Both the position numbers and the translations under genes were made by a program. DNA of 64,000 nucleotides from Halofilum ochraceum (GTDB taxonomy: Bacteria > Pseudomonadota > Gammaproteobacteria > XJ16 > Halofilaceae): the NCBI RefSeq assembly GCF_001614315.2, contig NZ_LVEG02000001.1:1-64000 (forward strand), in the 5' to 3' direction. Of the stretch, positions 1 through 64,000 are shown piece after piece (within the stretch, counting starts at the first letter, position 1; every line of letters starts with the position of its first letter). The notes beneath the pieces are model-generated. The model saw only the letters and a list, made by a program, of their open reading frames with translations. It had not been told where the DNA came from and ran no database searches.

Positions 1-435
1 CGGGGCTACGGCATCCTGATCCGCCCGATCCGCGGTGTTGCCGCCGGTCGCGGTGTCGGATCGTGCGGGTTCACCGGGCGTGACGCCGTGCGCCTTTGGT
101 TCCCCTTCGCCGTCCACGCGCACGAACACCAACCGATCGACTCGGGTGATCGACTGCCGGGTGCGGCGATTGCGGACTTCGCACTCGATCGTGATCGACG
201 TCCGTCCGAACTCCACGACCCCCGTGCCGATCTCGACGATATCGCCCTGGCGCGCGCCGGCCAGAAAGTGCACGTCCGAGATACTGCGCGTGACCACCGA
301 AGTGGACTCGAGCTGACAGGCGGCGTAGATGAATGCTTCCTCATCGATCCATGCCAGCACGCGGCCGCCAAACAGGGCGCCGTTCGAGTTGAGGTCTTTC
401 GCGGCGACCATCTTCCGGGTCCGGTATTTCATCAT
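1..435 (-). CDS. Acyl-CoA thioesterase, hotdog fold, 3' end outside window
   Basis: The minus-strand frame is open from an ATGATG start at 435 to the window edge (145 codons), so the C-terminus is missing. Residues about 10-35 contain DLNSNGALFGGRVLAWIDEE, the signature of cytosolic acyl-CoA thioesterases of the YciA/BFIT class, with the N-x-x-G-x-(L/I)-F-G-G loop and the helix carrying the catalytic acidic residue. The protein should hydrolyse acyl-CoA to free acid and CoA. A GAGGAA ribosome-binding site precedes the start. The last visible residues (from about 115) are polar and low complexity, unlike the core domain, so the product is longer than a minimal YciA. Substrate chain length cannot be told from sequence. 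Confidence 0.85.
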   Translation of the reverse strand, partial: MMKYRTRKMVAAKDLNSNGALFGGRVLAWIDEEAFIYAACQLESTSVVTRSISDVHFLAGARQGDIVEIGTGVVEFGRTSITIECEVRNRRTRQSITRVDRLVFVRVDGEGEPKAHGVTPGEPARSDTATGGNTADRADQDAVAP

Positions 436-785
436 TGCGGTTCCTCGGCGTGTTCGGGCGCTGTCCTCCCGAACGGCGTAACGCAATCGGCGTGCCATCC
501 TGTGCACGCACGCACGGACTCGTCATGGAATGGCTGCGTGTCGCGGTCTGCGCCCCAGGCCCGGGTGATTCCGCGAAGCGGTAACAGCGAGGGTGTCGCA
601 CCGTAGCGATGCCGGTTCGAGGTCGACTGCACCATTACGAGGCAGTGCAGGCCTGTCACGCAGCGCCGGCGCCGGACCGTTCGGATCGGCAGGATTTTCC
701 TGAATGGATCAGTGGTCGAATCGAGCGACAGGCGGGGGAGTCATGTCCGCATAGGGGCGGTAAAACCCGATTCGCCCAAAGTAAA
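436..785. other. Intergenic region, nothing recognised
   Basis: This lies between the thioesterase start and the terminator of the helicase gene. It should carry the leftward thioesterase promoter, but I could not pick a convincing -35/-10 pair. Short open frames in it lack ribosome-binding sites and recognisable motifs. Confidence 0.4.
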
Positions 786-817
786 GCGCCCGGCTCCCCC
801 GAGGGGGAGCCGGGCGC
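786..817 (-). terminator. Rho-independent terminator of rhlE
   Basis: A perfect 15-bp inverted repeat (786-800 with 803-817) is followed on the minus strand by TTTACTTT. It lies about 80 nt past the stop codon of the leftward helicase gene and is the clearest intrinsic terminator in the window. Confidence 0.85.
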
Positions 818-896
818 AATGATTGTCGCGCTTGCACCTGCCGACGTGTTGTTCGGACGGCGATGACGCTGCGCGATCGCTCTCCGACAGATTGTG

Positions 897-2219
897 TCAG
901 CGGGCGCGGCGGCCCGGGTTGCCACCCTGCGCACGGTTGCCACCTTGCGTGCGGTTGCCGCCGCCGTTGCCGTTTTGTCGGCGAACCTGACCGGCGTTGC
1001 GGTTCTGTCCCTGATTTCGGCCCTGGCCCTGACCGCGACCTCCGTTCTGGCGGCGTTTCGCGGCGACCGCGGTTTCCTCGAACGGGTCGGGCTCGTAGCC
1101 GGGTACCGGCTCGGAGTGGATGTTGCGATTCATCATCCGCTCGATGCCCTTGAGGAGTTTCCGGTCATCGCCGGAGACCAGGGACACGGCCTGGCCGTCG
1201 CGGCCGGCGCGGCCGGTGCGGCCGATGCGGTGGAGGTAATCCTCCGGCACTTCCGGCAGATCGTAGTTGACCACGTGCGGCAGGTGGTCGATGTCGAGGC
1301 CGCGCGCGGCGATGTCGGTCGCCACGAGAATGCGGACACCGCCTTTCTTGAACTGCCCGAGCGCCTTCGTGCGTGCGCCCTGCGTCTTGTTGCCATGGAT
1401 CGCGGCGGAGCTCAGGCCGTCGCGGTCGAGTTGCATGGCCAGACGGTCGGCACCGCGTTTGGTCCGCGTGAAGACCAGAACCTGTTGCCAGTCGCCGTCG
1501 CGGATCAGGTGACTGAGCACGGTTTTCTTGCCGTCGCGATTCACCGGATGGACCTTCTGGGTCACGGTGTCCACCGCCGAATTGCGCGCGGCGACCTCGA
1601 TCCGGGTCGGTCGCGTCAGCATGCCCTGGGCGAGTTCGCGGATGCCGTCGGAGAAAGTGGCCGAGAACAGCAGCGTCTGACGCTGCTTCGGAACGGCCGC
1701 GATCACCTTCTTGATATCGTTGATGAAGCCCATGTCGAGCATGCGATCGGCCTCATCGAGCACCAGCGTCTCGACCTGCGAGAGGTCGACCGTGCGGCGC
1801 TGCAGGTGGTCGATCAGGCGGCCCGGGGTCGCGACCAGGATGTCCACGCCGCGGCGCAGCGTCTGCACCTGGGGCTGCATGCCGACGCCGCCGAACACGG
1901 TCGTCGATTTCAGCGGCAGGTGGCGGCCATAGGTCTTGACGCTCTCCTGGACCTGCGCGGCCAGTTCACGCGTCGGCGTGATGACCAGCGCCCGGATCGG
2001 GCGCCCGCCCGATTTCGGCTTTTCGCGCATGAGCCGTTCAAGGATCGGCAGCGTGAAGCCGGCGGTCTTGCCGGTACCGGTCTGGGCCGCGGCCATGACG
2101 TCGCCGCCGGCGAGGATCGCCGGGATGGCTTCAGACTGGATCGGTGTGGCGGTGCTGTAACCCTGATCCTGGACAGCACGAAGCAGCGCGGCCGAGAGGC
2201 CGAGATGGGAGAACGACAT
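897..2219 (-). CDS. rhlE: DEAD-box ATP-dependent RNA helicase, RhlE type
   Basis: This 440-residue protein has the full DEAD-box set: Q motif (GYSTATPIQ, 20-28), Walker A AQTGTGKT (45-52), PTRELA (82-87), DEAD (155-158), SAT (186-188), RGLDI (306-310) and HRIGRTGR (330-337). It should unwind short RNA duplexes with ATP, in ribosome assembly, RNA turnover or cold adaptation. The tail from about 388 is basic and rich in Gly, Asn, Gln and Arg with repeated QGGN-like units, an RNA-binding extension common in RhlE proteins. AGGAG precedes the ATG. The leader of more than 150 nt contains a pyrimidine tract (around 2281-2297) and might be regulatory. It is a monocistronic gene with its own terminator. 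Confidence 0.95.
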
Positions 2220-2465
2220 GTGAATTGCTCCTGGAGCCTGTCCGGGTACGGCTATGGCCGTTCGCCCGGGTCCGGTCCAGGCAAAAAAGAAAAGGGGATT
2301 CGAGGTGCGATCCTGAAAGGATACCGGGAACTACCGCGAAAACGTGATGCCGACCGGTCGCATCAGCGATGCGCACGATAACAGAACCCGTCCCGGGACA
2401 CACGGAAAATCGCGGGACCGATCGATCGACACGGCTTAGCCTCGTAGCGGCCGTACCGAACGACG

Positions 2466-2495
2466 CGTTGGGTTTCCTTCGTCAACCCAACCTAC
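2466..2495. repeat. Dispersed palindromic repeat, family B (intact copy)
   Basis: The 30-bp unit has arms GTTGGGTT and AACCCAAC around a CCTTCGTC centre and ends in CTAC. Related copies lie at 32731-32805, 43336-43369 and 45014-45041, and the last is interrupted by an insertion sequence. It sits in the 310-bp gap upstream of rhlE, where I see no gene. Short imperfect palindromes of this sort behave as REP-like elements. Confidence 0.75.
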
Positions 2496-2529
2496 GGGGG
2501 TTGGGGCAACCGGAGACCGCCGTGTCGCC

Positions 2530-2925
2530 CTATAGGCTCAACCACAAATCCGCAGCGATCGCCGCGGCGGAGAGCACGAAGATCACGAGATAATTGAACC
2601 GCTCCGGCGAGATCCGGATCGAATACAGAATCGCCGCGATCTGCTCGCGGTCGATCTCGCTCAATGGCTCGTCCGAACGCATCTTCCGATCCAGGTCCCC
2701 GCCGACGACCGCACGCACGCGGCGCAGCGATACCCAGTAGCGGTAGGAGAAGAAAGCCGCATTCAGCAGCACGCCGAGATACCACAGCGGCCGGACCCAT
2801 CCAGGCTCCACGTGCTCCGCGATAATGATCGCGCGGAATGCGAGGCTGGAAACCAGACCGACCGCGAGCAGGGCGATGATGACGGGCATCGGGATGATGC
2901 GGAATCGGGCCGGCGTTTCAGTCAT
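2530..2925 (-). CDS. Small integral membrane protein, unknown function
   Basis: The 131-residue product has three predicted membrane segments at about 12-32, 44-63 and 112-129. A charged cytoplasmic-type loop (65-105) contains RRVRAVVGGDLDRKMR and a DREQIAAILYSIRISPERFN helix. I do not recognise the family with confidence. It is read leftward and stands alone, upstream of neither the RidA gene nor the helicase in an obvious operon. Hydrophobicity pattern, codon use and clean boundaries support it as a real gene. Confidence 0.6.
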   Translation of the reverse strand: MTETPARFRIIPMPVIIALLAVGLVSSLAFRAIIIAEHVEPGWVRPLWYLGVLLNAAFFSYRYWVSLRRVRAVVGGDLDRKMRSDEPLSEIDREQIAAILYSIRISPERFNYLVIFVLSAAAIAADLWLSL

Positions 2926-2982
2926 GGTGGGGCCGCCAGAATGGGACCCCGGAAGGGCGACCGGCGCGCAGAGCGGGCACGT

Positions 2983-3393
2983 TCATTCGTCGTCCAGGAT
3001 CGCCACTGCCGCGATCTCGATCAGGTATTCGGGCCGTCCCAGCCCATCGATGATCAACAAGGTGTTGGTCGGGTAATCCGGGCCGTTCAGCCAGCGCTGG
3101 CGCGCCTCGGTCGCGGCGTCCCGGTATGCCCGGTCCACGATCCATGTGGTCGTGGAGACCAGGTCGTCCAGACCGCCGCCGGCCGCTTCCAGTACGCTCG
3201 CGAGGTTGTGCCAGACCTGTTCGGCCTGGCGCGCGCCGTCGCCGATACCGACCGGGCTGCCATCCTCGTCCACCGCCACCTGACCGGCGATCCAGAGCTG
3301 GTTGCCGGCCCGCACGGCCTGCGAGAAGGCGAGCGGTTCGTTCCACTCTTCATTGAAACGCCGGATCCGACGCGGTCGCTGATGCGAGCTCAT
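2983..3393 (-). CDS. RidA (YjgF/YER057c/UK114) family protein
   Basis: The ATG at 3393 has GGGAG about eight bases upstream, so I prefer it over a longer in-frame start at 3507. The 136-residue product carries the RidA fold signatures: an FSQAV segment near the N-terminus, then WIAGQVAVDEDG, a QAEQVWHNLASVLEAAGG helix and a C-terminal YLIEIAAVAI strand. RidA proteins hydrolyse reactive enamines/imines released by PLP enzymes. The usual GRPAR-type arginine of RidA itself appears as GRPEYLIEI, with Glu in place of the Arg that holds the substrate carboxylate. This member may therefore belong to an Rid subfamily (Rid4-7-like) with another role. Confidence 0.8.
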   Translation of the reverse strand: MSSHQRPRRIRRFNEEWNEPLAFSQAVRAGNQLWIAGQVAVDEDGSPVGIGDGARQAEQVWHNLASVLEAAGGGLDDLVSTTTWIVDRAYRDAATEARQRWLNGPDYPTNTLLIIDGLGRPEYLIEIAAVAILDDE

Positions 3394-3503
3394 GGTGGTA
3401 CTCCCGGGTCGAGGCCATTCATGGACGGCGCCCGATGGGCGCGGCGTGCACACAGTCCCGTATCCTGCGAGGGGATGCCGGCGATGTACAGAGCGGTCTT
3501 GAC

Positions 3504-3908
3504 TCAACGCCCGCCGATGGTGAGCAGGGTGTCGTCGTCGCGCATGAGGAAGAGGGCGATACAGGCGCCCAGCATCGGGATCGCGGCAAAAAACAGGAGG
3601 TTGTCAAACGGATCGAGGTACTGCCGCCACGAAGACAGGGTCGAGATGCCGTGGGCGATCAGCACATAACCGTAGGTCCAGAGGCGCCAGAGGCCGAGCA
3701 CGAAGGCGATCTCGACCGCCAGCTGTACGAGTCCGATTGCCAGCAGCAGGCCGGCGCCGATATCGGGAAAACCGTAGAAATTGCCGAACACCGCGGCCGC
3801 GTGGCCGGGCATCAGGAGTTTGTCCAGCGACCACATCGCCATGACCATGAAGACGGTGATCCGCAGCAGGAGAAGGCTGATTCGCAGGCGTCCGGAATCA
3901 CTGTGCAT
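3504..3908 (-). CDS. DoxX-like four-helix membrane protein
   Basis: Translation probably starts at ATG 3908, with GAGAGG upstream, giving 134 residues. Four hydrophobic helices at about 10-27, 41-61, 66-86 and 102-122 and the LRITVFMVMAMWSLDKL start resemble the DoxX/DUF6790-type integral membrane family. The function of this family is unsettled; members often accompany redox or thiol genes. It lies between RidA and GST genes but is divergent from the GST, so it is not in its operon. Confidence 0.6.
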   Translation of the reverse strand: MHSDSGRLRISLLLLRITVFMVMAMWSLDKLLMPGHAAAVFGNFYGFPDIGAGLLLAIGLVQLAVEIAFVLGLWRLWTYGYVLIAHGISTLSSWRQYLDPFDNLLFFAAIPMLGACIALFLMRDDDTLLTIGGR

Positions 3909-4050
3909 AGGGGTTGACCTCTCGGGTTGAAGACGGGGGTTGCCGCGGCCACCGGCCGCCACTGGAGTGCGGATTGTGTCCGCCGATCGACCGACCTGCA
4001 TTCGGACCGGTCAAAACGCGGATTGTTCCCGACGAATCGGAGGTCGAAAC

Positions 4051-4779
4051 ATGTCGTATGAACTGTATTACTGGCCCACCATCCAGGGTCGCGGTGAATT
4101 CATCCGCCTGGCGCTGGAGGAGGCGGGTGCCGAATACCAGGACGTTGGCCGCAGCGCTGACGGTGCCGATTTCGCGGCCGTTGCCGAGGTACTCGCCCCC
4201 GAGGGCGACGCCCGGCTTCCGTTCGCGCCGCCGGTGCTCAGGGACGGCGACCACCGGATCGCGCAGACCGCGAATATCCTGCTCTATCTCGGGCCGCGGC
4301 ACGGTCTGATGCCGGAGGACGAGGCGGGGCGCCTGTGGGTGCATCAGCTGCAGTTGACCATCGCGGACTGGCTGGTCGAGGTGCATGACACCCACCATCC
4401 GCTGGGCCCGTCCCTGTACTACGAACAGCAGAAACCGGAGGCCGCGAAGCGTGCAAAGGCATTTCACGAAGATCGACTGCCGAAATTCACGGAGTACTTC
4501 GAGACGGTGCTGACGGTGAATCCATCCGGTCCGGAGTATCTCGTCGGCGGAATGCTGACGACGGCCGATCTGTCTCTGTTCCAGATGGTCGCGGGCCTGC
4601 GTTATGCCTTTCCGCGCGCGATGGCGGCGCTCGAGCCGGAGTGTCCGCGGATCGTTGACCTGCACGATCGGATTGCCCGGCGGCCGGCAATCGCCCGGTA
4701 CCTCGCATCCCCGCGGCGGCTGCCGTTCAATGAGGACGGCATTTTCCGGCACTATCCGGAACTCGATTCGGCCGGATGA
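4051..4779 (+). CDS. Glutathione S-transferase family protein
   Basis: CGGAGGT ends seven bases before ATG 4051. The 242-residue product starts with YELYYWPTIQGRGEFIRLALEEAG, the thioredoxin-like N-domain of sigma/alpha-type GSTs with a catalytic-type Tyr (YYWP) and the R-G-E-F-I-R-L helix. A QTANILLYLG segment supplies the glutathione gamma-glutamyl contact. The C-domain (about 90-240) is all-helical and contains the LTTADLSLFQMV N-capping/hydrophobic staple motif. It should conjugate glutathione to electrophiles in the cytosol. It is transcribed alone. Confidence 0.85.
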   Translation: MSYELYYWPTIQGRGEFIRLALEEAGAEYQDVGRSADGADFAAVAEVLAPEGDARLPFAPPVLRDGDHRIAQTANILLYLGPRHGLMPEDEAGRLWVHQLQLTIADWLVEVHDTHHPLGPSLYYEQQKPEAAKRAKAFHEDRLPKFTEYFETVLTVNPSGPEYLVGGMLTTADLSLFQMVAGLRYAFPRAMAALEPECPRIVDLHDRIARRPAIARYLASPRRLPFNEDGIFRHYPELDSAG

Positions 4780-4968
4780 AGCCCGTTTGACGCAGGGGCA
4801 TCTGCAACGTGGCGTGGGACGGGCACGGTGCCCCGCATTCGAAATCGCGCAGCGTGTCCGCTATCGTAATGACCCTCGCGGTACAGCCGGACGGACTCCA
4901 TTGGCGGCGACAGCCGTTCCTTCCCACAACAGGAGGCGCAGACCTTCGAAACGGCCGGGAGCAAGCGG

Positions 4969-5979
4969 ATGACCACGGACTCCGTACTGGAACGGATTGT
5001 CGATGTCGTCACGGGTGGGGAGGACGTCGAGGACCTCGTGCGGCCCTTCCTGCGGATCGTCGAGTCTCTGACCGGCCTGGAGTCGACCTATCTGACGACG
5101 GTTGATCTCGAGCACGGCGTCCAGACGGTTCTGTTCGCCCACAACACAGGGACTCTAAACCTCCACGAGGGGCTGAAGGCGGACTGGGGGGACACGCTCT
5201 GCCGGCGCTCGATCGAGGAGGGGTGCGCCTATACCGACGAGGTGCCGAGCCGGTGGGGGGATTCGCGCGGGGGCCGTGAACTGGGCATTTCGACCTACCT
5301 GGGCGTGCCGATCCGGGTCGGAAACGGTGAGCTCTACGGGACATTGTGCGGCGTCAGCCGTGCGAAACTGCCGGTGACCGGGAACGTTCGGAAACTGCTC
5401 GATCTGTTCGGGCATATCATCGCCCGGCAGATCGAGCGTGAGCGTCTGCTCGAGCGTCTGCAGCGGGAAAATATCGAGTACGAGGGGCATGCGCTCACCG
5501 ACCCGCTGACCGGGGTGCCCAATCGGCGCGCACTGCTGCGGGAACTGCAGCGCGCGCTGAGCGACAGCGAACGTTCAGGCGCGACGGTGTACGTGGCCTT
5601 TATCGATCTGGACGGTTTCAAGGCGATCAACGATCGCCATGGTCACGATGCGGGCGACCGATTCCTGATCGCGGTGGCGCGGGCTTTATCGGCTGGGCTG
5701 CGCGAAGGCGACTTTCTCGGACGCTATGGCGGTGACGAGTTCATCGTCTTCGGCACCGATTATGGCGGCGATGCCGCCGACAATCGCTGCCTCTTCCAGG
5801 CCCGGCTCGCGGGATTGACCGCCGGCGCGTTCCCACTCGAATCCGTGACGGTCGAATATTCGGGAGCGAGTGTCGGCGTGATCGCCGCGAACCATCAAAG
5901 CGGTACCTGCGACGAGGTGATCGCGCAGGCGGACGCGGCCATGTACGAGGTCAAGCAGGCCAGGCGAGCGGCCCGGTAG
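4969..5979 (+). CDS. GAF-GGDEF diguanylate cyclase
   Basis: The 336-residue protein makes cyclic di-GMP from two GTP. Residues 1-155 form a GAF-type sensor with the typical LGVPIRVGNGELYGTLCG strand pair. A helix at 150-175 links to a GGDEF domain (about 177-335). The catalytic motif is GGDEF (254-258) and an inhibitory RxxD site (REGD, 245-248) lies five residues ahead, so product inhibition is expected. No membrane segment is seen, so it is cytosolic. The GAF ligand is unknown; no obvious haem, bilin or iron ligand set stands out, although Cys78, Cys86 and Cys127 are present. Confidence 0.92.
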   Translation: MTTDSVLERIVDVVTGGEDVEDLVRPFLRIVESLTGLESTYLTTVDLEHGVQTVLFAHNTGTLNLHEGLKADWGDTLCRRSIEEGCAYTDEVPSRWGDSRGGRELGISTYLGVPIRVGNGELYGTLCGVSRAKLPVTGNVRKLLDLFGHIIARQIERERLLERLQRENIEYEGHALTDPLTGVPNRRALLRELQRALSDSERSGATVYVAFIDLDGFKAINDRHGHDAGDRFLIAVARALSAGLREGDFLGRYGGDEFIVFGTDYGGDAADNRCLFQARLAGLTAGAFPLESVTVEYSGASVGVIAANHQSGTCDEVIAQADAAMYEVKQARRAAR

Positions 5980-5999
5980 TCGTTTCGCCTGCCGTGCGT

Positions 6000-6539
6000 T
6001 CAGTCAGAACTGTCGGGGAGGCGGAATTCGGGATCGATCCGTGTCGCCGCCAGGTTATTGGCGTAGCTTGCCAGCGTGTAGGCGCTGATGATGGTCGTGA
6101 TCTCCAGTAATTCACCGAGTCCCACGCCGCGTTCCTCGAGTACGCTCAGCTCGGCCTGGCCGAGCGCCCCGTGCCGGTGCATCACCCGGCGCGTCGCGTC
6201 AATCAGGGCCGCATGACGCGGTTCCGCGGGTGCCTGGCAGGCGAGGATCCGGTCGATCGAATCCTTGGCTACACCGTTGTCCCGTGCTTCCTGGCGAAAT
6301 ACGTGCTGGCAGTACTCGCACCCGGTCTCAAGCGCGACCTGGAGCGCGATCAGGGCCTGCTCCGCCCGGCCTAGATGGCCATGATGCTCGAGTGCCTCTT
6401 CCATCTGCACGAAGGCCTGTAGCGCCACCGTGCGGCGGGCCAGGGTGGCGTATACGTTGGGGACGCGGTTATCGAATTCTTTGGCGACTTTGCGCAGAAT
6501 CGCCTCGCGCCTCCCGGCCTCGTTCGAGTCAGCGGTCAT
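6000..6539 (-). CDS. Carboxymuconolactone decarboxylase/AhpD-like protein
   Basis: This 179-residue helical protein contains ALETGCEYCQHV, the E-x-x-C-x-x-C-x-H motif (Cys74, Cys77, His79) of AhpD-like alkylhydroperoxidases and CMD-family proteins. In AhpD the cysteine pair reduces peroxidase partners, whereas true decarboxylases lack it, so a thiol redox role is more likely than aromatic catabolism. No peroxidase (AhpC) gene is nearby. The gene is divergent from the histidine kinase gene at 6872. Confidence 0.85.
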   Translation of the reverse strand: MTADSNEAGRREAILRKVAKEFDNRVPNVYATLARRTVALQAFVQMEEALEHHGHLGRAEQALIALQVALETGCEYCQHVFRQEARDNGVAKDSIDRILACQAPAEPRHAALIDATRRVMHRHGALGQAELSVLEERGVGLGELLEITTIISAYTLASYANNLAATRIDPEFRLPDSSD

Positions 6540-6871
6540 GTTCGAGCCTCTTGGTCAGTGGATGAACGACTCCCCTGGCGATCTTCTTCGGGGGCGCCCC
6601 GGGTGCAGGCCGCGGCGCCCGGGGTTGGATCGCACACCCGCGTCACGCTGTTTCGCATTACAGCAATCCAGAGCGGATCTGGCTGTACGTATTATTACGC
6701 AGATTTTTTTCACCGGGACGAGGATCACGGATGCCCGGGCATCGTATGTGCGCATCCCCTTTGCTACGATCCCCGAAAGCCACGGTGTCCGTGGTGCGGC
6801 CCAATGGCATCGTCTGGCCGCGCCGCGAATGGTATTCGCCACGACATGGAATGCCCGGGAGCAGGCAGTAG
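6540..6871. other. Divergent intergenic region with AT-rich hairpin
   Basis: This 332-bp gap should hold promoters for both the AhpD-like gene and the histidine kinase gene. Around 6682-6711 a small interrupted stem (CTG..CGTA with TACG..CAG) is followed by seven T on the plus strand and looks like a weak intrinsic terminator. No plus-strand gene precedes it. The same AT-rich stretch could be the leftward promoter. I see no open frame worth calling. Confidence 0.35.
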
Positions 6872-7897
6872 ATGATCCTCATTGACTCCAGTCACCGGGA
6901 CAGCCTCGCGGAGGTATTCGAGGAACTCTACGACCCCGCGTTTCTGATTGACCCGGATGGAGGCTGTTTCGTCGGGGCCAATCCCGCCGCCCTGCGATTT
7001 CTCGGTTATGAGCCCGAGGAGCTTGCCGCGCTGACGCCGGCCGATATCCATCCGCACGAAATCCCGCGCCTCGAGGCGTTCCTCCAGGCGGTGTGCCGAA
7101 ACAGTCGATGGTCAACGGATGATCTCTCCTGTCGACCCAAAACCGGTGCCCTTATTCCCGCCCAGGTGCGTGCATCGGTGGTGCGGATCGAGGGTCGCAA
7201 GTACGTGCTCGCGATCTTTCGGGACCGTCGGGAGGAAGAACTTGCCGAACTCGGGCGATCGCTGCGCCGTCTGACGCATGATCTGCGTAACACCATGGTG
7301 GCCTCCCGGGTGATGAGCGACCGCATGAGGGAGCACTCCGATCCCATGGTCCAGCGCAGTGCGGAACTCATCACGCGCTCGGTGGATCGAGCGGTACGGA
7401 TGTGCCAAAGCGCACTCAGCGCGGGCACTGCGACGGAATACCAGCCACGGCGTGAGCGTTTCACGCTGGACGAATTGATCCGTGAACTCGAGGCGGCGGT
7501 CGGGCCGGAAGAGATTGTCGAGGCGAAGCTTGAGGCGCCGGGGTCGGATGGTGTGGTGCTGGATGCGGACTACGACCAGGTCTTCCGGATCCTTCTCAAT
7601 CTGGTCCGCAATGCGTTGACCGCCGGAGCCCGGACGATCACCGTCGAGGGCAAGCGGGAGGATAACGGCGTCGGCATCGAGGTCAGCGATGACGGTCCAG
7701 GGATCCCGCCCGACGTGCGCGAGTCCCTGTTCTCGGAGCAGCGTTCGGGCAGCGGCCACAAAGGGACCGGCCTGGGCCTGGCGATCGCCTGGGAGCTGGC
7801 CGGGAATCACGGTGGCGAAGTGATCCTGCAGCGCAGTGACGCGAGCGGCACGGTCTTCCGGATCACGATCCCGGATCCGGACTGGTCGTCGCCCTGA
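6872..7897 (+). CDS. PAS-domain sensor histidine kinase, soluble
   Basis: The 341-residue protein has an N-terminal PAS domain (about 12-125; FLIDPDGGCFVGANPAALRFLGY), an H-box RRLTHDLRNTM with His136, and a HATPase domain with DDGPGIPP and GTGLGLAIAWELAGNHGG. It should autophosphorylate on His136 and pass phosphate to a response regulator. No membrane helix is present, so the signal is cytosolic. There is no response regulator nearby, so it is an orphan kinase. It is convergent with the metal-transport operon that ends at 7932. Confidence 0.9.
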   Translation: MILIDSSHRDSLAEVFEELYDPAFLIDPDGGCFVGANPAALRFLGYEPEELAALTPADIHPHEIPRLEAFLQAVCRNSRWSTDDLSCRPKTGALIPAQVRASVVRIEGRKYVLAIFRDRREEELAELGRSLRRLTHDLRNTMVASRVMSDRMREHSDPMVQRSAELITRSVDRAVRMCQSALSAGTATEYQPRRERFTLDELIRELEAAVGPEEIVEAKLEAPGSDGVVLDADYDQVFRILLNLVRNALTAGARTITVEGKREDNGVGIEVSDDGPGIPPDVRESLFSEQRSGSGHKGTGLGLAIAWELAGNHGGEVILQRSDASGTVFRITIPDPDWSSP

Positions 7898-7931
7898 TGC
7901 CCGGATCCTGCGACCAGCCCGGTCTCCGGGT

Positions 7932-9053
7932 TCAGTACTCCAGCAGTTCGCGCGCGGCTTGGCGCCCGCGTCGGGTCAGATGCAGTCCCGTCCCCTCCCG
8001 CAGCACCAGACCGCGCCGCAGGCTGCGCCGGAGTACCTGTTCGGCCTTGGCGGGGTCCCAGCCGAGGTGTTTCTGCAGCGCCGGGACCACGTTTTCCCGG
8101 GCCGCTTCGGGGTTGCCTTCGTGTTCGTACAGGTGGACGACCAGGGCCCGGCTTTCGTCGGCGTAGCGCCGCATGTACTGGCGCCAGGCCTGGGCGACGA
8201 GGCCGTAGCGCGGGCCGAACAGGAACGCGAGGCCGAAGCAGGCCCCCGTCATCAGGGCCATCATGCCGCCGATCGACACATCCAGCGCGATCGCCGCCGC
8301 ATAGCCGGTGGCGCTGGAAATCACGCCGATCGCGGCCGCCCATACGAGCATGGGGATCAGGCGGTCGGTCAGCAGGTAAGCGGCCGCCGGTGGCACGATG
8401 ACGAAGGCGATGTAGAGCACCGCGCCGACCGCGTCGAACGCGGCCACGGCGGTGGCACTCGTGAGCGTCAGCAGGGCATAGAACATGGCTGTGGGCGCCA
8501 GGCCGAGCGCGGTCGCGAGCCCCGGATCGAAGGTCGACAGTTTCAGTTCCTTGAAAAAGGCGATGACGAACACGGCGTTGATCAGTGTAAGCGTGCCCAT
8601 CCACACCACCGAACGCGGAATCTCGATACCGGCGACCGTCACGGTATCCAGCCAGACGAATCCGATCTCGCCGAGCAGGACCGTGTGCGTGTCGAGGTGC
8701 ACGTCGCGTGCGTAGATGTTGAGCAGCAGGACGCCCGCGGCGAACAGCGCCGGGAAGACCAGGCCGATCGCCGCATCCATACGGACCCGGCGCGTGTTCG
8801 CGAGCAGTTCCGTCAGGAACACGGTCAGCAGGCCGGCCAGGGCTGCGCCGAGGATCTGGACCGGCCCACTCGTGGCCCATGTGATCAGCCAGACCACCAC
8901 GATGCCGAACACGATCGAGTGGCTGATCGCGTCCACGAGCATGGCGTTGCGTCGCAGGATGAGGAAGGTCCCGAGCAGTGCGCCCGATATCCCCACGAGG
9001 GCCCCCGTGAGGATGATCATCAGCGTCGGATTGCCGAAGAACGCTGCCATCAC
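7932..9053 (-). CDS. Metal ABC transporter permease with C-terminal winged-helix-like tail
   Basis: Residues 1-290 form an ABC-3 family permease of about eight to nine helices (FFGNPTLMIILTGALVGISG at the start, AFDAVGAVLYIAFVIVPPA in the middle), as in TroD/MntD. From about 300 to 373 a soluble tail reads as a three-helix wing module ending LRRGLVLREGTGLHLTRRGRQAARELLEY (helix, LRRG turn, wing, L-T-x-x-G). The gene is last in the operon and overlaps the previous permease gene by 4 bp (ATGA). With that partner it should form the membrane channel of a divalent metal importer. Confidence 0.9.
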   Translation of the reverse strand: MMAAFFGNPTLMIILTGALVGISGALLGTFLILRRNAMLVDAISHSIVFGIVVVWLITWATSGPVQILGAALAGLLTVFLTELLANTRRVRMDAAIGLVFPALFAAGVLLLNIYARDVHLDTHTVLLGEIGFVWLDTVTVAGIEIPRSVVWMGTLTLINAVFVIAFFKELKLSTFDPGLATALGLAPTAMFYALLTLTSATAVAAFDAVGAVLYIAFVIVPPAAAYLLTDRLIPMLVWAAAIGVISSATGYAAAIALDVSIGGMMALMTGACFGLAFLFGPRYGLVAQAWRQYMRRYADESRALVVHLYEHEGNPEAARENVVPALQKHLGWDPAKAEQVLRRSLRRGLVLREGTGLHLTRRGRQAARELLEY

Positions 9054-10249
9054 CCGTGCTCCGAGGTTCCGTGTCCCCGGGTCGACGGGTCAGGGCTTCC
9101 ACGGTCCCGGCTCCCGTCCTCCGGGGTCACGAACGCGGCCTGCCGTTGCGCCTGGTCGTAGCCCGCGTCGGTCAGCGTCCAGTGCGGGCCCTCTTCGCGC
9201 ATATGACCGACCCGCGCGACCAGCCCCTGGCGCTCCAGCCGCTGCAGTGCCCGCCGCGTTCCCAGCCCGAAGAAGCTGTCGAGCATCCCCAGTTCGGCCG
9301 GGTAGTAACGGTCGCGGTGTTTGATGGCGAGCTTGTAGAGGGTCGCGAGTACCTGCCGCTGACCCAGTGCCCGGCGCGCGCGCCAGCGATCGATCCGCTC
9401 CCGGATGATCCCGCGCCCCGGGGCCGCCAGCAGCGAGATCAGCACCAGCACGGTGGCCGACAGCACCACCAGCGGTCCGGTCGCGAGATGGTTGCCCCAG
9501 GCGCTGATCAGGGCGCCGCAGACACCGGCGATGACGCCCATGAGCATCGCCAGCGGCACCATGTGCTCCAGCCGGCCGATCCATTGGCGGGCGGCCGCGG
9601 CCGGTGCGATCACCATCGCGGTCATGAGCACGACCCCGACCATCTGCAGCCCCACGACCACGGCCAGCGCGATCATCGCCGTCAGCAGGACTTCCAGGGC
9701 GACCACGGGCACGCCGATCGAACGCGCGAACAGCGGGTCGAACACCACCAGCTTGAACTGTTTCCAGCAGGCGAGCACCAGCACCAGCGCGGCCAGCGTG
9801 ACCGCGCCCATGACCCACAGATCGCTGCGCCGGGTGGCGGCCGCCTGGCCGAACAGGAAGCTGTCGAGGCCCCCCTGGGAGGCGCCCGCGGTGCCCTGGA
9901 TATACGTCAACAGGACGACGCCGGCCGCGAATGTGACGCTCAGGCCGATCCCGAGGGCGGCATCGGTCTTGAGGCGGCTGCGCTTGACCACGAGGACGAC
10001 GAACATGGCGGTGATCACGCCGGTGGCGAGCGCGCCGGCCATGATCCAGCCCAGGTGGCGGCCGCCGGCGATCAGGAAACCGATGCAGACCCCCGGCAAT
10101 GCCGCGTGGGCCAGGGTGTCGCCGAGCAGGCTCTGCTGGCGCAGCACCGCGAAGGTCCCGAGTAACCCGCTGACGCAGCCGAGCAGGACGGCGCCGATGA
10201 CGACGTTCTGCACGGTGTAGTTCGTCAGAATCTCGAACAGGGACATCAT
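9050..10249 (-). CDS. Metal ABC transporter permease with C-terminal winged-helix-like tail
   Basis: This is the companion ABC-3 permease (TroC/MntC-like). Helices fill residues about 10-285, including the conserved LLGCVSGLLGTFAVLRQQSLLGDTLAH block and LQMVGVVLMTAMVIAPAAAA. Residues about 295-380 make a cytoplasmic module with ALGQRQVLATLYKLAIKH, a QRLERQGLVARVG recognition-type helix and HWTLTDAGYDQA, which resembles a DtxR/MarR-type winged helix. Both permeases carrying such tails is notable. The gene overlaps its neighbours by 4 bp on each side, so translation is probably coupled. Confidence 0.9.
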   Translation of the reverse strand: MMSLFEILTNYTVQNVVIGAVLLGCVSGLLGTFAVLRQQSLLGDTLAHAALPGVCIGFLIAGGRHLGWIMAGALATGVITAMFVVLVVKRSRLKTDAALGIGLSVTFAAGVVLLTYIQGTAGASQGGLDSFLFGQAAATRRSDLWVMGAVTLAALVLVLACWKQFKLVVFDPLFARSIGVPVVALEVLLTAMIALAVVVGLQMVGVVLMTAMVIAPAAAARQWIGRLEHMVPLAMLMGVIAGVCGALISAWGNHLATGPLVVLSATVLVLISLLAAPGRGIIRERIDRWRARRALGQRQVLATLYKLAIKHRDRYYPAELGMLDSFFGLGTRRALQRLERQGLVARVGHMREEGPHWTLTDAGYDQAQRQAAFVTPEDGSRDRGSPDPSTRGHGTSEHG

Positions 10250-11109
10250 GGCTGTCCGTCGCGCGGGCGCCCCGATTCTTTTTCTTCGCGCCCGGATTCT
10301 TTGGACGCGGGGTCTTCGAGATCGGCTTCTTCCGGGGCGGCGAGCGGTGCCGTGGTCGCGCGCTCGATCAGGGCGATCTTGCCGCCATAGGCGCGGCGCA
10401 GATTCTCGGCGGTGTACACGGACCCGATCCGGCCCTGGGCGGCGACGCGGACGTTGAGGATCACCAGCCAGTCGAAGTAATCGCGCACCGTCTGCAGATC
10501 GTGGTGGACCACGATCAGGGTCTTGCCGGCGTCGCGCAGCTGCTGCAGCAGTTGCACGATCGTGCGCTCGGTGGTGGCGTCGACCCCGGCCAGCGGCTCA
10601 TCGAGGAAATAGACATCCGCCTCCTGCACGAGGGCCCGGGCCAGGAACACGCGCTGCTGCTGACCGCCCGACAGCTGATTGATCTGTCGCCCGGCCAGCT
10701 CGGTGAGCCCGACCTGTTCCAGTGCGGCGAAGGCGCGCTCGCGCTCGTTGCGGCCGGGCCAGCGGAGCCAACCGAGGTGGCCGTAACGGCCCATCATGAC
10801 CACGTCGAGCACGCTGGTCGGGAAATCCCAGTCGACGGCCGAACGCTGCGGCACGTATGCGACCCGTCGCAGTTGCCGCTTCGGGGTCTGTCCGTGGATG
10901 CGCACATGGCCCGCGGTCGGCCGCATGATGCCGAGCACCGTTTTGAGCAGGGTGCTCTTGCCGGCGCCGTTCGGCCCGATAATGGCGGCCATTACGCCGG
11001 GCGGGATATTGATATCGATATCCCACAGGACCGGTTTGCCCTCATAGGCGACCGTCAGGTCCTCCACGTGGAGGGCGAAATCCGGTTCATGCAGTGGCTG
11101 TTCGCTCAT
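10246..11109 (-). CDS. Metal ABC transporter ATP-binding protein
   Basis: The 287-residue ATPase has Walker A GPNGAGKST (45-53), the LSGGQQQR signature, Walker B VYFLDEPLAGVD and a switch histidine in VVHHD. It energises the importer formed with the two permeases downstream. A charged, low-complexity tail from about 262 (Glu, Lys, Ser, Arg) is not part of the ABC fold. Sequence type and operon order match MntB/TroB/ZnuC ATPases of the manganese/zinc/iron class. Confidence 0.93.
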   Translation of the reverse strand: MSEQPLHEPDFALHVEDLTVAYEGKPVLWDIDINIPPGVMAAIIGPNGAGKSTLLKTVLGIMRPTAGHVRIHGQTPKRQLRRVAYVPQRSAVDWDFPTSVLDVVMMGRYGHLGWLRWPGRNERERAFAALEQVGLTELAGRQINQLSGGQQQRVFLARALVQEADVYFLDEPLAGVDATTERTIVQLLQQLRDAGKTLIVVHHDLQTVRDYFDWLVILNVRVAAQGRIGSVYTAENLRRAYGGKIALIERATTAPLAAPEEADLEDPASKESGREEKESGRPRDGQP

Positions 11110-11166
11110 CCCGTATCCGTCCCTTGTCGTTCAGGGCCGTGGCAGCGGCCCTCCGTACGGGGCCGA

Positions 11167-12144
11167 TCACGCATCCTCGTTCTGTTCCCAGCGTTCGGCC
11201 CAGTCCGCGAGTGCCGCTGGCCAGGGCGCGGTGGTGCCACCCAGCGCATCGACGATCGCCATCGTGTTCGCCCGCAGCATGCCGATGTACGTGCCGTCCG
11301 CCGTGCCTTCGTTGCCCATGGCATCGGAGTACAGTTCGCCCCCGATCGTGACCTCGTGACCCTTGGCCGCGGCGCCGTCGATCACCGCCTGCACGGTACG
11401 GGGATTGATCGTGCTCTCGATGAACACCGCGGGTACGTCGCGTTCGATGGTGAGTTCGACCATGCGCTGTATGTCGCGGATCCCGGCTTCGCTGTCCGTG
11501 CTGATGCCCTGGACGCCTTTGACGTCGATCCCGTAAGCGCGGCCGTAATAGCCGAAGGCGTCATGGGCGGTCACGAGCACGCGCTGTTGTTCCGGGATGG
11601 TGGCGATGCTGTCGGCGACCCACTGGTGGAGCGCGGCGAGTTGCTCCCGGTAGGCCGCCGCCCGGCGCTCCATGGCCGCGGCGCAGTCGGGAACGATCCC
11701 GGCGAGCGTATCCGCGATGGTCGGGGCGATCTTCGACCACAGCGAGACATCCATCCAGACGTGGGGATCAATGCCGTAGAGATCCTGCACCGAGATCAGC
11801 TCGCCGGTATCGATCGAGGCGGGCGATACGGCCACCGCGGGTTTGTCGGCCCCGAGCCGCTCCAGCACATTGCCCAGTTGGCCCTCGAGCGAGTAGCCGG
11901 CGTACAGGATCGCGTCGGCGGCGCGCAGTTTGCGCACGTCGCTGGATTTGGCCTCGTAGAGGTGCGGATCGACCCCAGGGCCCATCAACGCGTCGACCTG
12001 CACGCAGTCGCCGGCGACATTGCGGGCGACGTCGGCGATCATGCCGACGGTCGCGATCGCCCGTGGCGGGTTATCGGCGGCGGTGCCCGTACCGGGCAGC
12101 AGGGCCAGGATCGCGAGGCCCGCGAGGAGAATCGATCGACGCAT
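11167..12144 (-). CDS. Metal-binding ABC substrate-binding protein, manganese type
   Basis: ATG 12144 has GGGGA upstream and starts a signal peptide (MRRSILLAGLAILALLPG, cleavage near TAADN), so I reject the longer frame from 12249. The mature protein is a TroA-type cluster A-I binding protein. Candidate ligands are His in GVDPHLYEA, His in YGIDPHVWMD, Glu in FIESTIN and Asp in GELYSDAMG. A His-His-Glu-Asp set is that of Mn/Fe proteins such as PsaA, whereas Zn proteins usually have a third His, and no His-rich loop is present. It leads the four-gene operon, 57 bp before the ATPase gene. Confidence 0.88.
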   Translation of the reverse strand: MRRSILLAGLAILALLPGTGTAADNPPRAIATVGMIADVARNVAGDCVQVDALMGPGVDPHLYEAKSSDVRKLRAADAILYAGYSLEGQLGNVLERLGADKPAVAVSPASIDTGELISVQDLYGIDPHVWMDVSLWSKIAPTIADTLAGIVPDCAAAMERRAAAYREQLAALHQWVADSIATIPEQQRVLVTAHDAFGYYGRAYGIDVKGVQGISTDSEAGIRDIQRMVELTIERDVPAVFIESTINPRTVQAVIDGAAAKGHEVTIGGELYSDAMGNEGTADGTYIGMLRANTMAIVDALGGTTAPWPAALADWAERWEQNEDA

Positions 12145-12274
12145 CAGGGTCCCCGTCAATGTGTCCGAAGTCTGTGGAAAGGCCCGAGCGCGTGTGCGGA
12201 CCGGGCGGCCCAAGGGCCCGGTCGCTGAACGGTAGGCGCGCGTTTCCATACCGGCGTGCAGACAGCCCGCTCTT

Positions 12275-12300
12275 CAAAAGTGAGCCTAGGCTCACTTTTG
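12275..12300. promoter_or_regulatory. 26-bp perfect palindrome, candidate metalloregulator operator
   Basis: The sequence is perfectly two-fold symmetric with half-site CAAAAGTGAGCCT and no loop. It lies 131 bp upstream of the metal-binding protein start and 68 bp past the haloacid dehalogenase stop. The AGCCTAGGCT core resembles DtxR/MntR-family operators, which would fit a manganese importer. No cognate regulator gene is in the window. A terminator role is less likely because the palindrome has no loop. Confidence 0.65.
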
Positions 12301-12367
12301 TCGCGCTGCAACCCCTGGTGCAGGGGCAAGAAGCGCCGGTTCCATGCGGTCGCTCGCGGGGTGCGGT

Positions 12368-13045
12368 TTACGCGTCGCTGAACGGGGGAAGCTCGGCCAG
12401 TCGGGTCAGTGTGGCTACGACTTGATCCGGCGTGTAATCCCAGGGATCGAATGGCTTGCGCTCGTCGCGCTGCAGCCAGGCGGTGGCCAGACCCGTGCTG
12501 CCGGCGCCGATCACGTCCCAGGCATTGCCGGATACCAGCCAGGTCGCGTTGCGATCCGCGCCGCCGGTGGCGACCAGGTGGTCGTATACGGCCGGCGCCG
12601 GTTTGTAGGTCCCGACCGTCTCGACGCTGAGGACATCGTCCAGCCGGGAGGCCAGACCGGCATGATCCAGTAATGCCTGCAGTCCCTTCGCGGTGCCGTT
12701 GGAGAACGCCAGGCAGCGGTGCCCGCGGGCCCGCAGGGAGTCCAGCGCCGGGGCGGCGTCGGGGAAGGCCGGCAACCGGGTCCAGGCCGCGACGAGATCC
12801 TCGCGGTCGGCCTCCGGGATGTCGATGCCGGTGACCGCCAGGGCCCGGTCGAGCGCGCCCCGGGTGACCCGATCGAACGGCTGGTAGCGTCCCATCGCCG
12901 CCCGGCGGAAGGCGTACTCGAGCTGCGAGCGGCGCCATTCTGCGACCAGCGCGCCCGTGCCATCGCCGGCGAAGGGGCGGAGCGGTTCCGCGATCCCCGC
13001 GGGATCCACCAGGGTGCCGAATACGTCAAAGCCAATGACCTGCAT
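12368..13045 (-). CDS. Haloacid dehalogenase, type II
   Basis: The 225-residue HAD-superfamily enzyme starts MQVIGFDVFGTLVD, with the nucleophilic Asp in FDVFGTLVD. It also has the type II markers RRSQLEYA (substrate-carboxylate Arg), SNGT, KPAPAVY and SGNAWD. These match L-2-haloacid dehalogenase, which hydrolyses 2-haloacids to 2-hydroxyacids, rather than a sugar phosphatase. The gene is leftward, 65 bp past the ornithine aminotransferase gene, and may be co-transcribed with it. True substrates of many such enzymes are unproven. Confidence 0.85.
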   Translation of the reverse strand: MQVIGFDVFGTLVDPAGIAEPLRPFAGDGTGALVAEWRRSQLEYAFRRAAMGRYQPFDRVTRGALDRALAVTGIDIPEADREDLVAAWTRLPAFPDAAPALDSLRARGHRCLAFSNGTAKGLQALLDHAGLASRLDDVLSVETVGTYKPAPAVYDHLVATGGADRNATWLVSGNAWDVIGAGSTGLATAWLQRDERKPFDPWDYTPDQVVATLTRLAELPPFSDA

Positions 13046-13110
13046 ACGCGCCCTCCATCGAGGCCTGAACGGCCCGGCAAACGATTGGAGAGCGCGAGTG
13101 TAACGCGGAC

Positions 13111-14340
13111 CTACAGCACGGCGCGCAGCTGATCGAGCAGCCAGTCGATCTGGTCGGCGTCGATGACCAGCGGCGGCGCCAGTCGCAGGACCTGCTCCCT
13201 GGTTTCCTTGCAGAGCACGCCGCGGTGCATGAGGGCCTCGCAGAATGGCCGCGCGGGTCCCGCGGCCTGGTCGATCTCGATGCCGACGAGCAGGCCGCGG
13301 CCGCGTACCTCGACGATCCGGTCGCTGTCGATCGCCTTGAGGCCGGCCATCAGCCGCTCGCCCATCGCGCGCGAGTTCGCGGTCAGGTCCTCTTCGACGA
13401 TGACATCGAGCGCCGCCTCGCCGACGGCACAGGCGAGCGGATTGCCGCCGAAGGTGCTGCCGTGGTCGCCCGGTTGAAAGACACTCATGATGTCGTGCGA
13501 AGCCAGTGCCGCGGAGACCGGGTAGACGCCACCCCCGAGTGCCTTGCCGACCGTCATGATGTCCGGCTCGGTGCCGGCTTCATGGTGATGGCAGAACAGG
13601 TCGCCGGTGCGTCCGAGTCCGGTCTGGATCTCGTCGTCGATCATGAGGATGCCGTGGCGGTCGCACAGTTCGCGGACGGCGCGCACATAGCCGTCCGGCG
13701 GGACCACGATGCCGCCTTCACCCTGGATCGGCTCGATCAGCACGGCGACCGTGTGCTCGGTGATGGCCGCTTCCAGCGCATCGATGTCGGCGAACGGAAT
13801 ATGCACGAAGCCCGGTGCCACCGGACCGAAATCATGGTGGTAGTGGTCGTCCGATGACAGGCTGACGCCCATGATCGTCCGGCCATGGAAATTGCGGTCG
13901 CAGCAGATGACTTCGGCCTTGCCGCGCGCTACGCCCTTGCGTTCGTAACCCCATTTGCGGGCCAGTTTGACCGCCGTCTCCACCGCTTCCGCACCGGTGT
14001 TCATCGGCAGGGCGACCTCCATGCCCGCGACTTGACAGAGTTTCTCGAGGAAAGGCCCGAGGCGGTCGTTGTGGAACGCGCGTGAGGTCAGGGTCAGGCG
14101 TTCGCACTGCTCGGCGACGGCGCGCATGACGCGCGGATGGCGATGGCCCTGGTTGACCGCGGAATACGCGGCCAGGCAGTCGAGATAGCGCCGCCCGTCG
14201 ACATCTTCCAGCCAGCAGCCCTCGCCGCGCGCGAGCACCACGGGCAACGGACCGTAGTTGTGCGCACCAAAGGTCTCCGTCTGGTGGATGATCCGCTGCT
14301 GGCGGTCCGAAATCGCGTGTTCTTCCATTACGGCGTTCAT
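13111..14340 (-). CDS. rocD: Ornithine aminotransferase
   Basis: This 409-residue class III PLP aminotransferase converts L-ornithine and 2-oxoglutarate to glutamate-5-semialdehyde and glutamate. The N-terminus ETFGAHNYGPLPVVLARGEG is characteristic of ornithine aminotransferases. The PLP lysine is Lys266 in MTVGKALGGG, the pyridine-N aspartate is in MIDDEIQTG, and the phosphate-binding turn is NTGAEAVE. It follows arginase by 2 bp, so the two probably form one transcript converting arginine to ornithine and then to the semialdehyde. Confidence 0.95.
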   Translation of the reverse strand: MNAVMEEHAISDRQQRIIHQTETFGAHNYGPLPVVLARGEGCWLEDVDGRRYLDCLAAYSAVNQGHRHPRVMRAVAEQCERLTLTSRAFHNDRLGPFLEKLCQVAGMEVALPMNTGAEAVETAVKLARKWGYERKGVARGKAEVICCDRNFHGRTIMGVSLSSDDHYHHDFGPVAPGFVHIPFADIDALEAAITEHTVAVLIEPIQGEGGIVVPPDGYVRAVRELCDRHGILMIDDEIQTGLGRTGDLFCHHHEAGTEPDIMTVGKALGGGVYPVSAALASHDIMSVFQPGDHGSTFGGNPLACAVGEAALDVIVEEDLTANSRAMGERLMAGLKAIDSDRIVEVRGRGLLVGIEIDQAAGPARPFCEALMHRGVLCKETREQVLRLAPPLVIDADQIDWLLDQLRAVL

Positions 14341-14342
14341 GG

Positions 14343-15311
14343 TTACACCACCCTTGCGAGTATGGTCTCGCCGAATAGGCTCTTGACGAGTTCGACCGCC
14401 AGTTCGGCGGTCCGGTTATGGATATCCAGGGCAGGATTGATCTCGATCACGTCGAGCGAGCCGAGCAGTCCGCTGTCGTGGATCATCTCCATGCACAACT
14501 GGGCCTCGCGCCAGGTCGGGCCACCGAGTACCGGCGTGCCGACGCCGGGCGCGACGTCGGGATCGACGAAATCGAGATCGAAACTGACGTGGAGGTGGCC
14601 GCCGGTGCGGGCGATGTTTTCCAGCACCTCCGACATTACGGCGCGCATGCCGACTTCATCGATCCGGCGCATGTCGTGGATGACAAGGCCGCTGTCGACG
14701 ATGCGTTCTTTCTCCACCGTATCGACGGAACGGATCCCCAGCTGGAAGACCCGTTCGGGATCGATCATCGGTGTCGCATGACCGAGATCGAGCAGATCGC
14801 CATGGCCGTCGCCGCACAGAACGGCGACCGGCATCCCGTGCACGTTGCCCGACGGGCTCGTCTCGTGCGTGTTGAAGTCGGCGTGCGCATCGAGCCAGAG
14901 CACCGACAAGGGCGTCCCCTTGCGCGCGCAGTGCCGCGCTACCGCGGCGACCGAACCGATGGAAAGCGAGTGATCGCCGCCCATCAGGATCGGCGTCTCG
15001 TCGCGGTCGAGGGCCGTCGCGACGGCATCGCGCACCGCACGGCACCAGGCGAGCGTCTCGTCGAAATGGCGCCAGCCGTCGACCGCCGCACGCAGCGGAT
15101 TGGTCGGTCCCGCCAGATTGCCGTAATCGTGCACCCCGTAGCCCATGCGGGCGAGGGCCGACTCCAGGCCCGCCACGCGCAATGCCTCCGGTCCCAGATT
15201 GGCGCCGCGCGTGCCCGCGGCGACGTCGCTTGGGGCGCCGATCAGACCGAGCGGCCGCGCAGAGCGGGCGGCGGAGGTCGGGGCGTTGCGATGTGTGGTT
15301 GCCGTGGGCAT
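14343..15311 (-). CDS. rocF: Arginase
   Basis: This 322-residue ureohydrolase has the binuclear manganese site: GGDHS (111-115), DAHADFNTHETSPSGNVHGM (141-160) and SFDLDFVDP. The N-H-x-T-x-S-G-N-x-H-G pattern with bacillary-type spacing fits arginase (L-arginine to ornithine and urea) better than agmatinase. Pairing with ornithine aminotransferase supports this. The N-terminal 20 residues are Ala/Thr/Arg-rich and may be excess. The gene is divergent from an Lrp-type regulator, and two 15-bp dyads lie between them. A manganese importer nearby may be coincidental. Confidence 0.93.
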   Translation of the reverse strand: MPTATTHRNAPTSAARSARPLGLIGAPSDVAAGTRGANLGPEALRVAGLESALARMGYGVHDYGNLAGPTNPLRAAVDGWRHFDETLAWCRAVRDAVATALDRDETPILMGGDHSLSIGSVAAVARHCARKGTPLSVLWLDAHADFNTHETSPSGNVHGMPVAVLCGDGHGDLLDLGHATPMIDPERVFQLGIRSVDTVEKERIVDSGLVIHDMRRIDEVGMRAVMSEVLENIARTGGHLHVSFDLDFVDPDVAPGVGTPVLGGPTWREAQLCMEMIHDSGLLGSLDVIEINPALDIHNRTAELAVELVKSLFGETILARVV

Positions 15312-15432
15312 GCTCGTCTCCTACGTCCGGCGTTCTGGCCGTGCCTTGTGGCCGGGCCGGACGCGATCGATCACTGCAGCCCGAGCATGGCACCGAAGCG
15401 CACGAATAGGCCTGGAGATTGAGGCCGCCAGG

Positions 15433-15478
15433 CCGCAGAGTCTGCGGTTGGATAGGGTGCGCACCGCAGGACCTGCGG
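15433..15478. promoter_or_regulatory. Two 15-bp dyads, candidate Lrp-family operators
   Basis: The perfect dyads CCGCAGA-G-TCTGCGG (15433-15447) and CCGCAGG-A-CCTGCGG (15464-15478) have centres 31 bp apart, about three helical turns. They lie between arginase and the divergent Lrp/AsnC gene. Length and phased spacing are typical of Lrp/AsnC binding sites, although the sequence is GC-rich. Confidence 0.6.
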
Positions 15479-15527
15479 CGTCCGGGGCGTGTCCGGCTGC
15501 GAGCGGCTCGAAAGGCGAGTGTTACGT

Positions 15528-16043
15528 ATGAGCGAAAGGGTCAGGCTCGACCGTACGGATATCGCGATCCTGGCGACGCTGCAGGGCGAGGCGAGGATCA
15601 CGAATCACGATCTCGCGGAACGCGTGCATCTGTCGGCCTCGTCCTGCCTGCAGCGGGTGCGCAAACTCGAAAAGGCGGGCGTGCTGCGTTCGTACAACGC
15701 CCGGATCGAACTCGAGCGCATCTGCCGCAGCGTAACCGTGATCGCCGAGGCCACCCTCAATAAGCATGAAGAGGCGGAATTCCGCCGCTTTGAGCAGGCC
15801 GTGGATGCCATCCCCGAAGTGACCGAATGCCTCAAGGTCAGCGGCGAGTATGACTATATCCTGCGCTTCGTCTGCACGGACATGGCCCAGTACGACCGGC
15901 TATCCGATCAACTCCTGAACACGGGCCACGGCGGTGCGCGCCTGTCCAGTCACTTCGTACTCTCGCGCAGCAAGCAGAGCGACGGCTACCCGCTTGAATC
16001 GCTCCTTCGGTCGGCGCAGACGGACGAGGGGGCATCCCGATGA
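15528..16043 (+). CDS. Lrp/AsnC family transcriptional regulator
   Basis: ATG 15528 follows AAAGGCGAG, giving 171 residues. The N-terminal helix-turn-helix (about 5-60; RLDRTDIAILATLQGEARIT, then LAERVHLSASSCLQRVRKLEKAGVL) and C-terminal RAM domain (about 70-155; VPEVTECLKVSGEYDYILRFV) define the family. Position next to arginase and ornithine aminotransferase, and upstream of an amino-acid importer, suggests it senses arginine, ornithine or lysine. The gene overlaps the following acetyltransferase by 4 bp. The sensed amino acid is inference. Confidence 0.9.
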   Translation: MSERVRLDRTDIAILATLQGEARITNHDLAERVHLSASSCLQRVRKLEKAGVLRSYNARIELERICRSVTVIAEATLNKHEEAEFRRFEQAVDAIPEVTECLKVSGEYDYILRFVCTDMAQYDRLSDQLLNTGHGGARLSSHFVLSRSKQSDGYPLESLLRSAQTDEGASR

Positions 16044-16543
16044 ATCTGCGCGATGCGGTTGCGGACGATCTGCCGGCGATTCATGCCATCAATCAGGCCA
16101 ACGTGCCCGCCGTGGGCGATATCACCTTTGCTGAACTCGAGTGGTACTTCGCCAAAGCGGCGGCCCTGCGTGTGGCCGAGATCGATGGTTTGGTCGCAGG
16201 TTTCCTGCTGGCGCTGCAGCCCGGTCTCGACTATTCGAGCCTCAACTACGCGTGGTTCTCCGCTCGCTATACCGACTTCTGTTACATCGATCGTGTCGCG
16301 GTTGGCGAGCAATGGCGCCGTCGCGGTGTAGCCCGCGCGCTCTACGCGGATATCGAAGCGTATGCGCGTGCAATGTCGGCGCCGCTGCTTGCCTGCGAGG
16401 TCAACCTGCGCCCGCGTAACGACGTGTCACTGGCATTCCATGAGCGACAGGGGTTCATCGAAGTCGGACAGCAGGACACCGACGGCGGTCACAAGACAGT
16501 CGTCATGCTCCTGCGAGATCTCCGGGACGACGCGCCTGAGTGA
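16040..16543 (+). CDS. GNAT family N-acetyltransferase
   Basis: This 167-residue GNAT protein starts in the ATGA overlap with the regulator stop. The acetyl-CoA-binding motif A is VAVGEQWRRRGVARALYADIEAYAR, followed by NLRPRNDVSLAFHERQGFIEVGQQ. Its acceptor is unknown; the operon suggests an amino acid or its derivative. The two genes are probably co-transcribed. Confidence 0.87.
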   Translation: MNLRDAVADDLPAIHAINQANVPAVGDITFAELEWYFAKAAALRVAEIDGLVAGFLLALQPGLDYSSLNYAWFSARYTDFCYIDRVAVGEQWRRRGVARALYADIEAYARAMSAPLLACEVNLRPRNDVSLAFHERQGFIEVGQQDTDGGHKTVVMLLRDLRDDAPE

Positions 16544-16711
16544 CGGTAGCGAGGCGGCGGGTGACCGTGCAGTACGCTGCGAGCGCACCGGGCTGTCCGT
16601 TTGCGCCAGGGCACACCATGGGGCATCCTCGACGACGCATCTTCCCGTATCGACCGCGTCGATTCGTGGCAAGAATCTTCTCGCAGGAAGTTATCGGAAG
16701 GAGGGGAGAAC

Positions 16712-17659
16712 ATGCGTTCCAGAACAGTCACAACCAGTGCGCTGGTCGCACTCGCCGGCGCACTGACGCTCGGCCTCGGTCTGACGCCACAGCGCGCCGC
16801 GGCCGACAACCACGACAGCTACACGGTGTGTTCGGACATCCCGTGGCCCCCGTTCGAGATGGGGAGCGGCGGTGAGAAGGCCTTCGGCTTCGATGCCGAC
16901 GTGATGCGCGCCATCGCCGCCATCAAGGGCTACGACATCACCATCCAGAACCTTGCGTTTGATTCCATCATTCCGGCCGTTCGGGCCGACAAGTGCGACA
17001 TCGGCGCTTCGGGCTTCACGATCACCGCCGAGCGCGACGAGGTGGTCGACTTCACCAAGCCGTACTATGTCTCCAACCAGGCGGTCGTGACGCGCTCCGA
17101 CGGCGACGTCAACGTCATTTCCGCCATGGCGGGCATGGGCCCCGAGGGCACGGTCGGCGCGCAGCGCGGCACCACGGGTGCGGCCTGGGTCAAGAACAAC
17201 CTCGTCGAGAAGAAGGCGGACGTGGAGATGAAGCTCTACGAGACCTATCCGCTCGCGATTCTTGACCTCGTCAATGGCCGGATCGATGCGGTGGTGCAGG
17301 ACGTGCCCGCGTCGAAGTCCTCGGTGGCGTCGTATCCCGACAAGCTCACCGTGGCCGGCGTGATCAATACCTACGAGTACTTCGGCTTCGTGGTACCCGA
17401 CGGTGACCCCGCCGGTGTGGGCAAGAAGATCAGCGACGGGCTCGGCGAGCTCGGCCTGAACGTGGTCGAGACGGCCGCCGGACGCGAGCTGAGCGTACAG
17501 CCCGGCACGCCGTGGGCGATGCTCAATGCGGCGTACTTCGGCCCGGACAACGAGACCATCACCGCCGCGTGGAAGAGCTGCAAGAGCGGCATCCTCGAGG
17601 CGGAGTCGATGGCGGACGTCAAGGAATACGCCCAGTGCATGGCCGACGAAACCGACTGA
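16712..17659 (+). CDS. Polar amino-acid ABC transporter substrate-binding protein
   Basis: A strong GGAGGGGAG site precedes ATG 16712. The signal peptide (about 1-31, SALVALAGALTLGLG, cleavage near RAAADN) is followed by a family 3 binding domain. It shows CSDIPWPPFE, GFDADVMRAIAA, the ligand-binding Arg in ITAERDEVVDFTKPYY and a VQDVPASK hinge segment. The 315-residue protein delivers an amino acid to the permeases downstream. Gene context with arginase and ornithine aminotransferase favours a basic amino acid, which is inferred. Confidence 0.9.
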   Translation: MRSRTVTTSALVALAGALTLGLGLTPQRAAADNHDSYTVCSDIPWPPFEMGSGGEKAFGFDADVMRAIAAIKGYDITIQNLAFDSIIPAVRADKCDIGASGFTITAERDEVVDFTKPYYVSNQAVVTRSDGDVNVISAMAGMGPEGTVGAQRGTTGAAWVKNNLVEKKADVEMKLYETYPLAILDLVNGRIDAVVQDVPASKSSVASYPDKLTVAGVINTYEYFGFVVPDGDPAGVGKKISDGLGELGLNVVETAAGRELSVQPGTPWAMLNAAYFGPDNETITAAWKSCKSGILEAESMADVKEYAQCMADETD

Positions 17660-17683
17660 GTTTCGGGGCATCGGTCATGCGTG

Positions 17684-17699
17684 ACTCCATCACTGGAGT
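17684..17699 (+). promoter_or_regulatory. Hairpin covering the ribosome-binding site of the first permease gene
   Basis: ACTCCA-TCAC-TGGAGT forms a six-base-pair stem with a four-base loop. The right arm contains the GGAG ribosome-binding site for the TTG start at 17707. It could lower permease translation relative to the abundant binding protein and hold the 3' end of its mRNA. Confidence 0.5.
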
Positions 17700-17706
17700 G
17701 GGTTGA

Positions 17707-18408
17707 TTGGGCGTCGAGGGACTGCAGCTGATCGCGTCCGAGTTCCCCGCGCTGCTGGGGGCGACGCTCGTCAACCTGTACGTATTCGCGGCCCTGATCC
17801 CGATCGGCTTTGCCGTCGGGATCGGGGTCGCGCTTGCGCAGGTCTACGGTCCGCGCCCGGTTGCATGGCTCGCATCGGCCTGGGAATGGTTCTTTCGCGG
17901 TGTGCCCGCACTGGTCCTGCTGTTCCTGTTTTTCTACGGCCTCGGCCGTTTCGGTATCGACGTTTCGGCGTTTATGGCGGGGGCCCTCGCCATGGGGTTC
18001 CGCTCGTCGGGCTATCAGTCGCAGATCTTCCGCGGCGCGATCCAGGCGGTGCCGGCCGGGCAGATCACCGCCGCGCGTTCGCTCGGCATGACGCGGACCC
18101 AGGCGGTCGTGACGATCGTCCTGCCGCAGGCCCTGCGCCTGGCGATCCCGGCCTGGTCGAATGAATTCTCGTCGGTGCTCAAGGACACGACACTCGTGTA
18201 CGCCATCGGGATCAATGAGGTCATGCGCTACGCGCGCACGATCTACGTCAACAATCCCGAGATGGCGATGATCACCTTCCTGACCGTCGCGCTGATCTTC
18301 TGGACCCTGACCGCGCTCGGCAACAGCGGCCTGCACTGGCTGGAGCGCCGTCTGGCCGTTCCGGGCTTCGAGATGCGCGGTGGCTCGACCCGACCTACTG
18401 GCAAGTGA
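17707..18408 (+). CDS. Amino-acid ABC transporter permease
   Basis: The start is TTG 17707, with GGAG ten bases upstream in a small hairpin. The 233-residue HisM/GlnP-type permease has about five helices and the EAA loop SGYQSQIFRGAIQAVPAGQITAARSLGMT (about 98-126), which docks to the ATPase. The weak start and sequestered site suggest low output compared with the binding protein. It pairs with the second permease at 19165. Confidence 0.9.
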   Translation: MGVEGLQLIASEFPALLGATLVNLYVFAALIPIGFAVGIGVALAQVYGPRPVAWLASAWEWFFRGVPALVLLFLFFYGLGRFGIDVSAFMAGALAMGFRSSGYQSQIFRGAIQAVPAGQITAARSLGMTRTQAVVTIVLPQALRLAIPAWSNEFSSVLKDTTLVYAIGINEVMRYARTIYVNNPEMAMITFLTVALIFWTLTALGNSGLHWLERRLAVPGFEMRGGSTRPTGK

Positions 18409-18414
18409 GGCCCC

Positions 18415-19158
18415 ATGGACCCCGTACTCAGGATCGACGATCTGCACAAACGCTTCGGCGACGAGGAAGTGATCAAGGGCGTCTCATTCGATGTGCAGCG
18501 CGGTGAGACGATCGTGATCATGGGCCCTTCGGGCACCGGCAAGAGCACGCTGCTGCGCTGCATCAACCGTCTGATCGAGCCCGATCAGGGTCATGTCTGG
18601 CTCGACGACGTCGAGGTGACCGATCCCCGCACGGACATCAATGCCGTGCGCGCCAGGATCGGCTATGTCTTCCAGGATTTCCATCTGTTTACCCACCTGT
18701 CCGCGCTCGACAATGTCGGCATCGGCCTGCGCAAGGTCAAGGGCACGGACCGTAAGCGGGCCACGGAGCGGGCACGCGCGATGCTGGACCGGGTCGGGCT
18801 CGCGGCCAAGGCGAATCAGTATCCCGCGGAGCTCTCGGGCGGACAGCAGCAACGCGTGGCGATCGCGCGTTGCCTCGCGATGGAACCCCGCGTGATGTTC
18901 TTTGACGAGCCGACCAGTGCGCTCGACCCCGAGTTGACGGGCGAGGTGCTGGAGGTCATGGATGAACTCGCCAAAGAGGGTATGACGATGCTCGTGGTGT
19001 CGCACGAGGTCGGCTTCGCGCGCCGCGCGGCCAACCGCCTGATCTTCATGGAGAGTGGGCGCATCGTCGAGCAGGGTGCACCCGATCGATTGATGTCACA
19101 GCCCGAACACGCCCGCACGGGCGAATTCCTGCGGCGTATCGCCGCGATGGACGAGTAA
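18415..19158 (+). CDS. Amino-acid ABC transporter ATP-binding protein
   Basis: This 247-residue GlnQ/HisP-type ATPase has Walker A GPSGTGKST (38-46), LSGGQQQRVAIARCLAM, Walker B VMFFDEPTSALDPE and VVSHE. It sits between the two permease genes, 6 bp from each, in an operon ordered binding protein, permease, ATPase, permease. Confidence 0.94.
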   Translation: MDPVLRIDDLHKRFGDEEVIKGVSFDVQRGETIVIMGPSGTGKSTLLRCINRLIEPDQGHVWLDDVEVTDPRTDINAVRARIGYVFQDFHLFTHLSALDNVGIGLRKVKGTDRKRATERARAMLDRVGLAAKANQYPAELSGGQQQRVAIARCLAMEPRVMFFDEPTSALDPELTGEVLEVMDELAKEGMTMLVVSHEVGFARRAANRLIFMESGRIVEQGAPDRLMSQPEHARTGEFLRRIAAMDE

Positions 19159-19164
19159 CGCGCC

Positions 19165-19842
19165 ATGGAGCTGCAATTCGATCTCGCCAACTGGATGCCG
19201 CAACTGCTGTGGGGCCTGGTGGTCACGCTGGAGATCACGGCGCTGTGCATCGCGATGGGGATCGTGTTCGGGCTGCTGCTGGCGATGGCGCGCCTGTACG
19301 GGCAGCGTCCCATCTACTGGCTGGCCACCGTGTATATCAATTTCTTCCGGGGCACGCCCATTCTCGTCCAGCTGTTCATCGTCTATTACGGGCTGCCGAG
19401 CATGGGCATGGACTTCAGCCCGTTCGTGGCTGGCGTCCTCGCGCTGGGTCTGAACACGTCGGCCTACCAGGCCGAATATTTCCGTGGCGCCATCCAGTCG
19501 CTGCCGGCCGGACAGATGCTGGCGGCGCGTTCGATCGGGATGAGCCGCGCGGTCGCCCTGCGCTGGATCGTGCTGCCCCAGGCCCTGCGGCTGGTGATCC
19601 CGCCGTGGTCGAACGAGTTGATCCTGATGCTGAAATACTCCTCGATCGTCTTCTTCGCGACGGTCACCGATCTCATGGGGGCCGGCCGGATCATCGCGGG
19701 CGAGACGTTCCGCTACTTCGAGGTCTTCATCCTCGTGGCGCTGATGTATCTCGCCATCGTGCTGCTTCTCTCGACCGGTTTGCGCTGGCTGGAGGCGCGC
19801 CTGCGGGTACCGGGTCTCGGCGGTTCCGGCACGTCCGCCTGA
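19165..19842 (+). CDS. Amino-acid ABC transporter permease
   Basis: The 225-residue second permease of the importer has five or so helices and the EAA loop TSAYQAEYFRGAIQSLPAGQMLAARSIGMS. It is the last gene of the operon. Only 17 bp separate its stop from the stop of the convergent ABC-2 permease gene, which leaves no room for a separate terminator. Confidence 0.9.
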   Translation: MELQFDLANWMPQLLWGLVVTLEITALCIAMGIVFGLLLAMARLYGQRPIYWLATVYINFFRGTPILVQLFIVYYGLPSMGMDFSPFVAGVLALGLNTSAYQAEYFRGAIQSLPAGQMLAARSIGMSRAVALRWIVLPQALRLVIPPWSNELILMLKYSSIVFFATVTDLMGAGRIIAGETFRYFEVFILVALMYLAIVLLLSTGLRWLEARLRVPGLGGSGTSA

Positions 19843-19859
19843 GCCGCGGCCGGGTCCGT

Positions 19860-20621
19860 TTACGTCCGCAGCCGGTATCCCGTACGGAAAATCCACGCCA
19901 CCACGGCGAGTCCCACCGCCAGGAAAACCAGGATCATGGCCAGGCTCGCGGCCACGCCGACATCGGTGGTCTCGTAGAAGCTCCAGCGGAATCCGCTGAT
20001 CAGATAGACGACCGGGTTGAACAGCGTCACCGTCTGCCAGAAGGGCGGGAGCATGTCGATCGAATAGAACGTGCCGCCCAGGAAGGCGAGTGGCGTGATG
20101 ATCAGCAGCGGGATGAACTGCAACCGTTCAAACCCGTCCGCCCAGATCCCGATAATGAAACCGAGCAGGCTGAACGACACGGCCGTCAGTACCAGAAACA
20201 CGAGCATCCACACCGGATGCGCGATCTCCACGGGTACGAACAGTGCGGCGGTCCCGAGGATGATCAGGCCAAGGATGATCGACTTGGTCGCGGCCGCGCC
20301 GACATAGCCGAGCACCGCCTCGGTCGACGAGATCGGCGCCGACAGCAGTTCGTAGACGGTCCCCAGGAAACGCGGGAAGTAGATCCCGAAAGCCGCATTG
20401 GTCGTGCTCTGCGTGAGTACCATCAGCATGATCAGACCGGGCACGATATAGCTGCCGTAGTCGATGTTGTCGATCTGCTCGATCCGCGAGCCGATCGCGG
20501 CGCCGAATACGACGAAATACAGTGACGTCGTGACCACCGGCGAGACGATGCTCTGGAACAGGGTCCGACGCGTACGCGACATCTCCGAGAGGTAGATCGC
20601 GCGGACGGCATGGATATTCAT
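19860..20621 (-). CDS. ABC-2 type exporter permease
   Basis: The 253-residue protein has six membrane helices and the ABC-2 pattern: [25 protein letters not shown], a [12 protein letters not shown] segment and a [15 protein letters not shown] loop before the last helices. It is most like the YadH/NodJ class, whose physiological cargo is mostly unknown. It overlaps the ATPase gene by 4 bp and forms a two-gene exporter with it. Confidence 0.88.
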
Positions 20622-21637
20622 CGCGAATCCTTTACCAGATCGACGAAGATGTCCTCGAGCGAGCTCTGGCTGGTGTGCAGGTCATGGAAGCGGATGCCGT
20701 GTGCGGCCAGGTCATGCAGGAGCCCGGTAACTCCGGTGCGTTGGCCCTGGGTGCCGAAGGTATAGACAAGCTCCCGTCCGTCGTCGCTGAGCTCCAGACC
20801 ATGCCGGATGAGGTCCGCCGGCACTTCTTCCAGCGGTTCCTGCAGCTGCAGCTTCAACTGCTTGCGGCCGAGTTCCTGCATCAGCTCGTCCTTCGCCTGG
20901 ACCCGCACGAGGCGCCCGCCGTGGATGACGCCGACGCGGTCCGCCATCTCTTCCGCCTCTTCGATGTAGTGCGTGGTCAGGATCACGGTCACGCCGCCCT
21001 CGCGCAGTGAGCGTACGACCTCCCACATCTCCCGGCGCAGTTCCACATCGACCCCGGCGGTCGGCTCGTCGAGGAACAGCACGCGCGGCTCATGCGCCAG
21101 TGCCTTGGCGATCAGGACGCGGCGTTTCATGCCGCCGGAGAGCGTCATGATCGCGTTGTTGCGCTTGTCCCAGAGCGCGAGGTCGCGCAGGACCTTCTCG
21201 ATGTGAGCCGGGTTCGGCGGCTTGCCGAACAGGCCCCGACTGAGGCTTACCGTCGCCCAGACCGACTCGAACGTGTCGGTGGCCAGTTCCTGCGGTACGA
21301 GCCCGATCATGCCCCGGGCCTTGCGCCAGTTGCGGACGATGTCGTGGCCGTGCACCGCAACCCGTCCGTCCGTCGGGTTCACGAGGCCGCAGATGACGCC
21401 GATCAGCGTCGTCTTGCCGGCGCCATTGGGGCCGAGCAGAGCGAAGATCTCGCCGCGCTCGATCTCCAGGCGGATGTCGTGCAGTGCCTGGTGCCCCGAG
21501 TCGTAGACCTTGTTCAGGCCCTCGACGGCGACCGCCGGCGGTCCGGCGGCCGGATTCCTGCGCGTGTCCTCCGGCACCGGGTGCGGGCTGTCGGTGCGTG
21601 AGCGGCGGTGCGAATCGGTACTGGCGCCGGTATCCAT
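20618..21637 (-). CDS. ABC-2 type exporter ATP-binding protein
   Basis: This 339-residue ATPase has Walker [12 protein letters not shown] (near 68-78), signature [15 protein letters not shown], Walker [18 protein letters not shown] and switch [18 protein letters not shown] roughly 90-residue tail (from about 245) follows the nucleotide-binding domain, as in YadG/CcmA-like exporters. The N-terminal 35 residues are Ser/Arg/Pro-rich, so a later start is possible. It pairs with the permease downstream, and the substrate is unknown. Confidence 0.9.
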
Positions 21638-21887
21638 GATGGTCCGTTTCTCTCAGGAAGCTGTAAGGCGATGGGCGACGTGCGCCCGTTCAACCCGGGA
21701 CCCGTTCGTCCGGGTATGCCCAGGTGGATGATGGGGCATCTTCATCGACAGGGCCATGTGTGTGGCTGGGATCCCCCGCATGTCGTTACGCAGCCGTAAT
21801 CGGCGTTTCAGGGCCAATCCATGCCGCGGGTGCAATATCGTCCCTGCACCTGAAAGGGGTGCGATCACATGATCCCGGAGGTCGATT

Positions 21888-22301
21888 ATGGGTAGCCGCA
21901 GACGCAATTGCAGTAGAAGGGTAACCAATACGCTGGTAGCGGGTGCGCTGGTGCTCGGCGGCAGTGGCGCGATCGCCGCAAGCCCGGAGCGTCTCTACCA
22001 GGACGAGATCGCCGATGAGGCGAGCCCCGTCGAGGTGGACGAACTCACCGACGACGATCTGCACGGCTTTATCGAGGCCGCGCACGAGATCCAGTCGATC
22101 CGGGCGGAGTATGCCGGGAAGATCAGCGAGGCCGAACCGGATAAGCGTGCCGCCCTTCAGGCCGAGGCGGCCGAGAAAATGGCCGCGGCGGTGGAGGATC
22201 AGGGACTGGAACTCAGCCAGTACCGCGAAATCGGGTATCTGCTCGAAAACGACGCGGATCTTCCGGCCCGGCTCGATCGGGTCGCTGCAGATCCGGGGTG
22301 A
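21888..22301 (+). CDS. DUF4168 domain protein, exported
   Basis: GGAG precedes ATG 21888. The 137-residue product has a signal peptide (about 1-30, VTNTLVAGALVLGGSGAIAA) and a helical domain. The conserved stretch LHGFIEAAHEIQSIRAEYAG...AEAAEKMAAAVEDQGLELSQYREIGYLLENDADL is that of DUF4168. The function is not known; it is probably a small periplasmic helical protein. A paralogue at 56634 has the same EKMAAAV-(E/Q)-D-x-GL core. Confidence 0.82.
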   Translation: MGSRRRNCSRRVTNTLVAGALVLGGSGAIAASPERLYQDEIADEASPVEVDELTDDDLHGFIEAAHEIQSIRAEYAGKISEAEPDKRAALQAEAAEKMAAAVEDQGLELSQYREIGYLLENDADLPARLDRVAADPG

Positions 22302-22313
22302 CCGCCGTGAACG

Positions 22314-22338
22314 CGGCCGGCCCTGATCGGGCCGGCCG
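22314..22338 (+). terminator. GC hairpin after the DUF4168 gene
   Basis: The 10-bp perfect stem CGGCCGGCCC/GGGCCGGCCG with loop TGATC begins 12 bp past the stop. It lacks a T-run, so it may act as a weak terminator or an mRNA end. It lies in a gap between convergent genes and could serve both strands. Confidence 0.5.
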
Positions 22339-22423
22339 TTGACGGGCCGGTGTCGCAGCTACTGTGCTATACGCCGATGACGGGTCGGGGGTCCGGGAAG
22401 CCTTGCGGGGTGGGCTCTCAAAC

Positions 22424-23821
22424 TCAGTCATCCGGTTCCTCGATTTCGACTTCATCGGCCGACTCGGACAGGTCGGGGGCGGCCTGATTCCATGTAATCT
22501 CGACGATCGTGCCCTCGGGGAGGTCGCTGATCGGGCCGTCTTCGATCACCGCTTCATCAATCCTGACCGTAATGCCGAGGAGTGTGATCGATTGGTTTGC
22601 GGCGTCAAAGCTTTGGACGGGGCCCTCTATGACCGCCTGGTCTTCGGGGTCCTCCCGCTCGAGGCGCGTCGCGACCACCGATGCGCCGCCATTCGCCACA
22701 TAGCCGTCGATTTCCAGGTAATTGCCGGGGGCGATGTCCCCAACGCCGAACGCGTCGATGCCTCCGCTATCGTCCTTTAGGCGGGTCCGGTCGGTAATCC
22801 GGACGCTCAATGCACCGTTGAAGAAGCGGACACTCGTCAGATCGCTTGAAACGTCCGAAACCCTCGCCTCGATCTCGACATTCTCCTCCCGGTCAACTTC
22901 GATCCGGCGGGCGATCAGGACACCGTCACGATTGAACGAGCCGTCCACCTCCACCTCCGCGTCGAGGCCGATGTCGCCGCCCTCGACGGTCGCGCCGCTG
23001 CCGTCGACCGTCACGCCGTCGACGGTGAACGGGGAAGAAAGCGTGTCGAACGCCTCGACGATCCCCTCCAGTTCGACCGCATCGTCGGGTTCGGCGCGAA
23101 GGTCATCCATCGCCGCGACGTCATCGGCCTCGAATCGCGGACTCGGTCTGGACTGGTACATACCCGTTGCGACCACGCGCTCCCCGGCGTCCGGCGGGAA
23201 GGCAGTATCGATGCGCAGGCCGGCGATCTCGAAGCCATCCGGAGAGACGGAGGTGGCCCTGCCCACGATCTGATCTTCCGGGAAGTCTCCACTGCCGGGA
23301 CGTAAGCGGATATGCGAGGCGACGATCTCCCGTCCGGAGTTGCGGAACCCGCTGACCAGCACACGATCTCCCTCAGTGAGTCCGTCAGCGCTCGCGCCAT
23401 TTGTGAACAGGGTCGTGGGGGTGACCTGCACCACCTGTCCCATCACGGCCAGGGTTCCGGTGTCGGTCCCCGCCGGGATGCTGGTGCCGGTGATCGGCCC
23501 GACCAGATCGGGGATGAATTCCACCGACTCCGCGACGCCGTCATCGAAGTCGCCCCGGACATCGACGACGTAACCGACCTCGAGCGCGGACTGGGTTTTC
23601 GGCGTGCCGTTCACCGCGATCTCCGCGGATTCGACGTCGAATCGCCGCCCGTTGACGACGATACTGCCGATGGCGGAGATGCTGCCGCTGCTGATGCCGG
23701 TTCCACCAATGCCGCCCGGGTCGCTGTCGGCCACCGTGTCGCCGCTGCTCCCACCGCCGCAGCCGCCGAGGAGGAGTGCAATCAGGAGTGCGGTCAGTAT
23801 CTGCAGGGCGCGTTGCGTCAC
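22424..23821 (-). CDS. DUF5666 repeat lipoprotein
   Basis: A lipoprotein signal (LTALLIALLLGGC) is followed by a Gly/Ser linker and about six repeated beta-modules of 60-70 residues (rough pattern: strand, G-x-V, T-F-x, L-x-x-GD-x-V-x-V-x-G, A-x-x-I). The first module begins SGSISAIGSIVVNGRRF, the DUF5666 hallmark. The 465-residue protein is acidic and should sit on the periplasmic or outer face of a membrane. It overlaps the DUF6502 gene by 4 bp and is the last gene of the operon. It has a long paralogue at the head of the operon. Function unknown; adhesion, polysaccharide or cation binding are possible. Confidence 0.82.
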   Translation of the reverse strand: MTQRALQILTALLIALLLGGCGGGSSGDTVADSDPGGIGGTGISSGSISAIGSIVVNGRRFDVESAEIAVNGTPKTQSALEVGYVVDVRGDFDDGVAESVEFIPDLVGPITGTSIPAGTDTGTLAVMGQVVQVTPTTLFTNGASADGLTEGDRVLVSGFRNSGREIVASHIRLRPGSGDFPEDQIVGRATSVSPDGFEIAGLRIDTAFPPDAGERVVATGMYQSRPSPRFEADDVAAMDDLRAEPDDAVELEGIVEAFDTLSSPFTVDGVTVDGSGATVEGGDIGLDAEVEVDGSFNRDGVLIARRIEVDREENVEIEARVSDVSSDLTSVRFFNGALSVRITDRTRLKDDSGGIDAFGVGDIAPGNYLEIDGYVANGGASVVATRLEREDPEDQAVIEGPVQSFDAANQSITLLGITVRIDEAVIEDGPISDLPEGTIVEITWNQAAPDLSESADEVEIEEPDD

Positions 23822-24663
23822 GGGGATTTCTCCTTGGCGTCCTGGCCGGCAGCCGGCCCGCGCCGTTCTTCAATCTGGTGAATGCCGAGTCCAAGCCGAA
23901 CGCGGCCACTGCCCAACGCCCGGGACGGCCCCTCGCGATCGCATTCGTCGAGCCAGCGATCGAATTCTTCCAGTAATTCCTGGCTGCGACGCGCCGCCAG
24001 CGCCCGGAAGGCCTCGGCGTATTCCTCGGGGATGTTGTCGTAGCAGACCTTGCGCTGGAAGCGTGCCTGCTCCGGTTCGTTTTCCAGGTTGTGCTCGATG
24101 GTTTCGATCAGATCGCGGGTGTCGGTGCCGAGGATGCGAAGCTTTTCGGTCACGTCCTGCGCCGGGATATAACCGTGCCGGGCGAGATGTACCCGGCCGT
24201 CGTCGGTCGTGACGATCGCTCCCACTCGTGCGAGTTCGTCGTGGATCGCCCGGACCGTCATATCACCGCTGTAACGCTGGACGAGCCCCGCGAAACCGTA
24301 CTCGGCATCCGGCTGCAGGTCGGCGGGTTCGCCGTTGGCATCATGGAAATCGGGATCGCGCAGCCACCCGGAAATCACCCGGGCAGCGCGGTTGTAACGC
24401 TCATCGAGGCTGTCTGGGCTGTCCTCGGGAAGGCGCCGCAGCCTCGCGACTTCCTTGCGGTTCAGCCCGGTCAGCACGGCGATACGGGAAGTCGTCTGCT
24501 TGCGGCCCGGCACCGTGAAGTCGCGTTCCGCGACGGTGACGTAGACCTGGCGCAGGAGGTCGCTGAAGGCGCCATAGGGCACGCCGTAGCGCAGCAGAAT
24601 CCGCACGAGCGGCGTCAGCAGGCGGGCGAGTGCCCGGGCGATGATGTCGGAGTGCTGTGCCAT
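23818..24663 (-). CDS. DUF6502 family protein, putative regulator
   Basis: The 281-residue soluble protein begins DIIARALARLLTPLVRILLRYGVPYGAFSDLLRQVYVTVAERDF and contains TTSRIAVLTGLNRKEVARLR, a helix-turn-helix-like segment, which fits DUF6502. The C-terminus is polar and helical. A DNA-binding role is likely but unproven. It lies between the two DUF5666 genes, overlapping the downstream one by 4 bp and 62 bp from the upstream one, so the three probably form one unit. It could regulate the operon through the dyad at 26258-26277, which is inference. Confidence 0.75.
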   Translation of the reverse strand: MAQHSDIIARALARLLTPLVRILLRYGVPYGAFSDLLRQVYVTVAERDFTVPGRKQTTSRIAVLTGLNRKEVARLRRLPEDSPDSLDERYNRAARVISGWLRDPDFHDANGEPADLQPDAEYGFAGLVQRYSGDMTVRAIHDELARVGAIVTTDDGRVHLARHGYIPAQDVTEKLRILGTDTRDLIETIEHNLENEPEQARFQRKVCYDNIPEEYAEAFRALAARRSQELLEEFDRWLDECDREGPSRALGSGRVRLGLGIHQIEERRGPAAGQDAKEKSP

Positions 24664-24725
24664 CCGTTACCTGCGGTCGCGTTGAAATGCGGGAACCGGC
24701 CGCAGCCGGTCCCCGCGCGTAGGGC

Positions 24726-26213
24726 TCAGTCGTCGTCATCCCCGTCGTCATCGCCATCGTCGTCGAAATCATCATCGTCATCGAAGTCGTCATCGTCATC
24801 ATCGTCTTCGATTTCGATGGATGCGGCCGGGGTGGTCGCGGTCGACCCGAATGTGTCGCCGTCCCACTCGGCCTCGACGATCGTCGCGTTGTCGACGATT
24901 CGGGAGAAAAACTCCGAGCGGCTCAGGCGGTCGTCATCGTCGTCCTCGAACTCGGTGCTGCCGCCGGTCAGGACCGTGACGCCAAGGATCTCCAGGGTCT
25001 CCGCTCCGGTGTCGGTCGCCGTCACGACACCGCGGAGTTCGCGATCATCGTCATCATCCTCGCGTTCGATCTCATGCGCGATGACCCTTCCGTCCGGGGT
25101 GATTCGGCCCTCTACCTCGACAAAATCGCCATTATCGAGTTGGTCCAGCCCGTTGAAGTCGTCGAACTCGGTGTTCTCATCGAAGGTGATGGTCACACCC
25201 AGGACGGTGATCTCGTCCTCCGCCAGGTTGATCGACTCGACCGGTCCCGACACCCGGGCGTCATTATCATCGAACTTGATCTTGGTCGCCTGCAGGGTCC
25301 CGTCGCTCAGGAGAATACCTTCGACCTCGACCCGGGCGCCGACGACCAGATCGGCAGCCGTTCCGATGCGGAAGGTCGCATTGCCGGCGCGCACCAGCAG
25401 ATCACCGCTTACCCGGAAAGTGCCGTCGCCGTTGACCGCGGTGACTATGCGCTCGATTTCGATGCGCTGGCCAGGGCGGGCGCCGGCCGGCGTCTCGCGT
25501 TCGACCTCGGTGGCGACCAGTTCGTCATCACCGGCACTGTACGTCCGGGCTTCATCCTCGACCTCGACCAGCAGACCGTTCCAGTTGCCGCCTGGCAGAT
25601 CGTCGCGCTCGGCATTCTGGTAATCGACCGTCAGGCCACCGATCTCGAACCGCAGCGCGCCCGGATCATGATTGGTGACGGTACCTGTCACCGAATACTC
25701 GTCATCATCGTCTTCCTTCTCGATGTGCGACGCACGAATCGCGTCAGCGTTATCGCGCAGGCCGTAGATCTCGACGATATCGCCTACGGAGAGATTGCCC
25801 GGCTCGCTGTCTCCGCCATCGAAAACCGTGGCGGCATCGATCAGCACGGTCTGACCCATGACGGTGAGGCGCTGGTCGTCAACGACGATTTCGTCCACCG
25901 GACCGCGAACGGCCTCGTCGATCTCCACCTCACGACGATTGTCGTCATCCGATACCCGGACCATCATGCCGAGGGCCAGGTCACCTTCGCCACGATCGTC
26001 GCCATCCTGCTCGATCGAGACATTCGGGCCAGCGATTTCAAGGCGCCGCCCATTGACCACGATGCTCCCGAACGCGGAGATCGAACCACTGGTTACGTCG
26101 GTCGATCCATCGTCATTGCTACTGCTGCCGCCGCCACTGCCGCCACCGCCGCACCCCGCTATTGTCAACGCTATGCCGGTGGCAAGGAGGATGCGTTTGC
26201 CCGAGATCAACAT
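24726..26213 (-). CDS. DUF5666 repeat lipoprotein with Asp-rich tail
   Basis: ATG 26213 with GGAGAAGG upstream starts a lipoprotein signal (LLATGIALTIAGC); the longer frame from 26276 would run into the promoter. The 495-residue product has a Gly/Ser/Asp linker, then the module start SGSISAFGSIVVNGRRLEI and about six DUF5666 beta-modules. Several end in clusters of Asp/Glu (EKEDDDDEY, EREDDDDDR). The C-terminal 30 residues are almost all Asp with Phe and Gly, and the DNA there is a GAT/GAC-rich low-complexity run. Such tails bind Ca2+ or suit high salt. It heads the DUF5666-DUF6502-DUF5666 operon. Confidence 0.82.
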   Translation of the reverse strand: MLISGKRILLATGIALTIAGCGGGGSGGGSSSNDDGSTDVTSGSISAFGSIVVNGRRLEIAGPNVSIEQDGDDRGEGDLALGMMVRVSDDDNRREVEIDEAVRGPVDEIVVDDQRLTVMGQTVLIDAATVFDGGDSEPGNLSVGDIVEIYGLRDNADAIRASHIEKEDDDDEYSVTGTVTNHDPGALRFEIGGLTVDYQNAERDDLPGGNWNGLLVEVEDEARTYSAGDDELVATEVERETPAGARPGQRIEIERIVTAVNGDGTFRVSGDLLVRAGNATFRIGTAADLVVGARVEVEGILLSDGTLQATKIKFDDNDARVSGPVESINLAEDEITVLGVTITFDENTEFDDFNGLDQLDNGDFVEVEGRITPDGRVIAHEIEREDDDDDRELRGVVTATDTGAETLEILGVTVLTGGSTEFEDDDDDRLSRSEFFSRIVDNATIVEAEWDGDTFGSTATTPAASIEIEDDDDDDDFDDDDDFDDDGDDDGDDDD

Positions 26214-26257
26214 TGCCCTTCTCCAGTTGAGAACGGGCGGTGTGGTCTCCGCCCATA

Positions 26258-26292
26258 TTTGGGAGTATTTTCCCAAAAATGGAGAAAGTCAA
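26258..26292 (-). promoter_or_regulatory. Promoter with overlapping operator-like dyad
   Basis: On the minus strand TTGACT (26292-26287), a 17-bp spacer and AATACT (26269-26264) form a good sigma-70 promoter about 45-50 bp ahead of the lipoprotein start. A perfect dyad TTTGGGA-N6-TCCCAAA (26258-26277) covers the -10 box, the position expected for repressor binding. This is the only strong promoter seen for the three-gene operon. Confidence 0.65.
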
Positions 26293-26402
26293 CGGAATCC
26301 CACGCGTCATGCTGATCCCGAAGGGATGCCGGATGCTTACCGTCAGCCCAAAGCGGGGCGGGGAAGCGCTGATCAAAACCGGGCAGCGCGTAGGGGAACG
26401 GT

Positions 26403-26467
26403 GTAGGTCGGGCTTACAGCCCGACAAGAGTAAGCCACTGATCTGTCGAGCTGTAAGCCCGACCTAC
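26403..26467. repeat. Dispersed palindromic repeat, family A
   Basis: Perfect 18-bp outer arms GTAGGTCGGGCTTACAGC (26403-26420) and its complement (26450-26467) flank a 29-bp centre. Each end can also fold into its own small hairpin (GTCGGGCT..AGCCCGAC). A second copy with the same plan lies at 37178-37240. It is located between the LysR gene stop and the lipoprotein promoter. Confidence 0.8.
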
Positions 26468-26481
26468 AGGACTCCCTGCAA

Positions 26482-27462
26482 TCAGGGGTTCTCTAGAGAT
26501 CCTCGGATAAAGTCGCGAAACAACCGTACGCGTGCAGGGGCCTCGCGGCCGCGCAGACTGATCGCATGCAGGCGGGCCGAGCCGGCGCTCCAGTCCGGCA
26601 GCACGGGCTGCAGCTCACCGGCCGCGAGCGCGGGTGCGGCGACGATTTCGGGCAGGGGGCCGATGCCCCCACCGGCCCGCAGGATCCGGTGCACGCTGGC
26701 GTAGTCGCCGGTCCGGATCACCGGCCGCACGGGTACCGTTTCCGTGCGGCCACGCGCGCTGCGAAGCGTCAACGGCGCGGCGGCGCCGTAATCCTGCGGC
26801 ATTACGAGGTCGTGCCCGGTGAGGTCGGCCGGCTCCTCCGGCTCGCCGTGAGCCGTCAGACAGTCCGGTGTCGCGTACAGCCGGATCGCGAAATCGAGCA
26901 GCGGGGACGAACGGTAGTCCATATCGGGCAGGTCGCCGGCGGTCGCCCGCAGTGCAAGGTCGATCCGGTGTGTCGCGAGGTCCAGGGCGGTACTCGTGAG
27001 CAGCAGTTCGACCGTGATCTGCGGATACTGCCGGCGGAAGCGCGCGATCAGCTCCGGGAGGACGTCGATACCGATATCGATCGGCGCGGTCACGCGCAGA
27101 TTGCCGCTCGGCACGGACTGGGCCGCGTGGACCTCTTCACTGGCATCCGCCAGCAGTGCCAGCGCATCGCGCGCCCGGGCATGAAAGGCCGTCCCTTCCT
27201 CCGTTGGCGTCACAGCGCGCGGCGTGCGCGCGAGCAGGGCGGTCCCGAGCCGGCGTTCGAGCCGGGAGACGCGGCGGCTGATGCTGCCCTTGGTCTCGCC
27301 CAGTTCCCGCGCGGCCGCGGAAACGGTGCCGAAATCGACGATCGCGCAGAACGCGCGGAGATCTTCCAGTGAGCCCCCCAGGCGATGCGGGTCCGCGGCC
27401 GTGTCGACGCCCCGGCCCGGTTCGCGTCCGGGATTCCGATTGGTTTCCGTTTCGTCAACCAT
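26482..27462 (-). CDS. LysR family regulator, YhaJ/DoxX-cluster type
   Basis: A winged helix (about 35-95; DLRAFCAIVDFGTVSAAARELGETKGSISRRVSRLERRLG) and a C-terminal effector domain define a LysR-type regulator. ATG 27462 is chosen, and a TTG three codons earlier (27471) is also possible. The gene is divergent from a DoxX gene followed by glutathionyl-hydroquinone reductase. In E. coli the LysR protein YhaJ controls yqjF (DoxX), next to yqjG (hydroquinone reductase), so a quinone or aromatic signal is likely here. A dyad between the divergent genes is the candidate binding site. Confidence 0.87.
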   Translation of the reverse strand: MVDETETNRNPGREPGRGVDTAADPHRLGGSLEDLRAFCAIVDFGTVSAAARELGETKGSISRRVSRLERRLGTALLARTPRAVTPTEEGTAFHARARDALALLADASEEVHAAQSVPSGNLRVTAPIDIGIDVLPELIARFRRQYPQITVELLLTSTALDLATHRIDLALRATAGDLPDMDYRSSPLLDFAIRLYATPDCLTAHGEPEEPADLTGHDLVMPQDYGAAAPLTLRSARGRTETVPVRPVIRTGDYASVHRILRAGGGIGPLPEIVAAPALAAGELQPVLPDWSAGSARLHAISLRGREAPARVRLFRDFIRGSLENP

Positions 27463-27473
27463 GAGTTGCAAAA

Positions 27474-27498
27474 TTTCTGTCTAGTCGTAAAACGGAAA
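27474..27498. promoter_or_regulatory. LysR-type operator candidate
   Basis: TTTCTGT-N11-ACGGAAA is an interrupted dyad with one mismatch in seven, with the N11 spacing usual for LysR sites. It lies between the divergent LysR and DoxX genes, 12 bp upstream of the LysR start. Confidence 0.5.
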
Positions 27499-27560
27499 CT
27501 ACTACATCCTTCGTCTCACATCCACGGCGCGTCGCGCCAATCGACGAAAGGAGTAGAACC

Positions 27561-28031
27561 ATGAACGTAACGACTGCAGACCACACCACCGATACCATCC
27601 CTCAGCCCCGCGTCTTCGACCGCCTGGCCCCATTTGCTTGGCCGCTGGTGCGGATCACCGTAGGCCTGCTGCTGGTGCCGCACGGGGCCCAGAAGCTGTT
27701 CGGCTGGTTCGGCGGCTATGGCCTCACCGCGACCGGTCAGTATTTCGAGGGCACGCTGGGGATGGAACCCGGGTTCCTGTTCGCGCTCGCGGCGGGCCTG
27801 ATCGAATTCTTCGGTGGCCTCGCCATCGCGCTCGGCCTGTTCACGCGTCCGGCGGCCCTGGCGGTCAGTGCGTTCCTCGCGGTCGCGCTCACGGTGCATA
27901 TCCCCAACGGCTTCTTCTGGACCGCGGGCGGCATCGAATACCCGCTGCTGTGGAGCGTCACCGCCTTCGCGATCTTCCTGCGCGGCGGCGACCGTTTATC
28001 GCTCGACCGTAAGCTCGGGCTGCGTATCTGA
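27561..28031 (+). CDS. DoxX family membrane protein, YqjF-like
   Basis: AAGGAG ends ten bases before ATG 27561. The 156-residue protein has four helices and the DoxX signatures LRITVGLLLVPHGAQKLFGWFGGYG and GLIEFFGGLAIALGLFTRPAALAVSAFLAVALTVHIPNGFFW (given here in parts of one region, 70-120). In E. coli YqjF responds to quinone-type products and its gene is a target of YhaJ. Its biochemical role is unknown. It is probably co-regulated with the reductase gene 234 bp downstream. Confidence 0.87.
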   Translation: MNVTTADHTTDTIPQPRVFDRLAPFAWPLVRITVGLLLVPHGAQKLFGWFGGYGLTATGQYFEGTLGMEPGFLFALAAGLIEFFGGLAIALGLFTRPAALAVSAFLAVALTVHIPNGFFWTAGGIEYPLLWSVTAFAIFLRGGDRLSLDRKLGLRI

Positions 28032-28264
28032 CGCGCGGGACTGCGGAACCACCGGGTACCGGATTGTCCGGAGCAGTGAGGAGGCCGCAAAACGGTCTCC
28101 TCGGACTCCGGCAAAGCGCTGCAGCCGCATCATCCGCCGTCCTTCGCGCTCTCTGCGCACGCCGCGCCTCTGCGTGGAAAACGCATGCGTCCAGTGACGG
28201 CGATATACATATCACTTCCATTCCGGCAGTCACCGGATGAGATGACCACTACGGGAGATCGATC

Positions 28265-29218
28265 ATGCTGGTCGATGGCAAATGGCAGGGCCGGTTCCAC
28301 CCGGTCCAGGGGACCGACGCAAAAGGCGGTTTCGTCCGCCAGGACTCCAGCTTTCGCGAATGGATCGGTACCGACCGATTCCCGGCGGAGGCGGGGCGTT
28401 ACCACCTCTACGTCGCGTTGATCTGCCCATGGGCGTCGCGGGTGCTCGCGGCCAGGCGTCTCAAGGGCCTCGAGGACATCGTGCCGATCACGATCGTCGC
28501 GCCATGGCTGACCGACGAGGGTTGGGCTTTCGAGGCCTTCCCGGGCGCCTCCGGGACGGATCCGCTGCATGGTTCGCGCCGGCTTCACGAGCTGTACATC
28601 CGTGCCGATCCCCATTACACGGGGCGCGCGACCGTGCCCCTACTGTGGGACACGAAGACCGATACCGCGGTGAACAACGAATCGGCCGATCTGCTGCGGA
28701 TGTTCGGCTACGCGTTCGATGACCTCCTGCCGCCGGAGCGGGCGGCGATCGACCTGTACCCGGCCGATCTGCGCGACGACATTGACGCCCTCAACGACTG
28801 GCTGTATCCGCGGATCAACAACGGTGTGTATCGGACCGGCTTCGCCACGACGCAGGCGGCCTATGACGACGCGGTGCGCGAATTGTTCGCTGCCCTCGAT
28901 CAGCTGGAGGCGCGACTGGCGGATGGCCGGCGGTACCTGTTCGGCGAGCGCCTGACCGAGTCCGATATCCGGCTGTTCGTGACCCTGATCCGATTCGACG
29001 TCGCCTATCACGGCGCGTTCAAGGCGAATATCCGCCGCCTCGACGACTATCCGGCCCTGGCCGCGTATACGCGCAGGGTCTATGGCCACCCGGACATCGG
29101 TCCGACGGTCGATTTCGATCACATCCGCACGGGCTATTACTCGATCGAGGCGTTGAATCCGACGCGCATCGTGCCGCGCGGGCCGGTTCGGATTCTTGGG
29201 GATGTGGATGTTGGTTGA
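28265..29218 (+). CDS. yqjG: Glutathionyl-hydroquinone reductase (xi-class GST)
   Basis: The 317-residue protein has the catalytic Cys54 in LICPWASR, the C-P-W-A motif of xi-class glutathione transferases, then NNESADLLRMFG and the C-terminal YPRINNGVYRTGFATTQ segment. The enzyme reduces glutathionyl-hydroquinones to hydroquinones using glutathione, recycling adducted quinones. Neighbouring DoxX and LysR genes reproduce the E. coli yqjF/yqjG association. GGGAG precedes the ATG. The gap ahead (28032-28264) holds a degenerate CTTCGCGCTCTCTGCG-type repeat remnant and no gene. Confidence 0.93.
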   Translation: MLVDGKWQGRFHPVQGTDAKGGFVRQDSSFREWIGTDRFPAEAGRYHLYVALICPWASRVLAARRLKGLEDIVPITIVAPWLTDEGWAFEAFPGASGTDPLHGSRRLHELYIRADPHYTGRATVPLLWDTKTDTAVNNESADLLRMFGYAFDDLLPPERAAIDLYPADLRDDIDALNDWLYPRINNGVYRTGFATTQAAYDDAVRELFAALDQLEARLADGRRYLFGERLTESDIRLFVTLIRFDVAYHGAFKANIRRLDDYPALAAYTRRVYGHPDIGPTVDFDHIRTGYYSIEALNPTRIVPRGPVRILGDVDVG

Positions 29219-29223
29219 GGGTG

Positions 29224-29377
29224 GAGGGCCGAGGGCCGAGGGCCGAGGGCCAAGGGCCAAGGGCCAAGGGCGAAGGGCGAAGGGCGAAGGGCGAAGGGCG
29301 AAGGGCGAAGGGCGAAGGGCGAAGGGCGAAGGGCGAAGGGCGAAGGGCGAAGGGCGAAGGGCGAAGGGCGAAGGGCG
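29224..29377. repeat. 22-copy heptamer tandem repeat
   Basis: Twenty-two head-to-tail 7-bp units cover 154 bp: four GAGGGCC, two AAGGGCC, then sixteen identical AAGGGCG. It starts 6 bp after the reductase stop. The order of unit types shows stepwise point change with later expansion of one unit. Seven is not a multiple of three, and no gene crosses it. Copy number should vary between isolates. Confidence 0.95.
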
Positions 29378-29384
29378 AGTGGAT

Positions 29385-29417
29385 GTAGGCCGGCTTTTGC
29401 CGAAGGCAACAGCCGGC
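29385..29417. repeat. Dispersed repeat, family D (degenerate copy)
   Basis: GTAGGCCGGCTTTTGCC and GCAACAGCCGGC match the first 34 bp of the element at 39029-39126, and weaker similarity (CGCCGGCTGACTCC) continues to about 29475. The right terminal arm is missing. It follows directly on the heptamer repeat; together they fill the 381-bp gap before the SDR gene. Confidence 0.75.
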
Positions 29418-29599
29418 GTGCACCTGTACAAGGCCGCGGCGTCGTCCGCCGGCTGACTCCGTCCGGTTGCTCGCGATGACGGCTGTGTCGTCGTGAGGGC
29501 GGTCGCTTTGAGTTCGGGCCTGTGTTAGGTTGTCTGCAATCGGATTGCGCGCAATAGAGTCCGGCCGTTGCCGGAGAATGATTCCACAGGAGGACGACC

Positions 29600-30292
29600 A
29601 TGAGTGATCCCGTATTCCTGATTACCGGGGCTTCGAGTGGCATCGGTGCCGCGACGGCGCGGCGTGCGGCGGGCGCGGGGTATCGCGTGGCGCTCGCCGC
29701 GCGCTCACGCGCCAAGTTGACCGCGCTGGTCGATGAACTGGGCGGTTCCGACCGAGCGCTCGCCATCGAGTGCGACGTCACGGACAGCGACGCGCAGGCC
29801 GCGATGGTTCAGCGCGTGCTCGACACCTTCGGGCGGCTCGACGTGGTCTTCGCCAATGCCGGTCGTGGCGGCTCGCCGGGCGGATTCTCCGGTGCCGATC
29901 CCGAGGTCTGGCGCGACATGATCCTGACCAACGTCTATGGCGCGGGACTCACGCTCCGGCATTCGCTCGAGGCGGTGAAAGCCGCGCGCGGACACGTCCT
30001 CCTGATGGGGTCGGCGGCCGGTCGCGGGACCATCGCCGGATCGATGTATGGCGCCAGCAAATGGGCCGTCACCGGCATGGCCTACAACCTGCGCGAGGAA
30101 ATGCGCGGTACCGGCGTGCGGGTCACCGTGCTCGAACCGGGCATGGTCGATACACCGTTCTTCGACGAACCGCCGGAGCAGGCAATGGAACCGGAGGACA
30201 TCGCGGAGGCCGCCCTCTACGCCGTATCCCAGCCGGCGCGCGTCGATGTCAACGAGATCCTCGTGCGGCCCACGCCGCCCATCTCCGACTAG
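29600..30292 (+). CDS. Short-chain dehydrogenase/reductase
   Basis: AGGAGG precedes ATG 29600. The 230-residue classical SDR has TGASSGIG (9-16) for NAD(P) binding, NAG at about 86-88, and the catalytic triad Ser138, Tyr150, Lys154 (SMYGASKWA). Arg35 in AARSRAK suggests NADP(H) preference. The C-terminal EPEDIAEAALYAVSQPARVDVNEILVRPT is typical of YdfG-like oxidoreductases acting on hydroxy acids or carbonyls. Substrate unknown. Confidence 0.9.
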   Translation: MSDPVFLITGASSGIGAATARRAAGAGYRVALAARSRAKLTALVDELGGSDRALAIECDVTDSDAQAAMVQRVLDTFGRLDVVFANAGRGGSPGGFSGADPEVWRDMILTNVYGAGLTLRHSLEAVKAARGHVLLMGSAAGRGTIAGSMYGASKWAVTGMAYNLREEMRGTGVRVTVLEPGMVDTPFFDEPPEQAMEPEDIAEAALYAVSQPARVDVNEILVRPTPPISD

Positions 30293-30312
30293 CGGCTCCC
30301 GATCGTAGCCTT

Positions 30313-30337
30313 CCCCGGGCGTACATCCAGCCCGGGG
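30313..30337. terminator. GC hairpin after the SDR gene
   Basis: CCCCGGGC/GCCCGGGG forms a perfect 8-bp stem with a nine-base loop, 20 bp past the SDR stop. It lacks a T-run and may be a REP-like element rather than an intrinsic terminator. Confidence 0.4.
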
Positions 30338-30479
30338 GCAATCCCGAATACAGCCGTCAGGCCGGCAAAGGCCCGCCACGCGACGCCTTGCCGGCGACCG
30401 GGTATGCAGTGCGGAAACGCGTGCGCATGGCCTCGTGCCAGCGACACGAACAACAAACCAGAACAGTGCCGGAGAATCC

Positions 30480-30989
30480 ATGAGCAGCCAGAACCTGATC
30501 CGTCTGACCTATGCGAGTACGTCGGCCTCGGCCAGCCGCGGCGGCGGCACGGCCGTCGATCCGGAGATCGGCCGGATCCTGCAGGCCTGCAAGACCAATA
30601 ACCCGAAAAGGGAGATCGGTGGGGTCCTTCACTATGGTCACGGCTATTTCCTGCAGGTCCTGGAAGGACCGGAGAAGGACGTGGACGCGTTGTATCAGAA
30701 GATCAGCAAGGATCCGCGCCATCAGGATGTGCGGACGCTCGATGAGCGCCGGGTCGATGAGCGCCGCTTCCCGGACTGGTCCATGAAATACGTGCCCATG
30801 GAGTCGGACATCGAGCGCGTGCTCAAGCGCCATCGGATGTCCGCGTTCGATCCCTACCGCTTCGATTTGAATATGATCGAAGAGGTGATCGAGGTCCTCG
30901 TCGGCAGCGATGCCCCGAACCAGAACCCCGACCAGGACTACGGCCGTGGTATCGGCGGGTTCTTCAAGCGCCTGTTCGGGGGTGCGTAG
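30480..30989 (+). CDS. BLUF blue-light photoreceptor
   Basis: CCGGAGA precedes ATG 30480, and the longer frame from 30435 is rejected. The 169-residue protein has a BLUF domain (about 5-100) that binds FAD and reports blue light through a hydrogen-bond switch. Key residues are in place: Tyr11 (RLTYAS), Asn40/41 (KTNNPKREIGGVL), Gln59 (YFLQVLEGP), and Trp100 and Met102 (PDWSMKY). No output domain is fused; the C-terminus (about 125-169) is a polar linker ending GGFFKRLFGGA. It should act through a protein partner, not evident in the neighbourhood. Confidence 0.93.
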   Translation: MSSQNLIRLTYASTSASASRGGGTAVDPEIGRILQACKTNNPKREIGGVLHYGHGYFLQVLEGPEKDVDALYQKISKDPRHQDVRTLDERRVDERRFPDWSMKYVPMESDIERVLKRHRMSAFDPYRFDLNMIEEVIEVLVGSDAPNQNPDQDYGRGIGGFFKRLFGGA

Positions 30990-31108
30990 CTGATACCCGT
31001 TCCCGGATTCCGTTTCACGCCATCGGGGCTACGGGGCCCGATTTCGTGTAGCCGGGATGCAGGCGCCAGCCCGAATCCGCGGCCTGCGTACGGACGTGGC
31101 GCATCGAT

Positions 31109-32551
31109 TCATTCCGGATAACGTCGCATCAGCGCGTTCAGCCGCGCCAGGATCACTTCGCGTTCGTGTTCCAGCAGTCGCAGCAGATCGCGTCGGTTCC
31201 AGAGAAAAGTCCGCACGAGAATGCGTTCGCGGTACAGCAACAGGGCGCGGCGATAGCCGAGGGCGACGATGCCGGTCGGCGGCAGCAGGGCGATGTAGGC
31301 GACTGTGGCCATGCTCGACAGGTCGGTGGTCCGCCAAAGCCAGACCCCGATGCCCGTATAGGTCGCCAGGAAGGTCACCACGCCAATCCCGAACCAGGCG
31401 AATGCCCGAACCGGTTCATCACGAAACAGACGCCCTGTGTGGTGGGTCACGATATACGGAACGAGGTTATGGATGGCGCCGAACAGGGCGACCGGCGCCG
31501 CGGCGATGGCATAGGCCGTCATGCGCAGGCGCGGTAACCGATCGCGCAGTGGTTGCTCCGGATCCGTCGACAGCGCGTGGCGGATGCGCGTCTGGTGCAT
31601 ATGGTCGCGATAGCGTTCGACCTGCTTACGCAGCGCGGCTACGGCCGCCGGTTCCGCCCCCGCCGCACGCGCGAGCGCGTGGTTGATGCGCTGGCGGCTG
31701 AAGACCCGTTCCTCCAGCGCGCGCCGGCTGGCGGCGGAACTGCGCTGGTACCAGCCCCAGCCGAGCCACAGCCAGCGTTTAAGCAACGGCTCCCGGTAGT
31801 TGCCGTCGTCCGGTTCCGGGTTACCGCGGCGGTGTTCATCATAAGGTCGCTGGGCGGCCACCGCGGTGAGTTCCGCCGCCAGCTCGCTCAGTTTCCGGTC
31901 TTCGCTGTGTAATGTCTGGCGCCGCAATGCCAGCTGCAGGTCGTCCGTGAGGCGCCGGATGGCCGCATCCGGGTCGGCCTGATACTGGTCGGCATAGGCA
32001 TCGACACGGATCGGAGGGGCGAACCCCAGCATCACCGCGCTCATCAGGAAGTCATGGTTCTCGTAGGTAATCCCGACCGGCGCGATCCGTAGCCCGAGTT
32101 GCCAGTCATTGCGTGCCTCGGCGGCGAGTGCGAGGCGGGCGGCACCCGTGCGCAATGGACCGACCTGGCCGGCGGGCGAGTTCTGCCCTTCGGGAAAAAT
32201 GCCCACACAGCCGCCGGCGTCCAGCAGCTCGTGCACATGGGCGAATACCTGGGCGTTGCGTGTCGCGTGGTCGTTGCTCTCGTGGGCGCGGTAGATCGGG
32301 ATCGCACCCAGTTGCCGGAAAAGGGAAGCGGCGACCGGCCAGCGGAACAGCCCGCTGCGTGCAAGGTAGTGGATCGGCCGCGACACATGCGTGGCCAGCA
32401 GGATCGAATCCAGGATCGATCCGGGGTGGTTGGCCGCCACGATCAGGGGGCCGTGTTCCGGCATCCGCTCCTGTCCGGCCGCGTGAACATCCACGAAGTA
32501 CAGGCGGTTCACCAGACGAAAGAAGCGGATCAGACCATTGTAGAGTTTCAT
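31109..32551 (-). CDS. Membrane 1-acyl-glycerol-3-phosphate-type acyltransferase
   Basis: ATG 32551 has GGAG five bases upstream and is preferred to the frame from 32746. The N-terminal PlsC domain (about 25-240) shows NHPGSILD (41-48, acyltransferase block I with the wider H-x5-D spacing), IPIYRA and FPEGQNS. It should transfer an acyl group to a glycerophosphate-like acceptor. A long helical middle (about 240-370) and two to three C-terminal membrane helices (about 375-460) make it a 480-residue protein, about twice the size of PlsC, as in large acyltransferases of unknown acceptor. It is convergent with the BLUF gene. Confidence 0.85.
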   Translation of the reverse strand: MKLYNGLIRFFRLVNRLYFVDVHAAGQERMPEHGPLIVAANHPGSILDSILLATHVSRPIHYLARSGLFRWPVAASLFRQLGAIPIYRAHESNDHATRNAQVFAHVHELLDAGGCVGIFPEGQNSPAGQVGPLRTGAARLALAAEARNDWQLGLRIAPVGITYENHDFLMSAVMLGFAPPIRVDAYADQYQADPDAAIRRLTDDLQLALRRQTLHSEDRKLSELAAELTAVAAQRPYDEHRRGNPEPDDGNYREPLLKRWLWLGWGWYQRSSAASRRALEERVFSRQRINHALARAAGAEPAAVAALRKQVERYRDHMHQTRIRHALSTDPEQPLRDRLPRLRMTAYAIAAAPVALFGAIHNLVPYIVTHHTGRLFRDEPVRAFAWFGIGVVTFLATYTGIGVWLWRTTDLSSMATVAYIALLPPTGIVALGYRRALLLYRERILVRTFLWNRRDLLRLLEHEREVILARLNALMRRYPE

Positions 32552-32730
32552 GAGGCTCCACATCACGCGGCACGCGCTACAGTGACAGGCTTCGCCGCCG
32601 CCGGTAAATACACGGGGGATGGCCCATGCGTTGGTCCGTTTGCGATTCGTTGGACGCGGCGCGGCGGTGAGCGTGACTCCCGGGCACTTATGCCGTGCCG
32701 GCGGATCAGCCCGCACGGCCATCTGTCGGA

Positions 32731-32805
32731 TATCGCTGGCGCTCAACCCAACGCGCCGGACCCGTGATTCTGCGTCTGCAGGTCAGGTTGACGAAGGAAA
32801 CCCGA
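32731..32805. repeat. Dispersed repeat, family B, two-unit copy
   Basis: The first unit (TATCGCTGGCGCTCAACCCAA, read in two parts around 32731-32752) and second unit (CAGGTTGACGAAGG then AAACCCGAC, 32784-32805) are separated by about 30 bp. The same unit order, without the insertion sequence, occurs at 43336-45041. It fills part of the 340-bp gap upstream of the LysR gene; no other signal is seen there. Confidence 0.65.
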
Positions 32806-32891
32806 CACCATGCGACCGGAACCGCGTGCATGCCTCCGCGCGAAGCGAGGGTGTATCATTCTGCCGCAACCGAGCTACCGGAACCGGGTGG

Positions 32892-33803
32892 GTGAAAAGC
32901 GCCAATCAGACCCCGATCCTGCCATCGCTCGCTGTCCTGCGCTGTTTCGAGGCGGCGGCGCGGCGTGAGAGCTTCACGCTCGCGGCCGAGGAACTGCACC
33001 TGACGCAGAGCGCGGTCAGCCGCCAGGTGCGGGAACTCGAACAGACGCTCGGTTTCCCGCTGTTCCGGCGCGTCGGCCGGCGGGTGGTGCTGAGCGATGC
33101 CGGCCGCCGTTTCGCCGAGGAGCTCGGCACCGACCTCGAACGCCTGCGCCAGACCGTGTACCAGACGATCGCGGCCGGCGATCAGCGCCGGGCGCTGCGC
33201 ATCGCCTCGCTGCCGACGTTCGCCAACCGCTGGCTGATTCCGCGGCTGGAACAGTTCGAGGCGGCCAATCCGGACATCGTCGTCAGCATCGGCACCTGTC
33301 TGAAACCGTTCGACTTTTACCGCGAGCGCTTCGATCTCGCGATCCATTTCGGCAGCGAAGACTGGCCGGATACGCGCATGGTTCCCCTCTGCGACGAAGA
33401 GGTCGTCGCCGTCGCGGCGCCGGAGTTCGTCGATCGCCATGGATTGACCGACCCGGCCGGGCTGGACGCGGTCCCGCTGCTGCATCTCGATTCCCGGCCG
33501 CACGCATGGCGCGAATGGTTCCGCGCCGCCGGCCTCACCGATGATCCCGTGTTGCGCGGCAAGTGGTTCGACCAGTTCTCGATGATCATCACCGCCGCCC
33601 TCGCTTCGCTCGGCGCCGCACTGCTGCCGGTCTATCTGATCGAAGAAGAGCTCCGCACCGGCCGCCTCGTCCGCATCGGTGACACCACCCTGCGCACCGA
33701 CAAGTCCTACTACATCGTCACCCCGGCCGGCGTGGAGGACGAGCTTTGCCGACGCTTCATCGACTGGATCCGCGCCGAGGTCTCGCCGATCACACCGGCG
33801 TAA
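32892..33803 (+). CDS. LysR family regulator (GcvA-like) of the pipecolate cluster
   Basis: I choose the GTG at 32892 because the upstream part of the open frame is repeat-derived and lacks LysR homology. The 303-residue product begins with the GcvA-type winged helix PSLAVLRCFEAAARRESFTLAAEELHLTQSAVSRQVRELEQTLG (about 8-52) and ends with a periplasmic-binding-like effector domain. It precedes hglS by about 500 bp and is read in the same direction. In Pseudomonas putida a LysR gene lies between amaB and hglS, so control of lysine/pipecolate catabolism is likely. The ribosome-binding site is weak, so the start is uncertain. Confidence 0.87.
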   Translation: MKSANQTPILPSLAVLRCFEAAARRESFTLAAEELHLTQSAVSRQVRELEQTLGFPLFRRVGRRVVLSDAGRRFAEELGTDLERLRQTVYQTIAAGDQRRALRIASLPTFANRWLIPRLEQFEAANPDIVVSIGTCLKPFDFYRERFDLAIHFGSEDWPDTRMVPLCDEEVVAVAAPEFVDRHGLTDPAGLDAVPLLHLDSRPHAWREWFRAAGLTDDPVLRGKWFDQFSMIITAALASLGAALLPVYLIEEELRTGRLVRIGDTTLRTDKSYYIVTPAGVEDELCRRFIDWIRAEVSPITPA

Positions 33804-33867
33804 TCCGCTACCTGGCAGGGATGAGAACCGGCAGCTGGCTGAAGGTTGTGTGGTGGGGTGTGCCGAG

Positions 33868-34143
33868 GTTGTCAGGGGTTCTCGCCAAGGCGCAAAGGAC
33901 GCCAGGGGACGCGAAGAGAGTGCCACTGTAGGAGCGAGCTTGCTCGCGAACCGATATCCGCAGCCACCGGATTCCGGCCGGTCGACGCGCGAGCAGATGC
34001 CGTATCGGTGCCCTTGCACCGCCGACCGCTACGACCTGTAAAGGCCGTCACCACCAGAAAGCGGTTCGCGGCCAAGGCCGCTCCTACAGGTTTTCTTCGC
34101 GTCCCCTGGCGTCCTTTGCGCCTTGGCGAGAACCCCTGACAAC
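33868..34143. repeat. Composite inverted repeat element, family C (copy 1)
   Basis: A perfect 50-bp inverted repeat (33868-33917 and 34094-34143, outer end GTTGTCAGGGGTTCTCGCC) encloses a nested pair: GTAGGAGCGAGCTTGCTCGC near 33927 and its degenerate complement GCGGCCAAGGCCGCTCCTAC near 34068. The centre (about 110 bp) has no open frame. The inner pair is the common Pseudomonas-type REP sequence. A second element of the same plan lies at 41728-42006. It occupies most of the 497-bp gap between LysR and hglS. Confidence 0.88.
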
Positions 34144-34163
34144 GCCGGATTCGCTCGACACAC

Positions 34164-34196
34164 ATTGATCCAGGCCCAACCGTTTCATGGATCAAT
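34164..34196. promoter_or_regulatory. Inverted repeat, candidate LysR operator for hglS
   Basis: ATTGATCCA-N15-TGGATCAAT is a perfect 9-bp dyad that ends 11 bp before the putative -35 box. With the start site placed near 34242 it spans about -78 to -46, where LysR activators usually bind. It is outside the family C repeat. Confidence 0.55.
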
Positions 34197-34207
34197 TAAT
34201 GAGTTTT

Positions 34208-34235
34208 TTGCACCGATATGTTCATAAAGAATGAT
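34208..34235 (+). promoter_or_regulatory. Candidate promoter of the hglS operon
   Basis: TTGCAC (34208-34213), a 16-bp spacer and AATGAT (34230-34235) lie in a locally AT-rich stretch, an unusual composition for this window. Each box matches the sigma-70 consensus at four of six positions, which would suit an activator-dependent promoter. Confidence 0.45.
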
Positions 34236-34300
34236 AGAAAGTCGCAAATCCGCAGGCTACGATTCAAACCTTGACGACCATCAGGATTCGGACAGACACC

Positions 34301-35719
34301 ATGCCGCATCACGGTTTCACGGCCACCAGCGATCTCCGCGCGCGTTTCTGCGCGGCGATGTCGCGGATGTACCGGAATGAGGTCCCGGCGTACGGCTCGC
34401 TCGTCGAGCTGGTCGGTGACATCAATGCCGCCACGCTGGAAAACGACCCCGTTCTTGCGCGTGAGCTGGATGCCACCGACGGCATCGACCGCATCTCCGA
34501 AGAGCGTCACGGCGCCATCCGTCTGGGTACCGCCGAGGAGCTCTTTACCATGCGGCGCATCTTCGCCGTCATGGGCATGCATCCGGTCGGCTACTATGAT
34601 CTGACCGCCGCCGGCATCCCGGTGCATTCGACCGCGTTCCGGCCGCTCGATCCCGCGGCGCTCGCCGCCAATCCGTTCCGCGTTTTCACCTCGCTGCTGC
34701 GGCTCGATCTGGTCGATGACCCCGATCTGCGGGCCGAGGCCGAGGCGATCCTGGCGCGGCGGGAGATCTTCACCGACGACGCGCTGCGGCTGCTGGAGCA
34801 GGCCGAGCGTGACGGTGGTCTTGGCGCGGAAGACGCGGACGCGTTCATCGCCGCCGTGCTGGAGACCTTCCGCTGGCATCCGCGTGCCTGTGTCGACCGC
34901 GGGACGTATGCGCGCCTGCACGACGCCCATCGGCTGATCGCCGACGTGGTGTCGTTCCGCGGCCCGCACATCAATCACCTGACCCCGCGCACCCTCGATA
35001 TCGACGCCGCCCAGGCGGCGATGCCCGAACGCGGCATCACCCCCAAGGCGGTGGTCGAGGGGCCGCCGAAGCGGCGCTGCCCGATCCTTCTGCGCCAGAC
35101 ATCGTTCAAGGCGCTGGAGGAGCCGGTCGGGTTCCCGGACGGGCGGGGCGGGTTCGTCGAGGGGCATCACACCGCGCGCTTCGGCGAGATCGAGCAGCGC
35201 GGCGCCGCCCTGACGCCCACGGGCCGCGCGCGCTACGATGAACGCCTCGCCGCTGCCCGGGCAGGGGTCACCCCGGCGGCCGATGGCTCGAACGCGCAGG
35301 CCTACATGGATCATCTCGAACAGACGTTCGCCGACTTCCCGGATGATTATGCGACGCTCCGCGCGGAGGGGCTGGCGTACTTTCAGTATTCGCTGACCGC
35401 GGCCGGTGAAAAAGCCGCGGCCGAGGGTGGCGTGGCGGGCGCGATCGAAGACCTGATCGGCGATGGGCTGGTCCGCTTCGACCCGATCGTCTACGAAGAC
35501 TTCCTGCCGGTCAGCGCCGCCGGGATTTTCCAGTCCAACCTCGGTGACGGTTCCGGGCCCGATATTACGGCCAACGCCAACCGGGCGGCCTTCGAGGCGG
35601 CGCTCGGCGCGGCGCCGGCCGACGAGTTCGCGCTCTACGCCGAGCGCGAGGCGGCATCGATCCGCACCTGCCTGGATCGCCTGCAGCCGGCCGCCCGACG
35701 CACCGCGAACGCCGGCTGA
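34301..35719 (+). CDS. hglS: 2-Oxoadipate dioxygenase/decarboxylase (D-2-hydroxyglutarate synthase)
   Basis: The enzyme uses Fe(II) and O2 to convert 2-oxoadipate to D-2-hydroxyglutarate with loss of CO2. From ATG 34301 the protein has 472 residues. His70 and Arg74 (ERHGAIRLG) and His226 (GPHINHLTPR) fall at the numbers I recall for the P. putida HglS metal and substrate residues, and a FGEIEQRG glutamate (296 or 298) would be the third ligand. This agreement is why I prefer 34301 to the TTG at 34271. Family: DUF1338/YdcJ. The stop overlaps the next start (TGATG), so it is tightly coupled to the dehydrogenase that uses its product. Confidence 0.92.
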   Translation: MPHHGFTATSDLRARFCAAMSRMYRNEVPAYGSLVELVGDINAATLENDPVLARELDATDGIDRISEERHGAIRLGTAEELFTMRRIFAVMGMHPVGYYDLTAAGIPVHSTAFRPLDPAALAANPFRVFTSLLRLDLVDDPDLRAEAEAILARREIFTDDALRLLEQAERDGGLGAEDADAFIAAVLETFRWHPRACVDRGTYARLHDAHRLIADVVSFRGPHINHLTPRTLDIDAAQAAMPERGITPKAVVEGPPKRRCPILLRQTSFKALEEPVGFPDGRGGFVEGHHTARFGEIEQRGAALTPTGRARYDERLAAARAGVTPAADGSNAQAYMDHLEQTFADFPDDYATLRAEGLAYFQYSLTAAGEKAAAEGGVAGAIEDLIGDGLVRFDPIVYEDFLPVSAAGIFQSNLGDGSGPDITANANRAAFEAALGAAPADEFALYAEREAASIRTCLDRLQPAARRTANAG

Positions 35720-37152
35720 TGGCCTCAATACCCCGCGAACTGGTGGATCTGCTCGGCGCCGATGCCGTCGTGGCGCCCGACGGCGACCTGTCGGCCTGGG
35801 AGGCCGGGGTGCGCGGCGACCGCGGTGACGCCGCCTTTGTCCTGCGCCCGGCGGATACCGACGCGGTGGCGGCCGCGGTCGGCTGCTGCGTGCGCCATGG
35901 CATCCCCTTTGTCCCGCAATCGGGCAATACCGGGCTGGTCGGGGGCTCGACGCCCGATGCCTCGGCGGATCAGGCGGTGCTCAGCGTGGAACGCCTGAAC
36001 CGCGTCTGTGAAATCGATGTCGACAACCGCTCGGTGCGCGTCGGCGCCGGCATGCGCCTGTCCGAACTGAATGCCCGGCTGGAACGGGAAGGGCTGTGTT
36101 TCCCCGTCGATCTGGGGGCCGACCCGATGGTCGGCGGCATGGTGGCGACCAATACGGGCGGTGCCCGTTTCCTGCGCTATGGCGATGTCCGCGCCAACAC
36201 GCTCGGGCTGACGGTGGTCCTGCCGGACGCCGAGGGCACGGTCCTGCGCCTGGATCAGGCGCTGCGCAAGGACAACACCGGGCCGGACTGGAAACAGCTG
36301 TTCATCGGAACGAGCGGTGCCTTCGGCATCGTGACCGAATGCGTGCTGAACGTGGAGCCGCTGCCGCGCGAGCGTGCCACGGCAATACTGGTACCGCGTG
36401 ACGAGGCCGCGATATTCGACCTGCTGCGCCGGCTCGAGACCCGCCTCGGCGCCGACCTGAGCGCGTTCGAATTCATGTCCGGCAATGCCATGCGCCATGC
36501 ACTCGCCCACGCGCCGTCGGTGCGGAATCCCTTCTCCGACGAAGCGATCCCGCCGATCGCGCTGCTGGTCGAGATCGCCCGCACGGCGCCGGCCGGCGAG
36601 GGTGAGGCGACGCTGGCCGAGGTGCTCGAACGGACGCTTGCCGACCTCTGGGAAGCCGCGGACGAGCCGTTGTCGGACGCCCTGTTCGGACCACCGGAAG
36701 AACTCTGGCCGCTGCGCCATGCCCTGTCCGAGGGCGTGAAACACGCCGGGCGGCTGTTCGCCTTCGACCTCGCCTTCGCCCGTACCGATGTCATGCGCTT
36801 CCGCGCCTCGATGACGGAGCGGCTGGCGACCGACTGGCCGGAACTGGAGGTCTGCGACTTCGGGCACGTGGGCGACGGCGGCATCCATTTCAATCTGGTC
36901 TGCCACGATCGCGAGCGCTGCCAGAGCGCAGGGTACGAACAGGCGCTGCGCGACGCGGTCGTGCAGCACGCGGTCGAGGACTTCGGCGGCAGCTTCAGCG
37001 GCGAGCACGCCATCGGCCGCGCCAACCAGCGCTACTACGATCGCTATACGCCGGACGTGCTGAAGACGCTGGCGGACCGGTTCAGCGAAGCGCTCGGACT
37101 GCAGGCGACGGGCGCCGCCCGCTTCGGCCACGACGGAACGGATGAGCAATGA
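35719..37152 (+). CDS. FAD-linked D-2-hydroxyglutarate dehydrogenase
   Basis: This 477-residue VAO-family flavoprotein has the FAD-binding PCMH domain (PQSGNTGLVGGSTPD, then GADPMVGGMVATNTGG and FIGTSGAFGIVTE). Its C-terminal FAD-oxidase domain has the metal-site-type HVGDGGIHFN and a final FSGEHAIGRANQRYY. This is the pattern of D-2-hydroxyglutarate/D-lactate dehydrogenases. Direct overlap with hglS makes D-2-hydroxyglutarate, the HglS product, the natural substrate, giving 2-oxoglutarate. The electron acceptor (ETF or quinone) is not seen nearby. Confidence 0.9.
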   Translation: MASIPRELVDLLGADAVVAPDGDLSAWEAGVRGDRGDAAFVLRPADTDAVAAAVGCCVRHGIPFVPQSGNTGLVGGSTPDASADQAVLSVERLNRVCEIDVDNRSVRVGAGMRLSELNARLEREGLCFPVDLGADPMVGGMVATNTGGARFLRYGDVRANTLGLTVVLPDAEGTVLRLDQALRKDNTGPDWKQLFIGTSGAFGIVTECVLNVEPLPRERATAILVPRDEAAIFDLLRRLETRLGADLSAFEFMSGNAMRHALAHAPSVRNPFSDEAIPPIALLVEIARTAPAGEGEATLAEVLERTLADLWEAADEPLSDALFGPPEELWPLRHALSEGVKHAGRLFAFDLAFARTDVMRFRASMTERLATDWPELEVCDFGHVGDGGIHFNLVCHDRERCQSAGYEQALRDAVVQHAVEDFGGSFSGEHAIGRANQRYYDRYTPDVLKTLADRFSEALGLQATGAARFGHDGTDEQ

Positions 37153-37177
37153 TCGAGGCGGAGTGCCGGGGAGTCCT

Positions 37178-37240
37178 GTAGGTCGGACTTCAGTCCGACA
37201 CAGCCGGGGCTCGCGAGTGTCGGGCTTAAGCCCGACCTAC
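37178..37240. repeat. Dispersed palindromic repeat, family A (second copy)
   Basis: Outer arms GTAGGTCGG/CCGACCTAC enclose two complete hairpins: GTCGGACTTCAGTCCGAC (37182-37199) and GTCGGGCTTAAGCCCGAC (37219-37236). The plan equals the 26403-26467 copy. It lies 25 bp past the dehydrogenase stop, inside the pathway cluster, and may separate mRNA segments. Confidence 0.82.
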
Positions 37241-37387
37241 GGGATTCTTGAGCGTTGAACGACAGAATTCCTGAAAGCCCACGAGCGCAGGCATTCCTGA
37301 AGCTTGGGCACTCGATTCCTGCAATGCCGTGGATTCCCGGGACGACGCCCGGAATCCGCAACCAAACGAACGTACTGGAGCAACATC

Positions 37388-38902
37388 ATGGATATCCGCG
37401 CAGAAACCCGAGAAGTAATGACCCGGATGGGGGTCGAGGAATCGGCCTTCACCGGCGGCGATCTGGATGTCGTATCGCCCTGCACGGGCACCGTGGCCGG
37501 CTCGGTCCATCAGCACGGGGCGGACGCGGCCGCCAGCGCGATCGAGCGCGCCCATCAGGCCTTCCTCGAGTGGCGCATGGTGCCGGCGCCGCAGCGCGGT
37601 GAACTGGTCCGCCTTTATGGCGAGGAACTGCGCCGCCACAAGGACGACCTTGGGCGCATGGTATCGATCGAGGCGGGCAAGATCCCGGCTGAGGGCGCCG
37701 GCGAGGTCCAGGAAATGATCGATATCTGCGATTTCGCGGTCGGCCAGTCGCGCATGCTCTACGGCAAGACCATCGCCAGTGAACGCCCTGGTCATCGCAT
37801 GATGGAGACCTGGCATCCGCTCGGTGCCATCGGCGTTATCACCGCGTTCAACTTCCCGGTCGCGCCGTTCTGCTGGAATACGGCGAATGCCCTGGTATGC
37901 GGCGATCCGGTGGTGTGGAAGCCCTCCGAGAAGACCCCGCTGACCGCGCTCGCGTGCGAGGCGCTGTTCCGGCGCGCGGTCGAACGCTTCGATGGCGACC
38001 TGCCGGAGGGCCTGCTGACCGTGCTGATCGGCGGTCCCGAGGTCGGCAATACGCTCGTCGATCACCCGAGCATCCCGCTCGTATCGGCGACCGGTTCCAC
38101 CAACATGGGCCGCCAGGTCGGGCCACGGCTGGCGCAGCGTTTCGCCCGCCAGATCCTCGAGCTCGGCGGCAACAACGCGGGTATCGTCTGCCCCTCGGCC
38201 GATCTCGATATGACCCGGCGCGCGGTCGCCTTCGGCGCCATGGGCACCGCCGGTCAGCGCTGCACCACGCAGCGCCGCCTGATCGTGCACGAGGACATTT
38301 ATGAGGATCTGGTCAACGGGCTGCGCAAGGCCTACGAGACGGTCACCATCGGCAATCCGCTGACCACCGATGCGCTGGTTGGCCCGCTCATCGACGGACG
38401 GGCGTTCGAGTCCATGAATGCGGCGCTGGAAGAGGCGAAGGCCGCCGGTGGCAAGGTCACCGGCGGCGAGGCCGTCGATGTGGGTGAACCGAACGCGTAT
38501 TACGTGCGCCCGGCACTGGTCGAGATGCCGGAGCAGGCGGCGGTCGTCAAGCGCGAGACCTTCGCGCCCATTCTCTATGTCATGAAGTACCGCGACCTCG
38601 ATGACGCCATCGCGATGCACAACGATGTCGGTGCTGGCCTGTCCGCGTCGATCTTCACCACCGACGTGCGCGAGGCCGAGCGGTTCATGGGCCCGGCTGG
38701 GTCGGATTGCGGTATCACCAACGTCAACATCGGCACCTCCGGCGCCGAGATCGGCGGCGCGTTCGGCGGTGAGAAGGAAACGGGTGGCGGTCGTGAGTCG
38801 GGCTCCGATGCCTGGAAGCAGTACATGCGCCGCGCCACCAACACCGTCAATTACTCGACCGAACTGCCGCTCGCGCAGGGCGTGTCGTTCGATATCGATT
38901 GA
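37388..38902 (+). CDS. amaB: L-2-aminoadipate semialdehyde (piperideine-6-carboxylate) dehydrogenase
   Basis: This 504-residue ALDH7 (antiquitin-type) dehydrogenase oxidises aminoadipate semialdehyde, in equilibrium with piperideine-6-carboxylate, to L-2-aminoadipate. Catalytic Cys292 lies in TAGQRCTTQRR, general base Glu258 in LELGGNNAG, and Asn in ITAFNFPVAPFCWN. I use ATG 37388 because upstream sequence is non-coding in character. Context with AmaA, an aminotransferase and HglS fixes the substrate. A 235-bp gap with a family A repeat separates it from the dehydrogenase gene. Confidence 0.93.
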   Translation: MDIRAETREVMTRMGVEESAFTGGDLDVVSPCTGTVAGSVHQHGADAAASAIERAHQAFLEWRMVPAPQRGELVRLYGEELRRHKDDLGRMVSIEAGKIPAEGAGEVQEMIDICDFAVGQSRMLYGKTIASERPGHRMMETWHPLGAIGVITAFNFPVAPFCWNTANALVCGDPVVWKPSEKTPLTALACEALFRRAVERFDGDLPEGLLTVLIGGPEVGNTLVDHPSIPLVSATGSTNMGRQVGPRLAQRFARQILELGGNNAGIVCPSADLDMTRRAVAFGAMGTAGQRCTTQRRLIVHEDIYEDLVNGLRKAYETVTIGNPLTTDALVGPLIDGRAFESMNAALEEAKAAGGKVTGGEAVDVGEPNAYYVRPALVEMPEQAAVVKRETFAPILYVMKYRDLDDAIAMHNDVGAGLSASIFTTDVREAERFMGPAGSDCGITNVNIGTSGAEIGGAFGGEKETGGGRESGSDAWKQYMRRATNTVNYSTELPLAQGVSFDID

Positions 38903-39028
38903 GGCGGCAGGAAGAAGGGCCAAGGGCTGAGGCGGGTCGTGTCCGGGTTTCCGCCGAAGGCGAACGCGCGCATCCCGGGCATGGTCATGGCACGGTGCCG
39001 GGCCCGCGCCGGTTCGTAGCTGTAGTCC

Positions 39029-39126
39029 GTAGGCCGGCTTTTGCCAACAGGCAACAGCCGGCAGTCCTTGCACAACCGTGCCGCCCGGTGCGCCGGCTGG
39101 CTCCCTTCGGTCGCAAGCCGGCCTAC
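39029..39126. repeat. Dispersed repeat, family D, 98-bp element with 12-bp terminal arms
   Basis: The arms GTAGGCCGGCTT (39029-39040) and AAGCCGGCCTAC (39115-39126) are perfect complements, with internal GCAACAGCCGGC and GCGCCGGCTGGC segments. A degenerate copy is at 29385. It lies between amaB and the aminotransferase gene. Confidence 0.8.
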
Positions 39127-39180
39127 ATCCACGGCAGGCGGCTCGCCCGGCGGGTTGATGGAAAAGGGACACACAACGCC

Positions 39181-40392
39181 ATGAATGATCCGTTTGAGCG
39201 CGCGTCGCGCCTGGGCGCCATCGAGGTCTCCGAGATCCTCGAAATCGGTGCCCGCGCGGCGCGCATGAACGCCGCGGGTGACGATGTCATCACCCTGGGT
39301 GCCGGCGAGCCGGATTTCGACACGCCGGCGTTCGTCAGGGACGCCGCGAAGGCCGCGATGGATCGCGGCGAAACCGGTTACACGGCGCTCGATGGCACAC
39401 CGGCGCTCAAGCAGGCCGTGCGCGACAAGTTCCGGCGTGACAACAACCTGGATTACGCGCTGGACGAAATCACGGTCGGAACTGGCGCCAAGCAGATCCT
39501 GTTCAACGCGCTGATGGCGACGGTCGAGCCCGGTGACGAGGTCATCGTGCCGACCCCGTACTGGACCTCGTACGCGGATATCGTCCGCATCGCCGGTGGC
39601 GTGCCGGTGTTCGTGCCGTGCCCGATGGAGACCGGTTTCCGGCTCACGGCCGCCGCGCTCGAGGCGGCCCTGACGCCGCGGACGCGCTGGATCATCCTCA
39701 ATTCGCCGTCGAATCCTTCGGGAGCAGCCTACGCGCGCGAGGACTATCGGCCGATCCTCGACGTCCTGCTGGATGCACCCCATGTCGGTCTGCTCGTGGA
39801 CGATATGTACGAGCACATCGTCTACGACGACTTCGACTTCGTCACGCCCGCCGAGGTGGAGCCGCGTCTGCGTGACCGCACGCTGACGGTCAATGGCGTG
39901 TCCAAGGCCTATGCGATGACCGGCTGGCGCATCGGCTACGCCGGCGGGCCGGTGCGGCTGATCCGCGCGATGGCCGTGGTCCAGAGCCAGTCGACGTCGT
40001 GCCCGTCCTCGATTTCCCAGGCAGCGGCGGAGGCCGCACTGAGCGGTCCGCAGGCGGTCGTGCGTGAGCGCTGCGAAGTCTTTCGCCGCCGCCGCGATCT
40101 CGTCGTCGATCGCCTCGCTGCCATGCCCGGTATCGACTGCCCGCGCCCGCGTGGGGCGTTTTATACATTCGCGTCATGCGAGGGCGTGCGCGGGAAAATG
40201 ACGCCGGAGGGTGATCGGATCGACGACGATGGCGACTTCTGCCGCTACCTGCTGGAACACGCGAAGGTCGCGGTGGTGCCGGGCCGCGCTTTCGGCCTGT
40301 CGCCGTACTTCCGTATCTCGTACGCTGCGTCCGAACAGCATCTCGGGCGGGCGCTGGATCGAATCGAAGCGGCGGTCGCCAGGCTCAATTAA
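39181..40392 (+). CDS. Class I aminotransferase, predicted 2-aminoadipate aminotransferase
   Basis: AAAGGGA lies upstream of ATG 39181. The 403-residue fold-type I PLP enzyme is close to aspartate aminotransferase Ib: GAGEPDFDTP (40-49), YTALDGTPALKQAV, NSPSNPSG (174-181), the PLP lysine Lys242 in NGVSKAYAMTGWRIGY, and Arg in FRISYA for the alpha-carboxylate. It could be an aspartate aminotransferase. Its position between amaB and amaA points to 2-aminoadipate to 2-oxoadipate, the step needed to feed HglS. It is 11 bp from amaA, so the two are co-transcribed. Confidence 0.85.
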   Translation: MNDPFERASRLGAIEVSEILEIGARAARMNAAGDDVITLGAGEPDFDTPAFVRDAAKAAMDRGETGYTALDGTPALKQAVRDKFRRDNNLDYALDEITVGTGAKQILFNALMATVEPGDEVIVPTPYWTSYADIVRIAGGVPVFVPCPMETGFRLTAAALEAALTPRTRWIILNSPSNPSGAAYAREDYRPILDVLLDAPHVGLLVDDMYEHIVYDDFDFVTPAEVEPRLRDRTLTVNGVSKAYAMTGWRIGYAGGPVRLIRAMAVVQSQSTSCPSSISQAAAEAALSGPQAVVRERCEVFRRRRDLVVDRLAAMPGIDCPRPRGAFYTFASCEGVRGKMTPEGDRIDDDGDFCRYLLEHAKVAVVPGRAFGLSPYFRISYAASEQHLGRALDRIEAAVARLN

Positions 40393-40403
40393 GGAGTTCG
40401 TCC

Positions 40404-41699
40404 ATGTCGGCGTACGTCGAGCGCAATCTGTGGCATGAAACCGCGGCGGAATCTTTCAGCGGCGCCGCGCTCGAGGGCGACCGCGTCGCCGACCTCGCGA
40501 TCGTCGGTGGCGGGTTCACCGGCTGCTCGGCCGCCCTGCACGCGGCCGAGCAGGGCGTCGACGTGCGGTTGCTGGAAGCGGACCGGGTGGGCCATGGCGG
40601 TTCGGGCCGCAACGTCGGTCTGGTCAACGCCGGCCTCTGGATGCCGCCCGACGACATCGGCGAGCTGCTCGGCCGGGAGGCCGGCGCGAAACTCAATCGC
40701 GCGCTGGCACGCGCCCCCGATCTGGTTTTCTCCCTGATCGAGCGCCACGGTATCGATTGCCACGCCGTGCGCAACGGCACATTGCACTGCGCCCACTCGA
40801 GGAAAGGACTCGCCGAACTGCGCTCGCGCCTCGCGCAGCAACTCTCGCGCGATGCGCCGGTCGAGCTGCTGGACGCGGAACGCACGCGCGCCCGTACCGG
40901 AACCGGCGTCTTCCACGGGGCGCTCTTCGACGAGCGCGCCGGCACGATCGAGCCGTTCGCCTACTGCCAGGGCCTGGCGCGCGCGGCCGCTGAGCAGGGT
41001 GCGCGGATCCACGAGTCTTCCCCCGTCACGTCGATCCGCCACGACGGCAATGCCTGGCATGTCCAGACCGCGACCGGTTCGGTCACCGCCCGGGCGCTGC
41101 TGCTGGCCACCAACGCGTATCACCACCTGGATACCGACACGGGGATGGCGGAGCCGGCCTTCACGCCGGTCCATTTCTTCCAGTTCGCGACCCGCCCGCT
41201 GCCGCCCGAGCGCCTCGAATCGATCCTCCCGGGCGGCGAGGGCTGCTGGGATACCGGTACCGTCATGTCGGCCTTCCGCCGCGATCATGAAGGCCGCCTG
41301 CTGGTGGGCAGCCTCGGGGCGCTGGACCACGGCGGCTCCGCCGTGCACCGGGGCTGGGCCCGCAAAAAGCTCGCCGCGCTGTTCCCCGATCTCAAGAAAG
41401 AACCGCTGGAATACGCCTGGCACGGGCGCATCGCCATGACCGCCGATCACCTGCCGAAAATCGTCCGCCTCAACGACAACGGCCTGATGATCTTCGGCTA
41501 CTCGGGCCGCGGCATCGGCCCCGGCACGCTGTTCGGACAGACCGCCGCCGAGGCGATCGCTACCGGCAGCGAGGACGTCCTGCCGCTTGCCGTCCTCGAC
41601 CGCTACACCGAACGCAACACCGGCCTCCGTCGACGCTTCTTCGAGGCCGGGGCAGTCGCCGATCACGCCGCGTGGATGGGGCGTCATCCGCTCGTGTGA
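40404..41699 (+). CDS. amaA: L-Pipecolate oxidase
   Basis: TTAAGGAG precedes ATG 40404. The 431-residue DAO-family flavoprotein has the FAD site AIVGGGFTGCSAALHAAEQG (about 32-51), then GHGGSGRNVGLVNAGLW and RAGTIEPFAYCQGLA. This series closely follows P. putida AmaA as I recall it. The enzyme oxidises L-pipecolate to piperideine-6-carboxylate, the AmaB substrate. A general glycine or putrescine-type oxidase is the alternative, but the neighbours argue against it. Confidence 0.9.
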   Translation: MSAYVERNLWHETAAESFSGAALEGDRVADLAIVGGGFTGCSAALHAAEQGVDVRLLEADRVGHGGSGRNVGLVNAGLWMPPDDIGELLGREAGAKLNRALARAPDLVFSLIERHGIDCHAVRNGTLHCAHSRKGLAELRSRLAQQLSRDAPVELLDAERTRARTGTGVFHGALFDERAGTIEPFAYCQGLARAAAEQGARIHESSPVTSIRHDGNAWHVQTATGSVTARALLLATNAYHHLDTDTGMAEPAFTPVHFFQFATRPLPPERLESILPGGEGCWDTGTVMSAFRRDHEGRLLVGSLGALDHGGSAVHRGWARKKLAALFPDLKKEPLEYAWHGRIAMTADHLPKIVRLNDNGLMIFGYSGRGIGPGTLFGQTAAEAIATGSEDVLPLAVLDRYTERNTGLRRRFFEAGAVADHAAWMGRHPLV

Positions 41700-41727
41700 T
41701 CCAGGGATGGTTCGTGATTCGCGCCTC

Positions 41728-42006
41728 TTCGAAGGGGGTTCTCGCAAAGGCGCGAAGGGCGCCAAGGCACGCGAAGAAGGATTGTAGGAGCGAGCTTGCT
41801 CGCGAACCGTTTTCCGCTGGTGTGCGTCTCTCCAGTTCCCGGCGGTTCGGCAAAACACCGGCACCGATCCTGGGTACGTTACTGCATCGACTGATCGGAG
41901 CTCCGCTGGCACCGATGCCGGTTCGCGAGCAAGCTCGCTCCTACAGTCTCGTGCTTTCCTTTGCGTCCCTTGGCGCCCTCTGCGCCTTTGCGAGAACCTT
42001 CTTTCG
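41728..42006. repeat. Composite inverted repeat element, family C (copy 2)
   Basis: Imperfect outer arms of about 50 bp (GGTTCTCGCAAAGGCGCGAA near 41738; CTGCGCCTTTGCGAGAACC near 41979) enclose a perfect 27-bp inner inverted repeat (41783-41809 and 41919-41945, TGTAGGAGCGAGCTTGCTCG...). It has the same plan and size as the element at 33868-34143. The inner arms are better preserved here and the outer arms better there. It occupies most of the 449-bp gap before arsC. Confidence 0.87.
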
Positions 42007-42148
42007 AGCCCGTTTGCACTCCCCCTGGGCGTAATCACTGCCACACCGTATGGACCCGCAATCCCTTCTGTCGCCGAATTGTCATCCGATTTCCGTATAC
42101 TCCCGAAGCACTTCAACGCCCTGATACCGTCCATGGAGCCCGTCGTTC

Positions 42149-42571
42149 ATGACCATCGCCGTTTACCACAATCCCGACTGCGGTACGTCGCGCAACGTCG
42201 TGCGGATCATCGAGGCCGCGGGTATCCAGCCCGTGGTCATCGAGTACCTCGAAACCGGCTGGACGCGCGCGCAACTGCTCGGCCTGTTCGCCGCCGCGGA
42301 TATCACGCCCCGGCAGGCGCTACGCACGAAAAAGACGCCGGCCGAGGAACTCGGTCTGCTCGATCCGTCCGTTGACGACGAGACGCTGCTCGCCGCGATG
42401 GTCGATCATCCGATCCTGGTCAATCGCCCGATCGTGTGTTCGCCGCGCGGTGTGCGTCTCTGCCGGCCCAGCGAGGCGGTGCTGAACCTGCTGGACCGGT
42501 TGCCGATGGGACCGGTCTACAAGGAAGACGGCGAAGCGGTGATCGATGCCGATGGTCAACGGGTCGCCTGA
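42149..42571 (+). CDS. arsC: Arsenate reductase, glutaredoxin-dependent type
   Basis: The 140-residue thioredoxin-fold protein has [11 protein letters not shown] with the nucleophilic Cys11. The three anion-binding arginines are visible in ALRTKK, LVNRPIV and GVRLCRPSE. It reduces arsenate to arsenite with glutathione/glutaredoxin. It is followed 4 bp later by arsH. No ArsB/Acr3 efflux pump or ArsR is in the window. Confidence 0.92.
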
Positions 42572-42575
42572 GCGG

Positions 42576-43286
42576 ATGGACGACACACCGCATATCGACG
42601 ACGCGTGTTTCGAGCCGATCGACGAGTCACGACTGTTCCCCGCCGAACGCGCCTTGCACCCGCCCCGGATCCTGCTGCTCTACGGATCGCTGCGCACGCG
42701 TGCGTTCAGCCGCCTGCTGGCGGAAGAGGCCGCGCGCATACTGCGCCGCTTCGGCGCCGAGACGACGACCTTCGATCCGTCCGGATTGCCATTGCCGGAC
42801 GATGCCGATGCGGATCATCCGAAGGTCCAGGAACTGCGTGAGAAGGTAATGGCGTGCGAGGGCATGGTCTGGTGCTCGCCGGAGCGGCACGGCGCCATGA
42901 CGGGCATCATGAAGGCGCAGATCGACTGGATCCCGCTGTCGCTCGGCGCCGTCCGGCCGACCCAGGGCAAGACGCTCGCCGTCATGCAGGTCAGCGGCGG
43001 CTCCCAGAGTTTCAACGCGATCAATCAGCTGCGGTTGCTGGGGCGCTGGATGCGCCTGCTCACGATTCCGAATCAGTCTTCGGTACCGAAGGCGTTCATG
43101 GAGTTCGACGATAACGATCGCATGAAACCCTCGGCGTACTACGAGCGGGTGGTCGATGTCATGGAGGAGCTGATCAAATTCACGCTGCTGACACGCGATC
43201 GCAGCGCATACCTGGTCAACCGCTACAGCGAGCGCAGGGAATCTGCGGAAGAACTGTCACGGCGGGTCAACCAGCGGCAGATCTGA
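42576..43286 (+). CDS. arsH: ArsH, NADPH-dependent FMN oxidoreductase
   Basis: This flavodoxin-like protein has [21 protein letters not shown] (the GSLR-x-x-S/A-F-S FMN-binding loop), [22 protein letters not shown] and [23 protein letters not shown]. It should oxidise trivalent organoarsenicals or reduce quinones/metals with NADPH. ATG 42576 gives 236 residues; an overlapping ATG at 42546 is the alternative. It forms an operon with arsC. Confidence 0.93.
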
Positions 43287-43335
43287 AGCGTGCGTCGGCT
43301 ATCGTGCAATATGGTTCGGGCGCGATGCCGTAATC

Positions 43336-43369
43336 CGTTGGGTATCGCTGGCGCTCGATCCAACCTAAG
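43336..43369. repeat. Dispersed repeat, family B, left unit beside the insertion sequence
   Basis: GTTGGGTATCGCTGGCGCTC followed by GATCCAACCTAAG is an imperfect palindrome like the first unit at 32731. The interrupted second unit resumes at the left flank of the IS (ending CGTAG at 43406) and continues after it. Confidence 0.7.
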
Positions 43370-43493
43370 GCATGCAAACCGATCAATCGGATCCGCACGA
43401 TCGTAGATCCTATGGGTGGGTCTCAAGGAAGGGCCGCAGTCAAGGCTATCCTGTGGTTGAGAGTCCAACAGCGACCACGAAGGAGGTTCCGGG

Positions 43494-44636
43494 ATGACTG
43501 CGACCCTTCGCGATCAGGCTACGACGGCGACTGAGGTGATGTACATGGCCCTGGAGTTGTCGGGGTCGAAGTGGCGGGCGGCGTTCGCCACGCCGGGAGA
43601 CGAGCGCACGCCGCAGTGGTCGATCGCCGCGGGCGATCTGGCGGCGCTGGCGCGCACGGTCGAGCGGGCGAAGGCGAAGCTCGGGGGTGCGGCGGGCACT
43701 GTGGTACGCAGTGTGTACGAGGCCGGCCGCGACGGTTTCTGGCTGCACCGCTGGCTCCAGGCGCAGGGCGTGGACAACCGGGTTATCGACGCCGGCAGCA
43801 TCGAGGTGAACACCGCGCGCAAGCGGCGCAAGACCGATCGTCTGGATGCGCGGCTGTTGCTGCGCAAGCTGATCGCGTTCTGGGGCGGTGATCGGCGCGT
43901 GTTCTCGGTCGTCGAGGTGCCGCCACAGGAGGTCGAGGCGGTGCGCCGCCTCGAGCGTGAGCGCGAGCGCCTGGTCGGCGAGAGTACGGGGCACACCAAC
44001 CGCATTCGCTCGCTGCTGGCGCTGGAGGGCCACGCCCGGGTGGCCGTCGACCGCCACCTGCGCGAGCGCCTCGCCGAACTGCGGCGCTGGGATGGCACGG
44101 CGCTGCCGCGCTGCCTGATCGAGGAGATCGAGCGCGAGTTCGCGCGCCTGGAGCAGGTGCGCGAGCAGCGCCGCAGCGTCGAGGCCGAGCAGCAGCGCCT
44201 GGTCGAGGCGGGCGACGAGGAGGTGATGCAGGTCGTGCGCACGCTCGAGCGGGTGAAGGGCGTGGGCCCGGGCAGCGCCTGGATCCTGTCGCTGGAGATG
44301 CTCGGCTGGCGCCGCTTTGCCAACCGCAAGCAGGTCGCGGCACTGGCGGGACTGGCGCCGACGCCGCATGCCAGCGGCTCAAGCGAGCGCGAGCAGGGCA
44401 TCGACAAGCACGGCAATCGCCGGGTGCGCGCGGTGATGGTCGAACTCGCCTGGCGCTGGCTGCGCTGGCAGCCCCACAGCGAACTCAGTCAGTGGTTCCG
44501 GCGCCGCTATGGCGGCGCGAGCCGGCGCCAGCGCCGCATCGGCATCGTGGCGCTCGCGCGGCGGCTTCTGGTGGCGCTTTGGCGCTATGTCGCGCGCGGT
44601 GAGCTCGACCCCGATGTGGTACTCAGCGCTGGCTGA
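43494..44636 (+). CDS. IS110 family transposase
   Basis: AAGGAGG precedes ATG 43494. The 380-residue protein has an N-terminal RuvC-like domain with candidate acidic residues Glu21 (ALELSGSKW), Glu76 (VYEAGRDG), Asp115 and Asp118 (KTDRLDAR), so the first of the usual D-E-D-D is Glu. A long basic helical middle (about 145-240) follows. The C-terminal Transposase_20 domain has LERVKGVGP, RKQVAALAGLAPTPHASGSS and GIDKHGNRRVRAVMVELAW, including the catalytic-type serine. It is full length and looks intact, so the element may be active. Confidence 0.92.
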   Translation: MTATLRDQATTATEVMYMALELSGSKWRAAFATPGDERTPQWSIAAGDLAALARTVERAKAKLGGAAGTVVRSVYEAGRDGFWLHRWLQAQGVDNRVIDAGSIEVNTARKRRKTDRLDARLLLRKLIAFWGGDRRVFSVVEVPPQEVEAVRRLERERERLVGESTGHTNRIRSLLALEGHARVAVDRHLRERLAELRRWDGTALPRCLIEEIEREFARLEQVREQRRSVEAEQQRLVEAGDEEVMQVVRTLERVKGVGPGSAWILSLEMLGWRRFANRKQVAALAGLAPTPHASGSSEREQGIDKHGNRRVRAVMVELAWRWLRWQPHSELSQWFRRRYGGASRRQRRIGIVALARRLLVALWRYVARGELDPDVVLSAG

Positions 44637-45013
44637 GCACGGCGCGAGCGCGCACGAGCCGGACAGCGACAACCGGGTCGATGTGAGCCGGATGGGCTGA
44701 TCCGCCGGGCCAGCGCGACGGGCAACGAGGTTGGGCCGCGCCCGTAACCCAGCCCGGTCGACGATCCTCGACCGACCCCTGTAGATGGGGCGCGGCCATC
44801 ATCCCGGTGAACCGACGGCGCATGCGGCATTGGGTGATCGGCGAGCACGCCGACACGGATAGAAGGTCGTCGCGGGTCCAAAAGACCCCACGCGAGATCA
44901 CCGGGACCTCGAGGCTGTAACGCCGCGCCTGGACAGGTGGATCGCGCATGCGGCCAGCGGAGGCGCTGATGTAAACAAAGCCACGATGGCCTTGACACAA
45001 CACGCCTCATAGA
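44637..45013 (+). ncRNA. Candidate bridge RNA region in the IS right end
   Basis: IS110-family elements encode a bridge RNA in their longer non-coding end. Here 44734-44743 (GGCCGCGCCC) pairs with 44788-44797. Inside is a second stem GGTCGA/TCGACC (44756-44761 and 44768-44773), giving an internal loop of the sort that displays guide sequences. The loop strands hold AACCCA (complementary to target TGGGTT right of the insertion) and GTAGAT (identical to the left junction). Just 5' lies AGGTTGGG (44728-44735), identical to the target from the core onward. Exact RNA ends are not predictable by eye. Confidence 0.45.
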
Positions 45014-45041
45014 AGGTTGGGTTGACGAAGGAAACCCAACG
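45014..45041. repeat. Family B repeat, right part interrupted by the IS
   Basis: AGGTTGGGTTGACGAAGG followed by AAACCCAACG continues the unit whose first bases (CGT, before the AG core) lie left of the IS at 43402-43406. It matches the complement of 2466-2493 base for base. Confidence 0.8.
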
Positions 45042-45093
45042 CGACGACGTTTCTGTACCCCGAACCGCCCCGCATCGTGGCCAGTCAAGCCGA

Positions 45094-45831
45094 CTACCGC
45101 ACCTCGAACTCGGTGGATTCCCACAGCCGCCCGATCCCGGGTAACGCCGTGTTCAGACCCGCCAACCGCGCGGTGTGCCAGAGGCTGACCTGGTTGGCCG
45201 TCAATACCGTGCAGCCGAGTCGATCCTCGAGATCCTGGATCCATTCCAGTGTCGGTACGGCCGTGTCCGGAATCAGCAGCGCGCTCGCGGGGTCGACGGT
45301 CATGGCGGCCGCCGATTCGAAAAACCGCGCTTCGCCCAGCGCGGCCGCGGCCGGCCCCGACGGCGCATCGAGACAGCGCATTGCGTCGACCGTAATCCCG
45401 GTCTCGCGAAGGAAGTCCGCAAACGCGGCCGCGGTCGCTTCCGGGTAGGTGGCCACGATCGACACCCGGGCGATGCCCAGTGCATTCAGCGCCGCCGAGA
45501 AGGCGAGGGAGGTGCTCGTGGCCGGACAGCGCAGCATCGTGCCGAGGGCCTCGGCCTGGGCGCGGGCATGCCCGAGCCCGTCGATGAAGCTGCCGCTCGT
45601 GCAGGCCCAGACGGCGGCGTCGGGTGCCAGCGGTGCCAGTGCCCGCGCGCTGGTCTCGAGATTCGGGAGGGCGGCCGTCCGCCGCAGGTGATGCGGTGCG
45701 TGCTCGTCGTCATCGCCGAAGATGCGGACCCCCATCAGCGCAATGCGCACGTCTTCGCCGAGGCGCTCGCCATGGCGGTAGTATTCGAACTCTGCGCCGG
45801 ACGGCGGGTAGAGTATGCCGAGTCGGGTCAT
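45094..45831 (-). CDS. Asp/Glu racemase-superfamily protein, maleate isomerase-like
   Basis: The 245-residue protein starts TRLGILYPPSGAEFEYYRHG, typical of the maleate cis-trans isomerase/arylmalonate decarboxylase branch. The first active-site Cys is present in VWACTSGSFIDG (about 77-87). At the second site, where maleate isomerase has Cys, the sequence reads LIPDTAVPTLEWI with no Cys. A one-cysteine enzyme could be a decarboxylase or lyase with different stereochemistry. It stands alone downstream of the IS, and its substrate is unknown. Confidence 0.75.
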   Translation of the reverse strand: MTRLGILYPPSGAEFEYYRHGERLGEDVRIALMGVRIFGDDDEHAPHHLRRTAALPNLETSARALAPLAPDAAVWACTSGSFIDGLGHARAQAEALGTMLRCPATSTSLAFSAALNALGIARVSIVATYPEATAAAFADFLRETGITVDAMRCLDAPSGPAAAALGEARFFESAAAMTVDPASALLIPDTAVPTLEWIQDLEDRLGCTVLTANQVSLWHTARLAGLNTALPGIGRLWESTEFEVR

Positions 45832-46003
45832 GCATGAACTCCGGGGCAGGCTGGCGGCGACACGATCACGCCGGCTCGGACAGGCCTCCGGTGCCCTGAA
45901 AACGATATTCTCGCAGAGACGCGGAGTACGCGACGATGCGTTATGGTGGATCTATTGCCGGCCGGACAGCTGTTCCCCGGACTCCTCACACGGCTGCTGC
46001 GTG

Positions 46004-46258
46004 ATGGCCAGGATCAAACTGGACCTCCACCCCATCGCCCGCAACGGCGGTGCGATCGAAGCGGAACTGAACCGCGTGATGGACGAGGCCGAAAGCAAAC
46101 GGATCAAAACCGTCGAGATCATCCACGGCAAGGGATCGGGCCAGCTCAAGAAGCGCGTCCTGAAATTTCTCGAGCGCCCGGACATGAAAGCGCGCTACGC
46201 CCGCGTGGACAAGGACGCGAAGAACCACGGCCGCCTGTTCGTGTACTTCCGCTTTTGA
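46004..46258 (+). CDS. Stand-alone Smr domain protein
   Basis: ATG 46004 (or GTG 46001) gives an 84-residue protein that is just an Smr domain: KLDLHPIARNGGAIEAELNRVMDEAE (D-L-H motif), then VEIIHGKGSGQLKKRVLKFL (H-G-x-G loop) and GRLFVYF. Smr domains are nucleases or RNA/DNA-binding modules found at the C-terminus of MutS2 and in ribosome-rescue factors. The upstream open frame contains a repeat remnant (CTCGCAGAGACGCGGAG near 45911) and is not coding. Confidence 0.8.
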   Translation: MARIKLDLHPIARNGGAIEAELNRVMDEAESKRIKTVEIIHGKGSGQLKKRVLKFLERPDMKARYARVDKDAKNHGRLFVYFRF

Positions 46259-46298
46259 AGCGCGACGGGATGTTGCGCCTTCGGACCGCGACATGGCC

Positions 46299-47030
46299 TC
46301 AGTCATTAGGGCGATCGGGATCGATCCGCTCTTTTCGGTGTGTCGGGTCCTTCGCATGAGCGTGCGCTGCATGCCTCAGCCACGTCGCGAGGCCGAATGG
46401 ATCGAAGCGCTCCACCAGCAGCGGTAACAGCAGTACCAGCATGACCACCACCAGGCCGCCGATCGCCGCGACGGCGGGGGACGCCGTGAGGCTCGTGCCG
46501 GCGGCGACGTACAGTGCGGTCATCGGCACCATGCCGATGGCGGTGGCCAGCAGGAAGGCGCTGGTGCGCATCGCCGTCAATCCCGCCCCGTAACTGACGA
46601 ATGCGAACGACACGACCGGCAGCAGTCGCGCCACGAGTATCACCAGAAACAGGAGGCGACTGCTGCATGCCGGGCAGAATGCGATATGACCGCCCAGGAA
46701 CCGCCGCATGATCGGTTGGCCCAAAAGGCGCGCGATCCAGAAGCTGAGCGCCGCACCGATCAGGGCGCCGGCCATGGCGTAGATGAAACCGGCCACCGGG
46801 CCGAACACGAGACCGCTCGCGATGGAGATCGGCACGGTCGGGATTGGGCCGATGACGACCGCCAGGACCATCAATCCCATCAGTATCAGCGGCGCCCACG
46901 GCCCACTGCGTTCGGCCAGTGTGACCAGGCCCGTGCGCGATAGATGGCCACTGTCATACAGCAGCCACCCGGTCCAGGCGGCGAGAACGAGTAGCGCAAG
47001 CGCGCCGGCGATCGCGATGGCCCGAATCAT
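46299..47030 (-). CDS. TVP38/TMEM64 (DedA superfamily) membrane protein
   Basis: The 243-residue protein has about six helices and the VTT-domain core GPIPTVPISIASGLVFGPVAGFIYAMAGALIGAALSFWIARLLGQ (read at 60-105), then RLLPVVSFAFVSYGAGLTAM. DedA-superfamily proteins are lipid scramblases or transporters in the inner membrane. A His/Arg/Pro-rich C-tail (about 220-243) is cytoplasmic. Monocistronic and leftward. Confidence 0.88.
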   Translation of the reverse strand: MIRAIAIAGALALLVLAAWTGWLLYDSGHLSRTGLVTLAERSGPWAPLILMGLMVLAVVIGPIPTVPISIASGLVFGPVAGFIYAMAGALIGAALSFWIARLLGQPIMRRFLGGHIAFCPACSSRLLFLVILVARLLPVVSFAFVSYGAGLTAMRTSAFLLATAIGMVPMTALYVAAGTSLTASPAVAAIGGLVVVMLVLLLPLLVERFDPFGLATWLRHAAHAHAKDPTHRKERIDPDRPND

Positions 47031-47100
47031 CCGCGGGCGTGATCAGCGTCAGTGGCGATACCGGATCTCCGCGTCCACCTCATTGATCCGTTCCGGATAA

Positions 47101-47748
47101 TCACCGCGATGGACCCGCGGCTCGTGTAGGGATCTGCGCTGCCAGGTGTGCACGCTCCTCCGCGCTCAGTACCCGGGGTTCCACGACCGGTGCACCCGAG
47201 ACCGGGTCAAAGAACGGGGAATGGCGGTGGTCGCCGCGCAGGCGCCAGCCGAGCACGCGGGATGCGACCCGGACCAGGGTGCCGACGGGAATGGCCGCGT
47301 GTGCATCAGTGAACCTCTGGCGCACTCCCGGATCGTGTGCGTGGACGCGACAGTCGACCGGACCAAGGAGAGACTCGGGCGTAGCTCCGGTCGCCCCGTA
47401 ATCGAGACACGCGTGCACCAGACCAAGGTAGGGGATGTGGCGGTTTGCCGTGACATTCCCGATCGGGGTGTCGCAGCAGGCGGCATACCAGCGCAGCAGC
47501 CCCCGGGGTGTCAGGCGCAGGCAGGCCAGCCGTTCGCGCCCGGTCTCGAACCGCAGTCGGGCCTGCGACATCTGCACCACTTCCGTGCCGCCATGCCGAT
47601 CGAGGATCTTGTCGGCCTGTGCCAGGAAGTACGCGAACATGCGGCAGTCACGGCAGTAACAGACGGCACGCCGGGCATGATGATCCCTGATATCCGCAAG
47701 CGCCCGGACCGTACCGCACTTGCACCGGATCGGCAGCGTGTCCGCCAT
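47101..47748 (-). CDS. DUF6151 family protein, putative zinc-binding GFA-like enzyme
   Basis: From ATG 47748 the 215-residue protein begins PIRCKCGTVRALADI with CKCG, then CYCRDCRMFAYFL and later YAACCDTPIGN. This is the zinc cysteine set of Gfa/CENP-V-like proteins that bind glutathione adducts. The family function is not established. ATG 47757 (three codons earlier) is also possible, and a longer frame from 47838 has no support. The gene is single and leftward. Confidence 0.72.
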   Translation of the reverse strand: MADTLPIRCKCGTVRALADIRDHHARRAVCYCRDCRMFAYFLAQADKILDRHGGTEVVQMSQARLRFETGRERLACLRLTPRGLLRWYAACCDTPIGNVTANRHIPYLGLVHACLDYGATGATPESLLGPVDCRVHAHDPGVRQRFTDAHAAIPVGTLVRVASRVLGWRLRGDHRHSPFFDPVSGAPVVEPRVLSAEERAHLAAQIPTRAAGPSR

Positions 47749-47879
47749 GGCGTCCATCGTATGCGGGGTTTCAGGGATTATCGAATGGTGGAAGCCGGGA
47801 CTCAAATCCGGTCTTCCGGAAAACGCGCTGCCGGTCAAACTGACCGACAGCGTGCATCGAGCGTTTCTGTCCCATGCGC

Positions 47880-49331
47880 CTATTCGGCGGCTTCCTGTTC
47901 CTCCGCCGCGGGCTGGATGTTCTGATTCATGCGGAAGAAATTCTCCGGATCATACCGTCGCTTCACCCGCGTCAATCGATTCCAGTGCGGACCATACGCC
48001 GCCCGTAAACGGTCCTGGCCGGTTTCGTCATCCGGCATGAAATTCACATAGACACCGCCGGTCGCCCACGGGGCCAGGTCCGCAAACAGTGCGCGGGTCC
48101 ATTCGATACAGCGCTGGTCGTCCGCGGGATCGCGCCAGCGCGTATGCAGGTTGATCACGAAGTTCGCATCCCGGTGCGGATAGGCCGTCGCCTCCGGCTT
48201 GATCCGGTTGACGCGACCTCCGAGTTGCCCGAGGAAAATCTCGGTCTCGTCCGATGGGAGCATCCCTGCGTAACGGATCAGCGTGTCGATCACGCCATCA
48301 CTCAGCTCGGTGAGGTTGTGCGACTTCCAGTAGTTGCGCGCGCCCGGTGTCAACAATGGGTCGAACGCCTGCTGGAATGCGGAGAACGGGCACGGGCCGA
48401 CCGCGTCGGCGATCGGTGTCCCGATCCTGCGGAAGGGACGGGCCGCTGCCTCGGCGTCTTCGCCGCTATCCGAGTGGCACAACGCGAGGATCAGTACTTC
48501 CTCTCCGTGGACGGAGGCATCGAGAAAGGGTAACGGTGGCGCTTTGCGCAGAACGACCCATGCCGTCATCGCGTCCGGCGCCGCCGCCGCGTGTTCACGA
48601 TACTCGGCGAGTATCCGCTGCCCGTTCGCGAGCGGGTGCACGATCGGTCCCGCCAGTACGGTCGGGCCAACCGGATGGACCCGGTACTCGAACGAGGTAA
48701 CGATACCGAAATTACCGCCGCCGCCGCGCAGCGCCCAGAACAGATCCACGTGCTCGTCATTGCTGGCATGGATGTAGTCCCCGTCCGCGGTCACGACATC
48801 GGCGCCGATGAGGTTGTCGATCGTGAGACCGAGGCTCCGGGCCAGCCAGCCGAAGCCACCGCCGAGGGTCAGTCCCGCGACGCCGGTGGTGGAGTTGATA
48901 CCGAGCGGGACGGCCAGGCCGAAGGCCTGGGTCTCATGATCGAGCTCGGCCAGGGTCGCCCCGGCCTCCACCCGCACCGTGTGGTGTTCGCGATCCACGC
49001 GGATGCCGCGCATTGCGGAAAGGTCGATGACCAGGCCGCCGTCGCATACGGCGTTACCGGCGATATTGTGGGCGCCCGAACGGACGGCGGTGAGAATGCC
49101 GTGCCTGCCGGCGAAGCGCACGGCCTGGATGACATCGGCCGGTCCACTGCAGCGCGCGATGAGGCCAGGTCGTCGATCAATCGCCGCGTTCCAGACGGCG
49201 CGCGCCTTGTCGTATTCCGGATCTTCCGGGTCAATCAGGCGGCCGTGAAAATCGGCTTTGAACTGCTCGAGATCAGGATTCGGGACGGCTCCCCCCGTGC
49301 CGTCGAGCCTGACCAGGGAATGGATGGTCAT
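47880..49331 (-). CDS. FAD-linked oxidase, berberine-bridge-enzyme type
   Basis: ATG 49331 follows GGAGA. The 483-residue protein has the PCMH FAD-binding domain: VRSGAHNIAGNAVCDGGLVIDLS, where the His would carry 8-alpha-linked FAD, then GVAGLTLGGGFGWLARSLGLTIDNL and WALRGGGGNFGIVTSFEY. It ends with the BBE domain (RYDPENFFRMNQNI). Such enzymes oxidise sugars, oligosaccharides or secondary metabolites with O2 or another acceptor. No signal peptide is seen. The substrate is unknown and no pathway partner is adjacent. Confidence 0.9.
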   Translation of the reverse strand: MTIHSLVRLDGTGGAVPNPDLEQFKADFHGRLIDPEDPEYDKARAVWNAAIDRRPGLIARCSGPADVIQAVRFAGRHGILTAVRSGAHNIAGNAVCDGGLVIDLSAMRGIRVDREHHTVRVEAGATLAELDHETQAFGLAVPLGINSTTGVAGLTLGGGFGWLARSLGLTIDNLIGADVVTADGDYIHASNDEHVDLFWALRGGGGNFGIVTSFEYRVHPVGPTVLAGPIVHPLANGQRILAEYREHAAAAPDAMTAWVVLRKAPPLPFLDASVHGEEVLILALCHSDSGEDAEAAARPFRRIGTPIADAVGPCPFSAFQQAFDPLLTPGARNYWKSHNLTELSDGVIDTLIRYAGMLPSDETEIFLGQLGGRVNRIKPEATAYPHRDANFVINLHTRWRDPADDQRCIEWTRALFADLAPWATGGVYVNFMPDDETGQDRLRAAYGPHWNRLTRVKRRYDPENFFRMNQNIQPAAEEQEAAE

Positions 49332-49525
49332 GGTGGGGTCTCCGGGAACCGGTGGGTCGACGGTGCCGGCCGGCACCGATCCCTCATCGAGTATAGGCCG
49401 CGCCGGGTCGCCGGCATCGATATTTCGAATCGCACCGACCAAACCGAGGCTGAATCCCGGACCGGGACCGGGGCGAAACGATCCGTTGCCGACATCGAAC
49501 CACTTCGCCGCCAGGGCAATTCTCT

Positions 49526-50080
49526 ATGGCCACCGTTTCCCGCCGTCTGATCGTGGCGCTGTTCGCCGTCTTCCTTGGTGGTTGCAGCGTGATGCCGCCG
49601 GATGACTTCCCGCGCGCGGAGCGCGTCGATCTCGACCGCTTCGTCGGCACCTGGTATGTGATCGCGCACATTCCCCCCGACGCCACGAGCAATGCCTACA
49701 ACTCGATCGAGCGCTACGAGCGTGTCGGCGAGGATCGCATCCGGACCGTATTCACTTACCGCGATGGCGGGTTCGACGGCGAACGTGAGCGCATGGAGAT
49801 GACCGGGTTCGTGCAGGCCGGCACGAGCAATGCGATCTGGGCGATGCAGCCGTTCTGGCCGCTCCGGCTCGAGAACACCATCAGCTACGTGGATCCGGAT
49901 TACCGTACGACCATCGTCGCCCGCTCGAAACGCGACTGGGTCTGGATCATGGCGCGAACACCGGAAATTCCGGAGCGCGAGTACGAAGAGCTCGTCGCGC
50001 GTGTGGAAGCGCTGGGTTACGACCTGGAGGGGCTGCGCAAGGTCCCCCAGCAGCCACTGGACGAGCGCGACGACCTGTAA
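49526..50080 (+). CDS. blc: Outer-membrane lipocalin lipoprotein, Blc-like
   Basis: A lipoprotein signal (LIVALFAVFLGGC) precedes a lipocalin barrel with the GTWYVIAHIPP motif (about 42-52, G-x-W-Y), an NAYNSIERY strand, and the YRTTIVARSKRDWVWIMARTPEI closing segment with the conserved Arg. The 184-residue protein should bind fatty acids or lysophospholipids at the outer membrane. The RND pump genes follow 255 bp downstream but probably have their own promoter. Confidence 0.92.
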   Translation: MATVSRRLIVALFAVFLGGCSVMPPDDFPRAERVDLDRFVGTWYVIAHIPPDATSNAYNSIERYERVGEDRIRTVFTYRDGGFDGERERMEMTGFVQAGTSNAIWAMQPFWPLRLENTISYVDPDYRTTIVARSKRDWVWIMARTPEIPEREYEELVARVEALGYDLEGLRKVPQQPLDERDDL

Positions 50081-50114
50081 CCGTTAACTGTTCTCCCGCC
50101 TGCCTGGCCGGCAC

Positions 50115-50128
50115 TTGACCCTGATCAA
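50115..50128. promoter_or_regulatory. FNR/Anr-type box candidate
   Basis: TTGAC-CCTG-ATCAA matches the TTGAT-N4-ATCAA consensus at nine of ten positions. A CATAAT -10-like box lies at 50158-50163, which places the site near -48 rather than the ideal -41.5. It lies between the lipocalin and RND genes. Confidence 0.4.
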
Positions 50129-50335
50129 GCGCGCAAAGTGTCATTCCGGTAACCTGGCATAATCGCCTGTAAGGGCCCGTTACGCCTGTTATGTCATCTC
50201 GCCGCTGTGCCGGGCGGGACAAAGGTTTCGGCGAATGGCAGCCAAAATACGTATCCGTGCCCGCTGCGGGGCGCGCACAAGAAGATGCGCTGACCACCTC
50301 CGCTCCATCGGGACCATCGCGGATGGGGGCATGCA

Positions 50336-53300
50336 ATGAACGCCGGATCGTCCTCCAGCGGCGGCATGGCCGGCGTGATCGCGCGGCTTGTCACCAATCC
50401 GCTCCCCCCGCTCCTCGCGCTGTTCGCGATCGCTGCCGGTGTCGCCGCGCTGGCGCTGACGCCGCGCGAAGAGGAACCGCAGATCGTCGTGCCGGTCGCC
50501 GACGTGCACGTGCGTGCACCGGGACTGAGCGCGGAACAGGTCGAGCGCCAGGTCGCCACACCGCTGGAAAAACTGCTCCATCAGATCGACGGTGTCGAGT
50601 ACGTGTACTCGAGTTCCGGGGCCGGGCGCGCGGTCGTGACGGTCCGTTTCTATGTCGGTGAGGATCGTGAGCGCTCGCTGGTCAAGATCTACGACAAGGT
50701 CCGCTCGAATACCGACCGGGTACCGGCCGCCGTTGAGTCGTGGGTCGTCAAGCCGGTGGACATCGATGATGTCCCGATCGTCCTGGCGGTCCTCTGGAGC
50801 GAGGACCGGGTACAGGTGGACGATCATGGTCTGCGGCGTCTGGCTGAGGAAATGGATCAGCGCCTGCAGTCGGTCGAGGACACGAGTCGGGTCACCGTCA
50901 CCGGCGGGCGGCCCCGACGGATCCGGGTCGAGCTCGATCCCGAGGCCCTCGCGGCAAGGCGCACGGCCCCACTGGAGGTCGCCGAAGCGATCGGAGTCTC
51001 AAACGAGCAGGTCGAGTCCGGTGCGGTGGTGGAACTCGATCGGAGGGCCATCGTCGAGGGTGGTCTGTTCATTGAGGATGCGCGCGAGCTGCGGGAACTT
51101 GTCGTCAACGTTGTTGATGGTGTGCCGGTGTATCTCGGGGACGTCGCCCGGGTACTGGATGGACCGTCGGAACCGGAGAATTATTCCTGGATCGGCTTCG
51201 GTCCGGCGTCCGACCGGAGTGCGGCGGCGGGTACATACCCGGCGGTCACGCTCGCGGTCGCGAAAAAGCACGGAACAAACGCGGTCCGGGTTTCGGCGAA
51301 CATCAAGGAGAGACTGCAAACGTTCGAGCGGGAGCTGTTCCCCGAGGGCGTTCAGTATCGGATTATCCGCGACTACGGGCGTACCGCGGACGATAAGGTC
51401 GGTCAGCTGATCTCCAGCCTCGGTATTGCCGTACTCACCGTAGTGATCTTTCTGGCCGTGTTTATCGGCTGGCGCGCGGCATTGGTGGTCGGGCTGGCCG
51501 TGCCGGTCTGCTATGGGATAACGCTGTTTCTTGATTACCTGACCGGTTACACGATCAACCGGGTCACGCTGTTCGCGCTGATCCTCGCCCTTGGCCTGCT
51601 GGTCGACGACCCCATCACCGGCGTGGACAACATCGAGCGCTGGTTCCGGATGGGCGTGCACCGCGCGCGCGACTCCGTCGCTGCCGCGATGGTGGAAATC
51701 CGCGGCGCCCTGATCATGTCGACCGTGGCGATCGTCGTGGCGTTCGCTCCGATGTTTTTCATTACCGGCATGATGGGACCGTACATGGCGCCAATGGCGT
51801 TCAATGTGCCTGTCACCGTGATTGCGAGCACCAGCGTCGCATTCCTGGTGACCCCCTGGCTGGCGTACCACCTGTTGCGCCATGAGCCGCAGGCGGGCGG
51901 CTACGACGTCCGCAAAACCGGCGTATATCGTTTCTATGCGCCGATACTGGGCTGGATGCTGAAGAATCGCGGCCGCGCGTGGTGTGTGCTGGGCGTGGTG
52001 GCCGCGCTTTTCGTCATCGCAGTCTCCCTGCCGGCATTCCGTATGGTCCCACTCAAGCTCCTGCCGTACGACAACAAGGACGAATTCCAGATCGTTGTCG
52101 ATATGCCGGAGGGTACGACGCTGGAGCGGACCGATGCGGTCACGCGTGCATTCGCCGACTACCTGCGCACCGTACCCGAGGTTCGGGACTTTACCGGTTA
52201 TGTCGGGACGGCATCGCCGATGGATTTCAACGGGATGATCCGCCAGTACTACCTGCGCGAAGAACCGCACCAGGCCGATCTGCGCGTCACGCTTGCGCCC
52301 CGGGCGCGGCGGTCACAACAGTCGCATCAACTCCTGTTGAGGATTCGGCGCGATCTGCAGGGCATTGCCGATCGTCACGGCGTCGCTGTCAAACTGGTTG
52401 AGGTGCCGCCTGGTCCGCCTGTTGTCGCCACGGTAACGGCAGAAATCAGAGGCGAAGCCGGAACCCCCCATGAGCGCCTGCTCGAAGGGGCGGAGCGTCT
52501 TGCCGATCGGATGCGATCGGAGCCCGGGGTCGTCGATGTAGACACCTCGGCGTCAGCGGAGCAGGTCCGCTATCGGTTCAGGACGGACAAGGAGAAGGCC
52601 GCCCTTTCGGGGATATCCACCGCCGATGTCGCCCGCACGCTGCGGCTCGGGACCGGGGGCATGAATGCCGGTCACCTGCAGATCCCGACCGAGGCCGACC
52701 CGTTGCCGATCGAACTGCGCCTGCCGGTTGAGCGGCGGGGCGGCCCCGACGACCTGGCCGCACTGTATATCAAGGGCCGCGCGGGTATCGTCCAGCAGCG
52801 CGAGAATGGCGGTCTGCGCGACGCGCCAACGCCGCTGGTCCGCCTTGGTGAAATCGGGCAATTCGAGCGCACGACCCGGGAACAGACGATTCAGCACAAG
52901 AATCTCGAGCGGGTCGCTTATGTGTTCGCCGAGGTCGCCGGCCGTCCGCCCGCCGAGGTGATCCAGGATCTCGTCGCCGACCGGGGAGTGACGGGCAACC
53001 ACGACAATCGCCCGGTCGACGGTCGCACTTACCTGAATCCCGGTGGTGGTATCGGATGGGACCTGCCGCCGGATGTGCGCGCTGAATGGACGGGGGAGGG
53101 CGAATGGTTTATCAACCTGCGCGTGTTTCGTGATCTGGGAATCGCGTTCGGTGTGGCGGTGATCGGGATCTTTCTGGTGATCTACCTGCAGACCGGCATC
53201 GCGGCGTTGTCCGGGATCATCCTGCTTTCCATCCCGCTGTCGATGATCGGGATCATGCCGGGGTTCTGGCTGCTCAATCAGATCGGGGATCGCAGTATCG

Positions 53301-53680
53301 ACGGGTTCGCTGATCCGGTCTTTTTCACCGCAACGGCGATGATCGGGATGATCGCGCTTGCCGGCATCGTGGTGCGCAATGCGCTCGTGCTCGTCGAATT
53401 CATCCAACTGTCGCGCGATCAGGGCCTCGAAGTGCGCGAGGCACTCGTTCAGGCTGGCGCGGTCCGCATGCGCCCGGTGCTGCTCACGGCCGCGACGACG
53501 CTGCTCGGCAACCTCGTCATCACCCTGGACCCGATCTTCTCGGGGCTCGCCTGGGCCATCATCTTCGGCATCATCGCTTCTACCGTGTTCACGCTGGTGG
53601 TGGTGCCGCTCGTGTACTTCCTGGTTTACGGGCGAAACGAAGTGGCACAAGCGGAAACGGGTGCGGAGACACACTCATGA
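50336..53680 (+). CDS. RND efflux transporter, inner-membrane pump
   Basis: The 1114-residue AcrB-type protein has twelve membrane helices, with the first at about 20-42 and groups at about 360-500 and 930-1090, and two large periplasmic loops. Helix 4 carries the proton-relay pair in LGLLVDDPITGVDN. The helix 10 lysine of AcrB is Arg here (IVVRNALVLVEF). It exports drugs, lipids or other amphiphiles by proton antiport. The order pump then adaptor is the reverse of the usual adaptor-pump order. The adaptor start overlaps its stop by 4 bp. No outer-membrane factor is encoded nearby, so a TolC elsewhere is presumed. Confidence 0.92.
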   Translation: MNAGSSSSGGMAGVIARLVTNPLPPLLALFAIAAGVAALALTPREEEPQIVVPVADVHVRAPGLSAEQVERQVATPLEKLLHQIDGVEYVYSSSGAGRAVVTVRFYVGEDRERSLVKIYDKVRSNTDRVPAAVESWVVKPVDIDDVPIVLAVLWSEDRVQVDDHGLRRLAEEMDQRLQSVEDTSRVTVTGGRPRRIRVELDPEALAARRTAPLEVAEAIGVSNEQVESGAVVELDRRAIVEGGLFIEDARELRELVVNVVDGVPVYLGDVARVLDGPSEPENYSWIGFGPASDRSAAAGTYPAVTLAVAKKHGTNAVRVSANIKERLQTFERELFPEGVQYRIIRDYGRTADDKVGQLISSLGIAVLTVVIFLAVFIGWRAALVVGLAVPVCYGITLFLDYLTGYTINRVTLFALILALGLLVDDPITGVDNIERWFRMGVHRARDSVAAAMVEIRGALIMSTVAIVVAFAPMFFITGMMGPYMAPMAFNVPVTVIASTSVAFLVTPWLAYHLLRHEPQAGGYDVRKTGVYRFYAPILGWMLKNRGRAWCVLGVVAALFVIAVSLPAFRMVPLKLLPYDNKDEFQIVVDMPEGTTLERTDAVTRAFADYLRTVPEVRDFTGYVGTASPMDFNGMIRQYYLREEPHQADLRVTLAPRARRSQQSHQLLLRIRRDLQGIADRHGVAVKLVEVPPGPPVVATVTAEIRGEAGTPHERLLEGAERLADRMRSEPGVVDVDTSASAEQVRYRFRTDKEKAALSGISTADVARTLRLGTGGMNAGHLQIPTEADPLPIELRLPVERRGGPDDLAALYIKGRAGIVQQRENGGLRDAPTPLVRLGEIGQFERTTREQTIQHKNLERVAYVFAEVAGRPPAEVIQDLVADRGVTGNHDNRPVDGRTYLNPGGGIGWDLPPDVRAEWTGEGEWFINLRVFRDLGIAFGVAVIGIFLVIYLQTGIAALSGIILLSIPLSMIGIMPGFWLLNQIGDRSIDGFADPVFFTATAMIGMIALAGIVVRNALVLVEFIQLSRDQGLEVREALVQAGAVRMRPVLLTAATTLLGNLVITLDPIFSGLAWAIIFGIIASTVFTLVVVPLVYFLVYGRNEVAQAETGAETHS

Positions 53681-54738
53681 ACAGGCGATCCGTACTCCGA
53701 TTGGGCGGCGCCGTGCTCGCACTTGGCATCCTTGGCATTGTCATGGCCTTTTTCGCTGGCATGTTTTCGCCAACGATCGAACCCGGAACGGTGGCGGTCG
53801 AACCGGAACCGATCGAAGGCGAGGTGGTTACGGTCGAATCCGTGCGCACGAAGGTGCAGGCCAACGCGCCCGGCACCGTGGAAGCGCGGCACGAGGCCGT
53901 GCTCTCCCCTCGGATCACCGCACGGATTACCGCTGTCCACGTACGCGCGGGTGATGCCGTCGAGGCCGGAGCGGTGCTCGTGGAGCTGGACGAGCGCGAT
54001 CTCGAGTCGCGGTTGCGTCAGACGCGCGACCGTGCGGCTGCGGCGCAGGCCCGTCTGGATGAGGCGGAGCGCCATTTCCAGCGTATGCGGGATCTCTATG
54101 AACGGGACGTGGTCTCGCGCGCCGACCTGGACCGCGCCGAAGCGGACCGGGCTGCGGCCCAGGCCGAACTGGCGCGGGCGAGCGATGCCGTCGAGGAAGC
54201 GCGCACCGCGCTCAGCCACGCGACCATCCGGGCCCCGATGACGGGCCGTGTGATCGACCGCCTTGCCGAGCCGGGCGATACGGCGCGCCCGGGCGTGCCG
54301 CTGTTGCGGATCTACGACCCGGGCAGCCTGCAGCTGGACGCGCATGTCCGCGAGTCGATCGCGGCGCGGATGGAGCGCGGTCAGTCGCTGAACGCGCGGA
54401 TCGATGCCGTCGACGCGAATCTGGAGGTTACGATCAAGGAAATCGTGCCCTCCGCGGAACCCGGCTCCAGGACGTTCATCGTCCGTGCGGGACTGCCAGG
54501 GCACGCCAATCTCTATCCCGGTATGTTCGGGCGCCTGATTATCGTGACCGGCTCGGAGCAGCGGATCGAGGTGCCGGCGGCGGCGATCGAACGAGTGGGT
54601 CAGCTCGAGTTTGTGCGTGTGGTGACCGAAAGAGGGCCGGTTCGCCGCCATATCCGGACCGGCGAAACGACCCCTGATGGTCGCGTCGAGGTGATGAGTG
54701 GACTGGTCGCCGGGGAACGGATCGTCATCCCCCGATGA
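53677..54738 (+). CDS. RND periplasmic adaptor (membrane fusion protein)
   Basis: The 353-residue protein has an N-terminal anchor (LRLGGAVLALGILGIVMAFFAG) and a biotinyl-lipoyl half-domain (VRAGDAVEAGAVLVELD). A coiled-coil hairpin (about 105-175; DRAAAAQARLDEAERHFQ) is followed by the second lipoyl half (ATIRAPMTGRVIDRLAEPGDTARPG) and the beta-barrel domain. It links the pump to an outer-membrane channel. It overlaps the pump gene by 4 bp. Confidence 0.92.
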   Translation: MNRRSVLRLGGAVLALGILGIVMAFFAGMFSPTIEPGTVAVEPEPIEGEVVTVESVRTKVQANAPGTVEARHEAVLSPRITARITAVHVRAGDAVEAGAVLVELDERDLESRLRQTRDRAAAAQARLDEAERHFQRMRDLYERDVVSRADLDRAEADRAAAQAELARASDAVEEARTALSHATIRAPMTGRVIDRLAEPGDTARPGVPLLRIYDPGSLQLDAHVRESIAARMERGQSLNARIDAVDANLEVTIKEIVPSAEPGSRTFIVRAGLPGHANLYPGMFGRLIIVTGSEQRIEVPAAAIERVGQLEFVRVVTERGPVRRHIRTGETTPDGRVEVMSGLVAGERIVIPR

Positions 54739-54775
54739 ATGCAGTCGCGTTCACTCGGTGGCCGCGTCGTCCCCC

Positions 54776-55855
54776 TCAACGCGGCATCTGGAAGCCCGGC
54801 GTCGACTCCATGACCTCAATCTCGCTCGCATCCATCTCGGCGCCGATGTCCTCGAACAGGGGCGTGGACAGATACCGCTCCCCGGTATCCGGCAGCATGG
54901 CCAGAATGACGGATCCTGCCGGCGCGCGTTCGGCAAGCTCCATCGCCACCGCGACCGTCGCGCCGCCGGACACGCCGGTAAAGATGCCTTCCCGCTGCGC
55001 GAGCTTCCGTGACCATGCGATGCCATCCGGTCCGGCGACCGGGATCAGTTCGTCGACATAGGACTGATCGAGCGCCTCCTGCAGCACCCACGGGATGAAA
55101 TCCGGCGTCCAGCCCTGGATCGGGTGGGGCTCGAAGGCCGGATGGCCGGCGGCGGGCTCATTCTCCGCCGTTCGTTCCTGCGGCGTACCGCTGGCGACCA
55201 GCTGGGCGCTGGTCGGTTCGCTGAGGATCAGCTTCACGTCCGGGCGTTCACGCCGCAGTGCGCGGCCGACGCCGGCGATCGTGCCGCCGGTGCCGTAGCC
55301 GGTCACGAAGTAGTCCAGCCGCTGGCCATCGAAGTCGGCGAGGATCTCCCGACCGGTGGTGGCCTCGTGGATATCGGCGTTCGCCTCGCTCTCGAACTGG
55401 TGGGCGAGGAACCAGCCGTGGGTCTCCGCCAGTTCGCGCGCTTTCTCATACATGCCGAAACCCTTGAGCTCGCGCGGCGTCAGCACGACCTTGGCGCCCA
55501 GGAAGCGCATCAGGCGGCGACGCTCGATCGAGAAGCTCTCGGCCATCGTCACGACCAGCGGATACCCCTTCGCGGCACAGACCATGGCCAACCCGATACC
55601 GGTATTGCCGCTGGTGGCCTCGACCACCGTCTGGCCCGGCTTCAGGCTACCGTCGCGCTCGGCCGCCTCGATGATATTCAGGGCCAGTCGGTCCTTGACC
55701 GAACCGGCCGGATTGAAGAACTCCGCCTTCACGTACAGGGTGACGTGATCCGGGGCGAGGTGGTTGATCCGGATACACGGTGTGTTGCCGACCGTCTCCA
55801 GGACATCGTCGTACAGCCGCCCGCGTCCATCCGTCGTTCGGGTTCCGGATTTCAT
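54776..55855 (-). CDS. Cysteine synthase family PLP enzyme
   Basis: ATG 55855 has GGAGAG upstream; the frame from 55984 is not used. The fold-type II enzyme has PLP Lys54 in FFNPAGSVKDR, the TSGNTGIG phosphate/substrate loop, TGYGTGGTIAGVGRAL and FTGVSGGATVA. It should make cysteine from O-acetylserine and sulfide. At 359 residues it is longer than CysK (about 320), with an insertion around 240-265 (HPAFEPHPIQGWTPDFIP is near its end). A cystathionine beta-synthase-like role cannot be excluded. It is convergent with the RND adaptor gene. Confidence 0.88.
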   Translation of the reverse strand: MKSGTRTTDGRGRLYDDVLETVGNTPCIRINHLAPDHVTLYVKAEFFNPAGSVKDRLALNIIEAAERDGSLKPGQTVVEATSGNTGIGLAMVCAAKGYPLVVTMAESFSIERRRLMRFLGAKVVLTPRELKGFGMYEKARELAETHGWFLAHQFESEANADIHEATTGREILADFDGQRLDYFVTGYGTGGTIAGVGRALRRERPDVKLILSEPTSAQLVASGTPQERTAENEPAAGHPAFEPHPIQGWTPDFIPWVLQEALDQSYVDELIPVAGPDGIAWSRKLAQREGIFTGVSGGATVAVAMELAERAPAGSVILAMLPDTGERYLSTPLFEDIGAEMDASEIEVMESTPGFQMPR

Positions 55856-56043
55856 CGTTCTCTCCGTATGCGCATGCCGTTGGCCGGTATCGGATTGCGC
55901 CGCACGGGCGCTGACCGGATGCGTCGATTGTAAACCGGGCATCCGCGCTATGCCCGCGTACCCGCGACAATGCCGCCGAGCCACGACCGCGGGGAATGGT
56001 AGGCTGACGAGGTTATAGGCCGCCCGCCCCCTGGAGAATCCTG

Positions 56044-56442
56044 ATGCGTATTGCCCCGAGGATTTCGACGCGTTCGGTAGCGTCCCGCAGGCGTGGGAAA
56101 GCGAGCGTGTTCTTCCGTCCCATACTGGCGACCGCGGTGTGCCTGCTCCTCCTCGCGGGTTGTGGCGGCGAGCCTACGGCGACGCAGCTGGAACTGGTCG
56201 ACCTGGCCCGCTTCAGCGAGCAGTACGATGGGGAACGAGTCAGCACGACGGGTCATGTCCGTTCCCATTCCGATCCCGAGCATTACTGGCTCGAGGACGA
56301 CAATCTGAACCGCGTCGCCGTACACCCGGACAGCGCGGTCGAATCGCTGGTCGGGCAGCGTGTCCGGGTTGTCGGCGGTTTCCGATTCTCGCGGGAGAGC
56401 GGGCGCGCGATCGAGGCCGACACCGTCGAGGTGCTTCCGTAG
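56044..56442 (+). CDS. Small lipoprotein, OB-fold-like, unknown function
   Basis: After a basic N-terminus comes a lipobox signal (ILATAVCLLLLAGC). The mature part is a small beta-domain: SEQYDGERVSTTGHV, HYWLEDDNLNRVAVHPDS, VGQRVRVVGGFRFS, reminiscent of OB-fold tOB/BOF-type modules. The 132-residue product may start later than 56044. I do not recognise a named family. Confidence 0.6.
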   Translation: MRIAPRISTRSVASRRRGKASVFFRPILATAVCLLLLAGCGGEPTATQLELVDLARFSEQYDGERVSTTGHVRSHSDPEHYWLEDDNLNRVAVHPDSAVESLVGQRVRVVGGFRFSRESGRAIEADTVEVLP

Positions 56443-56633
56443 AGCCCCCGATCACGGGCGCATGACGTTCCGGTAATGGGGCGCACAGGGTCGCGTAATC
56501 CCTCTCGCGTCAGAATCCGCAGTAACCGACTTGCAGCGACGGAACTTTTGACGGCCACGGGTTGTTGAATAGTCGCAGGCGCGCAAATGAGCGTGTCGCG
56601 CGGTTCCCGTACAGTGTCAGAAGGAGCAGCGAT

Positions 56634-56975
56634 ATGCGCAGTCCGTACGTAAGCATCCTCATTCTGGTCACCGGGTTCATGATGATGCCGGTGGCGCTCG
56701 CCGAGAACGGCTCAAGCGGCGATTTCGAGCAGGAGGAACTCGAGACATTCCTCCAGGCGCGGGCCGATGTGCTCAGCATCCAGGAGGAATATTCCAACCG
56801 ACTGCAATCGGCGCAGGATGACCAGGCCGTGGCGCAACTCCAGGCCGAGGCGCGTGAGAAAATGGCCGCGGCAGTCCAGGACGCCGGGCTGTCGATCGAT
56901 GAGTTCAATCAGATCGCACAGGCGGCGCAGAGCGATCCCGACGTGGCCGCGGAACTCGAATCGCTCGCGGAATAG
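56634..56975 (+). CDS. DUF4168 domain protein, exported (paralogue)
   Basis: AAGGAG ends seven bases before ATG 56634; the frame from 56562 lacks support. The 113-residue product has a signal peptide (VSILILVTGFMMMPVALA) and a helical domain with LETFLQARADVLSIQEEYSN, AEAREKMAAAVQDAGLSIDEFNQIAQAA and a final PDVAAELESL. It is a clear paralogue of the protein at 21888. Function unknown. Confidence 0.8.
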   Translation: MRSPYVSILILVTGFMMMPVALAENGSSGDFEQEELETFLQARADVLSIQEEYSNRLQSAQDDQAVAQLQAEAREKMAAAVQDAGLSIDEFNQIAQAAQSDPDVAAELESLAE

Positions 56976-57131
56976 CGCGCGCCTGACGGTGGCATGGCGA
57001 GGTGGAACGCTGCATGGCGCCAACTGCGCCGTGCAGTACTGCCTGTAATCAGAGGTTCCCCGAGGCCGTGCTGGCCGTCGACGCAGGGACATCGCGGCGG
57101 CCCAGGGCTGCAAGTATCGGTGAATCGGTCT

Positions 57132-57689
57132 ATGTCGGTTTCGCAGCGGCTTATCGGCGGCCTCAGGCAACACTGGTGCGCGTCACGCGAGCGCACGGGT
57201 GTGTGGCTTGAGCGTCATCCGGTCGCTGCTACCCTGTTGGATCGGGCCGGCTGTCTGCACCCCGATCGACGCACGCTCGCCCGCGGTGTCGCGGTCGGCG
57301 TGTTCGTCGGGCTGTCGCCCACCGTCGGTTTCCAGACGCTGTTGATGCTGCTCGGCTGTGTCGCGCTGCGGGCCAATTTCCCGATCGCGTTCCTGGTCTC
57401 CTGGGTCAGCAATCCGCTGACCATGGCGCCGCTGTACCTTGGCTTCAATCGGCTCGGCGAAGCGGTGTTTCATGGCGCGACGGGCAAGCCGACCATGGAA
57501 GGCGATACCAATGGCTGGATCGAGATCGGCTATCTCGCGTTCGGCAGCCTCGTGATCGCGCTGCCGCTGGCCATCATTTCCTATGCGCTGGTGCTGGCCG
57601 TGTGGCGCGCCGCGGTCGTGCGCCGGCGGCGCAAGTCGTTCCGTGAACGGCTCGCGGTACGCGCGCGCTACGGCGACCGCGGCGGTTGA
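57132..57689 (+). CDS. DUF2062 domain membrane protein
   Basis: ATG 57132 gives 185 residues. The core LDRAGCLHPDRRTLARGVAVGVFVGLSPTVGFQTLLMLLGCVALRANFPIAFLVSWVSNPLTMAPLYLGF (about 40-108) is the DUF2062 pattern with W-x-x-x-R-x-x-x-A-x-G and F-x-x-x-x-P-x-x-G-x-Q. It has two or three membrane helices. The function is unknown; members accompany envelope genes. GTG starts upstream are possible, and the frame to 56994 is not conserved in character. Confidence 0.8.
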   Translation: MSVSQRLIGGLRQHWCASRERTGVWLERHPVAATLLDRAGCLHPDRRTLARGVAVGVFVGLSPTVGFQTLLMLLGCVALRANFPIAFLVSWVSNPLTMAPLYLGFNRLGEAVFHGATGKPTMEGDTNGWIEIGYLAFGSLVIALPLAIISYALVLAVWRAAVVRRRRKSFRERLAVRARYGDRGG

Positions 57690-57694
57690 ACGAG

Positions 57695-57707
57695 GCGCCC
57701 CGCGGGG
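57695..57707. terminator. Small GC hairpin between convergent genes
   Basis: GCCCC/GGGGC with a three-base loop lies in the 22-bp gap between the DUF2062 stop and the anti-sigma stop. It is short and lacks a T-run, so a shared terminator role is only possible. Confidence 0.3.
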
Positions 57708-57711
57708 GCTG

Positions 57712-58590
57712 TTACAGCTTGTCCGGGCTCAGCGGCTGCTCGCCGGGACCGGGGCGCGCGCCGATTTCGCCGGAGAGTGCCGCGCGTGCCGCGGCCGGAT
57801 CGACCGTGGCCCGGTTACTGCTGCCGCCGGTATCCAGCTCGACCCGTTTGGGCAGGTCATCGAGCGTTTCGCGCACTCGGCGTGCGAGTTCAATCAGTCG
57901 CTCGCGTCCCATCTGGCCGCCCAGCACGTACGTCGAACCGCCGAGATGCCAGTAGGCGAGCAGGTGGCCATCGACCGCGCGCGTGCGGATGGTGGGCGAT
58001 GCTGGCGCGATATCGCGGGCCACGAACAGGTGGATTATTTCACCCCCAGGGGCGCGGTAATCGAAGCGGAATACGCCCCGCTCGATGCCGGGCCGGCTGG
58101 CCGCGCCGACGAGTTCCAGGCCCGCTGCGTGCAGGTTGGGGCCGTTGCCGCCGGCGATCGCGTCGATGGTTTCGTCGCTCCGCACTGGCGTATCCGGCGA
58201 TCGAGCGATGCGCTCGCCGATCCGCTCGACGAAACCGAGCAGTGCCGGCTGCCCGCCGGATTCGGGGATCAGGCGGCCCGCCGTCCACCCGGCACCGATG
58301 CCGATGACCAGCGCGGCCGCGATGCCGGCGGCGGTGTGCCAGCGGCGCCGGGGCGGTCGGGCGAGACCGCTCAGCAGATGCTCCGGAATCGTTTCCTTGG
58401 CGACCGGGTCGAACGCCTCGCGGATCATGGCGTCCTGGCGCCGGTATTGACGCACGCGCGTGGCGTCGGCGGGGTTTTCACGCAGATGCTGTTCGACGCG
58501 GGCGCGCAGGGATGAACCGGGCGGCAGCCGGCCTTCCGCGTAGGCCGCGAGGTCCTCGTTACGCACGCTGGGGGCATCCGGGCGTGTCAT
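57712..58590 (-). CDS. Transmembrane anti-sigma factor
   Basis: ATG 58590 lies 3 bp after the sigma stop; the long frame upstream is the sigma gene in another frame. The 292-residue protein has an N-terminal cytosolic anti-sigma domain (about 8-65; DLAAYAEGRLPPGSSLRARVEQHLRENP), a membrane helix (about 86-108, TAAGIAAALVIGIGAGWTAGRL) and a periplasmic sensor part with FRFDYRAPGGEIIHLFV. It should hold the ECF sigma inactive until an envelope or periplasmic signal releases it. No Zn-finger HxxxCxxC is present. Confidence 0.85.
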   Translation of the reverse strand: MTRPDAPSVRNEDLAAYAEGRLPPGSSLRARVEQHLRENPADATRVRQYRRQDAMIREAFDPVAKETIPEHLLSGLARPPRRRWHTAAGIAAALVIGIGAGWTAGRLIPESGGQPALLGFVERIGERIARSPDTPVRSDETIDAIAGGNGPNLHAAGLELVGAASRPGIERGVFRFDYRAPGGEIIHLFVARDIAPASPTIRTRAVDGHLLAYWHLGGSTYVLGGQMGRERLIELARRVRETLDDLPKRVELDTGGSSNRATVDPAAARAALSGEIGARPGPGEQPLSPDKL

Positions 58591-58592
58591 CG

Positions 58593-59078
58593 CTACTTCA
58601 CCGAGTGCAGGGCGGGGGATTCTTCCGCCGTGTCTTCGCTCATGTGACGTCGCAGTGTCTCGCGGCCGCGCGAGAGGCGCGAGCGCAGGGTGCCGACCGG
58701 GATACCGAGAATCCAGGCGCCTTCCTGGTAGTCGACATCCTCCAGTGCGACGAGGACAATCGCCGCCCGCTGCGCCTGCGGTAGCATGTCCAGTGCGGCG
58801 ACGAGTTCGCGGCACTCGTGCCGGAGTTCCGGTTGCGGCGCCGTGGCCGCCTCGGGCGGCGCGACGTTCCGCTCGGCGTGCCGCCGCTCGATGGCCGAGC
58901 GCTTGCGCCGGTTCAGGTAGATCCGGTAGAGGATCCGCATCAGCCAGCTGCGCAGTCGGCCACTGGGGCGCCACAGGCGGCGCTTGCGCAGCGCCCGCTC
59001 GATGCAGTCCTGGACGAGGTCGTCCGCGGTTTCAGGATTGCCGCAGAGTGCGCGCGCGTAGCGACGCAGGTGCGGCAA
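58593..59078 (-). CDS. ECF RNA polymerase sigma factor
   Basis: Region 2 (HLRRYARALCGNPETADDLVQDCIERAL, then SWLMRILYRIYLNRRK) and region 4 (LDMLPQAQRAAIVLVALEDVDYQEGAWILGIPVGTLRSRLSRGRETLRRHM) define a group 4 sigma factor. The only usual start in frame is TTG 59078. The best ribosome-binding site, GGAGGA (59133-59128), instead precedes an in-frame ATC at 59123, which would add 15 residues and complete helix 1. It directly precedes its anti-sigma gene and probably transcribes its own operon from the GGAACC promoter. Confidence 0.9.
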   Translation of the reverse strand: MPHLRRYARALCGNPETADDLVQDCIERALRKRRLWRPSGRLRSWLMRILYRIYLNRRKRSAIERRHAERNVAPPEAATAPQPELRHECRELVAALDMLPQAQRAAIVLVALEDVDYQEGAWILGIPVGTLRSRLSRGRETLRRHMSEDTAEESPALHSVK

Positions 59079-59158
59079 TTCCGCCAGCAGCAGGTCCTCG
59101 AATGGCGGGTCCGGATATCGGATGGTGTCCTCCGGGCGGTACGCGCATTGTCACAGTC

Positions 59159-59225
59159 TACAACAGGCGGATGCCGGGGCTGGTTCCATCCCGGATGGAA
59201 CCACTAGGCCGGGGCGATTGTTCAG
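59159..59225. promoter_or_regulatory. Divergent ECF-type promoters sharing a palindrome
   Basis: A perfect 10-bp inverted repeat TGGTTCCATC-CCG-GATGGAACCA (59181-59203) places a GGAACC -35 motif on each strand. Rightward: GGAACC (59197-59202), 17 bp, GTTCAG (59220-59225). Leftward: GGAACC (59187-59182), 17 bp, GTTGTA (59164-59159). GGAAC with a GTT-type -10 is typical of ECF promoters. These would drive the sigma/anti-sigma operon leftward and the exported-protein gene rightward. Confidence 0.7.
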
Positions 59226-59307
59226 TTCGCCGGATCCCGCGCGCCCGACAACGGGCCCGTCCGTGACACCACGCGCCCGGCCCGGTGCATCAACAGGAGG
59301 TACACGC

Positions 59308-60156
59308 ATGAAAGTTTTCGGTTCGCGCAGAATGGGACGGTGTGCCCTGTTGCGGCGACTGGCCGTGGTGGTGGTCACTGCGGGGATCACGCTTTCGGCC
59401 GCGGCCAACGCGGATATACGGGACACGGGCGTCCTGATCGGCGATCCCGAATCCGATGGTGAGACCGTGCTGCGCGTGTTCGACGCGGACTCGGATTCGC
59501 TCGACGCCGCGGACGAGCCGCACCGGTTCTACGTCGAACTCATGCTCATGCGCGCGCAGATGCGGCTTGCCCGGGAGCTGTACCGTGTCGGTGACCGTGG
59601 AGCGGGCACGGCGCATTTCGTTGCCCCAGCCGAGGCGCACCTGCCGGTGGTACGGGATTCGCTGATGGACAGGGGGCTGGAGCGCGTCGTCGAGCGCATC
59701 GAGGACCTGGCCGCCGCCGCCCGCGAGACCGATTCCCTGATCGACGTGCAGGACCTGTACGCGACCACGCGCATGGCCATCCGCCGGGCGCAGCGCGAGG
59801 TGGAACCGTCCCTGCGCGAAGACGCCCGCTTTCAGGGCGAGGTGCTGCTGGCGATGTCCGGGCGTGCGGTACGACAGTTGGAGGCGGCCGTCGACGAGGA
59901 GGGCGCGGTCACCGATCGACTCGCCTACCGCGTATCCTGGGCCTATGTCGCCCAGGGTGAACGGTTACTCGACACCTTCGAGGGGTTGCTCCGGATGAGC
60001 GACGAGACCCGCTACGAGCAGCTGGTCGAGCGCTATGAGCGCTTCGCCGAACTGTGGCCGGGCCGGACACCACCGGAACGGATCGACACGGGCCTGGAGG
60101 ACGTGCGGACCGCGCTGGAGGCGATGGCCGAGGTGGTCGGCGCGGAGAGCGGTTAA
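59308..60156 (+). CDS. Exported helical protein, putative ECF target
   Basis: CAGGAGGT precedes ATG 59308. The 282-residue product has a signal peptide (LLRRLAVVVVTAGITLSAAANA) and a largely alpha-helical, acidic mature domain (ELMLMRAQMRLARELYR, VVERIEDLAAAARETDSLIDVQDLY, VSWAYVAQGERLLDTFEGLLRM). I do not recognise the family. Divergence from an ECF sigma gene and the rightward GGAACC promoter suggest it belongs to that regulon, perhaps as the periplasmic signal or effector. Confidence 0.72.
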   Translation: MKVFGSRRMGRCALLRRLAVVVVTAGITLSAAANADIRDTGVLIGDPESDGETVLRVFDADSDSLDAADEPHRFYVELMLMRAQMRLARELYRVGDRGAGTAHFVAPAEAHLPVVRDSLMDRGLERVVERIEDLAAAARETDSLIDVQDLYATTRMAIRRAQREVEPSLREDARFQGEVLLAMSGRAVRQLEAAVDEEGAVTDRLAYRVSWAYVAQGERLLDTFEGLLRMSDETRYEQLVERYERFAELWPGRTPPERIDTGLEDVRTALEAMAEVVGAESG

Positions 60157-60164
60157 GCGCCGAC

Positions 60165-60383
60165 TCAGTCGGATCCGCTTTCCTGATCGGAGGGGCAGGG
60201 CGCCCCGCAGGGCGCGCAGGCATCGGCCTGGCTCTCCCGCTGCGACAGCGTGGTCTCGACCCCGCCCTGGCCCATATTGCTCCGGAACGTCGGGCTGCCG
60301 ATATGGTCGGCCAGGATGAAGCCGCCGATCACCAGCAGGGTGATCGCCAGGCGCGCACGGCTGTAGGTACGGTTACCGCCCAT
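60165..60383 (-). CDS. Small Cys-rich membrane-anchored protein
   Basis: The 72-residue product has one membrane helix (about 9-25, ARLAITLLVIGGFILADHI) and a tail with SQADACAPCGAPCPSD, three Cys in eight residues. It starts 1 bp after the stop of the thiosulfate importer gene, so it is co-transcribed. I know no family for it. A periplasmic thiol/sulfur carrier for the importer is possible but unproven. Confidence 0.6.
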   Translation of the reverse strand: MGGNRTYSRARLAITLLVIGGFILADHIGSPTFRSNMGQGGVETTLSQRESQADACAPCGAPCPSDQESGSD

Positions 60384-60384
60384 A

Positions 60385-61605
60385 TCAGTCGTTCGACAGG
60401 GAGAAGCGGGGGCGCAGCCGGATCGCGATCAGCGAGCCCACCCAGGCGGCCGCGAACCAGATCCACCCATGGAGGCTGGCGGAGGCGATGCCGGAGAACA
60501 TCGCGCCGATGTTGCAGCCGAACGCGAGGCGCGCACCGTACCCCATCGCCAGACCACCGATCGCGGCGGCCAGCAGCGAGCGCGGCGGGATCCGCCCCTG
60601 GCTGGCGCGGTTGAAGCGCCCGGCGAGGCCGGCCGCCAGCATCGCGCCGACGAGCAGTCCGAAGTTGGTGACCGAGGTCACGTTCACCAGCACGCTGTCG
60701 GCCAGCGCCATGGCCGGGTAATCCCAGGTCCAGAACTCGAACTGGCCCATATCGACGCCAACGGCCTGCAGGATCTTGGCCCCCCAGAGGCCGAAGGCGA
60801 AGGTGATGCCCCACGGGTGGCCGGCCAGCAGCAGTACCGCCAGATTGCCAACGGCCAGTACGACCACGGCCCAGATCAACGGCCACGGGCCCTTGAACAG
60901 GCTACTGAACATGCCGCCTTGCGGCCCGGCCAGCAGGCGCCGCTCGACGTCACCATGGCGGCGGCGTTCGATCCGCGTGACCCACCAGGCGAGCCCGCCA
61001 CAGAGCGCGAGCGTCAGGGCGATCGCCCCACCGGCCCCGAGCCCGCCCGCGAGATTCACGGGATCGAAACCGGGCTGCTCCAGCCACCAGGGCAGATGCA
61101 GGGTCCCGATGACGCTGCCGATGACGAAGAACACCAGCGTCAGCATCATGCGGATATTGCCGGCGCCGACGGTAAACAGGGTGCCGGAGCCGCAGCCGCC
61201 GCCGAGCTGCATGCCGAAGCCGAACAGGAACGCCCCGATCAGCAGGGAGAGTCCCACCGGCGCGAGGGCCCCCGTCATACCGCCGCCGGCGAATGCGAGC
61301 ACCGGCACGATCAGAACCGTCGCGAGCGCCAGCAGTGCCAGCTGCGCGCGCAGCGCCGCCCCGCGCCCCTGGACCACGAAGCGGCGCCAGCCGCCGGTAA
61401 AGCCGAATGCGCCGTGATACAGGCCGATTCCGAGGGCGCCGCCGACAAAGAACAGGGCGACCAGGAAGGGCGCCGTCTCCAGCGCGATCAGCGCGGCCAG
61501 CACGGCGGCGGCCGTCAGTGCCGTGGTGACCACGAAGCGGTCTACCCGGCGCGGATCCACCGCCGCCGCGGACCCGCGGCTCATTGCTTCACTCGTCGTT
61601 GCCAT
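60385..61605 (-). CDS. tsuA: YeeE/YedE family thiosulfate (sulfur) transporter
   Basis: The 406-residue protein has about ten helices in two repeats. The conserved transport cysteines are in MQLGGGCGSGTLF (Cys138) and RLAFGCNIGAMFSGI (about Cys365). TsuA-type proteins import thiosulfate through a cysteine relay. Cytoplasmic loop at about 210-235 is charged. It lies 15 bp downstream of a periplasmic sulfurtransferase gene, forming a sulfur-uptake operon. The exact sulfur species is inferred. Confidence 0.9.
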   Translation of the reverse strand: MATTSEAMSRGSAAAVDPRRVDRFVVTTALTAAAVLAALIALETAPFLVALFFVGGALGIGLYHGAFGFTGGWRRFVVQGRGAALRAQLALLALATVLIVPVLAFAGGGMTGALAPVGLSLLIGAFLFGFGMQLGGGCGSGTLFTVGAGNIRMMLTLVFFVIGSVIGTLHLPWWLEQPGFDPVNLAGGLGAGGAIALTLALCGGLAWWVTRIERRRHGDVERRLLAGPQGGMFSSLFKGPWPLIWAVVVLAVGNLAVLLLAGHPWGITFAFGLWGAKILQAVGVDMGQFEFWTWDYPAMALADSVLVNVTSVTNFGLLVGAMLAAGLAGRFNRASQGRIPPRSLLAAAIGGLAMGYGARLAFGCNIGAMFSGIASASLHGWIWFAAAWVGSLIAIRLRPRFSLSND

Positions 61606-61620
61606 CGCCGCTTGCCGTAA

Positions 61621-62577
61621 TCAGTCGAACAGCCAGTTGTAGACGGCGCCAAGGCCGCTGCTCGCGGTCTGCAGCGGACGGTTCTCGTCCTGCGACCACT
61701 CGGTCATGGAGCCGTCGTACATGGCCACGTCCTCGAGACCCGTCAGTTCGCTCAGCGTGAACCAGCCGATCGCGGCCCAGTGGCCGGTATTGCAGAACGT
61801 GATCGTCCGGCCGTCATCGCTCACGCCGGCCTGATCCATCAGGGCCTGCAGCTTCTCGCGGTCGACCACGAATGCGGTACCGTCCTCCACGAGCTGGCCC
61901 TGCTGCAGGTTGAGGGAACCGGGAATCGTTCCGGCCGCGCGTGCCGCCGGGTGTTTCTCCTCGCCCTGATACTGTTTGGCCGGGCGATTGTCGACCAGTT
62001 GAACGCCGGCCTCGCGGGCCTGCTGCACCTCGTCCGTGTCGGCGATCAACTCGGGTCGGAAATCGGCCTCGAACGCCGCGGTCGCGGGCGCGTTCCAGCC
62101 GGTCTCGACCTCGTTGCCGGCCTCGACCCAGGCCCGGTGCCCGCCGTTGAGGATGGCGACGTCATCATGGCCGAGGACCCTGAATGTCCAGTACACGCGG
62201 GCCGCGCTGCCGAAGTCGGTGGAGCCGACACCGGCCGGGACGATGACCACGTCGGACTCGTTATCGATACCGAGCGAACCGATCAGGCGCTCGAGGTCCT
62301 CGACCGGCGGCAGTTTGCCCGGCACGTCACCTTCCTTCTGCCGCCATCCGTCGCCGGTATAGCTGCTGTAGACGGCGCCGGGGATGTGGCCCTGTTCGAA
62401 GGTGTCGCGATTGCCACCATCGATGGCGTTGCGGATGTCGAGAATGACCAGGTTCTCGCCGCCGCGCTGCTCGGCCAGCCAGTCGGTCGATACCAGCGGT
62501 GACAGTTCGCGCGCGTGAGCGCCGAACGGGATGGTCAGGAGCAGCACCAGCGTGCTGGTAAGGATTGCGCGAAACAT
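61621..62577 (-). CDS. Periplasmic two-domain sulfurtransferase (rhodanese)
   Basis: A signal peptide (about 1-22, LTSTLVLLLTIPFGAHA) precedes two rhodanese domains. The C-terminal domain has the persulfide Cys262 in ITFCNTGHWA, while the N-terminal domain has no Cys at the matching place (VIVPAGVGST). At 318 residues it is typical of SseA/thiosulfate sulfurtransferases. It would handle sulfane sulfur in the periplasm before uptake by the membrane transporter. First gene of the leftward operon. Confidence 0.92.
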   Translation of the reverse strand: MFRAILTSTLVLLLTIPFGAHARELSPLVSTDWLAEQRGGENLVILDIRNAIDGGNRDTFEQGHIPGAVYSSYTGDGWRQKEGDVPGKLPPVEDLERLIGSLGIDNESDVVIVPAGVGSTDFGSAARVYWTFRVLGHDDVAILNGGHRAWVEAGNEVETGWNAPATAAFEADFRPELIADTDEVQQAREAGVQLVDNRPAKQYQGEEKHPAARAAGTIPGSLNLQQGQLVEDGTAFVVDREKLQALMDQAGVSDDGRTITFCNTGHWAAIGWFTLSELTGLEDVAMYDGSMTEWSQDENRPLQTASSGLGAVYNWLFD

Positions 62578-62688
62578 GGGAACTCCGACTGCGTATGCAG
62601 GATCAGGGACTGAACCTATGGTAAGGGCGGCGATTGGTTATAAGAACCCTTTGCGCAAGACCGATTTGGCATATCCATATCGCCGGGT

Positions 62689-62707
62689 GGCCATACGCCG
62701 TATGGCC
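62689..62707. promoter_or_regulatory. 19-bp palindrome, operator candidate
   Basis: GGCCATAC-GCC-GTATGGCC is a perfect dyad between the divergent sulfurtransferase and acetyltransferase genes, 112 bp upstream of the sulfurtransferase start. A TTATAA box at 62640-62645 may be the leftward -10. Confidence 0.4.
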
Positions 62708-62846
62708 TGCGCATCGCCCGGATGCATGGGGTATCTGCATGGGTTATCCGTTCGACCGCATGCGCCGCGATCGGGTTCCCCGGGAGGGGACTGGCAAGGC
62801 GCGGGCGGGAACGGGTATGTTGCCAGCCATCGACACCACGGGAGCC

Positions 62847-63452
62847 ATGACCGTGTCTGAGAACGAACGTGAGATGGACCGGGCTGCGGGTCGGTTTCGC
62901 TCGGTCGTCACGTATCTGGAAATGCGGCCCAACGGAGCAATACCGGAGCCCGTACCACCGCGCCCGGGGGTTACCGCGGCGCGTTGGTTGAACCCCGACG
63001 TCGACGAGTATCTCGCACTGTTTCACCGCGTCGGCGATCAATGGTTATGGTACGGGCGGCTGCATGCGGGACGCGACGAAATCGCCCGCCTGATCGGTGC
63101 GGACGACTACGAAATCTGGCGTCTGATGGTCGATGGCGAGGTCGCCGGTCTGGGTGAGTTCGACCGGTCGAAGCCGGGGGAAGTCAAAATCGAATATTTC
63201 GGCCTGCTGCCGGACCGGATCGGCGGTGGACTGGGCGGTTTCCTGCTGCGCACGCTGCTGCATGAAGCCGCGCGGCCCGGTGTCGATCGCATCTGGCTGC
63301 ATACCTGCACGGAGGACCACCCGCGGGCGGTGGACGTGTACCGGCATTTCGGGTTCCAGCCCTTTGATGAGGAAGTCGAGTGGGTCCATGACCCGCGGCT
63401 GCGCGGGCTATTGCCACGCGATGCGGGGCCGCATGTGACGATACCCGAATAG
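62847..63452 (+). CDS. GNAT family N-acetyltransferase
   Basis: GGGAG precedes ATG 62847; the longer frame from 62634 crosses the palindromic promoter region. The 201-residue protein has the GNAT core VEYFGLLPD-like strand (KIEYFGLLPD), acetyl-CoA loop DRIGGGLGGFLLRTLLHEAA and WLHTCTEDHPRAVDVYRHFGFQPFDEE. The acceptor is unknown. Confidence 0.85.
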   Translation: MTVSENEREMDRAAGRFRSVVTYLEMRPNGAIPEPVPPRPGVTAARWLNPDVDEYLALFHRVGDQWLWYGRLHAGRDEIARLIGADDYEIWRLMVDGEVAGLGEFDRSKPGEVKIEYFGLLPDRIGGGLGGFLLRTLLHEAARPGVDRIWLHTCTEDHPRAVDVYRHFGFQPFDEEVEWVHDPRLRGLLPRDAGPHVTIPE

Positions 63453-63503
63453 CGGTGAACACCATGCCAGAGCCGCGCGGGCGGCTCTGGCACCCGGTCG
63501 TTG

Positions 63504-64000
63504 TCATCGGTCTGTGCCTGTCGGCTCTGACTGGCCCAACTGTGTGGGATGCCAGGTCACTACTCGGTTGCGGCCGCCACGTTTCGCCTCGTACAAGGCC
63601 TCGTCCGCCCGTCCGTGCAGCGCGTCCATGTCGTCGTCCCCACCCTCGAGTTCGGCAACGCCGAAGCTCATGGTTACGTGCCCGACCGCTGAGAAATCCT
63701 GGTCCTCGACCCGGGCGCGGATCCGTTCCGCGAACGTGGCCGCGTCGGCGCCCGTCGTCTCCGGCGCCACGATCGCGAATTCCTCGCCGCCCCAGCGCGC
63801 GAGCAGATCGGCCGCCCGGGCTTCATGACCGAGCAGTGCGCCCAGTTCGCGCAGAACGGCGTCGCCGGCCTGGTGACCATGGTGATCGTTGACCGCCTTG
63901 AAATGGTCGACATCCATCATGATCAGACTGAGCGGGCGCCCGTAACGGCGGGCCGATTCGATCAGCCCGGCCCCTTTTTCCTCCAGTTGGCGGCGATTGC
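63504..64000 (-). CDS. Diguanylate cyclase (GGEEF), 5' end outside window
   Basis: The minus-strand frame runs from the stop at 63504 to the right edge; the part visible starts NRRQLEEKGAGLIESARRYG, so the GGDEF domain begins off-window. It has DVDHFKAVNDHHGHQAGD and the active-site WGGEEFAI, with an inhibitory RAAD five residues ahead. The product makes cyclic di-GMP. An ATG at 63920 is internal to the domain and not the true start. Input domains are unknown. Confidence 0.9.
   Translation of the reverse strand, partial: NRRQLEEKGAGLIESARRYGRPLSLIMMDVDHFKAVNDHHGHQAGDAVLRELGALLGHEARAADLLARWGGEEFAIVAPETTGADAATFAERIRARVEDQDFSAVGHVTMSFGVAELEGGDDDMDALHGRADEALYEAKRGGRNRVVTWHPTQLGQSEPTGTDR

What the first reader, a model, noticed from the sequence alone, without database searches (positions are those of the whole stretch)
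43336..45041. IS1111-type element inserted into a REP-like repeat; empty site can be rebuilt
Joining the left flank (...CGTAG) to the right flank (GTTGGGTT...) after removing 1609 bp yields a family B unit matching the intact copy at 2466-2495. The junction fixes the element ends and gives an AG/CT core dinucleotide on both sides. IS110/IS1111 elements are known to target REP sequences, often with a CT core. The two-unit empty relative at 32731-32805 shows the usual context.
Basis: partly seen in the sequence, partly recalled or inferred. Interest (0 to 1): 0.72.

Follow-up and report, generated by a model that had tools for sequence, protein, structure and literature searches.

The report
RNA-guided jumping element in REP repeat
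A small mobile DNA element sits exactly at a tagged palindromic repeat (REP), and the RNA it encodes carries a guide that pairs with that repeat; this is a clean new example of a known kind of RNA-guided insertion rather than a new kind of system.

Summary
A 1,607-bp IS110-family element (window 43407-45013) lies between two AG dinucleotides and splits a REP unit exactly after its GTAG tag. In the same genome 16 of 16 other exact copies of the hairpin are preceded by CGTAG; only the interrupted copy lacks it, and CGTAG sits on the far side of the element. About 28 relatives (44-50% protein identity) share the ends AG|ATNCTATG...CATAGA|AG, so the boundaries are fixed. Its right target guide pairs 10/10 with GGTTGGGTTG; of 5,602 AG sites in the window only the insertion site and one intact REP do so. 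Its left guide ends UGUAG, fitting CGTAG. A related element in another gammaproteobacterium sits after GTAG in a different REP family, with a guide fitting that REP. So this is most likely an RNA-guided, REP-targeting element. The layout is IS1111-like, but the strict IS1111 subterminal repeats are absent. The left end mismatches its own donor guide at one base (29 of 30 elements match), so this copy may be impaired. New member of a known kind (ISPa11, IS621, Coxiella IS1111).

The parts
43337..43369 (-). First REP unit (family A, degenerate), GTTGGGTATCGCTGGCGCTCGATCCAACCTAAG; on the minus strand it reads like the CGTAG-GTTGGGTTGAGCG...ATACCCAAC repeat, with a decayed tag
   Evidence: Sequence; related copies in the genome at 83-94% identity; intact family A copies shown
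43403..43406 (+). GTAG tag of the interrupted REP unit (family B); its AG (43405-43406) is the left core dinucleotide
   Evidence: 16/16 uninterrupted exact hairpins are preceded by CGTAG; all relatives with defined ends start AG|ATNCTATG
43407..45013 (+). Whole IS110-family element, 1,607 bp between the two AG cores
   Evidence: Ends shared with about 28 relatives: ATNCTATG...CATAGA
43407..43493 (+). Left non-coding end (87 bp); begins ATCCTATG; third base C (43409) mismatches the element's own donor guide
43494..44636 (+). IS110-family RNA-guided recombinase, 380 aa, intact; candidate catalytic residues E21, E76, D115, D118 and S294
   Evidence: Pfam PF01548 and PF02371; NCBIfam NF033542, 185 bits against a cut-off of 140; alignments
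44637..45013 (+). Right non-coding end (377 bp), carrying the bridge RNA
44724..44914 (+). Predicted bridge RNA (seekRNA) region; transcript ends not determined
   Evidence: 25-sequence alignment, 31 consensus pairs, 17 with compensatory changes; shuffle and slide controls
44745..44754 (+). Right target guide UAACCCAGCC; pairs 10/10 (8 Watson-Crick, 2 G.U) with target GGTTGGGTTG at 45015-45024
44776..44784 (+). Left target guide CCCCUGUAG; its UGUAG fits CGTAG with one G.U
   Evidence: weak for the window alone, significant over the family
44824..44831 (+). Right donor guide region GCGGCAUU; base 44828 (C) should pair with left-end base 43409 (C): mismatch
   Evidence: 29 of 30 elements complementary at this pair, the window is the exception
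44857..44865 (+). Left donor guide GGAUAGAAG, matching right end CATAGAAG (45008-45015) over AUAGAAG
   Evidence: Invariant in alignment A1; co-changes to GGATAGGAG / CATAGGAG in the G038 element
45014..45015 (+). Right AG core dinucleotide
45016..45040 (+). Hairpin part of the interrupted REP unit (family B), GTTGGGTTGACGAAGGAAACCCAAC
   Evidence: 17 exact genome copies, 28 with up to 3 mismatches, control 0

Best explanation
This is an IS110-family insertion sequence with an IS1111-like layout. It inserted as a circle into a GTAG-tagged REP unit by RNA-guided site-specific recombination. The recombinase uses a bridge RNA encoded in the right end. The left target guide reads the CGTAG tag, the right target guide reads the REP stem GGTTGGGTTG, and the donor loop reads the element's own joined ends. 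Exchange at the shared AG core places the element between tag and hairpin without a larger target duplication. Shown by sequence: ends, core, interrupted REP, conserved RNA structure, guide-target match. Inferred: transcription of the RNA, the circular intermediate, and guide use in vivo. The one-base mismatch between left end and donor guide suggests this copy may now excise or transpose poorly.
For: Domains: PF01548, PF02371 and NF033542; weak PDB matches only to the IS621 and ISCro4 bridge recombinases. Ends: all elements with defined ends share AT[ACG]CTATG...CATAGA. Empty-site logic: 16/16 intact hairpins carry CGTAG, the interrupted one does not. Bridge RNA: 94.9% of cells paired, 17 pairs with double changes, 0/500 shuffles reach any of the five measures, slid controls 35-45% paired. 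Guide: over 23 elements each right target guide fits its own right flank (8.0 of 9) better than other elements' flanks (5.2), 0/20,000 permutations; left guide 4.1 against 2.8 of 7, 0/20,000; the window's right guide ranks first for its own flank both ways. Fixed-register scan of 5,602 AG sites in the window: only the insertion site and the intact REP near 2493 reach 10/10, none reaches 9. Independent case: an element in G038, 49% identical in protein, lies after GTAG in REP GTAGGAGCGGATTCATCCGCGAT (8 intact copies there, 0 in G000); right guide CUCCGCUCC pairs 8/9 with GGAGCGGAT and left guide ACUUUGUAG fits ACTTCGTAG with one G.U.
Against: No strain with the truly empty locus was found, and the element is single-copy in its genome. 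The left target guide of the window is not distinctive on its own (rank 6 of 23 by row, 9 of 23 by column). The permutation tests do not correct for relatedness of the elements. The right guide uses two G.U pairs, and its perfect Watson-Crick core GTAGGCTGGGTTA does not occur in this genome. The left end mismatches the donor guide at one base. The guides of L049 and L036 fit their flanks poorly (4.5 of 9), so guide match is not universal. No expression data.
Confidence: 0.9

Rival explanations
1. The element inserted by a structure-directed route: the recombinase recognises the REP hairpin (cruciform) rather than sequence read by a guide, and the guide similarity is incidental.
For: Several unrelated IS families insert into REPs, some at the symmetry axis (PMC1525189), so structure-based targeting exists.
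Against: Insertion is at the tag/stem boundary, not the loop; the guide pairs 10/10 with the site, a level reached by 2 of 5,602 AG sites; relatives with the same RNA fold insert in other sites that fit their own guides.
Confidence: 0.05
2. The REP match at the junction is a coincidence: the element inserted beside a REP already lacking its tag, and CGTAG at 43402-43406 is a chance 5-mer.
For: A given 5-mer has about a 10% chance per 100 bp by simple counting, and no true empty site was found.
Against: The 5-mer lies exactly at the family-defined left end, next to the AG core, and the guide predicts UGUAG there. The G038 element shows the same arrangement in another REP family.
Confidence: 0.02
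3. The element is a dead relic: it arrived by RNA-guided insertion, but the left-end base 43409 and donor guide base 44828 no longer pair, so it cannot form or use its circle efficiently. (A refinement of the best explanation rather than an exclusive rival.)
For: 29 of 30 elements are complementary at this pair, and only the window is C:C. Single copy in the genome despite 31 exact GTAGGTTGGGTTG sites.
Against: The recombinase gene and bridge RNA are otherwise intact. A single mismatch in a short donor pairing may be tolerated, and low copy number is common for such elements.
Confidence: 0.35

Closest known systems
ISPa11 (IS1111 family, Pseudomonas aeruginosa REP; PMC11187229, PMC1525189)
   Same: IS110-superfamily recombinase, non-coding region downstream of tnp that yields a recombinase-bound RNA, all copies in REP sequences
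   Different: Different REP sequence and host; ISPa11 was studied experimentally as a family member with subterminal repeats, which this element lacks in the strict form; sequences not compared here
IS621 (IS110 group, E. coli REP; PMC11208160)
   Same: Bridge RNA with target and donor loops, CT (AG) core; its natural target ATCAGGCCTAC reads GTAGGCCTGAT on the other strand, so its CT core is also the AG of the GTAG tag (my inference from the printed target)
   Different: Bridge RNA in the left end; the stem is the left target for IS621 but the right target here; only weak protein similarity (22 bits)
IS1111 of Coxiella burnetii (PMC5896051) and its REP GTAGGTTGGGCTGAGCTTGCGAAGCCCAAC (PMC2817692)
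   Same: Namesake of the group; 20 of 21 copies associated with a GTAG REP carried in QMITE2, of very similar sequence to the REP here
   Different: The REP there is carried in a MITE; the exact insertion register and the guide of that element were not compared here
IS110-family relatives in Burkholderiaceae found here (L030-L075)
   Same: Same ends, same bridge RNA fold, 44-50% protein identity
   Different: Guides and target sites differ; none of those with defined ends is in a GTAG REP

Membership tests
IS110 family (superfamily sense) | DEDD RuvC-like N-terminal domain plus C-terminal serine domain | tested here: met
   PF01548 37.8 bits, PF02371 69.6 bits; NF033542 185 bits over cut-off 140. 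First acidic residue is Glu in all 12 aligned members
IS110 family (superfamily sense) | Bridge RNA with guides matching target and donor | tested here: met
   (by sequence; one donor mismatch in the window copy)
IS110 family (superfamily sense) | Short core dinucleotide shared by both ends | tested here: met
   AG on both sides; AG|AT...CATAGA|AG in nearly all relatives
IS110 family (superfamily sense) | Circular intermediate | not testable with these tools
   Needs PCR or reads
IS1111 group | Long non-coding region with bridge RNA downstream of tnp, short left end | tested here: met
   Left end 87 bp, right end 377 bp, RNA in the right end
IS1111 group | Perfect or near-perfect 11-13 bp subterminal repeats, 7 bp from the left and 3 bp from the right end (PMC11187229) | tested here: not met
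   Only CTATG/CATAG (5 bp) near the termini, plus an inner imperfect 13/15-nt repeat 32 and 17 bp inside. Hence not filed as a strict IS1111 member
IS1111 group | Transposase related to IS1111 along its full length | not tested
   The IS1111 protein was not fetched
GTAG-tagged REP (the target) | GTAG tag followed by an imperfect palindrome, multi-copy, often as inverted pairs | tested here: met
   28 hairpins with up to 3 mismatches, 31 exact GTAGGTTGGGTTG, control 0; A-B pairs in both divergent and convergent order
GTAG-tagged REP (the target) | Cognate REP-associated transposase (RAYT) in the genome | tested here: inconclusive
   Four Y1_Tnp matches in the genome, none flanked directly by this REP; nearest pair about 2.5 kb away

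The most novel reading that the evidence does not exclude
The GTAG tag common to many REP families is itself the anchor: elements of this subgroup keep a left guide that reads GTAG (whose AG is also the recombination core) and change only the right guide to fit the stem of the resident REP, so one lineage can follow REP families from host to host. The window element (GTAG|GTTGGGTT) and the G038 element (GTAG|GAGCGGAT) would be two cases, and IS621 uses the same boundary from the other side.
Probability: 0.25. Interest if true: 0.55.

Novelty: new member of a known kind. Interest (0 to 1): 0.42.

Why it matters
It is an unusually complete case: ends, core, target repeat, RNA fold and guide-target pairing can all be read from sequence, and a sister element in another genus shows the guide refitted to a different REP. 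It offers a testable account of why IS110-type elements so often occupy REPs (the GTAG tag supplies the core and part of the left target), and a natural donor-guide mismatch whose effect on mobility can be measured.

Tried and rejected
(1) Empty site in same-genus genomes: G001 is collinear but lacks the REP and the adjacent gene, G002 has no match to either flank; uninformative. (3) Rfam: no match at E<=1. (4) Idea that the guide is perfectly tuned to another host's REP (GTAGGCTGGGTTA): 0 in this genome, at most 4 in any of 274 gammaproteobacterial genomes, so no clear former host. (5) RAYT next to the REPs: none adjacent. (6) L058 as a tRNA-gene insertion: ARAGORN found no tRNA in the rejoined site, dropped. 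(7) Tree to ask whether REP targeting is inherited or convergent: window and G038 elements fall in an unresolved fork; a first tree used a wrong frame for G038 and was discarded.

Full report
Observation. The window at 43336-45041 holds a REP pair whose second unit is split. The left flank ends ...CGATCGTAG at 43406 and the hairpin GTTGGGTTGACGAAGGAAACCCAAC starts at 45016; between them lie 1,609 bp. The genome of the window has 17 exact copies of this 25-nt hairpin, and 28 with up to three mismatches, against none for the backwards-read control. All 16 uninterrupted exact copies are preceded directly by CGTAG; the split copy is preceded by AGAAG, the end of the element. The element is single-copy in its genome. 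I did not find a strain with the empty locus: in the same-genus genome G001 the neighbouring genes are collinear, but the REP, the element and the adjacent Asp/Glu-racemase-like (Amdase) gene are all missing, and G002 has no match to either flank.

The element. Its only long gene (43494-44636, 380 aa, intact) matches Pfam DEDD_Tnp_IS110 and Transposase_20 and the NCBIfam IS110 RNA-guided transposase model with 185 bits over a cut-off of 140. Relatives at about 44-50% protein identity were found in Burkholderiaceae, Acidobacteriota, Gemmatimonadota and others. Comparing their DNA fixes the ends: with AG cores outside, they begin ATACTATG, ATGCTATG or ATCCTATG and end CATAGA. In five near-identical copies from one Paraburkholderia genome the boundaries fall at exactly these points. 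The window element has the same ends, ATCCTATG (43407) and CATAGA (45013), with AG outside each. The left end is 87 bp, the right end 377 bp. In the subgroup the first catalytic acid is Glu rather than Asp.

Bridge RNA. The right ends of 25 elements align over about 190 nt. RNAalifold gives 31 pairs, 17 of them with changes on both sides that keep the pair. On the given structure 94.9% of cells are paired, against 35-45% when partners are slid, and no shuffle of 500 reaches any of the five measures. Two loops stand out. In the first, between GCCCG and GATGGGGC, the sequence varies with the insertion site: for example GACAGUAAGA in elements flanked by TCTTACTGT, and GAACACGCUC in elements flanked by AG-AGCGTGTT. 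For the window the right target guide is UAACCCAGCC (44745-44754). It pairs over ten positions with GGTTGGGTTG (45015-45024), eight Watson-Crick and two G.U. Holding the register fixed, only two of 5,602 AG sites on both strands of the window reach ten pairs, and none reaches nine: the insertion site and the intact REP at 2493. Over 23 elements, own-flank scores exceed other-flank scores for the right guide (8.0 against 5.2 of 9) and the left guide (4.1 against 2.8 of 7), with no permutation of 20,000 as good; these permutations do not correct for kinship among the elements. The window's left guide, CCCCUGUAG, fits CGTAG with one G.U but is not distinctive alone. Two elements (L049, L036) fit poorly.

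Donor side. The second region carries GGAUAGAAG, which matches the right end CATAGAAG, and a GG-N-AU motif whose variable base pairs with the third base of the left end. Of 30 elements, 20 are A with U, 8 are G with C, one is C with G, and the window alone is C with C. Either the left end or the guide of this copy has changed. The expected effect is weaker donor recognition; this is an inference and has not been measured.

A second REP case. The relative in another gammaproteobacterium (G038, 49% protein identity) has left flank GGGAACTTCGTAG and right flank GAGCGGATTCA, its contig ending there. That genome holds eight intact copies of GTAGGAGCGGATTCATCCGCGAT, a REP listed for Pseudomonas entomophila in PMC2817692, and the window's genome holds none. 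The right guide of that element, CUCCGCUCC, pairs with GGAGCGGA, and its left guide, ACUUUGUAG, fits ACTTCGTAG with one G.U. Its right end CATAGGAG and donor guide GGATAGGAG have changed together. The tree does not resolve whether the two REP-targeting elements share that habit by descent.

Comparison with the known. RNA-guided insertion by IS110 and IS1111 elements, including into REPs, was published in 2024 (PMC11208160, PMC11187229). REPs as IS110 targets were described in 2006 (PMC1525189). Coxiella IS1111 inserts at a GTAG REP (PMC5896051) of almost the same sequence as the one here (PMC2817692). The IS621 target ATCAGGCCTAC, read on the other strand, is GTAGGCCTGAT, so its CT core also coincides with the AG of the tag; this is my reading of the printed sequence. 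The present element has the IS1111 layout but not the strict IS1111 subterminal repeats, so I file it as an IS110-family element of IS1111-like layout, and not as a proven IS1111 member.

Verdict. The most useful additions are the guide-target match, the refitted guide in G038, and the donor mismatch. It is a new member of a known kind, of moderate interest.

Noticed in passing
L168 (G038:C3:3800-6830), element from about 1485 to 3018 in locus coordinates: A related element sits after GTAG in a different REP family (GTAGGAGCGGATTCATCCGCGAT), with guides fitting that REP and a co-changed right end and left donor guide.
   Followed up: yes
window 43409 and 44828: The only one of 30 elements in which the third left-end base and the donor guide base are not complementary (C with C).
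   Followed up: partly
window 45094-45831 and G001:C50 (L122): An Asp/Glu-racemase-like (Amdase) gene and the REP pair next to the element are absent from the otherwise collinear locus of a same-genus genome, so the whole segment was gained or lost.
   Followed up: partly
L049 (Cupriavidus lacunae) right flank: This element carries the GACAGUAAGA guide but sits at AGGGTCTGTTCC, which that guide does not fit: an off-target insertion or a guide that changed after insertion.
   Followed up: no
L055 and L071 (Paraburkholderia sp. BL9I2N2); L053 and L042 in other genomes: Four relatives have AA instead of AG at the right core (CATAGAAATC or CATAGAAAAG), though near-identical copies have AG; possibly a tolerated core mismatch.
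   Followed up: no
Genome of the window, C2:135417-135641: One of four Y1_Tnp (possible REP transposase) genes has an in-frame TAG; none of the four is directly flanked by this REP.
   Followed up: partly
A-B REP pairs, e.g. G000:C4:243022-243070 and G000:C18:122973-123087: The two REP types occur as inverted pairs in both divergent and convergent order, as in BIME/REPIN arrays.
   Followed up: partly

What the first reader, a model, noticed from the sequence alone, without database searches (positions are those of the whole stretch)
44637..45013. Candidate bridge RNA with guide-like matches to target and donor
The long right non-coding end folds into nested stems (44734-44743/44788-44797; 44756-44761/44768-44773). 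Loop strands contain AACCCA and GTAGAT and a neighbouring AGGTTGGG. These match the insertion site in the repeat on the right side and the left junction. Such matches are what a programmable IS110-type guide RNA would show. Matches of 6-8 nt could arise by chance, so this is a lead and not proof.
Basis: inference. Interest (0 to 1): 0.62.

Follow-up and report, generated by a model that had tools for sequence, protein, structure and literature searches.

The report
Guide RNA steering a jumping gene
Next to a bacterial jumping gene lies a stretch that almost certainly encodes a folded RNA whose two loops read the insertion site and the element's own ends, so the element lands in one particular kind of small genomic repeat; the principle is already known, and this is a clear new example in a little-studied branch.

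Summary
Window 43405-45013 is a 1609-bp IS110-family insertion sequence; its recombinase gene is 43494-44636. It sits in a REP-like genomic repeat. A 154-nt RNA (44722-44875) is conserved just downstream of the recombinase in 87 of 92 related loci. A model built without the window finds it at E 1.6e-25. The loop strand AACCCAGCC (44746-44754) is complementary to the right half of the target (8 Watson-Crick pairs plus one G-T in 9). GTAG (44781-44784) equals the left half. Across 55 distinct right guides, each fits its own target (mean 7.45 of 9) far better than other targets (3.89); 0 of 100,000 permutations reach this. A second loop covaries with the element's own ends. RNA position and guide order are IS1111-like, but the subterminal inverted repeats that define IS1111 are not met, so it is filed under the wider IS110 family. 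New member of a known kind. Transcription and activity are untested. Side finding: the clade carries Glu instead of Asp at the first catalytic position.

The parts
43405..45013 (+). whole insertion sequence, 1609 bp, counting the left AG core dinucleotide as part of the element
   Evidence: right boundary from repeat copies starting at 45014; uninterrupted repeat CGTAGGTTGGG; single copy in the genome
43494..44636 (+). recombinase/transposase gene, 380 aa
   Evidence: PF02371 3e-19 and PF01548 2.1e-9, both over cut-off; AlphaFold model closest to IS621 (Z 22.0) and ISCro4 (Z 21.6) recombinases
44722..44875 (+). bridge (seek) RNA, limits of the covariance model; true transcript ends unknown
   Evidence: leave-window-out model R2, 97.1 bits, E 1.6e-25, only hit in the window
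44734..44743 (+). stem 1, 5' arm
   Evidence: compensatory changes in relatives
44788..44797 (+). stem 1, 3' arm
44746..44754 (+). right-target guide AACCCAGCC: pairs with top strand 45015-45023 (GGTTGGGTT), 8 Watson-Crick pairs plus G44752-T45017 wobble
44756..44761 (+). stem 2 (inner hairpin), 5' arm
44768..44773 (+). stem 2, 3' arm
44781..44786 (+). left-target guide GTAG(AT): identical to left target 43403-43406, so it would pair with the bottom strand; AGAT is constant in most of the family, GT is the variable part that matches here
44827..44830 (+). left-donor guide GCAT: complementary to left-end ATxC at 43407-43410; one mismatch in this element (C44828 against C43409)
   Evidence: covariation in relatives; the window is the only C/C pair of 78
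44834..44841 (+). stem 4, 5' arm (GTG, one unpaired A, TCGG), closing the small hairpin beside the donor guides
44850..44856 (+). stem 4, 3' arm (CCGACAC)
44857..44865 (+). right-donor guide GGATAGAAG: matches the right end CATAGA|AG (45008-45015)
   Evidence: A/A in 70 and G/G in 3 of 73 elements examined, no mixed case
44992..44997 (+). TTGACA, -35 half of the promoter expected at the circle junction
   Evidence: at least 5 of 6 letters in 57 of 69 elements with both ends found
43406..43411 (+). GATCCT, -10 half of the junction promoter, 17 nt from the -35 after circle formation
43403..43406 (+). left part of the interrupted repeat (GTAG)
45014..45040 (+). right part of the interrupted REP-like repeat (AGGTTGGGTTGACGAAGGAAACCCAAC)

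Best explanation
44722-44875 encodes a bridge (seek) RNA of an IS110-family element with IS1111-like layout. Shown by sequence: it has a target loop and a donor region, and their bases follow the target and the element's own ends across relatives. Inferred from work on IS621 and ISEc11: the recombinase binds this RNA; the element leaves as a circle whose joined ends form a promoter; the target loop pairs with the two strands of the REP-like repeat GTAG|GTTGGGTT (5' strand with the right top strand, 3' strand with the left bottom strand); the donor guides pair with the joined ends CATAGA-AG-ATCC; and recombination takes place at the shared AG core.
For: RNA found just downstream of the recombinase in 87 of 92 loci searched with a recombinase match placed; window found by a model that excluded it, E 1.6e-25. 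14 of 20 pairs show compensatory change. Right guide against own target: 55 distinct guides, mean 7.45 Watson-Crick of 9 against 3.89 for crossed pairs, 0 of 100,000 permutations; with one per distinct target (48) 7.38 against 3.83, again 0 of 100,000. Left guide: the base next to AG identical in 58 of 61, the next in 51 of 61, permuted 0.56 and 0.26. Donor guide: variable base of the left end complementary in 72 of 78, permuted 0.40, 0 of 5,000; right-end A/G variant mirrored in 73 of 73. Natural reprogramming: L050 and L071 scaffolds 93% identical, guides and targets both changed, 9 of 9 each with own target, 5 when crossed. Guide order equals that published for IS1111 (PMC11187229).
Against: Folding energy of the RNA core is no better than shuffles (z -0.75). 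The window's own fit is not perfect: one G-T wobble in the right guide, only two left-guide bases match beyond the constant AGAT, and the window is the only C/C mismatch of 78 at the donor position. 11 of 55 own right-guide scores are under 7, some probably from a wrongly assigned right end. No transcript or activity data. Single copy, and no orthologous empty site was found.
Confidence: 0.94

Rival explanations
1. The RNA is a genuine bridge RNA, but this copy is no longer (or poorly) mobile: its guides have drifted from its own end and target, which would fit its single copy.
For: C/C mismatch at the donor position, the only one of 78; G-T wobble in the right guide, whereas L098's near-identical guide fits a target GGCTGGGTT 9 of 9; one copy in the genome although 25 other repeat places exist.
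Against: Recombinase open reading frame intact with the catalytic-position residues and S294 present. rG-dT pairing is tolerated at IS621 target position 4 (PMC11208160). The close relatives L057-L060 have the same wobble and occur at four places in one genome.
Confidence: 0.3
2. The conserved stem-loop acts only as DNA or mRNA structure (terminator, end binding, control of the recombinase mRNA), and the loop-target matches are incidental.
For: GC-rich stems; core folding z-score -0.75 means the fold itself is unremarkable.
Against: Loop bases follow each element's own target and ends; 0 of 100,000 and 0 of 5,000 permutations reach the observed fit. A plain structural role predicts no such link.
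Confidence: 0.03
3. Chance matches of 6-8 nt in a GC-rich end.
For: True for one of the three matches: AGGTTGGG at 44728 has no counterpart in relatives.
Against: The other two matches sit at fixed places in a conserved RNA and covary with the target in 55 and 61 distinct cases.
Confidence: 0.01

Closest known systems
IS1111-group seekRNA elements (ISEc11, ISKpn4, ISPa11; Siddiquee et al. 2024, PMC11187229)
   Same: Guide RNA downstream of the recombinase; stretch complementary to the top strand lies 5' of the stretch matching the other strand; 7-bp left and 3-bp right extensions fit; ISPa11 also targets REP sequences.
   Different: No clear 11-13 bp subterminal inverted repeats (window 3 of 9); recombinase 380 aa rather than 330-350; Glu in place of the first Asp; recombinase tree does not join it to IS4321, although the tree is poorly resolved.
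IS621 bridge RNA system (IS110 group; Durrant et al. 2024 PMC11208160, and the structure paper PMC11208158)
   Same: Two guide regions, one for target and one for donor; dinucleotide core; REP target; recombinase fold (Z 22.0 over 307 residues); rG-dT wobble tolerated.
   Different: The IS110-group RNA is encoded upstream with the guides in the opposite order; here it is downstream.
ISRel9 (Rhizobium etli p42a)
   Same: Nearest named element met: 39.8% identity over residues 16-335, also has Glu at the first catalytic position.
   Different: The covariance model found no match in its locus, so its RNA, if any, is too diverged for this model.

Membership tests
IS110 family in the wide sense (IS110 + IS1111) | RuvC-like N-terminal domain PF01548 plus C-terminal PF02371 with SG motif | tested here: met
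   Both over cut-off; S294 in 40 of 40 and G295 in 39 of 40
IS110 family in the wide sense (IS110 + IS1111) | DEDD catalytic tetrad | tested here: inconclusive
   E76, D115, D118 in 40 of 40; the first residue is Glu (E21) in 39 of 40 and Asp in 1; carboxylate kept, activity unknown
IS110 family in the wide sense (IS110 + IS1111) | recombinase fold of IS621 | tested here: met
   Z 22.0, rmsd 3.8, 307 residues aligned to 8wt6_D
IS110 family in the wide sense (IS110 + IS1111) | circular intermediate with junction promoter | not testable with these tools
   Only predicted: TTGACA, 17 nt, GATCCT across the joined ends; -35 conserved in 57 of 69
bridge / seek RNA | conserved structured non-coding RNA in the longer end | tested here: met
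bridge / seek RNA | loop bases that follow both halves of the target | tested here: met
bridge / seek RNA | guides for the element's own ends (donor) | tested here: met
   in the window itself one of the four left-donor positions is mismatched
bridge / seek RNA | RNA transcribed and bound by the recombinase | not testable with these tools
   needs small-RNA sequencing of purified recombinase
IS1111 group | 11-13 bp perfect or near-perfect subterminal inverted repeats | tested here: not met
   Window 3 of 9 beyond the ATG anchor; clade mean 3.19 against 2.77 crossed, 69 elements; 10 of 69 reach 6 or more, L056 8 of 9
IS1111 group | non-coding region downstream, top-strand complement first | tested here: met
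IS1111 group | recombinase groups with IS1111 references | tested here: inconclusive
   17-row tree with long branches
IS110 group (narrow) | guide RNA upstream of the recombinase, bottom-strand match first | tested here: not met
   RNA lies downstream and the order is reversed
REP target | many dispersed copies of a GTAG-headed hairpin | tested here: met
   25 places besides the window's own in the genome with at most 3 mismatches, 0 for the reversed control pattern
REP target | REP family linked to a RAYT (Y1) transposase gene | tested here: inconclusive
   4 Y1_Tnp genes; two have GTAG-headed hairpins nearby, but of other REP families

The most novel reading that the evidence does not exclude
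This element belongs to a distinct, widespread branch of bridge-RNA recombinases: about 370-390 aa, RNA encoded downstream with IS1111 guide order, no clear subterminal inverted repeats, and Glu instead of Asp at the first metal-binding position. Its RNA has an explicit donor region that covaries with the element's ends. Such a branch would break the published link of guide order and RNA position with subterminal repeats, and offer a recombinase with an altered active site.
Probability: 0.35. Interest if true: 0.5.

Novelty: new member of a known kind. Interest (0 to 1): 0.36.

Why it matters
It turns a by-eye lead into a well-supported guide RNA and gives a ready family for work on programmable recombinases: 55 distinct right guides with their targets, donor bases that covary with the ends, and natural reprogramming pairs. 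It also shows that downstream RNA and IS1111 guide order occur without clear subterminal inverted repeats, and points to an active-site change (Asp to Glu) worth testing.

Tried and rejected
AGGTTGGG (44728-44735) as a guide: rejected; relatives show no link to their target there. Rfam: no family over threshold; snoZ168 at E 0.82 is far below its gathering score and is taken as chance. Single-protein scan of viral contigs: no relative; with the alignment three distant ones, L137-L139, of which L137 and L138 gave no RNA match. Order-level genome search: only 3 genomes, no relative besides the own genome; class: 1 other of 369. Covariance model on IS4321, ISEc45, ISRel9 and ISSgr1 loci: no match up to E 10. 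Recombinase tree to place it with IS1111 or IS110: long branches, not resolved. Folding energy as evidence: not decisive. Orthologous empty site in the two same-genus genomes: left-flank gene found in one (85% identity, G002), right-flank gene in neither, so no clean empty site. A GGCTGGG version of the repeat that would fit the guide perfectly: no exact GTAGGCTGGGTTGAC in the genome, one copy with one other difference.

Rows dropped before counts: of 93 model matches, 6 were set aside (2 minus-strand, 4 not just downstream of the matched recombinase), leaving 87. 13 of the 87 had no usable right end, leaving 74, reduced to 55 distinct right guides. For the left guide 77 of 78 records with a left end were used, reduced to 61 distinct combinations. 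L139, a partial recombinase match, was searched but is not in the 92. The five of 92 without an RNA match are L103, L105, L119, L137 and L138 (compared by hand); two of these (L119, L138) end shortly after the recombinase match.

Full report
What is there. The window holds one insertion sequence, 43405-45013. Its recombinase (43494-44636, 380 aa) matches PF02371 and PF01548 over their cut-offs, and its AlphaFold model (mean pLDDT 86.6) is closest to the IS621 and ISCro4 bridge-RNA recombinases (Z 22.0 and 21.6). It is the only element of its kind in the genome. The right end is fixed by a repeat that begins at 45014 and recurs elsewhere. With at most 3 mismatches the genome has 26 places including the window's own, and none for the reversed control pattern. 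Uninterrupted copies read CGTAGGTTGGGTTGACGAAGGAAACCCAAC; in the window the left junction reads CGTAG|ATCC and the right junction ATAGA|AGGTTGGG, so AG is shared. Some copies are followed about 100 nt on by an inverted second hairpin. This is a REP/BIME-type target (the name rests on the GTAG head and hairpin; recalled, not tested further).

The RNA. Nine relatives (L048-L056) show the same stem-loop just downstream of the recombinase while their targets differ. A scan of genome contigs gave 80 more loci at 41-53% identity, from Pseudomonadota, Acidobacteriota, Chloroflexota, Planctomycetota, Gemmatimonadota and others. In an alignment of 25 RNAs, 14 of 20 consensus pairs have at least one sequence with both sides changed and the pair kept. 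The model found the RNA immediately downstream of the recombinase in 87 of 92 loci. A model built without the window finds the window RNA at 44722-44875 with 97.1 bits, E 1.6e-25, and nothing else in 64 kb. The folding energy of this core is unremarkable (z -0.75), although the whole right end is more stable than shuffles (z -4.39).

Target guides. In the first loop the 5' strand is complementary to the right half of the target, top strand, and the 3' strand equals the left half. For the window: AACCCAGCC (44746-44754) pairs with 45015-45023 by 8 Watson-Crick pairs and one G-T, and GTAG (44781-44784) equals 43403-43406. Taking 55 distinct right guides (from 74 elements with a right end), own targets score 7.45 of 9 on average, other targets 3.89; 44 of 55 own scores are 7 or more against 102 of 2970 crossed; no permutation of 100,000 reached the observed mean. 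Own scores of 8 or more: 31 of 55 against 27 of 2970 crossed. With one element per distinct target (48) the result is the same. The left guide matches at the base next to AG in 58 of 61 and the next in 51 of 61 (permuted 0.56 and 0.26), and more weakly at positions 3 to 5. In the window only these first two match. Pairs such as L050 and L071 (RNA scaffolds 93% identical, guides and targets both different, 9 of 9 with own target and 5 crossed) are natural reprogramming.

Donor guides. Left ends read AGA[T/A]xC; the RNA segment before stem 4 is complementary: x in 72 of 78 (permuted 0.40, 0 of 5,000) and T/A in 74 of 78 (permuted 0.78, 0 of 5,000). The RNA segment GGATAGAAG mirrors the right end: A/A in 70 and G/G in 3, no mixed case. 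The window is the only C/C mismatch at x. Durrant et al. reported possible donor-binding bases in a multi-loop in IS1111 RNAs (PMC11208160, passages).

How it works. Shown here: conserved RNA, target loop and donor region that follow target and ends. Inferred by analogy with ISEc11 (PMC11187229, parts 1-4 of 9 read, plus passages) and IS621 (PMC11208158, passages): RNA bound by the recombinase, circle formation, serine-mediated strand exchange at the AG core. Support for the circle: TTGACA in the right end (57 of 69 with at least 5 of 6 letters) would stand 17 nt from GATCCT/GATACT of the left end once joined.

Membership. RNA position, guide order and the 7/3-bp extensions are those of IS1111. 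Its defining subterminal inverted repeats are not met: 3 of 9 in the window, and 3.19 against 2.77 crossed in 69 elements. A 17-row recombinase tree with named references is too poorly resolved to decide. I therefore file it in the IS110 family in the wide sense and not in the IS1111 group. Siddiquee et al. mention IS110-family elements with a downstream non-coding region; whether those are this clade I could not test.

Novelty. RNA-guided IS110/IS1111 insertion, REP targets (IS621, ISPa11) and natural reprogramming are all in print (PMC11187229, PMC11208160). This is a new member. The clade's Glu at the first catalytic position (E21, 39 of 40), where IS621 has Asp 11 whose mutation abolishes recombination, is the least expected point. 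The E21-D11 match rests on the alignment with named references and on aligned ranges 15..375 and 5..321, not on a printed residue pair. One literature search for IS110 with EEDD found nothing in the held library.

Noticed in passing
43554-43556 (codon of residue 21 of the recombinase); clade alignment A5: First RuvC catalytic residue is Glu instead of Asp in 39 of 40 clade members (Asp in L127), while IS4321, ISEc45, ISSgr1, ISLin1 and ISShdy1 have Asp and ISRel9 has Glu.
   Followed up: partly
43335-43371: A second, inverted REP-type hairpin lies just left of the element; at a number of other copies it follows the target repeat by about 100 nt as a BIME-like pair, so here the order is reversed.
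   Followed up: partly
26403-26467 and around 37240: Paired GTAGGTCGGGCTT... hairpins, a different REP family; the same kind lies beside a Y1 transposase (RAYT-like) gene in locus L140.
   Followed up: no
G001 and G002 (same genus): The target repeat has 6 places in G002 and none in G001, so it differs sharply in number within one genus.
   Followed up: no
L098 (Candidatus Thiosymbion), RNA at 3401-3555: Its right guide is almost identical to the window's, but its target has GGCTGGGTT, which fits 9 of 9 without the wobble; the same genome carries L057-L060 at four other places of a related repeat.
   Followed up: partly
L085 1471-1618 and L067 4581-4728: Extra RNA matches far from the matched recombinase gene; possibly further or partial element copies nearby.
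   Followed up: no
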